This document shows, piece after piece, positions 1 through 34,618 of a stretch of 34,618 nt of DNA. Made by a program: the position numbers and the translations under genes. Source of the DNA: an uncultured Rubritalea sp. (GTDB taxonomy: Bacteria > Verrucomicrobiota > Verrucomicrobiia > Verrucomicrobiales > Akkermansiaceae); assembly GCA_937132085.1 (NCBI GenBank), contig CAKZNV010000230.1:1-34618 (forward strand). The letters are read 5' to 3'. The stretch's first letter is position 1; the number at the start of each line of letters is the position of its first letter. Below the pieces are notes generated by a model, which was not told the DNA's origin, ran no database searches, and saw only the letters and a list, made by a program, of their open reading frames with translations.

Positions 1-581
1 CCGTAGGGTGAAAAGTATTTCTTTCCTCCATAAGGGCCACCTCTTGTCCATCCGCCTTTGTTGATGTCGAACCCATGATCGGTAGGCCAAGATCCTTTGC
101 CGCCAAGGTGCCATTTACCTGCGAAGAAGGTAGCGAAACCATTCTTTTTTAGTTCTTCAGGTAGTGTGATGAGTTCATCAGGGAGGCGATCTATATAGTG
201 AGCTGGGACGAGTGGCTTCTTCCAGTGCTTGGGAACTGGCTTGCCTGGCTTTGGATTGAACGCTCCAAAGTAATCAGTGTTTTTAGTTCTGGCTGGATAC
301 TGGCCAGATAGAATGGAGGATCGGGTGGGGGAGCAGACTGGGCATGCTGCGTAGGCATTGGTGAGCTTGAGGGACTGACCACAGAGAGCATCGAGATGTG
401 GAGTCTCATAGAAGCTAGAACCAAAGCAGCCGAGATCCTTATAACCCAGATCATCAGCCACGATTAATAAAACATTTTTCACTTTAACTTCAGAAGACTT
501 GTCTTGAGCGCTGGAGGCTGAAGTTAGAGCTAGGGCAGAAAGGCAGCTCAGGGTGAGTGAGGACAGGAAATTAAAATTCAT
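1..581 (-). CDS. Secreted sulfatase (formylglycine-dependent, Cys-type), C-terminus cut by window edge
   Basis: Only the first 193 codons are present; the gene runs off the left edge. Residues 1-25 form a signal peptide ending in Ala-Ser-Ser-Ala, so the enzyme is exported. The metal-binding pair Asp43-Asp44 lies in VLLIVADDLGYKDLG. The sulfatase signature C-S-P-T-R is at 83-87, where Cys83 would become formylglycine. A further AGKWHLGG motif matches the conserved Lys/His region of the family. Such enzymes hydrolyse sulfate esters, and in Verrucomicrobia many act on sulfated polysaccharides; the substrate here cannot be told. It is divergent from the gene starting at 697, with 115 bp between the starts. 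A maturase (FGE or anSME) would be needed and is not in the window. Family assignment is firm; specificity is unknown. Confidence 0.93.
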   Translation of the reverse strand, partial: MNFNFLSSLTLSCLSALALTSASSAQDKSSEVKVKNVLLIVADDLGYKDLGCFGSSFYETPHLDALCGQSLKLTNAYAACPVCSPTRSSILSGQYPARTKNTDYFGAFNPKPGKPVPKHWKKPLVPAHYIDRLPDELITLPEELKKNGFATFFAGKWHLGGKGSWPTDHGFDINKGGWTRGGPYGGKKYFSPY

Positions 582-696
582 AGAAATGAGCCTAATAGAT
601 GAATAAAATTTAGCAAAAAGAAAGTTGTGGGTCTATGTAAGTTGATGAAGGAGAATTTGATTTACTTGAGCTAGGGGAGAAGCCAATTTAGGTCAT

Positions 697-1224
697 ATGA
701 AAAATCATTTTATTGCTTGTCTTGTTTTGTTATTTCTTGGAGGAGTCGCTAAGTCAGAAGAAGAGGTAGCTGTTGTCGTCCCTCATACCGTGATTGAGCA
801 TTATAGCTTTAGCATGATTAAATTCCGGTCTGATCCTGCTAGAGCAAAAGTGTTTACCTTTCAGTGGACCAAAGATGGCTATTCTGTGAAAGTGAATGCT
901 ACTGATAAATGGCTAGTGCAGGATGTTCACTATATTAAAACATTTGGAGGCAGCCCACCAACAGCACGGTTCGAGCTTATCAATAACCGCTTTCTGGTAA
1001 TACCTAGAACGATCAAAAACAGTGCTGTGCCAGATACGATGTTCCATGAAATGAAGGCTGTCTCTGAGGTCTATGATCTACAGACAGGTAAAAAAATTAT
1101 CGAGAGCAAGCCTTATAAATACGACCATGATGTGTATTTGATGTATAGTTTAGATGCTATCCAAATGCATATTTATACAGGAAATCGTGAACAGGAGAGA
1201 CAAGCGGAGAAAAAGAAAAACTAG
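697..1224 (+). CDS. Secreted protein of unknown function, 175 aa
   Basis: Not recognised. Residues 1-20 form a signal peptide (Lys, then a Leu/Val/Phe-rich core, predicted cleavage near Ala-Lys-Ser), so the product is exported. The mature part has alternating hydrophobic and polar residues suggesting beta strands, and the C-terminus is strongly basic and charged (EQERQAEKKKN). No lipobox is seen. A purine-rich stretch at 673-681 lies about 15 bases before the ATG, too far for an ordinary ribosome site, so the start rests on the signal peptide. The gene ends 89 bp before a convergent lipoprotein gene. Its neighbours do not suggest a pathway. Confidence 0.6.
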   Translation: MKNHFIACLVLLFLGGVAKSEEEVAVVVPHTVIEHYSFSMIKFRSDPARAKVFTFQWTKDGYSVKVNATDKWLVQDVHYIKTFGGSPPTARFELINNRFLVIPRTIKNSAVPDTMFHEMKAVSEVYDLQTGKKIIESKPYKYDHDVYLMYSLDAIQMHIYTGNREQERQAEKKKN

Positions 1225-1312
1225 CAAGCCCGTTCAAGGGGAAGGATGTATCCTTGTATTCAGCAAGCTCCACTTTCACCTTTATCCTTTTACCTTTCTC
1301 CTAAAAAAAAGA

Positions 1313-2185
1313 CTACCTAGCTCTGAGCTGAGGAGCTTCTGCGAAAGGATTGGCTGAGCGGCGGTTATTGCGTTCAGTGGCTCCGTATTTCCATGGATCT
1401 CTGCCTGACTGAGTAAAGATTGCCATTCCCATGACTCCAACATTGCGAGTGCCTTGTTGGCTGAGGTTGGAGTATGAGTCTCTCACACTAGAGAACTTAA
1501 AGGCTGCTACTGCTTCTGCGCTCTTTCTGAATCCTTTGATAGTAAGAGTTTTTCCTGGCTCAATGATGTAGCCACGATTCTTGATCGATGCAGGCTTGCC
1601 TGTGAGGATGTCTAGTCCATCGACACTCATCACGAGCTCTAGTTTTGTGTGTGCGATGTTTTTAACTACCAATGCGTAGTTAGAGCCTTTTGAGCCTACT
1701 ACGAAGCGTTTGCCTTGAGAGTGGATGTTCTTCAGGTTGCCCCATCTGCCTTTGACGCCCCATTCTACGAGTCCATCGGCAGACTTTTGCATGCCTTTGC
1801 CAGTGTATCTCCACTCGCTAGTCATCGCTTTGATGCCTTCTTTATCATTGTAGTAAATGCTAGATACTGAGCTGTGTTTCTTGGAGCGCTTGAAGTCAGT
1901 GAAGTTCACATTCGATTCTATTTCTTTTCCCCAACCCGTGGCAATTCCGGGGCGTCGGTTGGTGACAGTAGTTGAGCCAAATGATTTTTTAGCTACCGCT
2001 TTCGGAGCAGCTTTTATAGATGATCTCTCAGCATCGCTGAAGGCTGGAGCCATTGGAGCTTCGACAGGAGGCAGGGTGGTGCAACTGTTAATAATTACAA
2101 AAGAGGATGCTAATAAAGTGGTTTTTAAACCGAGTCCTAGTCTAGTGATGCGGGAGGTGAGAGTTTTTTGTAGATCGTGTTTCAT
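1313..2185 (-). CDS. Putative lipoprotein of unknown function, 290 aa
   Basis: A long N-terminal signal with a hydrophobic core (LGLKTTLLASSFVIINSC) ends in a plausible lipobox at Cys35, followed by a Pro/Ala-rich linker; lipid anchoring is inferred. The body (about 95-270) is rich in Gly, Ser and aromatic residues with several WG/RWG motifs, and no known family is recognised. The C-terminus carries SANPF at 277-281, also found at the extreme C-terminus of the M56 protease encoded divergently beyond the blaI-like gene. The start lies 86 bp from the start of that regulator, in a shared region with repeated AGCAT motifs, so co-regulation by the BlaI-like repressor is plausible but inferred. Confidence 0.65.
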   Translation of the reverse strand: MKHDLQKTLTSRITRLGLGLKTTLLASSFVIINSCTTLPPVEAPMAPAFSDAERSSIKAAPKAVAKKSFGSTTVTNRRPGIATGWGKEIESNVNFTDFKRSKKHSSVSSIYYNDKEGIKAMTSEWRYTGKGMQKSADGLVEWGVKGRWGNLKNIHSQGKRFVVGSKGSNYALVVKNIAHTKLELVMSVDGLDILTGKPASIKNRGYIIEPGKTLTIKGFRKSAEAVAAFKFSSVRDSYSNLSQQGTRNVGVMGMAIFTQSGRDPWKYGATERNNRRSANPFAEAPQLRAR

Positions 2186-2198
2186 GAAGCTAGAAAAA

Positions 2199-2270
2199 CA
2201 GCATTTAAAAGATTCGTCAATTCTTTTATGCTAAATTTTCAGCATTTAATAATTGCAGTATTTCCAGCAT
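2199..2270. promoter_or_regulatory. Divergent promoter region with candidate BlaI-type operator
   Basis: Between the lipoprotein gene and the blaI-like gene there is an 18-bp dyad at 2228-2245 with arms ATGCT and AGCAT around an AT-rich centre. Further AGCAT half-sites occur at 2200-2204 and 2266-2270, and CAGCATTTAA is repeated exactly at 2199-2208 and 2240-2249. BlaI/MecI repressors bind short dyads in divergent regions next to their own gene. The motif differs from the TACA/TGTA core of the staphylococcal operators, so assignment is inferred from position and symmetry. Confidence 0.45.
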
Positions 2271-2271
2271 C

Positions 2272-2655
2272 ATGTATTTTAACGGCATGAACAGATTAGA
2301 AAAAGGTCAGATGTCTCGTAGAGAACGCCAGATTATGGATATTATCTATAGGCTGGGGCAGGCGTCAGCTAAGGAAGTGCAAGAGAATCTACCTGATCCT
2401 CCATCATACTCTGCTGTCCGTGCATTACTAGTGACTTTGGAAAACAAAGAGATGGTGAAGCATGCTAAAGAGTCACGTCGCTACATCTATAAGCCTGCAA
2501 TCACTGAGAAAAGAGCAAGGAAGTCGGCTCTAAAGAACATCATTTCCACCTTCTTCGAAGGCAAGCCGCAGAATCTTGTGGCAGCATTGCTCGATGAGAA
2601 GGATCAGAATTTATCGAAAGAAGAGATCGATGAAATCCGTAATATGATGAAGTAA
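2272..2655 (+). CDS. BlaI/MecI/CopY-family winged-helix repressor
   Basis: The sequence SRRERQIMDIIYRLGQASAK near residue 15 is the typical opening of the penicillinase-repressor winged helix, followed by SYSAVRALLVTLENKEMVKH as recognition helix and wing entry. The C-terminal dimerisation segment contains STFFEG, near where BlaI/MecI are cleaved on induction. At 127 aa the length is normal for the family. The 2272 ATG is used, but the ATG at 2287 would give a more usual length before the domain; neither has a clear ribosome site. It lies 33 bp before an M56 protease gene, the classic repressor/protease pairing. The real inducer is unknown, since no beta-lactamase gene is adjacent. Confidence 0.92.
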   Translation: MYFNGMNRLEKGQMSRRERQIMDIIYRLGQASAKEVQENLPDPPSYSAVRALLVTLENKEMVKHAKESRRYIYKPAITEKRARKSALKNIISTFFEGKPQNLVAALLDEKDQNLSKEEIDEIRNMMK

Positions 2656-2688
2656 GTAATTTTAAACGCCCGCTCCCAAAAACAAACC

Positions 2689-3726
2689 ATGTTCTATACC
2701 AGTATCATTATTTCAATCATCGCTCTAGCTCTCAGTATCTTTCTGGGACGTAGAAACCCTGTGAAGTCCTCTGGGCTAACAGCTGGGATGGTTTTGTTGT
2801 TAATGTTCGTTCCATTGCTCGGCTTACTTCCTAAATTGGAAGTTTCTTGGCTGACTGGAGCGCAGGGGAGTTCAGTGGAGTCATTGAATAGCGGAGCTGC
2901 CTCTGGTGGCTTTGCTTATTGGGGAGTGTTGATGACGTCTGTTTGGCTCATCGGCTGTGGTTTACTGCTATTTAAGTTGGCTCTGCATTTAGTCGTGATC
3001 AAGCGCTGGTGCAGAGAAGCTGAGCTGACTCCGTCGGCTGTGGATTTAAGGCTGATGGAAGAATGCGCTGCCCAGCTCAAAATGGAGCGTGTCCCTGAGA
3101 TCCGCTACACAGAGAATCTTTCCTCACCAGTGATTACTGGCTTGATGCATCCTATTCTATTGATGCCTGAGAGCGCTCGAGAGTGGAACAGAAAGACATT
3201 GAGAATGGTGATGATTCACGAGCTGGGACATGTTCAGCGTCGTGACCTATGGGTCAGCATGGCTGCGCAGATTTCTTGTGCCATGCATTGGTTTAACCCT
3301 CTGGTCTGGATGCTCAGAAAACGACTCATCAACGAGTGTGAGTATGCTTGTGATGCCCATGTGATTTCTCACGGCACTAATGCTAAAACGTATATTAATG
3401 CTCTCTGTGATGTGGCTGAGTCATGTCAGAGTCAGCCAAAGAAGAAGTCAGTAATGGCCTCTACAATGGTGGCAACTTTAGCGATGGCTGATCAGGCTAG
3501 CTTGAAGAATAGAGTGCAGAATGTGTTGATAGGTCAGCCAAGACGTAACCCTTATTTGGTGGCTGCGATATTGATTGTGTCGGCATCAGTGACGCTGGCT
3601 TACAATGTGCTTCGTCCTGAGACTGTTCAGGACGCTGTGAGTGATGAGCTTATCGAAACTACGGAAATATACACACAAGAAGAGTTAGATAAGCGACATT
3701 CAGCGAATCCTTTTCCTGTTGAGTAG
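2689..3726 (+). CDS. BlaR1/MecR1-like M56 membrane metalloprotease without sensor domain
   Basis: Hydrophobic segments near 2-20, 33-48 and 78-105 are followed by a cytosolic zinc-protease domain with HELGH at 177-181 and a downstream ECEYACD motif (216-222) supplying the third zinc ligand. A further membrane segment lies near 287-305. In BlaR1/MecR1 the protein would continue into a penicillin-binding sensor domain; here only about 40 residues follow, so this is the short M56 type. By family knowledge it would relieve repression by the adjacent BlaI-like protein through proteolysis, directly or indirectly. The C-terminus ends in SANPFPVE, resembling the tail of the divergent lipoprotein. No beta-lactam role is supported. 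Confidence 0.9.
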   Translation: MFYTSIIISIIALALSIFLGRRNPVKSSGLTAGMVLLLMFVPLLGLLPKLEVSWLTGAQGSSVESLNSGAASGGFAYWGVLMTSVWLIGCGLLLFKLALHLVVIKRWCREAELTPSAVDLRLMEECAAQLKMERVPEIRYTENLSSPVITGLMHPILLMPESAREWNRKTLRMVMIHELGHVQRRDLWVSMAAQISCAMHWFNPLVWMLRKRLINECEYACDAHVISHGTNAKTYINALCDVAESCQSQPKKKSVMASTMVATLAMADQASLKNRVQNVLIGQPRRNPYLVAAILIVSASVTLAYNVLRPETVQDAVSDELIETTEIYTQEELDKRHSANPFPVE

Positions 3727-4194
3727 GGAGAGATCTTGTTACTGGGAGGACTTTATTTTACAGAATTTTCAGAATGGGGAGAATTGACAAAATTTTGCTT
3801 GGGTTGATTTTTTAAGCCACAATGAGGCGCAAAAACCGCAAGGGTGCACGATGGGCTTTGGTTGTTGAGTTTTTGAACCATCACCACAGTTGCGGGACTA
3901 ATACCATCTTCACAGTTATTCTGAACGAATAGTTTGCTTTCGCTGTCTTTGAATTGCAGCAAAGCTGTTTCCTTAAGAAGCGAAACAATATAATAAGATT
4001 AGCTGCGTTAGTCGTCAGTTGCATAGCCCGCTATGCGCCTTCCTTCTGCCTTGCTACTCTCATCATCTTGTTTTGCTATTCATCCATACTAACTATTCAA
4101 ATGGTATTACTTCGCTAGCGGAAGATGACAGAAATGCACGGAACCAGCATGCTGGAACTTGAAGCTGTTGACTTGAAACTGACAACTTCTCCTC
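3727..4194. other. Gene-free stretch of 468 bp between M56 protease and fumarase genes
   Basis: No convincing gene. A 69-codon frame on the minus strand (3753-3962) has no ribosome site or family resemblance and runs into the inverted-repeat element at 3899-4109, so it is not called. Besides that element there is a perfect 12-bp palindrome CCAGCATGCTGG at 4144-4155. No terminator with a T-run was found for the M56 gene. Confidence 0.6.
3899..4109. repeat. Candidate 211-bp intergenic element with terminal inverted repeats (MITE/REP-like)
   Basis: The element begins TAATACCAT (3899-3907) and ends with its exact complement ATGGTATTA (4101-4109). A second nested pair, GAATAGT (3927-3933) and ACTATTC (4092-4098), lies inside. 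Near the middle is a strong palindrome GCATAGC-CC-GCTATGC at 4021-4036. It codes for nothing convincing. This layout suits a miniature mobile element or a structured intergenic repeat. Only one copy is in the window, so its repetitive nature is inferred from structure. Confidence 0.5.
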
Positions 4195-5826
4195 CTAACA
4201 GACTGGGCAGGAGTTTAGGTTTTGGAAGAAGTCGTTGCCTTTGTCGTCTACTAGGATGAAGGCTGGGAAGTCTTCTACGCGGATCTTCCAGACGGCTTCC
4301 ATGCCTAGTTCAGGGAAATCGACTACTTCTACGGATTTGATATGATTCTGTGCTAAGATAGCAGCAGGTCCGCCCATTGATCCGAGGTAGAACCCTCCGT
4401 TTTCTTTACAGGAATCTGTGACGATTTGGGAACGGTTGCCTTTGGCTAACATGACCATAGAGGCGCCTTCAGCTTGGAAGATAGGAACGTAAGCGTCCAT
4501 GCGTCCAGCAGTGGTTGGGCCGAATGATCCTGATGGCATTCCGTCTGGCTTTTTGGCTGGGCCAGCGTAGTAAATTGGGTAGTCCTTGACGTAGGCAGGG
4601 AGTTCTTGGCCAGAGTCGAGCATCTCACGGAGTTTCGCATGGGCGATGTCTCTTGCGACGATAATGGTGCCGCTGAGTGAGAGTGCTGTGGTGACTGGGT
4701 ATTTAGTCAGTGTGGCTAGAGTCTTGTCCATGCCTTGGTCGAGATCGATCTCTACACCTTTAAATTTCCACTCACGGTAGCTTTCTGGGATGTATTGGCC
4801 TGGGTTAGACTCTAGTTTCTCAATGAAAATTCCGTCTTTAGTGATCTTGGCTTTGGCTTGGCGGTCAGCTGAGCAGGAGACTCCGATGCCGACTGGGCAG
4901 GATGCGCCGTGTCGAGGTAAGCGGATGACTCTAACATCGAGTGCGAAGTGTTTGCCGCCGAACTGTGCGCCGATGCCGATCTCACGTGATAGAGCGAGTA
5001 ATTCTTTTTCTAACTCAACATCACGGAATGCTCTGCCGTGTTCATTTCCGGTAGTAGGAAGTTCGTCGTAGTAGCGGGTGGATGCCATTTTGACCGTCTT
5101 AAGGTTCGTCTCAGCAGAAGTGCCGCCGATGACGATAGCTAGGTGATACGGTGGGCAAGCTGAAGTTCCAAGAGTCGCCATTTTGGCAACGCAGAATGAT
5201 TTTAAAGTGTCTGGATTGAGTAGCGCTTTGGTTTCTTGGTAAAGGAACGTTTTGTTCGCTGATCCACCACCTTTTGAGACGAAGAGGAATTCGTAGCTGT
5301 TGCCTTCAGTCGCATAGAGATCAATCTGTGCTGGCAGGTTAGTCTTCGAGTTGACTTCCTCATACATAGTGAGTGGAACAGTCTGTGAATAGCGTAGGTT
5401 TTCCTCAGTGTAGGTCTTGTATATGCCGTGAGAGATTGCTTCTTCGTCATTAAATCCTGTGTAAACATTCTGACCTTTTTTACCCATGACGATGGCGGTG
5501 CCGGTGTCTTGGCAGTTTGGGAGAATGCCATTGGCTGCGATCTCTGCATTACGTAGTAAAGTGAGAGCCATCATGCGATCGTTGTCAGATGCTTCTGGGT
5601 CTTCAAGTATTGCTGCTACTTGCTTGAGATGTGATGGGCGGAGCTTGAAACAGATTGCTTTTGACGCTTCGTTAGAGAGTTTTGTTAGAGCTTCTTTAGT
5701 AACTACCAGAATTTCACGGTCTCCATGCTTTTCGATGCTGACTCCTTCTTTAGTGAAGAGTTCGTATTCGGTCTTGTCTTCGGAAAGTGGGAAAGGTTTT
5801 TGGAAATAGAAATCTGGTGTGGACAT
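4195..5826 (-). CDS. fumA: Fumarate hydratase class I (4Fe-4S, FumA/FumB type)
   Basis: Interconverts fumarate and L-malate in the TCA cycle; cytosolic and oxygen-sensitive in the characterised relatives. The 543-aa length suits the single-chain two-domain class I enzyme. The three cluster-binding cysteines are Cys105 (NCQDTGTA), Cys224 (TSACPPYH) and Cys318 (GVSCSAD), the same numbers as in E. coli FumA. The C-terminal beta domain carries the PTTAGRMD motif. A possible promoter lies so close to the ATG that the mRNA may be nearly leaderless. The gene stands alone, with lipA upstream on the same strand behind its own terminator. The symbol is by similarity; fumB would be equally defensible. 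Confidence 0.96.
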
Positions 5827-5833
5827 GCGATGA

Positions 5834-5862
5834 ATCTAATCGATTTCACTCAGACTAGTCAA
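5834..5862 (-). promoter_or_regulatory. Possible sigma-70-like promoter of the fumarase gene
   Basis: On the minus strand TTGACT (5862-5857) is followed after 17 bases by TTAGAT (5839-5834), and the ATG begins at 5826. The -35 box is near consensus and the -10 box is weak. If used, transcription would start within a base or two of the start codon. Confidence 0.4.
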
Positions 5863-5891
5863 TGGACAAAGCCTGAATTTTAGACACTAAA

Positions 5892-5919
5892 AAACCCAAG
5901 GCCGTGAAGCCTTGGGTTT
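5892..5919 (-). terminator. Rho-independent terminator of lipA
   Basis: A perfect 11-bp stem (AAACCCAAGGC at 5892-5902 with GCCTTGGGTTT at 5909-5919) and a 6-base loop begins 19 bases after the lipA stop. On the minus strand the stem runs directly into a tract of T residues. Confidence 0.9.
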
Positions 5920-5937
5920 GTGAAATTTAGTAGAGGC

Positions 5938-6954
5938 CTAGCTCTCCAGCGTAGATTGGACTACGTCTGAACTAGCGTGAGGGATCGGGAGATCGCTTGG
6001 CTTAAGTTCTAGCTCAGCAGTTCCGCGGATGTCAGCTTCGATATCGTCTAGAACATCTAGCTCAGGGCGGAAGTCAGCAGCATGGTAGGATGAGCGGACG
6101 AGTGGTCCACTCGCTACGTGGCGGAAACCTTTATCGAGTGCGATCTGCTTGAGTTCGTCAAAGTATTCAGGCTTGATGTAGTCGACCACAGGAAGGTGAC
6201 GAGGAGTAGGGCGGAGGTATTGTCCAAGTGTGAGAACAGTAACATCGTGCTCTAACAGATCGTCCATTGCCTTGAGGATCTCATCATGAGTCTCACCTAG
6301 TCCGAGCATGATACCGCTTTTGGATGCGACTTTGCCGTTGACCATTTGTTTTGCCTTCTTGAGAACTGCGAGTGAGCGCCAGTATTTAGCTCTACTACGA
6401 ACGAGTGGAGTGAGGCGTTCTACCGTTTCTAAGTTGTGGTTAAAGATGTGAGGACGAGCTTCCATGCACATTTCTAGTGCCCAGTCACGGTCGTTGAAGT
6501 CAGGAACTAGCACTTCGATGATGATTCCTGGATTCACTGCACGGATAGCATTAATAACGTGCTTGAAGTGCTCAGCTCCACCGTCCTTGAGGTCATCACG
6601 AGCTACAGCTGTGATCACTACGTGGCGGAGTTTCATGCGTTTGGTGGCTTCAGCGACACGCATTGGCTCATCGGCTTCGAGAGCGTCAGGCTTAGCTGTC
6701 TTGACTGCGCAGAATCCACAAGCTCGGGTGCACTTGTCACCAGCGATCATGAAGGTAGCGGTGCCTTGACCCCAGCATTCCCATCGGTTAGGACACTGAG
6801 CCTCTTCACAAACAGTGACGAGGTTGAGATCTTTGATCATCGATTTAGTGTCCCAAAAAACAGGGTTGTTCGGGAGACGGACTTTAATCCATGAAGGTTT
6901 CTTGTCAGTATGGAGTGTAGGATCCATCTTCATTTTAGGGCCAGCGCAATTCAT
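5938..6954 (-). CDS. lipA: Lipoyl synthase
   Basis: Radical-SAM enzyme inserting two sulfurs into octanoyl groups on E2 and GcvH proteins to make lipoyl cofactors. The auxiliary-cluster cysteines are C49, C54 and C60 (CEEAQCPNRWEC), the radical-SAM CX3CX2C is C75, C79 and C82 (CTRACGFC), and the C-terminal RSSYHA serine that ligates the auxiliary cluster is present. The 338-aa length is usual. The start at 6954 has no ribosome site (it is preceded by a run of C); ATGs at codons 8 and 10 are alternatives and would keep the whole domain. No lipB or lipoylated subunit gene is adjacent. It ends at a strong terminator. Confidence 0.97.
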   Translation of the reverse strand: MNCAGPKMKMDPTLHTDKKPSWIKVRLPNNPVFWDTKSMIKDLNLVTVCEEAQCPNRWECWGQGTATFMIAGDKCTRACGFCAVKTAKPDALEADEPMRVAEATKRMKLRHVVITAVARDDLKDGGAEHFKHVINAIRAVNPGIIIEVLVPDFNDRDWALEMCMEARPHIFNHNLETVERLTPLVRSRAKYWRSLAVLKKAKQMVNGKVASKSGIMLGLGETHDEILKAMDDLLEHDVTVLTLGQYLRPTPRHLPVVDYIKPEYFDELKQIALDKGFRHVASGPLVRSSYHAADFRPELDVLDDIEADIRGTAELELKPSDLPIPHASSDVVQSTLES

Positions 6955-7254
6955 GGGGGGAAGCTAGTTCACGATAGGCGAAATGGAAAGCCAAATCCAC
7001 AAATCCCGCAGAAATTCACCAGAGTGAGTCATAGATTTGTGGTTTACACGATGCGTTATCATTTTTTTTACTAAAACATTTAAACATCTGTATAATTAAT
7101 AGATGCTATTTATCCTTGATGAAATATGGAGATAAGTCATCTTGTCTATGTCGTCGCAAGACGATATAGGCACCTCGATTGAGTATCCTAGTGGTTTTTG
7201 GGTTTTTCCACAGGTTGATCAATAGGGGTGCTTCTTTTTTGCCTAAATTTACGG
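6955..7254. other. Gene-free 300 bp upstream of lipA
   Basis: No coding frame is convincing. An inverted repeat CCACAAATC (6997-7005) and GATTTGTGG (7034-7042) lies upstream of lipA and could be an operator or leader hairpin. A separate hairpin is annotated at 7146-7169. The rest is AT-rich. Confidence 0.55.
7146..7169 (+). other. Ten-base-pair hairpin with a GNRA-type loop
   Basis: CTATGTCGTC (7146-7155) pairs with GACGATATAG (7160-7169) with one G-T wobble, closing a four-base GCAA loop. GNRA loops are stable only as RNA on the plus strand, so a plus-strand transcript is suggested. No T-run follows, so it is not a simple terminator; function unknown. Confidence 0.35.
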
Positions 7255-8100
7255 TTAAACCATAATCATAGCCAACACTTGTTCTGATGTATGGCCTTGT
7301 TCACGTAGGGCTTGTATAGAAAGAGGGGCGTTTCTTTTTGCTAGTCGTTCACCGCAATCATCATTGATGAGGCGATGATGTTGATAGCTAGGCTGTGGAA
7401 GCTTAAGCAACTTCTGTAAAATAGTATGAATGTGTGTGGAGGGAAGTAGATCTTCGCCACGTGTGACGTGGGAGATATTTTGAAAGGCGTCATCTACGAC
7501 TACTGCGATATGATAAGACGTGCCTATATCTTTACGTGACAGAATAACATCTCCTAAGAGATCGTGGTCTACGTTGATTTTACCATGAATTTCATCGTCA
7601 AAGGATATGGCTGAAGTCAGTGATTTCGCTTTAGAGGTGTTGAGTCGCCACGATGGGGTTTTACCTTGTTGTAGATAGTGATCGATCTGATCAGGGCTTA
7701 AATTTCTACATGTCTGTGCATAGAGTGTGCCTTCGGGGCCATGCGGAGCATTGGTGATGTGACTGAGCTCACGGCTGATGTCCTTTCGGGTGCAGAAGCA
7801 GGGGTAGAGGACGCCTAGGTCTTGTAGAGATTGGACAGCGGCTGTGTATTGTGGGAGCCTATCGGTCTGGCGGATCGGTTCCTGATCATGCTGGATGCCT
7901 AGCCAGTCGAGATCATCGAGTATTGCTTGGTAGAAATGTTCTCTAGTGCGGCTAGTGTCAATGTCTTCAAAGCGTAGCAGGTATTCGCCACTGTGAGAGC
8001 GAGCTAAGTCTTGAGCAACTTTTGCAGCATAGACGTGGCCTAGGTGGAGCAAGCCAGTAGGCGATGGGGCGAATCTGGTGGTGACTGCGGTTTGAATCAT
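7255..8100 (-). CDS. gluQ: Glutamyl-Q tRNA(Asp) synthetase
   Basis: A 281-aa paralogue of the catalytic half of glutamyl-tRNA synthetase without an anticodon-binding domain, the hallmark of GluQ-RS, which glutamylates queuosine at position 34 of tRNA(Asp). The class I signature HLGH is at 19-22 after FAPSPTGLL. A zinc site is formed by Cys101, Cys103, Tyr127 and Cys131. The KMSKS motif is degenerate (LAKRN near the C-terminus), as is common in this subgroup. The start of the divergent secreted-protein gene lies only 39 bp away. Queuosine genes are not visible nearby. Confidence 0.93.
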   Translation of the reverse strand: MIQTAVTTRFAPSPTGLLHLGHVYAAKVAQDLARSHSGEYLLRFEDIDTSRTREHFYQAILDDLDWLGIQHDQEPIRQTDRLPQYTAAVQSLQDLGVLYPCFCTRKDISRELSHITNAPHGPEGTLYAQTCRNLSPDQIDHYLQQGKTPSWRLNTSKAKSLTSAISFDDEIHGKINVDHDLLGDVILSRKDIGTSYHIAVVVDDAFQNISHVTRGEDLLPSTHIHTILQKLLKLPQPSYQHHRLINDDCGERLAKRNAPLSIQALREQGHTSEQVLAMIMV

Positions 8101-8139
8101 CTGTTTGCATTCTAGGAGGTTTGTGATTATAGTCTAGTT

Positions 8140-8727
8140 ATGTCTGGAACGTATCCTAAATTTTTTGTGCAGAGTGTGATGTCAGTTCTTGTGACTTTAG
8201 CTGCGAGTTCGTTTGCCAATGCTATAGAGGCTGAAAGAGAGATCTGGTATAATGCTGCTGGTGAGCCTGTTTTAGCAATCGATAAGAAGACGGGTAAAAG
8301 AATCAGTCTAGAAGTGCTGAAGAAAGAAGCTCTAATCGCAAAAGCATCGATGGAAGCTAGGCAAGAGGTGCAAGTGGCAGAACCTGAAATAGTGGAGGCT
8401 CCAGCCAAAAATATTCAACCAATCAAACCGATTGTGTCACCAACAATCCCTCTAGTTTTACAACATAAAGGGGCTGAGGTGGAGACAGGTTTCCAGTGGT
8501 CGCCTAGAGATACTTATTACGGAAGCAGCTATGGCTATTACGGAGGTTACCGTGTAGTGCCTAGATTTTCGAGAAATGGTTACTATGGGCCGGCTCAGTA
8601 TGTGCCTGCATGTTATCCTGCGTATGGTCATAGACACGATCGCAGCTACATCAATGGTGGCTACAGAAGAGGGGGATTTATCCTCAAATACAGCCGACCT
8701 AACTTTAGTATCAGAGCTAAGTTTTAG
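8140..8727 (+). CDS. Exported Tyr/Gly-rich protein of unknown function, 195 aa
   Basis: Not recognised. A signal peptide ends at Ala-Asn-Ala near residue 29. A charged segment (about 30-90) is followed by a Pro-rich linker and a C-terminal half rich in Tyr, Gly, Arg and aromatic residues (YYGSSYGYYGGYR near 127-139), as in some cell-surface or matrix proteins. An AGGAGGT-like sequence at 8114-8120 lies about 19 bases upstream of the chosen ATG, further than usual; the ATG at 8179 would leave the hydrophobic core but remove the N-terminal lysine. It converges on a methyltransferase gene 18 bp downstream with no terminator between them. Confidence 0.6.
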   Translation: MSGTYPKFFVQSVMSVLVTLAASSFANAIEAEREIWYNAAGEPVLAIDKKTGKRISLEVLKKEALIAKASMEARQEVQVAEPEIVEAPAKNIQPIKPIVSPTIPLVLQHKGAEVETGFQWSPRDTYYGSSYGYYGGYRVVPRFSRNGYYGPAQYVPACYPAYGHRHDRSYINGGYRRGGFILKYSRPNFSIRAKF

Positions 8728-8745
8728 AAGGTAGTTACTCTCCAG

Positions 8746-9456
8746 TTAGCGCTTGTGTTTAGTGACTAACTTACGACTACAGACGTAAATGCAATGCATC
8801 GCACGTTTGGAGTTTTTGTGTTGCTTGGCAGCATGTGCTTCGACGTAGAAGCCTGCTTTTTCTAGCTGTTTTTTAAACTTAGGTGCAGGCTCAGAAAGCC
8901 AGTAACAGACTTTACCCACGGGAGTGAGCACGTCCATCAGCTTTTGTAGAAACTCAGGTGTGTAGAGTCGCTGATTACTGGCTGTGATGAGATCGTCAGG
9001 AGTATTGTCGATGTCTAGTAAAATGGAGTCGTAGATGCCATTCGGTTTGTTAGATAGAGTGTCGAAGAGATCGCCTTGTGTGATCACAGTGCGTGGATCT
9101 TCTAACAATGGACCATTATATTCTACGAGGAAAGTGCGGTTCCACTCGATCAATGGTGGCATCAGTTCGGCAACTTCAACTGTGGCAGGGCTACCGACGA
9201 TTTCTAAAGCTCGTTTCAGTGTGAAGCCAAGCCCGAGTCCGCCGATTAAAACTTTAGGGTGAGCTGGTCTTTTAGATTTTCCAGCACGAAGGTGAGCACA
9301 GCCAACCTCAGAGAGCATTTCTTCTGAGAAGGTGTGATTGGTGCTCATTAGTTCGCAACCATTATACTTGAGGAAGAATTCTTTATTGCGCTTGTGCAAT
9401 GAGAAAACGGTCCCGTCAGCTAATCTGGATTCTCCTAAGTCTTCGTAAGGTATCAT
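8746..9456 (-). CDS. Spermidine-synthase-like SAM-dependent methyltransferase fold protein
   Basis: A 236-aa Rossmann protein of the spermine/spermidine synthase superfamily. The nucleotide-binding loop GGLGLGFTL is at 72-80, followed by an acidic ribose-binding strand (VEVAELMPPLIEWNR) and the LLDIDNTP motif. In true spermidine synthases an Asp pair contacts the polyamine; here the N-terminal beta domain is short and the motif reads DIDNTPDD, so an aminopropyl- or methyltransferase of unknown substrate is the safer call. No speD or speH decarboxylase is adjacent, arguing against a dedicated polyamine operon. Confidence 0.78.
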   Translation of the reverse strand: MIPYEDLGESRLADGTVFSLHKRNKEFFLKYNGCELMSTNHTFSEEMLSEVGCAHLRAGKSKRPAHPKVLIGGLGLGFTLKRALEIVGSPATVEVAELMPPLIEWNRTFLVEYNGPLLEDPRTVITQGDLFDTLSNKPNGIYDSILLDIDNTPDDLITASNQRLYTPEFLQKLMDVLTPVGKVCYWLSEPAPKFKKQLEKAGFYVEAHAAKQHKNSKRAMHCIYVCSRKLVTKHKR

Positions 9457-9523
9457 GCCGAATAGCCTCTGCTAAATCTGAAAATGAGCAAGCTTAGATC
9501 ATGTCGATTATGAATTTTTTGAC

Positions 9524-10785
9524 GATCTATCTCTCGGTGACCTTCACGCGGAGAAATTGCTTAGCAGTGGTGATAGGGGTGAGCGATTGCCATACGTAGG
9601 TGACAGTTCCGTCTGCATTGTAGGTCTCAGAAACGAAGGCCACTTTGTCGGTGGCAGATGTCCAGCTACTAGGATCGAAGTCTGTCGTGTATTCAACTGC
9701 TGTTGTTGCCGCTTCAGCTAATGGGTTGATTGTGAAAGTGATCGTGAGGAAATCATCTATGCCTATGGTGCTGATGCCAACCTGAGGAATCCCTGGGATG
9801 ACATAATCTACAAGGTCAGAGATGCCATTGCCGTTTACATCTACCATCGGGTTAAGTGGTGGAGTCGGGAGAGTCTCTCCGCTACCAGGAGTGCCATTGG
9901 CTTGGCCAGATGCACGCCAGTTAGTCGCAAGGTTATGATCAGGGTTTGACATAGGATCGATCAATACAAGAGAGGCGCCTTGTCCATCTGCGCTGTCTGG
10001 CCAAGGAGCATCATCGTTATAGGTAAAGCTGAGAAGTATAGATCCTCCCTGAGTTAATGTGAGAGTTTCTCCACCATTGCTGAGCTTTCCTGAGTAGTTA
10101 CCAGCAACGTTTTGTGAGTTTCCGTAACGAGCGGCATAGGCCAGACTATTTTTGGCCAGAACAAGTCGTTCTCCAGGAGCCAATAGAGGATTCGTTAAGG
10201 TTGAAAAATCGAAGCCAATACCAGATACAGAGTTGTCGAATGCTAAACTGCTGAGGTCGAAGGTTGTCGTTCCAGTGTTGAGTAGCTCGATGAATTCGAA
10301 ATCATCACTATCGATAAATCCTGCCACTTGTTCAGCAGTTGTAGGAGCACCAGGGTTGTAATTAAACTCACTGATGACGAGGCTTGTTAAAGTGGGAATT
10401 GTCCCCGTGGAGAAGCTCGCTTCGTTTAGTGCAGACCATTCATTATTGGTATTTCTTACTCGGGATTTTAACACTGTGGAAGCAGTGAGGACGACTGGGC
10501 TACCGTTGTAGGTAATAGCTGTTCCAGAAACATTGCCACCAGTTAGACGTGGGTCGCTACCATCAGTCGTGTAGTAAATAGTGCCTGTGCCATTAGGATT
10601 AGTTATTGTAATTTGGTCACCGGCGATAATAGAGCCGCCATGCTGAGAAAATACAGGAGCATCAGTGTCCGGGTAGATGTCTTTGGAGCGTAGTTCACCT
10701 AAAAAGGTGGTAGCACGAGCTGGAATCCATGTGTCTTTTCGATAGGAGACTTCAGGGACCCAATCATCAATAGTGTTATAGGGGG
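9524..10785. repeat. Copy 1 of a 1.26-kb near-identical block
   Basis: Compared line by line with 13524-14785, exactly 4,000 bp away. From 9552 to 10785 no mismatch was seen; only three mismatches (9542, 9548, 9551) fall in the remaining bases at the stop-codon end. Identity ends abruptly at 10786, beyond which the two genes differ at roughly one base in six. It covers about the last 418 codons of the first CotH gene. Confidence 0.95.
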
Positions 10786-13366
10786 CGGCTGCAAGCTCGT
10801 CACCCCAACGAGCGGCTTCACAGTTCATAGCAGGCTGGAGTTCATCGGCCATATCTTGGAAAAGTTCCTGCATGCTGGCAGTAGTGTAAACTCCGTCGTT
10901 GAACATGTGCTTGTGGATGCGATCACCAAAGCGCACCTGAAACTCGGGTGACTTACGTAGTCGGTCATAAATGATACCTGGTGAGTTGCCGTTATTTACT
11001 CCTGTGCGGTCGCTACTGAAGAACAAATAGTTCTCTGGATCCCATATATAAAAGAGAAAGGGTCCGCCAGTTGAATCGTTGCGGTGAACATACCAATTGT
11101 TGTGAGGCCAATCAGTATTGCTTCCCCAAAAGTTGGCTATCAGGTAGTCGATAAATTGATCTTGATCAACTTGGCTGACAATCGCCTGATGTTTTACTGA
11201 ATCATAGCTTCCTGTATAATTATTACACAAGGTCATCAATGCATCCCAAGCTATTTTATTTCCCTGCAGTAGTTCTCCAGCAGTTTTAATCACTGTGTAG
11301 TCGGTTTCATCTCCACCTTTATGGAGCTCGGCAAATTCTCCGTCTGGGCGTTCATGGGTGTTATAAATACCCCAGTATTTGCCGTTGATGTAAAGGTGCG
11401 ACCAGTTCGAAGCGATGGTGAGATTACCTGTGCGAGCGTGGGCAACAGTAGCGTAGTGAGTTCTGAACTGTAGAGCGTTAGAGCGGAATAAACCATCACC
11501 ACCTCCATCCGAGTGAGTTGTCCAGGAGTCGAAGTAACTGCCACGTAAGACAATATTAGAAACCTCGCCAGGGCCAGTTTGCCCCCATAGTGGATACTTG
11601 AAGCGTGAGGAACCATATTGTTTCCTAAAGGAGAGGCGCATAGATTTTTTGCCGAGAACTCGTCTTCGGCTACCAGACCCTTGTAGGCGAAGTCCTCCGT
11701 CCACTTGATAACCTGGAGATCCGTCGGGATTAATTATTTCAACGGAACAACCACGTTCCCATGCAGAGCCTTCTGAGGTAGGGTTTCTATAGACTCCATT
11801 AGGCCCCCACACATCATCGACAGGTAAAACTACAGATAGTGTAGGTAGAGTCAGAAGATCGGTAGCTAGAGTGGAATAACGAGGATCATTCACCACATCT
11901 GGGTCCATGTCGTAGTCCCATATCGATAAGCCAGATGTGTAGATAGGTAGTCCAGTTCCATTTTGACTCAGCACATGTTGGGGGAATAAATACGTTACGG
12001 TATCAATGTTGGTTGACTGGTAGTTTGTCTTTACTGCGATGGCTCGCAAAACAGTCGTGGTAGTGATCAACACAGTTCCACTGGGAGGAGTGTTAGCATC
12101 TAGCGGGAGAATTTGTGTTCCGTTTGTGAGCGATGGCTCTGAGCCATCTGTGGTGTAGATAATTGTAGCTCCAGGATCTGGACAGGTGATTGTCTCGTTG
12201 AGCGAGGTGTAGTAAAAGCCTCTACCGTGAGTGAAGGAGGTGTCAGTAAGTGTTCCTTCGTAGGCGGTGTTACCATTAATAGTTCCAGGTGTCGGTGATG
12301 TGAAAAATCCTGTGGTAGATGCTCCAGTATCGTTAACTATAGCTACCAACTCACAGCGAAATAAGGCGTCTGAGCTATTAGAAGTGACGTTGAGACCCTG
12401 AATAGCGAGAATGTTGTTAGTGCCACTGACTAGGTTGGGAATCATGTCAGACACATCAAAGTCTTCGAACACGGTTGCTGATGCTTCGGGATTATTTCCT
12501 CCGGCAACGGTTGAGTTCCACGTTAGGGTATTCGGTGCGTAGGAGCTGCCAGTGGCTGGAGTAGAGCCATTGATAAATGAAGCAAAACCATCGTCATATT
12601 TCATGCGTAGCGTTAGTGAAAGAATGTCGCTGGGATTAACTGTCACGTTTACTGGGATACGAATATAGACAGAAGTGTTTTGGTTATACATCGCCGCTTC
12701 TACATCTAGGTTAATGTCGTTTTGATATCCGGTGCTTCTCTCGTATCCGACTCCTTGGAGTCCAGATTGCCATGTTGAGTCGTTAAATCCTGCTGCATTA
12801 TTTCGCCATGTTGTGCCTACTAGAGTATTATAGGCAGCATCAGGCACACGAGCTTTACATGCATCGTTTTCAGTGACGAGGGTCATTGTAGTTGACGGCA
12901 TAGATGCTCCGTAAGATATGCCTGTTTCTTGTGGTGGGTAGCTCGGAGCGAATGCTGTAGATACGACGCCAGTAGGAGAGAGTAGGGCAAGATATTCCCC
13001 AGATTTCGAAAGTGAGAAATTAGTATGTAGCTCTGAGCCTGCAACGCTGCGGTTTTTACTAGAAGCAAAGACAACGATGATTTCTCCAGGTTGGAGGGTC
13101 TCACTAGGAAATGCCCATTTTGTTAGATTAGTTTCATCGTCGGTGAGCTTCCAGTTATTCAGGTTCAACACAGTATTGCCTGAGTTGCGTATTTCAATCC
13201 AGTCTGAGGCGTCACCATCTTCATCAAGTAGACTTCCATCATTCGACGCTACAAATTCTGTAATCACAGCAGTAGCCCGCACCTCCATACAAGAAATGGC
13301 GCTAATCAGCATGGTCACAAACAAAACCATTAACTTAGCTGAGAACATTTTGGAGGTCATTATCAT
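9527..13366 (-). CDS. Exported CotH-kinase/lamin-tail-domain protein (paralogue 1), 1279 aa
   Basis: Giant surface-type protein. Order: signal peptide (1-32), lamin tail domain (about 34-140, with EFVASNDGSLLDEDG and SDWIEIRN), a beta-rich linker, a chitobiase/hexosaminidase C-terminal-like repeat (IIYTTDGSEPS near 400), a CotH-kinase domain (about 505-880, with HLYINGKYWGIYNTHERPDG and YIWDPE), a second IYYTTDGSDP repeat, a second lamin tail domain (about 995-1125) and a beta-rich tail. CotH proteins are atypical kinases known from spore-coat phosphorylation; the extracellular target here is unknown. A GTG at 13396 extends the frame, but alignment with the paralogue supports the ATG at 13366. 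It lies just downstream of its paralogue on the same strand. No PEP-CTERM or T9SS tail was recognised. Confidence 0.88.
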   Translation of the reverse strand: MIMTSKMFSAKLMVLFVTMLISAISCMEVRATAVITEFVASNDGSLLDEDGDASDWIEIRNSGNTVLNLNNWKLTDDETNLTKWAFPSETLQPGEIIVVFASSKNRSVAGSELHTNFSLSKSGEYLALLSPTGVVSTAFAPSYPPQETGISYGASMPSTTMTLVTENDACKARVPDAAYNTLVGTTWRNNAAGFNDSTWQSGLQGVGYERSTGYQNDINLDVEAAMYNQNTSVYIRIPVNVTVNPSDILSLTLRMKYDDGFASFINGSTPATGSSYAPNTLTWNSTVAGGNNPEASATVFEDFDVSDMIPNLVSGTNNILAIQGLNVTSNSSDALFRCELVAIVNDTGASTTGFFTSPTPGTINGNTAYEGTLTDTSFTHGRGFYYTSLNETITCPDPGATIIYTTDGSEPSLTNGTQILPLDANTPPSGTVLITTTTVLRAIAVKTNYQSTNIDTVTYLFPQHVLSQNGTGLPIYTSGLSIWDYDMDPDVVNDPRYSTLATDLLTLPTLSVVLPVDDVWGPNGVYRNPTSEGSAWERGCSVEIINPDGSPGYQVDGGLRLQGSGSRRRVLGKKSMRLSFRKQYGSSRFKYPLWGQTGPGEVSNIVLRGSYFDSWTTHSDGGGDGLFRSNALQFRTHYATVAHARTGNLTIASNWSHLYINGKYWGIYNTHERPDGEFAELHKGGDETDYTVIKTAGELLQGNKIAWDALMTLCNNYTGSYDSVKHQAIVSQVDQDQFIDYLIANFWGSNTDWPHNNWYVHRNDSTGGPFLFYIWDPENYLFFSSDRTGVNNGNSPGIIYDRLRKSPEFQVRFGDRIHKHMFNDGVYTTASMQELFQDMADELQPAMNCEAARWGDELAAAPYNTIDDWVPEVSYRKDTWIPARATTFLGELRSKDIYPDTDAPVFSQHGGSIIAGDQITITNPNGTGTIYYTTDGSDPRLTGGNVSGTAITYNGSPVVLTASTVLKSRVRNTNNEWSALNEASFSTGTIPTLTSLVISEFNYNPGAPTTAEQVAGFIDSDDFEFIELLNTGTTTFDLSSLAFDNSVSGIGFDFSTLTNPLLAPGERLVLAKNSLAYAARYGNSQNVAGNYSGKLSNGGETLTLTQGGSILLSFTYNDDAPWPDSADGQGASLVLIDPMSNPDHNLATNWRASGQANGTPGSGETLPTPPLNPMVDVNGNGISDLVDYVIPGIPQVGISTIGIDDFLTITFTINPLAEAATTAVEYTTDFDPSSWTSATDKVAFVSETYNADGTVTYVWQSLTPITTAKQFLRVKVTER

Positions 13367-13412
13367 ATAGCTATAATAACGCAATTTTTTGATCACTCTA
13401 AGGGTTAATGTC

Positions 13413-13429
13413 GGTATTATTTTTATACC
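13413..13429 (-). promoter_or_regulatory. Inverted repeat upstream of CotH paralogue 1
   Basis: GGTAT (13413-13417) and ATACC (13425-13429) flank seven T/A bases, centred 55 bases before the ATG at 13366. The corresponding place upstream of paralogue 2 also holds an inverted repeat, with GGT/ACC in common. Operator or leader hairpin; inferred. Confidence 0.4.
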
Positions 13430-13523
13430 ATTTCCATGATCTTCATTTGATCTATAGTTCTCTCCAATCTTTCACGTTTTTGCCTAGTTAGTAGGTGCGG
13501 GAGGTGACTCGGTGCCTTGAGCA

Positions 13524-14785
13524 GATCTATCTCTCGGTGACTTTCACACGAAGAAATTGCTTAGCAGTGGTGATAGGGGTGAGCGATTGCCATACGTAGG
13601 TGACAGTTCCGTCTGCATTGTAGGTCTCAGAAACGAAGGCCACTTTGTCGGTGGCAGATGTCCAGCTACTAGGATCGAAGTCTGTCGTGTATTCAACTGC
13701 TGTTGTTGCCGCTTCAGCTAATGGGTTGATTGTGAAAGTGATCGTGAGGAAATCATCTATGCCTATGGTGCTGATGCCAACCTGAGGAATCCCTGGGATG
13801 ACATAATCTACAAGGTCAGAGATGCCATTGCCGTTTACATCTACCATCGGGTTAAGTGGTGGAGTCGGGAGAGTCTCTCCGCTACCAGGAGTGCCATTGG
13901 CTTGGCCAGATGCACGCCAGTTAGTCGCAAGGTTATGATCAGGGTTTGACATAGGATCGATCAATACAAGAGAGGCGCCTTGTCCATCTGCGCTGTCTGG
14001 CCAAGGAGCATCATCGTTATAGGTAAAGCTGAGAAGTATAGATCCTCCCTGAGTTAATGTGAGAGTTTCTCCACCATTGCTGAGCTTTCCTGAGTAGTTA
14101 CCAGCAACGTTTTGTGAGTTTCCGTAACGAGCGGCATAGGCCAGACTATTTTTGGCCAGAACAAGTCGTTCTCCAGGAGCCAATAGAGGATTCGTTAAGG
14201 TTGAAAAATCGAAGCCAATACCAGATACAGAGTTGTCGAATGCTAAACTGCTGAGGTCGAAGGTTGTCGTTCCAGTGTTGAGTAGCTCGATGAATTCGAA
14301 ATCATCACTATCGATAAATCCTGCCACTTGTTCAGCAGTTGTAGGAGCACCAGGGTTGTAATTAAACTCACTGATGACGAGGCTTGTTAAAGTGGGAATT
14401 GTCCCCGTGGAGAAGCTCGCTTCGTTTAGTGCAGACCATTCATTATTGGTATTTCTTACTCGGGATTTTAACACTGTGGAAGCAGTGAGGACGACTGGGC
14501 TACCGTTGTAGGTAATAGCTGTTCCAGAAACATTGCCACCAGTTAGACGTGGGTCGCTACCATCAGTCGTGTAGTAAATAGTGCCTGTGCCATTAGGATT
14601 AGTTATTGTAATTTGGTCACCGGCGATAATAGAGCCGCCATGCTGAGAAAATACAGGAGCATCAGTGTCCGGGTAGATGTCTTTGGAGCGTAGTTCACCT
14701 AAAAAGGTGGTAGCACGAGCTGGAATCCATGTGTCTTTTCGATAGGAGACTTCAGGGACCCAATCATCAATAGTGTTATAGGGGG
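13524..14785. repeat. Copy 2 of the 1.26-kb near-identical block
   Basis: Partner of 9524-10785. It covers codons 861 to the stop of the second CotH gene. The boundary at 14785/14786 falls inside the 3' end of the CotH domain rather than at a gene edge. Confidence 0.95.
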
Positions 14786-17363
14786 AGGAAGTGTGTTCGT
14801 CACCCCAGCGTGCTGCTTCACAGTTCATAGCAGGCTGTAGCTCATCTGCTATATCTTGCATGAGTTGTTGCATATTAGCAGTGGTGTAAACACCGTCGTT
14901 GAACATGTGCTTGTGGGCTAGATCACCAAAGCGAATCTGAAATTCTGGTGATCTACGTAGTCGGTCATAAATGATACCTGGAGAGTTTGCGTTGTTTACT
15001 CCTGTGCGGTCATTACTGGCGTAAAGATAGTGTTCTGGGTCCCATATATAAAAGAGAAATGGGCCGCTTGTTGTGTCGTTTCTGTGAACATACCAGTTAT
15101 TGTGAGGCCAATCCGCATTGCCTCCCCAGAAGTTAGCTAATAGGTATTCGATAAATTGATCTTGGTCAATCTGATCAACAATCGCCTGGTGTTTAACTGA
15201 ATCATAGCCACCTGTATAGCCACTACACAGAGCCATTAGTGCGTCCCATGCTACTTTATTACCTTGAAGTAGTTCTCCAGCAGTTTTGATTACAGTGTAG
15301 TCAGTTTCATCGCCACCTTTGTGAAGTTCAGCGAATTCTCCGTCTGGGCGTTCATGGGTGTTATAAATACCCCAATACTTGCCATTGATGTAGAGGTGTG
15401 ACCAGTTGGAGGCGATTGTTAAATTACCTGTTCTAGCGAAAGCTTCTGTGGCGTAGTGGGTTCTAAATTGTAGTGCGTTTGAGCGAGTAATTCCGTCGCC
15501 ACCTCCATCTACATGAACTGTCCATGAGTCAAAATAGCTGCCACGGAGAACGATATTGGATACTTCACCAGGGCCTGTCTGCCCCCATAATGGATACTTG
15601 AAACGTGATGAACCATATTGTTTTCTGAAAGAGAGGCGCATGGATTTTTTTCCAATGGCACGGGTTCTACTACCGGAACCTTGAATACGAAGTCCGCCAT
15701 CTACTTGGTAGCCTTGTGAGCCATCGGCATTAATTACTTCAACTGAGCATCCGCGTTCCCAGGCAGAGCCTTCAGAAGTTGGGTTTCTATAGATTCCGTT
15801 AGTTCCCCATACGTCATCGACAGGCATTACCACAGAGAGAGTGGGGAGGGTAAGAAGATCATCTGCTAAAGTGGAATAACGAGGATCAGTCACGACATCA
15901 GGATCCATTTCATAATCCCAGATAGATGATCCAGAGGTGTAGATCGGTAGTCCTGTTCCACTTTGGGTTAACACGTGTTGGGGGAATAAATAGGTTACTG
16001 TATCAATGTTAGTAGGCTGGTAATTTGTCTTCACTGCGATCGCACGTAAAACAGTAGTGGTGGTGATCAAGATAGATCCGCTCGGTGCTGTGTTTGCATC
16101 TAGAGGTAGAATTTGTGTTCCGTTGGTGATTGACGGTTCAGATCCGTCAGTGGTGTAAATGATTGTTGATCCTAGATCAGGACAAGTGATCGTTTCGTTG
16201 ATTGTGGTGTAGTAGAAGCCTCGACCATGAGTAAAGGAGGTATCACTAAGTATTCCGATATAGGCAGTGTCACCATTAATAGTTCCAGGTGTCGGTGTAG
16301 TGAAGAATCCTGTAGTGGTAGCTCCTGTGTCGGCTACTACAGCAACTAGTTCACAACGGTAGAGCGCATCTGAGCTATTCACTGTGGCGTTGAGGCCTTG
16401 GATAGCGAGAATGTTGTTAGTGCCACTGACTAGATTTGGGATCATGTCAGAAACGTCAAAGTCTTCGAACACAGTAGACGAAGCTTCGGGAGTGGATCCA
16501 TTTGATGCGGAGTTCCATGCGAGGGTAGCGGGTGCGAACGAAGCTCCATTGGCAGGAGTCGATCCATTGATGAACGATGCAAAGCCATCGTCATATTTCA
16601 TACGTAAAGTTAGTGACAGAATGTCGTTCGGGTTCACGGTCACGTTGATGGGGATACGGACATAGATGGATGTGTTTTGGTTATACATGGTCGCTTCCAC
16701 GTCCAGGTTGATATCATTCTGAAAGCCATTACTTCTCTCATATCCCACACCTTGGAGTCCACTCTGCCATGTTGAGTCATTAAATCCTGCTGCATTATTC
16801 CGCCATGTTGTTCCTACTAAGGTGTTATAGGCTGCATCTGGCACACGGGCTTTACAGGTGTCGTCTTCAGTGACGAGCACTACAGTATTTGATGGCGTAG
16901 ATGAGCCGTAGGATATTCCTGTTTCCTGAGGAGGATAGCTGGGTGAAAATGCTGTAGAAACGACGCCAGTTGGAGAGATCAAGGCGAGATATTCACCGGC
17001 CTTAGCTAGCGAGAAGTTAGTGTGAAGCTCTGATCCAGCAACTCTACGATCTTTTCCAGAGGCGAAAACAACGATGATTTCTCCAGCTTGAAGAGTCACA
17101 CTAGGGAATGCCCATTTTGTTAGATTGGTGTTATCGTCGGTGAGTTTCCAGTTGTTCAGGTTCAGAGCGGTATTACCTGTGTTTCTGATCTCTATCCAAT
17201 CTGAGGCTAGACCATCTTCATCGAGAAGGCTTCCATCATTTGACGCTACAAATTCTGAAATAACCGCATTAGCTCGCAGTTCCATACAAGAAACGAGGCT
17301 AATCAGCATGGTCACAAACAGAACCATAATCTTAGCTGAAATCATTTTAGAGGCTTTAATCAT
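13527..17363 (-). CDS. Exported CotH-kinase/lamin-tail-domain protein (paralogue 2), 1278 aa
   Basis: Same architecture as its downstream neighbour: signal peptide (1-32), lamin tail domain (about 34-140), a linker with MKYDDGFASFINGSTP (255-270), a hexosaminidase-C-like repeat (IIYTTDGSEPS 401-411), CotH-kinase core (about 505-870, with the IWDPE motif at 773-777), a second IYYTTDGSDP repeat (929-938), second lamin tail domain (995-1125) and a conserved tail. Residues 861-1278 match the paralogue exactly; residues 1-860 differ at many, mostly conservative, positions. The ATG at 17363 opens directly on the Lys-containing signal peptide. The gene appears to have its own upstream region like that of paralogue 1, so the pair arose by tandem duplication that included the promoter. 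Confidence 0.9.
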   Translation of the reverse strand: MIKASKMISAKIMVLFVTMLISLVSCMELRANAVISEFVASNDGSLLDEDGLASDWIEIRNTGNTALNLNNWKLTDDNTNLTKWAFPSVTLQAGEIIVVFASGKDRRVAGSELHTNFSLAKAGEYLALISPTGVVSTAFSPSYPPQETGISYGSSTPSNTVVLVTEDDTCKARVPDAAYNTLVGTTWRNNAAGFNDSTWQSGLQGVGYERSNGFQNDINLDVEATMYNQNTSIYVRIPINVTVNPNDILSLTLRMKYDDGFASFINGSTPANGASFAPATLAWNSASNGSTPEASSTVFEDFDVSDMIPNLVSGTNNILAIQGLNATVNSSDALYRCELVAVVADTGATTTGFFTTPTPGTINGDTAYIGILSDTSFTHGRGFYYTTINETITCPDLGSTIIYTTDGSEPSITNGTQILPLDANTAPSGSILITTTTVLRAIAVKTNYQPTNIDTVTYLFPQHVLTQSGTGLPIYTSGSSIWDYEMDPDVVTDPRYSTLADDLLTLPTLSVVMPVDDVWGTNGIYRNPTSEGSAWERGCSVEVINADGSQGYQVDGGLRIQGSGSRTRAIGKKSMRLSFRKQYGSSRFKYPLWGQTGPGEVSNIVLRGSYFDSWTVHVDGGGDGITRSNALQFRTHYATEAFARTGNLTIASNWSHLYINGKYWGIYNTHERPDGEFAELHKGGDETDYTVIKTAGELLQGNKVAWDALMALCSGYTGGYDSVKHQAIVDQIDQDQFIEYLLANFWGGNADWPHNNWYVHRNDTTSGPFLFYIWDPEHYLYASNDRTGVNNANSPGIIYDRLRRSPEFQIRFGDLAHKHMFNDGVYTTANMQQLMQDIADELQPAMNCEAARWGDEHTSSPYNTIDDWVPEVSYRKDTWIPARATTFLGELRSKDIYPDTDAPVFSQHGGSIIAGDQITITNPNGTGTIYYTTDGSDPRLTGGNVSGTAITYNGSPVVLTASTVLKSRVRNTNNEWSALNEASFSTGTIPTLTSLVISEFNYNPGAPTTAEQVAGFIDSDDFEFIELLNTGTTTFDLSSLAFDNSVSGIGFDFSTLTNPLLAPGERLVLAKNSLAYAARYGNSQNVAGNYSGKLSNGGETLTLTQGGSILLSFTYNDDAPWPDSADGQGASLVLIDPMSNPDHNLATNWRASGQANGTPGSGETLPTPPLNPMVDVNGNGISDLVDYVIPGIPQVGISTIGIDDFLTITFTINPLAEAATTAVEYTTDFDPSSWTSATDKVAFVSETYNADGTVTYVWQSLTPITTAKQFLRVKVTER

Positions 17364-17407
17364 CGTTTAATATTAAGGCCAAAATTTGGATCTCTCTAAG
17401 TGATAAT

Positions 17408-17430
17408 AGTGGTTTTAAGTTTACACCACT
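17408..17430 (-). promoter_or_regulatory. Inverted repeat upstream of CotH paralogue 2
   Basis: AGTGGT (17408-17413) and ACCACT (17425-17430) are separated by 11 bases and centred 56 bases before the ATG, the same distance as the inverted repeat of paralogue 1. The flanking CTCTAAG is also shared by both upstream regions. Confidence 0.4.
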
Positions 17431-17541
17431 TTTGAAATCTTGAATTTGATATTGGTGGTTTTTTTAGGTGGGGGCTTTAAGGTTCTTATCCTATACAGTA
17501 TATAACTATTTCATCGTTTCCTGCGAGGAGGTTAGGTCGCA

Positions 17542-17973
17542 TTATTGCTGACCTGGGATGGTGATGCTTGGAAGCTGGGTTCTAGGGGTAGGTGCTTCAA
17601 CTTCTTCTAGTTCCTTTTTGGTAGGGATATTGTCGACTTCTGGGTCGATAAGTCCAGTCTGCTTAGGTAGCATAGGTAGTGTCTTTAGATTGCTTGAATT
17701 ATCATTAATCTGAGCAGGCTGTCGTATTGAGTCAGCTGCAATTCTGTCAAAAGAGCTTTTCTTCTTAGGGGTGCTTACTGTCTCGGCATTGGCGAGCTTT
17801 TCTTTGGCTTTTGCCTTAGCTTCTTCTGATACTTCAGTCTTCTTGCTTTTGTTATTCCACTCATTGGTCGGCTTGCGGAATCCTTTGATTATACCACAGC
17901 TAGAGAAGCCTGTGCAGCAGATGAGGCTAGTGGCTATTACTGCGAAGTTGGTGCGTGTATTGAAAATTTTCAT
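17542..17973 (-). CDS. Small lipoprotein of unknown function, 143 aa
   Basis: Residues 1-25 form a signal ending in a lipobox-like FSSC (Cys26) followed by Gly, suggesting lipidation. The rest is low-complexity: a Lys/Glu/Ala-rich charged stretch (about 38-75), then a Ser/Pro/Thr-rich tail ending in SITIPGQQ. No family is recognised. It lies upstream of the CotH pair on the same strand with 178 bp between, so it is probably a separate transcript. Confidence 0.6.
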   Translation of the reverse strand: MKIFNTRTNFAVIATSLICCTGFSSCGIIKGFRKPTNEWNNKSKKTEVSEEAKAKAKEKLANAETVSTPKKKSSFDRIAADSIRQPAQINDNSSNLKTLPMLPKQTGLIDPEVDNIPTKKELEEVEAPTPRTQLPSITIPGQQ

Positions 17974-18013
17974 TAAGTTGATTATGTGAAGTTTGTCTGT
18001 TTAAGCAAGTGAG

Positions 18014-19006
18014 TTATTTCCATTTATCTAGCCATTCGAGCATTTCGGCGAAGATTGCGTTGCGCTGCTCATCATACATTAGGAGGTGGTAGGCGTCGGG
18101 GTAGTAGCGATGGGTCTTATCTGTGCTGGATGGGATCTTGCTGAAAAATTGCTCGGTGTATTGCTTGGGAGTGAAGTAATCTTTGCCGCCGTTGACCACT
18201 AGGATTGGCAGATCGATGCTTTCTGCCTTTAGGTTCATTCCATCGATGTTTTTCCCCAATGTAGCTAGTAGGCGAAGGGTGAATTTGTCGATGTAGTAGG
18301 AATTAGTTGCTGCCTGAGTATCGTGATCGTTGGCTCCCTGAGTGACTTTTACTGTGTCGTCACCTGAGAATAGATTTAGCGCTACTTTATAGCGTGGGAA
18401 AATAGCGGCAATCATCTTGGCAGCGGTGAATTTCCAGCGAGCTAGCTGATGAGTGAGGTCGACTACTGGGGCTAATAAGATGATACCATCACAGATAGGA
18501 TTTTTAGAGTTTTGATGAGTCTTACTATGATGAAAAGCGTGGGTGACGATAAGTGAACCCATGCTTTCTCCACACCAGATGATCTTGGCGATAGGGTGTT
18601 CTTTTCTGACTAATGCGGTGAATGTGCGTAGATCTTGATACCATTCTTCAGCTTTATAAATGTCACCTCTACGGTGTTTTTTTAGGTCGTTTCCTTGGCC
18701 ACGAGTCTCGAAGGCATACAGAGCGATGTCGGAATTGTGCTGCTGGATGTAGTCTCCGAAGTTATCGTAATCTGAAGCTGCGCCATTGATGCCGTGGACG
18801 CCAATGATGACGATCTTAGGCTCAGATGCTGACTTCCAGTGCTTGTAGCCGAATTTGTCGTAGTCAAACGATGTGAATGTGGTGGTGTCTAATTGGGGGG
18901 AGAGTGTGGTTTTAGGCATGGTTTTAGGCGGAGCTTGTCTATGAGCGCAGGCTGCTAGACTGGCTATGAGTATGAGGTGAATCAGCGCTCTAACTGGTCT
19001 TGTCAT
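18014..19006 (-). CDS. Lipid-anchored alpha/beta hydrolase (monoglyceride lipase/lysophospholipase-like)
   Basis: A signal peptide with a clear lipobox (SLAAC, Cys20) predicts an anchored envelope enzyme. The serine hydrolase_4 fold follows: the oxyanion segment GVHGINGAASDY (69-80), nucleophile elbow CGESMGS with Ser148, the acid in VVNGGKDYFTP, and the catalytic His in YHLLMYD near the C-terminus. It would hydrolyse an ester such as a monoacylglycerol or lysophospholipid; the substrate is inferred from family only. Its ATG lies inside the 3' end of the HAD phosphatase gene (17-bp overlap), indicating translational coupling. Confidence 0.86.
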   Translation of the reverse strand: MTRPVRALIHLILIASLAACAHRQAPPKTMPKTTLSPQLDTTTFTSFDYDKFGYKHWKSASEPKIVIIGVHGINGAASDYDNFGDYIQQHNSDIALYAFETRGQGNDLKKHRRGDIYKAEEWYQDLRTFTALVRKEHPIAKIIWCGESMGSLIVTHAFHHSKTHQNSKNPICDGIILLAPVVDLTHQLARWKFTAAKMIAAIFPRYKVALNLFSGDDTVKVTQGANDHDTQAATNSYYIDKFTLRLLATLGKNIDGMNLKAESIDLPILVVNGGKDYFTPKQYTEQFFSKIPSSTDKTHRYYPDAYHLLMYDEQRNAIFAEMLEWLDKWK

Positions 19007-19574
19007 TTAGCCAGGTGAGCAGGGCGTCATGGTTATTATAATCGTAGCAGAATGACTGGAAGCCATGAGCTATTCCGGCGGCTATGTTTTCAGGCATGTC
19101 ATCGATATAGACCGTTTCCTCTGGGATGATATCGAATTGTTCGATCGCTCTTGTGAAGAATTCAGGCTGCGGCTTGATTGCTTGAATCTCATGTGAAAAG
19201 ACAGCGGCGTCGAAGATCTTGAATATCGGGTAATTGTCTAGATTTTTAGCGTGAATGGGGTTGATGTTAGAGAATAAAATCAGTCTGTGGCCTTGGTCTT
19301 TAAGTTCCTGAGCGAGTTTCTTAGTAGCCGATACTGGTGTGAAGATAGAATTCCATGTGTCGTAGAAATGCTGATCTGTTCCTGAGTAATCTAATAGTGG
19401 TCCGACGAATTTTAGGTAGTCCTCAGTGCTGAGTTGCCCTGCCTCGAAGGCATCTTTTTTCTCGATGATCTTAGTTAGGGCATCTGGATCAGCGTTGGGT
19501 CCCATGAGTGATTGGAGTGCTGGCTGGAAATCGAATGCGAGAAGCACGTTTCCGATATCGAAGAGGTAGGTCAT
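18990..19574 (-). CDS. HAD-superfamily (subclass IA) phosphatase, YihX-like
   Basis: Motif I is FDIGNV with nucleophile Asp6; the usual second Asp is Gly, as in the DLGNV motif of the E. coli sugar-phosphatase YihX. Motif II is LFSN, motif III Lys lies in AIKPQPEFF, and motif IV is YIDDMPENI. At 194 aa with a helical cap it fits class IA. A cytosolic phosphatase, perhaps for a sugar phosphate, is the best guess. It ends inside the lipase gene and starts 3 bp after the stop of the glycosyltransferase gene, so the three form an operon. Confidence 0.86.
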   Translation of the reverse strand: MTYLFDIGNVLLAFDFQPALQSLMGPNADPDALTKIIEKKDAFEAGQLSTEDYLKFVGPLLDYSGTDQHFYDTWNSIFTPVSATKKLAQELKDQGHRLILFSNINPIHAKNLDNYPIFKIFDAAVFSHEIQAIKPQPEFFTRAIEQFDIIPEETVYIDDMPENIAAGIAHGFQSFCYDYNNHDALLTWLNDKTS

Positions 19575-19577
19575 GGT

Positions 19578-20690
19578 CTATTTTTTGAGGTGATTGAGTA
19601 TGAAGTTGGCCGCAGTGATCGCACCAGCTGGCTTGGCGTGGAGGGTGAGCTTACGTTTCATGGTGCGCCACTTTTTAGCATCATTTTCTAACAAATCACG
19701 AAGAGAGCTCTGTATATCGAGATGGCTTTCAGTGTAGTATCCACCACCGATTTTTTCTAACAAGGCAAGGTTTCCTTCTTCCTGTCCGGGGACAAGATGG
19801 TGGATGAGCATGGGGCAGGCTGCAGCTATGGTCTCGTGGACTGTGGCTCCGCCAGCTTTACCTACTGTGAGGTGATGTGTGCTGAGTAGTTCTGGGACTC
19901 GTCTGGTCCAGCCTTTAATATGGACTCTATCTGGGAACTCTATTTGGATCTCTCTAACGCGATCATAGAGTTTTCTGACATTTCTACCAAGAATGACAGT
20001 GATCTGAGTGCTCGGGTGGCTGGCAAGAATCGCTCGCATGATGCGGCGGATAATTGGCTTCTTAGCAGTGGGGAAGAAGAGCACCTTGAATGGTGAGCAG
20101 GCGTCATCGGCTGAGATTGTCTCTAGCTGGGTGAATTTGGGGCTGACACAGAAGCCTGTCACGATGATCCGTTGCTCATCTAGTCCCTGATCGATAAGTG
20201 ATTTCTTAGTGAATTCATCTGTCACTAGGTAGTAGTCTGAAGGGGCTTTTTTCCACGCTCCATTGATTTCTATCGAGTCCGTGATGACAGTGAAGACGGG
20301 AACACGAGGGATGCCTTTCTGGAATGCTCGCTCGATAAAGTAGGGATAGAGCGGATAGGTGCTGACAATAGCTGCGGGCTCGAAGCTTAGCATAAAGTTT
20401 CTCAGAGAGGCCTCTGGCTTACGCATCATAGGAAGGCGTTCTTTTGAGAAATCGTGCTTCTCCACAGAGCTGTAGATCCGATACCAAATGCGAGGAGTGT
20501 GAGTAGTGATAAAGCGGTAGAATCCACGTAGTTTATCGTTGATCCACGGGGAGCCAATGGCGCAGGGGTCGATGACTTCAGCTTCTGCTATGTCTTCGAA
20601 CGCTTCAGCTAAATTATTAGCAGCGCTATTATGTCCATCACCAAACCCAGCTGTAGTGATGATAATTCTTGGTTGCACCGTTGATTTCAC
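19578..20690 (-). CDS. MGDG-synthase-like glycosyltransferase (GT28 family)
   Basis: The N-terminal motif RIIITTAGFGDGHNSAA matches the acceptor domain of monogalactosyldiacylglycerol synthase and processive diacylglycerol glucosyltransferases. The C-terminal domain has the nucleotide-sugar motif GKAGGATVHETIAAACPML and PGQEEGN, as in MurG-like GT28 enzymes. It probably adds a hexose to diacylglycerol at the inner membrane, which would suit its operon with a lipase and a phosphatase. No in-frame ATG precedes the domain. A TTG at 20774 would overlap the divergent gene start, so the GTG at 20690 (or 20678) is preferred; no Shine-Dalgarno sequence helps decide. Confidence 0.85.
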   Translation of the reverse strand: MKSTVQPRIIITTAGFGDGHNSAANNLAEAFEDIAEAEVIDPCAIGSPWINDKLRGFYRFITTHTPRIWYRIYSSVEKHDFSKERLPMMRKPEASLRNFMLSFEPAAIVSTYPLYPYFIERAFQKGIPRVPVFTVITDSIEINGAWKKAPSDYYLVTDEFTKKSLIDQGLDEQRIIVTGFCVSPKFTQLETISADDACSPFKVLFFPTAKKPIIRRIMRAILASHPSTQITVILGRNVRKLYDRVREIQIEFPDRVHIKGWTRRVPELLSTHHLTVGKAGGATVHETIAAACPMLIHHLVPGQEEGNLALLEKIGGGYYTESHLDIQSSLRDLLENDAKKWRTMKRKLTLHAKPAGAITAANFILNHLKK

Positions 20691-20756
20691 TTTTTTGTTT
20701 ATATCAGGATTATCAGTTGCGTCTATCCTGATTTTGTAACATTCTAGCCTTATAGT

Positions 20757-22028
20757 ATGAAAAAGGGCAAGCAACCAGAGTTAAGAACGGTAGAAGAGAA
20801 TTCTGAGGAGTCAGTAGTAAGACTCAGCGTGGATGGTGAGGAAGCTAATCCAGAGGTAGTGGAGGTCGAAAAACTCACTCACAAAGTAGAGGATGATATA
20901 GATTTACTGCTTAAGGAAGAGCCTTCAGATAGATCAGTAGATGAGCAAGAGCTGGATAAGCTTTTTAGCGAAAAAAAACCATCACGTCATGACGATGAGG
21001 ATGTGCGTAGGGCTCTGGTGCAAACAAAGACATCTAAAGCGAGTTTGCTAAGAATGAAGTCTGGTGAGGCCACTAAGGTTACCTTGGCTGAGCAGATGGC
21101 TAATAATGTTACTCTCGAAGATACATGGGATGGTGAGGATCGTGAGGCGATTAAAGTTAACCCAGCTGTTAAAGTTACGATCATTTGTGTTGCTGTTCTT
21201 TTGGTTAGCATTGGAGGGTTTGCTGTCTGGAAAATCTCACAAAGTGATGAGAATGTGATGAGTGATGAGTTGGTGAAGCGTAAGGAGTTACGAGAGCTAC
21301 ACGAGCGTAAAACAAGCGCAGCGCTTAAGAGTGTGAACGCAGCTGAAGGAGTTTTGAGGAGTTACCTGTTAGCTGATTCAGTCGAAGCTAGGTTACCTTA
21401 TGTTCACAGGGGGCAGGAGTTAAGAGATCGAATGATTGCCTATGGTGTTAAACATCCACCAGCTGTTTATAGTAACCTTGCTCCACTTTATATTAAGCCG
21501 GCAGACGGTCATGGTGAAAATGTTTGGTCGGTGCTATTTGGTTATGGTCAGTTTAATGAGGTAGAAGAGATTTATCTGCGAAAAGATGAACTTGGAGAGT
21601 TTGAGGTGGATTGGACTTCACAAGTTGGTGCTGAACTAGATGATGTAGTAGCATTTTCTGATAATCAGGATAGCGAATCTAAGGTGTTTAGGTTTAAAAT
21701 CGAGCAGAAGTATATGACAGGGTTTTATAATTGGGGTTTCAACGATAAAGAGTATGCATCTGTCCGACTGACTGTTCCTGGAGTAGACAGGACGTTCTGG
21801 GGCTATGTTCCTTTGAGAAACCATTCTCTCCTTTTCAAGATGAACCACTATTTTGAGCAGCTCGAAAAGTTTCAAGCAAAGTATCAAACTCCACGTAATA
21901 AGATCATCCTAAAAGTGAGATTCCTGCCTGACACCGATCCAGATAATAAGAACTGCTTCATCATCGAGGATATAGTCTCTCCATCATGGTTTTTTGAAGA
22001 TGAGGTTAATTATAAAGTGAGTAAGTAG
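20757..22028 (+). CDS. Single-pass membrane protein of unknown function, 423 aa
   Basis: Not recognised. Residues 1-135 are highly charged and mostly acidic without cysteines, likely cytosolic and disordered. One membrane helix spans about 138-158 (VKVTIICVAVLLVSIGGFAVWK). The remaining 260 residues, rich in aromatic and charged residues, would lie outside the membrane by the positive-inside rule (KIS after the helix makes this uncertain). It starts divergently from the glycosyltransferase and ends before a tandem-repeat patch. Confidence 0.68.
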   Translation: MKKGKQPELRTVEENSEESVVRLSVDGEEANPEVVEVEKLTHKVEDDIDLLLKEEPSDRSVDEQELDKLFSEKKPSRHDDEDVRRALVQTKTSKASLLRMKSGEATKVTLAEQMANNVTLEDTWDGEDREAIKVNPAVKVTIICVAVLLVSIGGFAVWKISQSDENVMSDELVKRKELRELHERKTSAALKSVNAAEGVLRSYLLADSVEARLPYVHRGQELRDRMIAYGVKHPPAVYSNLAPLYIKPADGHGENVWSVLFGYGQFNEVEEIYLRKDELGEFEVDWTSQVGAELDDVVAFSDNQDSESKVFRFKIEQKYMTGFYNWGFNDKEYASVRLTVPGVDRTFWGYVPLRNHSLLFKMNHYFEQLEKFQAKYQTPRNKIILKVRFLPDTDPDNKNCFIIEDIVSPSWFFEDEVNYKVSK

Positions 22029-22052
22029 TGGTTTAGTGTTAGGTGTTAGGAA

Positions 22053-22108
22053 GCTCCGTGCTCCGTGCTCCGTGCTCCATGCTCCATGCTCCATGCTCCA
22101 TGCTCCAT
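22053..22108. repeat. Heptamer tandem repeat, eight copies of GCTCC(G/A)T
   Basis: Three GCTCCGT units (22053-22073) are followed by five GCTCCAT units (22074-22108), all 7 bp and perfect within each type, then a short TTCCCA-like tail. It lies between a membrane-protein stop and the rpmB terminator, outside coding sequence. Confidence 0.95.
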
Positions 22109-22138
22109 TTCCCATTTCCCAATCACTAGGCACGAGAA

Positions 22139-22164
22139 AAGCGTAGTCAATGAAGACTACGCTT
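22139..22164 (-). terminator. Rho-independent terminator of rpmB
   Basis: AAGCGTAGTC (22139-22148) and GACTACGCTT (22155-22164) form a perfect 10-bp stem with a 6-base loop. On the minus strand, the direction of rpmB, the stem is followed by a short T-rich tract; the T-run is modest. Confidence 0.8.
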
Positions 22165-22206
22165 ATAAAACAATGAAAATGTTTAAATCAATCTAGAAGG
22201 GGAGGC

Positions 22207-22473
22207 TTACTTAATGATGCCTGCCTTCTTAAGAGTGACGTATGCGCCATTCTTATTGATTGTTTTGATCGCTTTCGCTGAAAGTTTTACTTTAACAGTG
22301 CGTCCTAGCTCAGGAACAAAGATGTTCTTGGTGTGTAGGTTTGGAGTAACCTTACGCTTAACTGTTTTTGTTACGTGGCGTCCAATACCACCCTTTTTCT
22401 TTGCAAGACCTGAACGGTGAATCTTGCGTCCTACGCGGACCTTGGAACCTCTAATGCTACATACTCTTGACAT
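22207..22473 (-). CDS. rpmB: 50S ribosomal protein L28
   Basis: An 88-aa basic protein beginning MSRVCSIRG with the L28 motifs NLHTKNIFVPELGRTVKVKLS and a C-terminal LKKAGI. It is a structural protein of the large ribosomal subunit. One N-terminal cysteine is present but the four-Cys zinc form is absent, so it is the non-zinc type. It stands alone between a promoter-like sequence and a terminator. Confidence 0.95.
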   Translation of the reverse strand: MSRVCSIRGSKVRVGRKIHRSGLAKKKGGIGRHVTKTVKRKVTPNLHTKNIFVPELGRTVKVKLSAKAIKTINKNGAYVTLKKAGIIK

Positions 22474-22507
22474 ATCTATAAAATTTGTTGTTTTTGTGTG
22501 GGGCGAA

Positions 22508-22535
22508 GAGATACAGTATGGCTGTAAAAGGTCAA
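22508..22535 (-). promoter_or_regulatory. Possible promoter of rpmB
   Basis: On the minus strand TTGACC (22535-22530) is followed after 16 bases by TATCTC (22513-22508), 34 bases before the ATG. The -35 box is good and the -10 box poor. Confidence 0.4.
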
Positions 22536-22590
22536 GGGGTTTCTGCTTTTTTTCTGCTTTATTTAACTTTTCTAAAGCATTTATTCCACT

Positions 22591-23181
22591 CTAGGGCAGA
22601 ATCGACGCATTTTCCCATGTTACTAGGACATTCCAGCCCACTTTAGCGTAAACATTCTGGATGACTAATTGCGCCTGTTTTTTTGCATTATCCATTATTT
22701 TTGGCTTAGATGCGGCTTCTTCGATGAGTTTTTGAGCTTCTAGCATGGCGTCTTCCATCATTTTAGCTCTGTTTTTAGGGTTTCTTAGAGGAGCAAACCC
22801 TTTGCCGCTGATGCTACCTAGGCGTGATCTATCGTGATCGACTCTAGGTGAGATGACTTTTGGCTGAGGTAGTATGACGGTAATCGTTTGTTCATCCTCA
22901 TTTCTATCTTTGATTTTTACTTTGGAGAGGTCGAATGTGATGAGAGCGTCACCATTGATCGCCCAGATTCCTTTGTAGTCCTTATTATTGGCTTCTAGTA
23001 TGTCTGAGATGTAAACTCGGTTAGTGACTAGCTCCGACAGTGCCTGGATGCTCTCCACGGTGGGCGCCAGGCTATTTACCTTAGTTTTCTGAGGGTCTAG
23101 GAAGCTTTGTTTAAACCAGTAGCCAGAAAGCACGATGGCAGTGAGAACGAGTGCTGTAAATATGGTGCGTAGCGGAGTCAT
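22591..23181 (-). CDS. DUF4230-domain membrane-anchored protein
   Basis: An N-terminal membrane helix (about 5-24) is followed by a domain with features of DUF4230: a YKGIWAINGDALITFDLSKVKI strand pair, then a VILPQPKVISPRVDHD-like segment and a C-terminal helix with repeated Ala/Lys/Gln. Function is unknown for the family. A GTG at 23187 directly follows the stop of the small upstream gene; the ATG at 23181 is preferred. The upstream gene encodes another one-helix protein with no gap, so the two probably work at the same membrane site. Confidence 0.72.
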   Translation of the reverse strand: MTPLRTIFTALVLTAIVLSGYWFKQSFLDPQKTKVNSLAPTVESIQALSELVTNRVYISDILEANNKDYKGIWAINGDALITFDLSKVKIKDRNEDEQTITVILPQPKVISPRVDHDRSRLGSISGKGFAPLRNPKNRAKMMEDAMLEAQKLIEEAASKPKIMDNAKKQAQLVIQNVYAKVGWNVLVTWENASILP

Positions 23182-23187
23182 GAGCAC

Positions 23188-23388
23188 TTATTTGGTGTTT
23201 TCGTAGCCAGAACGCACACCTTTCCACTCGGTGGGATCTACGTCTCTGTTGAGAGCTGCTAAGGTCCCAAAGGCAGCTGCTGCTACCACCAGAATACCAA
23301 GAACGACTCTGCGCTTACGAATTCTCCTTTTACTTTTACGTTTGGGAGTCTTGGCAGAGAGTTCAGGTAGTTTATCTTGGTTCATCAT
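23188..23388 (-). CDS. Small basic single-pass membrane protein, 66 aa
   Basis: A strongly basic N-terminus (KTPKRKSKRRIRKRRV) precedes a membrane helix at about 28-46, then an acidic, Trp-containing tail. Its stop abuts the DUF4230 gene, suggesting coupled translation. No family recognised; the basic stretch could bind nucleic acid or simply set topology. Confidence 0.6.
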   Translation of the reverse strand: MMNQDKLPELSAKTPKRKSKRRIRKRRVVLGILVVAAAAFGTLAALNRDVDPTEWKGVRSGYENTK

Positions 23389-23436
23389 GTTGTTATCTAT
23401 TACGATAAGTGATGAGGTAAATATTTCAACTGATCA

Positions 23437-23463
23437 ATTTATAAGCTGTTTTAGCTTATAAAT
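23437..23463 (-). terminator. AT-rich hairpin just after the pilT stop codon
   Basis: ATTTATAAGCT (23437-23447) and AGCTTATAAAT (23453-23463) pair perfectly over 11 bp with a 5-base loop, starting 2 bases past the pilT stop. No T-run follows on the minus strand, so it may be an mRNA-end stabiliser or weak terminator. Confidence 0.5.
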
Positions 23464-23465
23464 GA

Positions 23466-24560
23466 CTAGGCTCCTGCAGCATTAGTGAGTGCGACTGCTT
23501 CAGCTGGTAAGAAACTCTTGAATCTAGCTTTATCAATCGCTTTTAGGTAGGCTTCCTGAGGGGTGACCATACCACGCTGGAGTTTGTCCCAGATAGAGTC
23601 ATCCATAAATTGCATGCCGAGTGAGCCACCTTGGGTAATGACATCGTTGAGTTTCTGAGTCTTACCTTCACGGATAATCGCAGAAACAGCTGGTGTGGAG
23701 AACAGGATTTCATTCACGGCAACACGACCTTTGGTGTCACAGCGTTTCATGAGAAGCTGAGCGACTACTCCACGGATAGAGGCTGAGAGCATGGTGCGCA
23801 CCTGAGCTTGCTGATCAGATGGGAATACATCGATAAGACGGTCAATCGTTTTGACTGCATTGTTGGTGTGCAGTGTTCCGAATACGAGCATTCCAGTCTC
23901 TGCAGATGTGAGCGCTAGTGAAATAGTCTCTAAATCACGCATCTCACCAACGAGAACGATCTCAGCATCTTCACGGAGTGAGGCTCTTAGACCATCAGCG
24001 AATGTAGCGCTGTGGGTAGGGACTTCTCGCTGAGTGATGATACATTGCTTATTCTTATGAACGAATTCGATAGGTTCCTCAATGGTGATAATGTGGCGAT
24101 TATAGTTGGTATTTATATAATCAATGATCGCCGCTAGCGTAGTAGATTTACCAGATCCAGTAGGTCCAGTGATGAGGACTAGTCCTGCACGGATATCAGC
24201 AAACTTCTTCACTACATCGGGAATACCGAGTTGCTCAAGAGTCATGATGTCAGTCGGGATCAGGCGGAATACTGCACCTAGTCCGAATTGTTGTTTAAGA
24301 TAATTACAGCGGAAACGTGAGTCTTCATCCATTTCGTAGGCAAAGTCGAGATCACCAGATTCGAGGAATGCTTCGAACGATGGTGGATGAGCAATACCTG
24401 AGAGTAGCTCATGAATTGTTTCGCGGTCGAGATCTGGTTCTCCTTCAATAGCCGTCACTGCACCATGAGCACGGATCTTCGGTGGGTATCCTTCTGTGAG
24501 GTGGAGGTCTGAGCCGCCTTCTGCGATGAGTATTTTGAAAAGTCTGTCTATGCTAGCCAT
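23466..24560 (-). CDS. pilT: PilT-family type IV pilus ATPase (paralogue A)
   Basis: A 364-aa secretion ATPase. Walker A is GPTGSGKST at 132-140; the Asp box EEPIEF, the Walker B-like LREDAEIVLVGEMRD (195-209) and the His box GTLHTNNA (228-235) follow. These are the PilT hallmarks; PilT hexamers power pilus retraction at the inner membrane. The C-terminal helical region has VSAIIREGKTQKL, corresponding to the AIRNLIRE segment. The second pilT-like gene lies 41 bp upstream on the same strand. No pilin or PilB/C gene is in the window. Confidence 0.92.
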   Translation of the reverse strand: MASIDRLFKILIAEGGSDLHLTEGYPPKIRAHGAVTAIEGEPDLDRETIHELLSGIAHPPSFEAFLESGDLDFAYEMDEDSRFRCNYLKQQFGLGAVFRLIPTDIMTLEQLGIPDVVKKFADIRAGLVLITGPTGSGKSTTLAAIIDYINTNYNRHIITIEEPIEFVHKNKQCIITQREVPTHSATFADGLRASLREDAEIVLVGEMRDLETISLALTSAETGMLVFGTLHTNNAVKTIDRLIDVFPSDQQAQVRTMLSASIRGVVAQLLMKRCDTKGRVAVNEILFSTPAVSAIIREGKTQKLNDVITQGGSLGMQFMDDSIWDKLQRGMVTPQEAYLKAIDKARFKSFLPAEAVALTNAAGA

Positions 24561-24601
24561 GTCTTGTATCAGTATGAATTTTTTAAAAAAATGTGGAGAA
24601 A

Positions 24602-25684
24602 TTAAGCTGTGAGAAATTCTCTCATCACAACGCGGTCTTCGCAGCGCATCATGATTTCTTCGGCAGTGACTTTACCATCGATATAGAGTTGCTTGAGTGA
24701 GTCATCCATCGTTGTCATGCCGACATTTTTACCTGTCTGCATGATGCCTGGGAGCATGAAGGTCTTGCCATCACGGATAGTAGCACCTACGGCTGGAGTG
24801 TTGACTAAGATCTCTAGTGCTAGACAGCGGCCATCGCCACTAGCGAGAGGAAGTAGTTGCTGCGAAATGATGCCACGGAGTGACTCGGCGACCATGATGC
24901 GGATCTGGTCACGCTGATCGATAGGGAATACGTCGAGCATACGGTCGAGTGTTCGAGGTGCATTACCTGTATGAAGTGTTCCGAGAACTAGGTGACCAGT
25001 TTCCGCTGCGGTAACAGCAAGCTGGATGGTCTCTAGGTTTCTCATTTCTCCCACCACGATGATGTCTGGATCTTCACGGAGAGCTGCTTTCAGGGCACGC
25101 GGGAATGACTCGGTATGGTCACCTACTTCACGCTGTGTGATGTGGCAGTTCTGTGGAGTGTGGACGTATTCGATAGGATCTTCCAGTGTGAGAATGTGAT
25201 CCTGTCTGTCCTTATTAATAAAGTCTAACATCGCCGCCATGGTTGTGGATTTACCAGAGCCGACTGAGCCTGTCACTAGGATGAGACCATTGTGATAGCG
25301 GCAGAGTGGTGTGAGGAACTCTTTAGGAAGCTTAAGCTCGTCCATCGTTCGGATTGTCGTTTCGATGATACGGAACACGATTTCTTTACCAAGTCTCTGT
25401 CGCACCACGGAGGCTCTGAATCGAGCGTTCGGGTTCTCGTAGGCATAGTCAGCATCGCCGATCTCTTCGACACGCTTTTGACCTTTTTCATCGAGGAAGG
25501 ACTTCACGAGAATGTCCATTTGTTCTGCAGTGAGCGGTGCTGCATCTGCCCAGATAGGCTGAAGCTTGCCGAATCTGCGCCAAGCGGGTGGGTAGCCAGT
25601 AGAGAGATGGATATCTGATGCATCATACTCTACTGCCATATTCAGGTAGGTGTCTACGTGGTCGTAAAAAGGAATTTCTGACAT
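24602..25684 (-). CDS. PilT/PilU-family type IV pilus ATPase (paralogue B)
   Basis: 360 aa from the ATG at 25684; an in-frame GTG at 25735 would add 17 residues unlike PilT, so the ATG is chosen. Walker A is GSVGSGKST at 139-147, with EDPIEYVHTPQ, LREDPDIIVVGEMRN and GTLHTGNA following. It has SDIHLSTGYPPAWR at 23-36, the same opening as paralogue A (SDLHLTEGYPPKIR), so both arose from one gene. In proteobacteria PilU sits beside PilT as an accessory motor; which of the two plays that role here is not decidable. Confidence 0.9.
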   Translation of the reverse strand: MSEIPFYDHVDTYLNMAVEYDASDIHLSTGYPPAWRRFGKLQPIWADAAPLTAEQMDILVKSFLDEKGQKRVEEIGDADYAYENPNARFRASVVRQRLGKEIVFRIIETTIRTMDELKLPKEFLTPLCRYHNGLILVTGSVGSGKSTTMAAMLDFINKDRQDHILTLEDPIEYVHTPQNCHITQREVGDHTESFPRALKAALREDPDIIVVGEMRNLETIQLAVTAAETGHLVLGTLHTGNAPRTLDRMLDVFPIDQRDQIRIMVAESLRGIISQQLLPLASGDGRCLALEILVNTPAVGATIRDGKTFMLPGIMQTGKNVGMTTMDDSLKQLYIDGKVTAEEIMMRCEDRVVMREFLTA

Positions 25685-26002
25685 ATTAAAGGAAATAAAT
25701 TTGTAATAACTAACAGAAACATTTTTTACCCGCACTTGGCACGCAAAAAATGTGCTTAATTTTAGATTTACGATAGCTTGTCTAAATGCTGAGAATACTT
25801 AGCTTCATTCTGTCTTAAACACAGTAAATCACGCCTCATAGCGATGCTTGTGGCAGTTTATGCATGGTGCATTAAAACTAAGAGTAACACAGGATCTGAT
25901 TTATTCCCTAAAAAATGCTGAATAAGCTTCTGATCGTTGATTTAGTTGCGTAACCTTCTTGCTGTAATCACGTAATTAATACTGTATAGAAAATTCTTAG
26001 TA
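25685..26002. other. Gene-free 318 bp between divergent pilT and DUF1800 genes
   Basis: It must contain two divergent promoters, but no strong -35/-10 pair can be fixed by eye. It is AT-rich, contains no convincing frame and no long palindrome. Confidence 0.5.
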
Positions 26003-27382
26003 ATGAGTAGATTAACAAAACTTTCAGATCAAAAGTGGTCGCCACAGCATGCTGCGCATTTACTAAGGCGGGCGTCTTTTGGCGGTAGCCCTGAGGAGGT
26101 AGATCTCTGTTATAAGCTAGGGATGGAGACATCTGTGGAGATGATTCTACTCGGTAGACAGCCAGGCATACCTCAGAGAGTCAATGTAGGAAGACTACAC
26201 CCAAAGCTAGAAAAGACACTGCCTCAGCTGGGAAAAAAATATAGTTCCTCACTAGATGATGACCTGAAAGAGTATGATAAAAGGTTATTCAGCCTACAAA
26301 ATAGCTGGCTTGATAGAATGATCGGAGTGGGTGCCCCTCTAGAGAAAATGACACTTTTCTGGCATGGGATGCTTACTAGCTCTTACGCTAAGGTGCAGAC
26401 TTCATCGTTCATTGTAAGACAGAACCAGCTTTTCCGTAGTATGGCTTATGGTGATTACCGTGAGCTGGTGAAGAAGATCGTAGTTGATCCAGCCATGATC
26501 GTTTATTTGGATATCGACCAGAACAGACGGACTAAGCCGAATGAGAACTTTGCTCGTGAGCTACTAGAGTTATTCACACTAGGTGAGGGGAATTATTCCC
26601 CAGACGAGATTAAGAAGCTCGCTCGTGAGATCGTAGGTTACTCGCTTAGGAAACCTAAGGAAAAAGTCGAATTTAAGGATGAGGACATGTTAGGCATGGA
26701 GAATAATGTAGGCTTTAGTGACAAAGTCAAACGACTCAGCAAGACGGTTGATTCTATTTTCAAGAAGCGAGCATGCGGACATTTGTTGTGCAGGAGACTG
26801 TGGAAGTTTTTCGTGAGTGTGGATGAAAATCCATTAGCTATTCTAAGTCTAACAGAAATACTCCGTGACTCTAAATGGCAAATGAAGCCAGTGCTGCGTG
26901 AGATGTTTATGAGTGAGTTGTTTTATGCCGATAAAATTGTCGGCCAGCAGATCAAGTCGCCAGTGCAGTATCTGATCCAGTCGCATAAGGAGATGCATGC
27001 TCAGCAGCTCGATAAGAAGTGTGCTTACTACACAATGGAGAAGCTCGGTCAGAACCTCTTTAACCCACCGAATGTAGCAGGGTGGCCAGCTGGGGAGACT
27101 TGGATCAATGGTGACAGCATTTCTGCGAGGTATAAACTATCGTTAATGCTTAGTGATGTGATGCAGCGTAATGGCGATAAGGTAGTGAAATTATTTTATA
27201 GTAAAATGAAGCAAGACAGGGTGGCGGGATTGATCAAGATGATGGATCACTTCCTGCCAGTGACGATCCCAGCAGAGAAGGCGAAGTTGCTGTTAGATTT
27301 AGCCAAGGGTGCTGAGAGTGAAGCGGATGTGCATAAGATGGTGCAATACATGATGTGCATGCCAGAATATCAAATGTGTTAG
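26003..27382 (+). CDS. DUF1800 family protein
   Basis: 459 aa, with HLLRRASFGGSPEEVD at 19-34, FWHGMLTSS, ELLELFTLGEGNYS and the C-terminal NPPNVAGWPAGETWI typical of DUF1800. The family is abundant in Verrucomicrobia and Planctomycetes and almost always precedes a DUF1501 gene; biochemical function is not established. There is no signal peptide, so export would depend on its partner or another route. Only 14 bp separate it from the next start. Confidence 0.92.
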   Translation: MSRLTKLSDQKWSPQHAAHLLRRASFGGSPEEVDLCYKLGMETSVEMILLGRQPGIPQRVNVGRLHPKLEKTLPQLGKKYSSSLDDDLKEYDKRLFSLQNSWLDRMIGVGAPLEKMTLFWHGMLTSSYAKVQTSSFIVRQNQLFRSMAYGDYRELVKKIVVDPAMIVYLDIDQNRRTKPNENFARELLELFTLGEGNYSPDEIKKLAREIVGYSLRKPKEKVEFKDEDMLGMENNVGFSDKVKRLSKTVDSIFKKRACGHLLCRRLWKFFVSVDENPLAILSLTEILRDSKWQMKPVLREMFMSELFYADKIVGQQIKSPVQYLIQSHKEMHAQQLDKKCAYYTMEKLGQNLFNPPNVAGWPAGETWINGDSISARYKLSLMLSDVMQRNGDKVVKLFYSKMKQDRVAGLIKMMDHFLPVTIPAEKAKLLLDLAKGAESEADVHKMVQYMMCMPEYQMC

Positions 27383-27383
27383 A

Positions 27384-27388
27384 GGGAG
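27384..27388 (+). promoter_or_regulatory. Ribosome binding site deciding the DUF1501 start
   Basis: GGGAG lies 8 bases before the third of three consecutive ATG codons (27391, 27394, 27397). Spacing favours 27397, giving MDTRREFLRK as the N-terminus. One of the few clear Shine-Dalgarno sequences in the window. Confidence 0.6.
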
Positions 27389-27396
27389 AAATGATG

Positions 27397-28707
27397 ATGG
27401 ATACTAGAAGAGAATTTTTAAGAAAAACAATGCTAGGCGCACCTCTAAGCATGGGAGCGGGAGCTGGATTGACTAGCTTCCTAGGGCAGAGCCTGACTGG
27501 AATAGCGCAGGAAGCCATTGATATTCCTATTTTAAATGATGATGCACGTGGCCATAAGATTTTAGTCCTGATCCAACTGGATGGTGGAAATGATGGTTTA
27601 AATACAGTCGTTCCCTGGGGTAATAGACGCTATTATCAAGCTCGTCGATCTATAGCGATCAAAGAAACAGACGCCATTAAATTAGAAGGAATCAAAGACA
27701 ATCAGGGGCTAGGTTTGCACCCAGAGCTCAACTATTTTTCTGAACTTTTTAAACAAGGTAAGCTGGCAGTGATCAACAACGTGGGCTATGCGAACCCTAA
27801 CAGATCACACTTTAGATCTGGTGCGATCTGGGAGTCAGCTATGGAAAATGCGAGCTGGATGAATGAAGATCAGCTCAGAGCTCAGACTGGCTGGCTGGGC
27901 AGATACTTTGACCAATGTTGTGCAGGTGAGGGGAACCTAGCTGGTGTCTATCACGGCAAGAATCCGCTATCCATGAGAGGGGAGTCATTCCGAGGGACCA
28001 GCGTGGCTGATCTGGAGAACGATCCCTTTGGCTATATGAAACTCCGCAATGATCTGATGTCTGACCCTGTGTTTAGAAAGCTTCAGAATCCGGCATCTGG
28101 TGGAGAGCCTGAGTCAAAACTAAAATTTGTCCGTGATGTCTCTAAAGACACGCTCAGCGCTAGTGATAAAATGCGTAAGTTTTTAGCCGATGTTAAGCAA
28201 CGTGGCAATGGATTTCCTCAGACAGGATTAGGTAAACAGCTGGGATTGATTTCACAGTTTATTTCACAAGGGGCATCGACTCGTGTGTATATTGCGAGGA
28301 TTGGAGGTTTCGACACCCACTCTAAGCAACTCGCTGGCCATGCCGCGAGGATGAAGGAAATCAATGATGCTGTGCAGGCATTTATGTCACAAATCGATGT
28401 GATAGGAGTGGAGAAGAATGTGGCTGTGATGACCTTCTCAGAGTTTGGTCGTCAGCTGAAAGAAAACGGCACTCAAGGAACAGACCACGGTGCTGCAGCT
28501 CCGATGTTCTTAATAGGTGGCGGAGTGAAAGGCGGAATCTACGGAAACGCTCCGAAACTCAAAGGAGATATGGTAGCTGACTTCGGCGGATTAGTGCATG
28601 AAATCGATTTTAGATCAGTGTATCGATCTGTGTTAGAGCAGTATCTTGGAGTCTCATCATCAGGGATCATTTCTGATGTCTTTGCTCCGATGAAATTGTA
28701 TACTTAG
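27397..28707 (+). CDS. DUF1501 family exported protein (Tat signal)
   Basis: 436 aa from the 27397 ATG. RREFLRK at 4-10 is a twin-arginine motif before a moderately hydrophobic stretch, so the folded protein is probably exported by Tat. Conserved family motifs are LIQLDGGNDGLNTVVPW, HFRSGAIWESA, FDTHSKQLAGHA, FSEFGRQLKENGTQGTDHG and FLIGGGVKGG. The family belongs to the alkaline-phosphatase-like fold; its substrate is unknown. It is translationally linked to the DUF1800 gene upstream. Together they resemble the standard DUF1800/DUF1501 pairs of this phylum. Confidence 0.93.
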   Translation: MDTRREFLRKTMLGAPLSMGAGAGLTSFLGQSLTGIAQEAIDIPILNDDARGHKILVLIQLDGGNDGLNTVVPWGNRRYYQARRSIAIKETDAIKLEGIKDNQGLGLHPELNYFSELFKQGKLAVINNVGYANPNRSHFRSGAIWESAMENASWMNEDQLRAQTGWLGRYFDQCCAGEGNLAGVYHGKNPLSMRGESFRGTSVADLENDPFGYMKLRNDLMSDPVFRKLQNPASGGEPESKLKFVRDVSKDTLSASDKMRKFLADVKQRGNGFPQTGLGKQLGLISQFISQGASTRVYIARIGGFDTHSKQLAGHAARMKEINDAVQAFMSQIDVIGVEKNVAVMTFSEFGRQLKENGTQGTDHGAAAPMFLIGGGVKGGIYGNAPKLKGDMVADFGGLVHEIDFRSVYRSVLEQYLGVSSSGIISDVFAPMKLYT

Positions 28708-28799
28708 ATCAGTCAGAAAATTTTTAGTGCTAAAAAAACAGCATATTTTAATTTGCTTTTCTTAATTGAATAGTGTAGTTATACATTATTAATAAAATT

Positions 28800-29213
28800 A
28801 TGAAAAGATCACTCTCCTGTATCACTAAACGTTTTCTAACAATACCTGTCATAGGTCTAGGTTCTTGTCTTATTGTCTCCTGTGGCTCAGGCCCTGAGTA
28901 TCAGGAACCAGCCTACGAGATTAAAGAATTACCAGCCAGCCCAGCTGAGGTAGATGTCGCTCGACCAGACTTCGATGTTCCTGGCATGCAAGTGCAGAAC
29001 CCGAACACACCACTAGTTAAGCCAAAGGATGAAGTGGTAAAAGGTAGACCACTTGTAACAGCAATTCCTCTAGCTCGACCAGTCCCCGGAAGACCAGGAT
29101 GTGTGTTCAACCCCTTTAATCAGAACATTGTAGATGTGGAAGGAATCCCATCTGGAACTAAAGTGGTAGACCCGTTAGATAAAGACAAGACCCACGTTTT
29201 TAAAGTGCCTTAG
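28800..29213 (+). CDS. Small lipoprotein of unknown function, 137 aa
   Basis: A signal peptide ends in IVSC (Cys29) followed by Gly-Ser-Gly, a good lipobox. A Pro/Glu/Val-rich linker leads to a compact C-terminal motif, PGRPGCVFNPFNQNIVDVEG then PSGTKVVDPLDKDKTHVFKVP. I recall similar small proteins ending this way in Verrucomicrobia, but cannot name a function. It starts 92 bp after the DUF1501 gene on the same strand and may be co-transcribed. Confidence 0.68.
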   Translation: MKRSLSCITKRFLTIPVIGLGSCLIVSCGSGPEYQEPAYEIKELPASPAEVDVARPDFDVPGMQVQNPNTPLVKPKDEVVKGRPLVTAIPLARPVPGRPGCVFNPFNQNIVDVEGIPSGTKVVDPLDKDKTHVFKVP

Positions 29214-29251
29214 GCTCTATTATTTAGCATGTGATCATTGGCTCTAGTTAA

Positions 29252-29827
29252 TTATAAGCTACCCATTAATGTTGTCTCTTCTTCCTGTGAGAGGTAACGC
29301 CACTTGCCATTTTCTAGATCTAGATCGAAACTGCCAATACTGATTCGTTTCAATTTCAAGACCTTTAATGGTGTGCCGAATTTAGGGTCTTTCAGCGCCC
29401 CGAACAGTCGACGAATGTGGCGGTTCTTGCCTTCGTCTATTTTTACAATGAGTTTTGTTTTAGCTCCACCAACGCCTTTTTTCTCGATGCCAATAGTTTT
29501 GAGTAAGTCTCCCTTGCTTCTGACTCCACTCATAGCGGAAGCAAGATGCTGGTCTGTTACGTGGCCTCTGACCCATATCTCGTAGACTTTTATGCAGTTC
29601 CCAGGCTTGGTCAATGCATCGCCGACTTTACCATTGGTGGTGAATAAAAGCAGTCCCTTAGATTCCAAATCAAGCCGACCTATAGGCATCCATCCATCTT
29701 TGAAAACCCAATTGGGTAAAAGCTTATACACTGTTTTGCGTCCAAGCTCGTCAGAGCGTGTGACCACATAGCCCTTGGGCTTGTTGAGTGCTAACAGTGT
29801 TTTCGAATCGTTGCTTGTGCTATTCAT
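29252..29827 (-). CDS. Pseudouridine synthase, RluE-like (RsuA/RluB/E/F family)
   Basis: A 191-aa catalytic domain without the N-terminal S4 domain, as in RluE, which modifies 23S rRNA. KPKGYVVT is motif I, and GRLDLESKGLLLFTTNG at 50-66 carries the catalytic Asp53. KIDEGKNRHIRRLFGAL is the conserved RNA-contacting helix and LKRISIGSFDL the motif III strand. The target uridine (U2457 for E. coli RluE) is inferred. It converges on the lipoprotein gene with 38 bp between and no obvious terminator. Confidence 0.9.
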   Translation of the reverse strand: MNSTSNDSKTLLALNKPKGYVVTRSDELGRKTVYKLLPNWVFKDGWMPIGRLDLESKGLLLFTTNGKVGDALTKPGNCIKVYEIWVRGHVTDQHLASAMSGVRSKGDLLKTIGIEKKGVGGAKTKLIVKIDEGKNRHIRRLFGALKDPKFGTPLKVLKLKRISIGSFDLDLENGKWRYLSQEEETTLMGSL

Positions 29828-29949
29828 TGGATGCGTTTGACCAGACCTTAGGTGCTGATTGTTTCCAGTAAACTATAATAGTGCATTCTCTTGAGCGCAG
29901 AGATTTCAGCAATGATTTACTTATCGATTAATCCTGCCTATGGTTCCGT

Positions 29950-30534
29950 ATGGATCCTATTTCAAAGCGACAATTTCTATTAAGTATCGGCACACTCGGA
30001 GCAAGCGTAGTTTTAAACAACTGCGCTGGAATCAACCAACTGGGAGGCCTAGGTAACATTGGCCTCGGTCCAGGTCTTATGCCTACATTCCTCATCAAAC
30101 CACAAATGATGATGAGTAAACTCACACCGCATTTTCCATTTCAGCAAGGCTATAAAGGCCTTGCTGACATAAGCTTCTCTAACCCTGTGCTCAGCATGGT
30201 TCCTGAGTCAGATAAAGTCAGAGTAGGGCTTACCACGCTTGGTGGAATTCGTGGCACAGGTCGTAAACTTGGTGGCAGATGCCAGATTGCCTGTGGCTTA
30301 AACTATGATCCTAAGACACGAGGAATCTACCTAAAGGACTCAGTGGTGGAAGATTTCACTCTAACAGGAGTTTCTAGTCAGCTCACCTCTGGCATACGCG
30401 ATGTGGCGAACCTCGTAGGAAAGAATTTGTTAGAGCGCTATCCAGTCTACACACTCGGAGATAGTGCCGGTTTAGGATTACTTAAAAAGATGAATGTCAC
30501 TGACCAAGGAATCTTACTAAGTTTCGGTATTTAA
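29950..30534 (+). CDS. DUF1439 lipoprotein (YceB-like)
   Basis: The N-terminus KRQFLLSIGTLGASVVLNNC (residues 6-25) has a hydrophobic core ending in a lipobox-like LNNC with Cys25, so envelope anchoring is likely. The body has FPFQQGYKGLADISFSNPVLSMVPESDKVRVGL-type alternation and SQLTSGIRDVANLVGKNLLERYPVYTL, which fits the DUF1439/YceB family of small lipid-binding-like folds. Function is unknown. It is the last plus-strand gene before the cassette-like region; its stop is followed at once by AAACGTTG (30533-30540), echoing the ACGTT motif of that array. Confidence 0.75.
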   Translation: MDPISKRQFLLSIGTLGASVVLNNCAGINQLGGLGNIGLGPGLMPTFLIKPQMMMSKLTPHFPFQQGYKGLADISFSNPVLSMVPESDKVRVGLTTLGGIRGTGRKLGGRCQIACGLNYDPKTRGIYLKDSVVEDFTLTGVSSQLTSGIRDVANLVGKNLLERYPVYTLGDSAGLGLLKKMNVTDQGILLSFGI

Positions 30535-30623
30535 ACGTTGATACTCATTTAGAGTCACTGACCGAACACATCCAGTCTAGTAGGGAATAGATATGTTCTC
30601 GATCTCAGTGGCTGCAGGTAGTC

Positions 30624-30992
30624 CTAGGATGCATCATTTGTTCGTGATGAAGGATCCTTTTCTGTTGCGGTTGGTCGAGAAGTATTCAACCAGAAGATCT
30701 GAATTAAAACATAAACCAACGATACTAATAGCAACCTTACATTTTCTGCATCAAACCCATGGTCTGCTATATGAGCGAGCCGTAAGATTCCACTCCAGCA
30801 TAGGATGCCGATCAAGCATTGCGCAGCAATTCTCCGAGCACAAAGAATACCGATAGAGCATGCAATCACAGCCAAGCATTCAAAAATAAACTTAGGGTCT
30901 TTTATCGCTATAGCCAGTGGCAACGTGAAAGAGCTTGTTAAGATGAGAACGAGAGCAGAAAGTTGCGCTATGATTTTAGCTGTGGTCTTCAT
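30624..30992 (-). CDS. Small multi-pass membrane protein, 122 aa
   Basis: Not recognised. Four hydrophobic stretches (about 8-30, 35-51, 55-70 and 85-100) suggest three or four membrane helices, followed by a hydrophilic tail. It is the downstream-most member of the minus-strand array and is preceded by a spacer with an imperfect hairpin (31007-31073). No family or partner can be suggested. An overlapping plus-strand frame is a shadow. Confidence 0.55.
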   Translation of the reverse strand: MKTTAKIIAQLSALVLILTSSFTLPLAIAIKDPKFIFECLAVIACSIGILCARRIAAQCLIGILCWSGILRLAHIADHGFDAENVRLLLVSLVYVLIQIFWLNTSRPTATEKDPSSRTNDAS

Positions 30993-31006
30993 GTAAGTGA
31001 ATGTTG

Positions 31007-31073
31007 AAGCTCAGTAAGCCCAGAGGGGCGAGCTAGCGTGAAATTTATGTTTATAGTTGTAGTTGTCTGAGTT
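31007..31073 (-). repeat. attC-like imperfect hairpin, spacer E
   Basis: AAGCTCAG (31007-31014) pairs with CTGAGTT (31067-31073), leaving one bulged G. TGTAGTT, shared with two other spacers of the array, lies just before the second arm (31058-31064), and AGAGGGGCGAGCTAGCG resembles GGAGGGCGAACTTTGACG of the spacer at 33760-33837. Confidence 0.45.
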
Positions 31074-31128
31074 GCTATAGAAGCAGGCGCTATCAGTAGA
31101 GGATTACTGCGACTAGATTTCGGTCTTT

Positions 31129-31479
31129 TCATCTTTTCCAGAAATCCCACCAAGGAGTTTTGTTGAGTTTCTTCTTAGTAATGGTTCGATACCAATTCTT
31201 GTGTTCATTAGCATCGTCAGCGAAACCAGCAGCAACAAACAGATCTCGCCAGTCAGTTTTAGCTAGATCAAACGCATTTTCCTCACTGTCTACGTTCGTT
31301 GCAATCACCTTGAGGATTGAGAACCGAATCCTATCCATGTCTGCTGATTTACTGTTGTTATGAAAAGGAATGTTCTCAGCGGCTTCGATCTCTAACCTTC
31401 TTGCAAGCTTGGAGAGTAGAGGCTCTTCAAAGAGAAGCTCCAACAGCTTGTTAACTTTCTTGGTTAATGGTAGGGACAT
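31129..31479 (-). CDS. Hypothetical cytosolic protein, 116 aa
   Basis: Not recognised. It has no signal peptide or membrane segment and is predicted mostly helical, with a Lys/Leu-rich N-terminus, a central acidic part and an aromatic C-terminus (WYRTITKKKLNKTPWWDFWKR). The ATG lies 10 bases after an ACGTT motif in the upstream spacer. It shares orientation and spacer pattern with its neighbours, as expected of a gene cassette. Confidence 0.6.
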   Translation of the reverse strand: MSLPLTKKVNKLLELLFEEPLLSKLARRLEIEAAENIPFHNNSKSADMDRIRFSILKVIATNVDSEENAFDLAKTDWRDLFVAAGFADDANEHKNWYRTITKKKLNKTPWWDFWKR

Positions 31480-31487
31480 TTCAGGAG

Positions 31488-31560
31488 AACGTTTTAGTTG
31501 AGCTAAATCTTATGAGCTAAAGTAGACTTTTATTTAATGGATGTAGTTGTGTGAAAAGTT
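31488..31560 (-). repeat. attC-like imperfect hairpin, spacer D
   Basis: AACGTTTT (31488-31495) pairs with AAAAGTT (31554-31560) with a single bulged G at 31491. AAC and GTT sit at the outer ends. TGTAGTT at 31542-31548 precedes the second arm. On the minus strand the next gene's ATG follows the ACGTT motif by 10 bases. Confidence 0.48.
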
Positions 31561-31587
31561 ATAGGAATAAGCAGCGTCATAGCTTAA

Positions 31588-32112
31588 CTACTCTGGCTCA
31601 GTTGCTTTTTCGTTTTTCTTAGACAGTATGTAATTTGCTGTAAACATCACATCGCCATCTTCTGAGTGCACAATGCCATCAATATATACTTTTCCATCAG
31701 CTTTGAGTTTTCCATTTTGCACCGCGGTCCAGCCCCTGGTGTTTTTTGATTTAAAGGTGAATTCTGTCTGATTTTTGATTTGTAATAGGTAGGTGATAAT
31801 CTTGCCTTCTGTGTCTTTGGCTTCCCCTGTAAAAGTATTCTCAACTTCTGTCTTCATCCATTTAATAGAAACGCGATGCTTTGTGTTTGGCTGATAGATG
31901 TAATCTGAAGTCTCAATAAAGCTCTTTTTGTCAGCTGAAAGTTTACCGGTTCTGGTTCCTGTAAATGCTAGTTTCTCTACTTCATTTGGAGAGTCTAGCT
32001 CTCCTGATATGATCACGGGATGAGTGAAGAATTCGAAATACCAAGCTTTGAACTCTTGAGAGAAAACTGGTGATGTTAGAGAAAAGAGTATGAGTAGAAT
32101 TAGATGTTTCAT
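31588..32112 (-). CDS. Secreted protein of unknown function, 174 aa
   Basis: A short typical signal peptide (MKHLILLILFSLTSPVFSQ, cleavage after Ser18) leads into a beta-rich body with many Thr, Lys and aromatic residues (WYFEFFTHPVIISGEL, KHRVSIKWM). No cysteine, lipobox or catalytic motif is visible. It lies within the minus-strand array, separated from both neighbours by hairpin-containing spacers. No function can be suggested. Confidence 0.58.
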   Translation of the reverse strand: MKHLILLILFSLTSPVFSQEFKAWYFEFFTHPVIISGELDSPNEVEKLAFTGTRTGKLSADKKSFIETSDYIYQPNTKHRVSIKWMKTEVENTFTGEAKDTEGKIITYLLQIKNQTEFTFKSKNTRGWTAVQNGKLKADGKVYIDGIVHSEDGDVMFTANYILSKKNEKATEPE

Positions 32113-32117
32113 TTTTA

Positions 32118-32173
32118 GAAAATCGCCTTAGATTAACTGCTTTGTATGGAATGTCATATAAGGCAGTGGTTTC
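32118..32173 (-). repeat. attC-like imperfect hairpin, spacer C
   Basis: GCCTTA (32125-32130) pairs with TAAGGC (32159-32164); an outer GAAA (32118-32121) can pair with TTTC (32170-32173) across unequal internal loops. It lacks the ACGTT motif of the other spacers (CGATT instead), so it is the weakest of the set with regard to sequence. Confidence 0.38.
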
Positions 32174-32194
32174 AAGGTTATAGTTTAGGTTTGG

Positions 32195-32779
32195 CTACTG
32201 TGATTGCTTATCCTTTTTTGTTGAGGGAATTACACGAAGCGTAAATTGCTCATTCATATCAAAGTCAAGATGTTCATGTAAATCAGCCTTCAAACGAAGT
32301 TGAATAACGACTTTTGATTTTTTTATACTAACAATTTTGACTGATGCTAAATCAGCTTTCTTCATCCATCCCATCATCGGATTCCCAAACCTGAAAGCAG
32401 TAACTTCTCCGTCCTTCATAGAGGCGATTTGAGTGTATTCGTTTATCTTCATAGCAGCTCGCTTATTCGGTATGGCTTTGAGCTGAATGGTTTGCCCTTC
32501 CTTTACATCAGATGGAAGTTGGAAAACAATATTGTAATAACTAACGCCGTCAAAGGTCCCAACCAGAAAGTTGTGTTCAGAAAGGCTAACCGCTATAGAT
32601 GCTCCGGACTTCACTTCATGATGTTCCCATGCTCCATTATAAACCTTGTTGGCGATTACCTGAACATCATGACTCCACGTATTTTTGGTGGTGGTTTTGA
32701 CCTGGTTCTGAGTCATTGAGCAACTTGATAGAGTAACACAAGCAAAGGCGATAAATATTAAATAGAGTAGATGCGACAT
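32195..32779 (-). CDS. Lipoprotein of unknown function, 194 aa
   Basis: The signal ends in TLSSC (Cys20) followed by Ser-Met, a good lipobox. The body is rich in beta-forming residues with a basic C-terminal half (VKIVSIKKSKVVIQLRLKADL) and no recognised family. Its ATG lies 12 bases after the ACGTT motif of spacer B. Part of the same-orientation array of small genes. Confidence 0.6.
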   Translation of the reverse strand: MSHLLYLIFIAFACVTLSSCSMTQNQVKTTTKNTWSHDVQVIANKVYNGAWEHHEVKSGASIAVSLSEHNFLVGTFDGVSYYNIVFQLPSDVKEGQTIQLKAIPNKRAAMKINEYTQIASMKDGEVTAFRFGNPMMGWMKKADLASVKIVSIKKSKVVIQLRLKADLHEHLDFDMNEQFTLRVIPSTKKDKQSQ

Positions 32780-32791
32780 ATTTTTAGAGAA

Positions 32792-32857
32792 CGTCTTATT
32801 CTAGCGCCATTGGAGAATGGGCGCAAGTATGGACTTTTGTTAGTTTCTATGGAGACG
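32792..32857 (-). repeat. attC-like imperfect hairpin, spacer B
   Basis: Outer arms CGTCT (32792-32796) and AGACG (32853-32857). Inside, GCGCCATT (32804-32811) pairs with AATGGGCGC (32816-32824) around GGAG, leaving one extra G. The minus-strand ACGTTCTC (ending at 32787) leads to TAAAAAT and the ATG of the lipoprotein gene at 32779. Confidence 0.48.
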
Positions 32858-32917
32858 CAAAGAATTTGCTATCGTAGTTTGCTAGGCAGGATCATTTGGC
32901 TGAATCGACTTTAAGAA

Positions 32918-33235
32918 TCATGGATTTATCTTAGACCGTTTTACACTAGTTGATTTCCAGAACTTAGAATACGCTTTGAATAACTCAGAGTAAAAGGCTG
33001 TTATCTCCTGCTTTGTTGCTACTGAGACATGATCGCCTTCCACTGATACAACAATTTGACTAGGCTTCATGTTGTCGAAATACTCTGAAGCTTCAGCCTC
33101 GCTAATTGCTTTGTTATCTAGAAAAAATTCGTTTTTATCTTCATTAAGAACAAGTCCAGAAGTTTCTATTTTTGGAGCACAACAACTAGTTAGTAAGATC
33201 GATAATATTCCTGTGAGGACTACGAGATATTTCAT
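32918..33235 (-). CDS. Small lipoprotein of unknown function, 105 aa
   Basis: The signal (MKYLVVLTGILSILLTSC) ends in a lipobox with Cys18, followed by a second Cys. The mature part is acidic then basic, with PSQIVVSVEGDHVSVA suggesting a beta pair. A TTG at 33244 would overlap the upstream gene; the ATG at 33235 is one base after that gene's TAA (33237-33239) and fits the signal peptide. It is thus co-transcribed with the 33237-33746 gene, making a likely two-gene cassette. Confidence 0.58.
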   Translation of the reverse strand: MKYLVVLTGILSILLTSCCAPKIETSGLVLNEDKNEFFLDNKAISEAEASEYFDNMKPSQIVVSVEGDHVSVATKQEITAFYSELFKAYSKFWKSTSVKRSKINP

Positions 33236-33236
33236 T

Positions 33237-33746
33237 TTATTCAATGTCGTTACGATAGTTGACTGTAAATCCTTGGTTATTGAGGAAATCTAATAAATTT
33301 TTTGAAGCCTTGATTTTTGCTTCTTGCGATAGCCAGAATCCCAAAATAGTTCTGCGGCGAAAACCGTTGTCTGTATCCCACAGATTTAAAGTTGTTGTCG
33401 ACTCTATACTATTTGATGATTTTACGTGTTCAATGGTTATTTCTAAGGGCTGTTTTCGAGATATTTTGAATTGTAGTTTTTCTGGGTTAGTCCTTGAAAC
33501 AATTAAATCTTCATCAGTGACCTCTAATATATCGCCTCTGTTATGTTGGCATAGAATGTAAGGAATAATGAGAAAAAGCAAACCTCCAAATGATGTAATT
33601 ACCCACAGTTGATGCTGAATACCAATAAACACAAAACCGAGAACAAATAATGCCCATAAAGTAATACCACAAAGATGGACTTTATCTTTAGGATAGTTAC
33701 GAGGGTTTATTTCAAACCGAGAGCTGGTGTTCACCGAGAGACTCAT
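33237..33746 (-). CDS. Membrane protein of unknown function, 169 aa
   Basis: A short N-terminal cytosolic stretch is followed by two membrane helices (about 25-43 and 46-64), then a soluble domain of about 100 residues containing KISRKQPLEITIEHV and ending in a helical LLDFLNNQGF motif. No known family; the layout resembles PH-like membrane proteins but that is only an impression. The ATG is 13 bases after the ACGTT motif of spacer A. Confidence 0.58.
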   Translation of the reverse strand: MSLSVNTSSRFEINPRNYPKDKVHLCGITLWALFVLGFVFIGIQHQLWVITSFGGLLFLIIPYILCQHNRGDILEVTDEDLIVSRTNPEKLQFKISRKQPLEITIEHVKSSNSIESTTTLNLWDTDNGFRRRTILGFWLSQEAKIKASKNLLDFLNNQGFTVNYRNDIE

Positions 33747-33759
33747 ATTTTTAGCAAAA

Positions 33760-33837
33760 CGTCATAGCATAGCCGACCCCACGGAGGGCGAACTTTGACG
33801 AAGGTGTTGAGGTTGTAGTTAAGTTAAAAGCTATACG
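33760..33837 (-). repeat. attC-like imperfect hairpin, spacer A
   Basis: CGTCATAGC (33760-33768) pairs with GCTATACG (33830-33837) with one bulged C (33763). TGTAGTT at 33814-33820 precedes the second arm. Between the arms is ACGGAGGGCGAACTTTGACG (33781-33800). On the minus strand ACGTTTTGCTAAAAAT leads directly to the ATG at 33746. Confidence 0.5.
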
Positions 33838-33866
33838 ATTATCAGACTCCACAAGAGATGCTAGAT

Positions 33867-33894
33867 AAGCTGACTAGTGTTGCACTTTCAGCTT
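33867..33894 (-). other. Hairpin downstream of the DUF3592-like gene
   Basis: AAGCTGA (33867-33873) pairs with TCAGCTT (33888-33894), and inside it AGTG (33876-33879) with CACT (33883-33886) around a TTG loop. It begins 14 bases after the stop of the 33909-34334 gene. No T-run follows, so it is a stabiliser or weak terminator rather than a canonical one. Confidence 0.45.
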
Positions 33895-33908
33895 GATACT
33901 CAGCATTT

Positions 33909-34334
33909 TTATTGGGTTTCATTATGCACACCGATAATCTTAAGGAAACCAAAAATTCCAATTAAAAGGAATGTGACTGAAGCGATTATTAATTCAAAGA
34001 AAGAATATTGCATCGATAAGCTAGAATCAGAGATGGATTTTGGATTGTAGTAAACAGTGCAAAAATCTCCGACCTGTTTATTAGCAGTATATCGGTTGAA
34101 TGATTCTACATCAGACATGAATGATACTACAGAAATTTTATATTGGTGATTATAGTATTCTTTGTTTTCTACGGAATACCAATATTCTATAGTTATATTC
34201 TTACCATTTCTTGCTAACGTGGTTATTTGACCAGTTGTGCTGTCCCTGTTTCGACTTTCTATATACTTCAAAAAAATGAAAATCGAGTAGGTGAGAAAAA
34301 CGATGAATAAAGTTATAACGATAGCTCTTTTCAT
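33909..34334 (-). CDS. DUF3592-like membrane protein, 141 aa
   Basis: An N-terminal membrane helix (4-24), an extracytoplasmic beta-rich domain with YSVENKEYYNHQYKIS and VGDFCTVYYNPKSISDS, and a C-terminal helix (about 108-131). The VGD-x-VYYNP motif and the two-helix layout match DUF3592, a family of unknown function. No ACGTT motif precedes its start, unlike most neighbours, and the IS110 left end must lie just upstream. Confidence 0.65.
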   Translation of the reverse strand: MKRAIVITLFIVFLTYSIFIFLKYIESRNRDSTTGQITTLARNGKNITIEYWYSVENKEYYNHQYKISVVSFMSDVESFNRYTANKQVGDFCTVYYNPKSISDSSLSMQYSFFELIIASVTFLLIGIFGFLKIIGVHNETQ

Positions 34335-34409
34335 ATTTTGTTTATGTATCGTGCTAAGGTAGGGGGGGAATTGAGGAGGAACTTATTTTTAGGCGAGATT
34401 CTATGGCTG

Positions 34410-34506
34410 AAGCTCATTGTGAGCCATGCCTTGGTTAAAGAGTATGATGAGCTTAGGGTTTCCGTGGGCTATCTCTCTGACACGAGGTCGGAGAGACCTA
34501 TCCAAC
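34410..34506 (+). ncRNA. Candidate IS110 bridge RNA (structured left-end RNA)
   Basis: Upstream of the transposase, AAGCTCAT (34410-34417) pairs perfectly with ATGAGCTT (34447-34454), enclosing a 29-base loop that includes CCTTGG (34429-34434). A second structure follows: TCTCTCTGAC (34472-34481) pairs with GTCGGAGAGA (34487-34496) with one wobble and a 5-base loop, flanked by unpaired GCTA and CCTAT and then TGG/CCA (34465-34467 with 34502-34504). Two successive loops bounded by stems correspond in order and place to the target- and donor-binding loops of IS110 bridge RNAs such as IS621. Exact ends are unknown. Confidence 0.55.
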
Positions 34507-34530
34507 ATATTAATAATACCTAAACTCATC

Positions 34531-34618
34531 ATGAAAGAAATATACTACATCGGGCTAGACGTGCACAAGGACACAGTTGCTATCGCATCTATTAAATCAG
34601 GTTCTCGCTCAGAGGCTA
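34531..34618 (+). CDS. IS110-family transposase, N-terminal fragment (window edge)
   Basis: The first 29 codons read YIGLDVHKDTVAIAS and following residues, the standard N-terminus of IS110 transposases; Asp10 is the first acidic residue of the RuvC-like DEDD active site. These serine-and-DEDD recombinases move a circular intermediate guided by a bridge RNA. The ATG at 34531 fits the usual start. The remainder lies outside the window, so completeness of the element cannot be judged. Confidence 0.9.
   Translation, partial: MKEIYYIGLDVHKDTVAIASIKSGSRSEA

Follow-up and report, generated by a model that had tools for sequence, protein, structure and literature searches.

A row of small genes in an uncultured Rubritalea genome is very probably a segment of a resident chromosomal integron

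The window analyzed here is the whole 34,618-nucleotide stretch of contig C230, one of the 254 contigs in the draft genome of an uncultured Rubritalea sp. Its open reading frame (ORF) list holds a row of seven small genes at 30624-34334, and all seven lie on the minus strand. Along the direction of transcription, the row begins with a gene of 141 aa (33909..34334), followed by two overlapping genes of 169 aa (33237..33746) and 108 aa (32918..33244). Genes of 194 aa (32195..32779), 174 aa (31588..32112), and 116 aa (31129..31479) come next, the last of these belonging to a family with relatives in the taxonomic order, and the row ends with a gene of 122 aa (30624..30992), behind which no attC is found. 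The 108-aa ORF starts at TTG and would encode 105 aa from an inner ATG; neither of the attC models described below (R1 and R2) matches between it and the 169-aa gene, and it is assigned as the second gene of its cassette. None of the seven proteins, the 169-aa product included, scored above a curated threshold of Pfam or NCBIfam, and the best weak match was that of the 141-aa protein to DUF3592 (PF12158, 21.8 bits versus a cut-off of 25.3). The preliminary description of seven small minus-strand genes without assigned function therefore holds, with lengths of 108 (or 105) to 194 aa. The GC content is 38.1% in 30535-34334 versus 45.5% in 1-30534.

Five spacers of 162, 138, 82, 108, and 136 bp separate these genes, in agreement with the 80-160 bp first described (82-162 bp as measured, n = 5). 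The spacers were scored with two covariance models made here, not with the model of IntegronFinder or HattCI: R1 was built from 13 attC sites and R2 from 34, all outside the window, and the rest of the 34.6-kb window on both strands, not shuffled sequence, served as the specificity control. The top four R1 matches in the window, both strands searched, are four of the five spacers on the minus strand, with E values of 1.4e-12, 7.1e-8, 0.0021, and 0.05; the fourth, at 15.1 bits, is little above the best non-spacer match (10.9 bits). The top five R2 matches are all five spacers, the fifth not being significant (E 0.66). The spacers make up 0.9% of the positions when both strands are counted. The concern that covariance scores might be no better than background is thus not borne out, as four of the five spacers score above any other stretch of the window, and both models place four sites within 30996-33882, which gives two or more attC sites within 4 kb of each other.

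The sites differ in their state of preservation. The best-scoring one (33754..33882, minus strand; R1 54.5 bits, E 1.4e-12; R2 63.7 bits, E 6e-12) is a hybrid that retains the inner part and the 3' arm with GACGTT, while its 5' arm is replaced by the end of an IS30-family element, and its arms are unpaired in the DNA fold. The site at 31484..31601 (minus strand), ending AACGTTCTCC, reaches 37 bits with R1 (E 7.1e-8) and 41.8 bits with R2 (E 4.2e-7). The site at 30996..31122 (minus strand; R1 20.3 bits, E 0.0021; R2 26.3 bits, E 0.0011) is degenerate, with ATT in place of GTT at R'. The site at 32786..32899 (minus strand), ending GACGTTCTCT, is weak by both family models, with marginal E values (R1 15.1 bits, E 0.05; R2 20.6 bits, E 0.02). 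A short hairpin inside it (32785-32845) places CTAAC opposite GTT with paired arms and may be the real site, an intact short attC. When the whole genome was searched, E was no better than 0.38 for the 30996 site, and the matches listed did not include the 32786 site. The stretch at 32113..32221 (minus strand), which covers a spacer plus the end of the preceding gene and carries the inner motif AACTATAACC, probably holds a strongly degenerate attC; R2 matches it at 32146-32221 (13.8 bits, E 0.66), and R1 finds no match in this spacer. At the left end of the array, the ACGTT proposed as its border is present at 30535-30539, but neither covariance model matches in 30535-30623, and the hairpin there is read as one between two convergent genes.

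Three of the four window sites (33754, 32786, and 31484) have the R' core GTT, as ACGTT before a gene start, and the start codons of the three genes lie 11, 10, and 8 bases past GTT as counted in the sequence. The three genes first described as beginning just past ACGTT(C/T)T are confirmed, with the motif at 33756-33762, 32788-32794, and 31486-31492; it occurs four times on the minus strand of the window, three of them at cassette-gene starts, and eight times on the plus strand. Likewise, TGTAGTT is present in three spacers (31058, 31542, and 33814), and it also occurs at 12887, 28774, and 33472. In attC sites, the consensus after GTT is RRRY. The window sequences read GTTTTGC, GTTCTCT, and GTTCTCC, none of which is RRRY, and this absence had been taken as a sign of a divergent family or another kind of module exchange. 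No divergent system is needed to explain it: among 13 aligned attC sites from other parts of the same genome, not one has RRRY after GTT, and 12 of these 13 sites end in ACGTT. In the R1 and R2 alignments, AAC is found at the R'' positions in none of the four window sites, and the arm pairing present in the attC family is partial in three of them; in the fourth, at 33754, it is absent from the DNA fold.

Folding of single sequences was set aside as proof of attC, as its z scores are mostly uninformative: -0.10 for 33752-33890, -3.53 for 32785-32845 (a portion of its spacer), and -1.42, -1.17, and -1.39 for the other spacer stretches. Only one value stands out, and the hairpins by themselves are weak evidence for attC. 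Four of the five values, at only -1.42 to -0.10, would suit hairpins that act as terminators or arise by chance in the spacers of an ordinary operon or a genomic island, an explanation that we regard as extremely improbable given that independent covariance models select exactly these spacers; for the sites at 33754 and 31484 it is refuted by the R1 E values of 1.4e-12 and 7.1e-8. Pairing is supported by the alignment of 34 sites, where both partners vary in 9 of 14 pairs, in 27 cells versus 8.4 in shuffles, and 85.8% of cells are paired versus at most 36.6% when the alignment is slid, figures to be read with the alignment having been fitted to the model.

Two integron integrases are encoded on other contigs of the genome, C18 and C24 (TIGR02249, 376.6 and 345.9 bits, cut-off 265), and both align to nearly the whole profile, so that the search for intI elsewhere in the genome suggested by the preliminary description was successful. 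The label of an array without visible integrase is accurate for C230, where the profile search gave no tyrosine-recombinase match up to the end of the contig at 34618, beyond which the far side is out of view, but not for the genome as a whole. On C24, the layout is the usual one, and the integrase is accompanied by a divergent minus-strand row of five small ORFs upstream, which carries three attC sites (460-585, 1024-1113, and 1512-1638). The window spacer at 33747 is 88.9% identical over 90 bp to a C24 site, and the window spacers share their attC family with 15 other contigs, including the site beside the C24 integrase. Genome-wide, at least 35 attC matches at E<=0.05, 13 of them training sites of R1, were found on 16 contigs; the number of matches is a lower bound because 150 of 1084 first-look candidates were scored. 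Scores within the genome are inflated for the 13 (R1) and 34 (R2) training sites, and the window belongs to neither set. At the Rfam gathering threshold, the one match from four sources is the end of a group II intron on C18.

The repetition of the spacer family on many contigs, together with the insertion-sequence ends in some spacers, could also point to dispersed intergenic repeats of the REP or MITE kind that are not recombination sites. We consider this very improbable, as all but one of the 13 aligned sites end in ACGTT, the paired arms co-vary, and the same sites adjoin an integron integrase in two genomes. The second of these genomes emerged from 52 integrase loci scanned with R1, of which two matched at E<=0.1: L139 with one site, and L125 (ERR2094166_bin.15) with three attC sites on the strand opposite to the integrase. 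No attC match was found at the integrase locus of Rubritalea marina. With only 2 of 52 integrase loci matched, R1 stays close to its own lineage and is no general attC model.

Within the inferred order, Verrucomicrobiales, 43 of 58 genomes (own genome included) have an attC match at E<=0.001, under filters stricter than those of the own-genome count, so that a model from a single genome recognizes sites of this kind in many related genomes, and 29 of the 58 encode an integron integrase above the cut-off. Among 189 genomes of the order, again including its own, homologues of the 116-aa, 174-aa, and 194-aa genes were found in 6, 3, and 2, respectively. The loci of these homologues in other genomes, read to about 1.5 kb on each side, gave no attC match with R1 (nine loci) or R2 (eight of these). 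The proteins of the genes at 30624, 32918, 33237, and 33909 were looked for only in fetched loci of the DUF1439 gene that flanks the array, a relative of which occurs in 9 of 39 genomes including its own. Six of the eight other genomes were read, the two weakest (G022 and G020) being left out, and in these six relatives none of the seven genes, and no attC, lies beside the DUF1439 gene. A fixed order of the seven genes in relatives, which would have spoken against cassettes, is therefore not seen there. No exact empty site was seen among the six; their loci also lack the remaining genes that flank the array in the window, and so record absence instead of a clean empty site.

Since the window spacers share the attC family of the array next to the C24 integrase, the proposal of an integron cassette array is supported, and we conclude with high confidence that the row is a segment of a resident chromosomal (sedentary) integron. 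The array is real but of a known kind; integrons are an established bacterial gene-collecting system, and no new exchange system is required. Its lack of a visible integrase most likely reflects the split assembly, and the integrase would be out of view since the contig breaks off within an insertion sequence that recurs in the genome. A unit comprises one gene or two with an attC recombination site behind, and, judging from integron biology, the integrase would have captured the genes singly through recombination at the GTT of attC folded as a single strand. Such capture would account for genes that share one orientation, are small and unrelated, and start just past GTT.

Sedentary chromosomal integrons are exemplified by those of Vibrio, Xanthomonas, and Treponema. 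The present genome resembles them in its TIGR02249 integrase, its divergent array, its small genes of no assigned function, and the similarity of attC within the genome, whereas its attC sites occur on at least 16 different contigs of the draft and may represent one array or several. Highly similar attC sites are described as general in such integrons in the available text of PMC8352920. The window also resembles a CALIN, described as two or more attC separated by under 4 kb on a contig that lacks an integrase (PMC9024848, PMC9668308, available text), in having just this arrangement; unlike a CALIN called by IntegronFinder, it was scored with our own models, and the genome has integrases on other contigs. 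CALIN counts tend to be too high in draft genomes, according to the available text of PMC9024848. Integrons in Verrucomicrobiota have already been published (PMC8618304), and a literature search, judged by titles, gave no work on Rubritalea integrons. Verrucomicrobiota is not among the 11 taxa for which dedicated attC models are named in the available text of PMC8352920, so such a model would aid annotation of these genomes. Even in phyla with sparse sampling, attC arrays can be recognized from raw sequence, as the present case indicates.

The segment is probably old and decaying. The signs of decay would be the lost arms or core bases, two units without or nearly without attC, and the insertion-sequence end in one site, and on these grounds several cassettes of the array probably no longer move. 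Such degenerate sites may show how cassettes turn into fixed genes. Continued recombination of these integron cassettes by the C24 or C18 integrase is unlikely: ACGTT before the gene start in the 33754, 32786, and 31484 sites, the possibly intact short attC at 32785-32845, and the near-complete integrases fit it, whereas the best-scoring site has an IS30 end as its 5' arm that does not pair with the 3' arm, the 30996 site has ATT at R', the 32113 spacer is barely recognizable as attC, and the last gene has no attC. This question concerns the state of the array, not its identity.

Two kinds of insertion sequence occur in or beside the array. A C-terminal remnant of an IS30-family transposase (33837..33893, plus strand) lies within the hybrid attC, with peptide and DNA matches to copies on C156, C219, and C24, and the C219 copy matches NF033563 (transpos_IS30) at 291.4 bits, cut-off 80. 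The same replacement of the attC 5' arm by an IS30-family end, fused to the inner part and the 3' arm, is found in the window, C186, and C221. At the right end of the window (34383..34618, plus strand) lie the left end and first codons of another insertion sequence, inside which the contig breaks off and which we take from a motif to be IS110-like. A protein-family scan of its 67-aa fragment on C107 gave no match. Tentatively, the two kinds may repeatedly home on attC, and insertion followed by later deletion could turn arrays into fixed gene rows; as a part of this reading, the IS110-like element would, again as a mere possibility, repeatedly sit at the expected R' position of a cassette. If true, homing on attC would offer mobile cassettes a way to become permanent genes of the chromosome. 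A long noncoding stretch before the transposase start is the IS110 arrangement in the available text of PMC11187229. The right-end element has such a stretch, unlike IS1111, with its family assigned by motif only; it resembles the attC-targeting IS1111 elements ISKpn4 and ISPst6 in recurring mostly on attC-bearing contigs. Its copies often abut cassette-start-like sequence, and 13 of its 15 matches in the genome, itself included, lie on attC-bearing contigs.

The seven small minus-strand genes and hairpin-bearing spacers at 30533-34334, for which a possible integron cassette array had been suggested, were confirmed, as was the ACGTT(C/T)T motif before three gene starts. The suggestion itself was borne out, with two TIGR02249 integrases in the genome and with covariance models trained outside the window ranking the window spacers first. 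The first model (R1) was built from 13 aligned outside attC sites, with a manually assigned structure based on the paired arms; across its 14 pairs, 94.3% of cells hold a standard pairing, compared with at most 44.9% when slid. A search of the entire window, on both strands and with filters off, gave four array spacers as top matches, all in minus orientation: 33754-33882 (54.5 bits, E 1.4e-12), 31484-31601 (37 bits, E 7.1e-8), 30996-31122 (20.3 bits, E 0.0021) and 32786-32899 (15.1 bits, E 0.05). The fifth-best match (10.9 bits) lies outside the spacers. The same four were recovered (63.7, 41.8, 26.3 and 20.6 bits, respectively) by a second model, trained on 34 sites outside the window, in which both sides vary in 9 of 14 pairs; the fifth spacer ranked fifth (13.8 bits, E 0.66), by itself not significant. 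In single-sequence folding, only one of the five spacer stretches stands apart from shuffles.

The sequence motifs by themselves are feeble evidence because both also occur outside the array in the window. TGTAGTT, the complement of the inner attC motif (consensus AACTACAACC in the 13-site alignment), is present six times on the plus strand, three of them inside spacers; ACGTT[CT]T has four minus-strand occurrences, of which three are at the array, and eight plus-strand ones. None of the seven array proteins reached the curated cut-offs of Pfam or NCBIfam, and the GC content is 38.1% across 30535-34334 versus 45.5% across 1-30534. By eye, many cassette genes, including those starting at 33746, 32779 and 32112 and others in the genome, begin in a common context of (G)TT, a short gap and TAAAAAT(A)TG, the last of which sits in the incoming cassette, outside attC.

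The preliminary description had the array without an integrase, which holds for the window, contig C230, but not for the draft genome to which it belongs (4.46 Mb, 254 contigs). Two of its 19 tyrosine-recombinase matches are integron integrases, on contigs C18 (2020-2988, 322 aa, 376.6 bits) and C24 (2813-4087, 424 aa, 345.9 bits), and no other match in this genome exceeds the TIGR02249 cut-off of 265. The C24 protein carries about 110 additional N-terminal residues, its integron-integrase match starting at residue 113. Five small ORFs lie upstream of its gene on the opposite strand and reach the contig end, the usual integron layout; three of their four spacers contain attC sites (e.g. TAACAAGTCGCAGTAGCC...GGCTATGCTATGACGTTA), and one of these sites is 88.9% identical over 90 bp to the window spacer at 33747. 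At the edge of C18 (L020:8-76), close to cassette sequence and that contig's integrase, a match to RF00029 (50.8 bits) marks the end of a group II intron.

C230 breaks off within a repeated insertion sequence (34383-34618, left end near 34383), which is probably why no integrase is in view on it, and we infer that the array continues on another contig. This element, presumably IS110-like by its N-terminal motif, has 15 genome matches including the window copy, 13 of them on attC-bearing contigs (12 of the 14 other than the window copy). Its junction shows TTTTTA in 10 of 14 distinct copies (counted by eye), corresponding to the common cassette start TAAAAAT. A 67-aa fragment of it on C107 matched no protein family. 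The splitting of arrays in draft genomes is described in PMC9024848.

IS30-family ends were also found at the sites. The 5' arm of the first attC (33754-33882) is the end of such an element, and the transposase fragment at 33837-33893 recurs on C156, C219 and C24, the C219 copy scoring 291.4 bits (cut-off 80) as an IS30 transposase. Such ends replace the attC 5' arm at window 33830-33893 and, in the fetched loci, at L193:4495-4586, L191:4723-4817, L021:2-116 (C24), L198:3050-3119 and L192:1229-1271. The same end is joined to the inner attC part on C186 and C221 too. At the three fusions observed (window, L198 and L192), it looks as if the element body and the attC 5' arm had been lost together.

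In the mechanism proposed by analogy with known integrons, the integrase would recombine folded attC strands at GTT, so that genes are gathered in one direction. In transcription order, the six units of the array, all on the minus strand, are gene 34334-33909, followed by the hybrid attC; the gene pair 33746-32918, whose attC is at 32786; gene 32779-32195, where the attC is scarcely recognisable; gene 32112-31588, whose attC is at 31484; gene 31479-31129, which has an attC reading ATT at R'; and gene 30992-30624, which lacks one. None of the four window sites has AAC at R'' in the alignments to both models. Taken with the hybrid, degenerate or absent sites and the IS30-family end, this suggests that the segment is probably decaying. 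The stretch 32785-32845 folds into a short hairpin (z -3.53) whose two ends read CTAAC and GTT. It may represent a short attC that is intact but poorly aligned by the family models, and it counts against decay for that unit. Such a site would favor cassettes that are still mobile; however, given the hybrid first site, the ATT and the last gene lacking attC, we consider continued mobility of the array unlikely.

The attC family extends beyond the window. In a scan that scored 150 of 1084 candidates, R1 gave 44 matches at E<=10 in its own genome; at least 35, spread over 16 contigs, reach E<=0.05, and 33 of the 35 lie outside the window. Of 58 related genomes, counting this one, 43 show an R1 match at E<=0.001 and 29 an integron integrase above the TIGR02249 cut-off. 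One integrase, in uncultured Verrucomicrobiales ERR2094166_bin.15 (L125), shares 77% identity with the C24 protein and is accompanied by three attC on the opposite strand. Judged by the named relatives of the integrases, the host probably belongs to Verrucomicrobiales, close to Akkermansiaceae and Rubritalea. Near the flanking DUF1439 gene, six relatives (of eight other genomes with its relative) contain none of the seven array genes and no attC; the window's remaining flanking genes are not shared with them, and the comparison therefore gives no exact empty site. For three of the cassette proteins, relatives are present in 6, 3 and 2 of 189 genomes from the order (counting this one), and the short flanks retrieved around them contained no attC.

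Verrucomicrobiota are listed among phyla with integrons in PMC8618304. The integron is thus already known in this phylum, and the window array is a further case. Least covered by the literature consulted is the recurrence, within one genome, of IS30-family and IS110-like ends inside or next to attC. IS1111 elements targeting attC, ISKpn4 and ISPst6, are already known (PMC11187229).

Elsewhere in the window, two adjacent giant ORFs (9527-13396, 1289 aa; 13527-17363, 1278 aa) have C-terminal parts alike by eye and are probably a tandem duplication.
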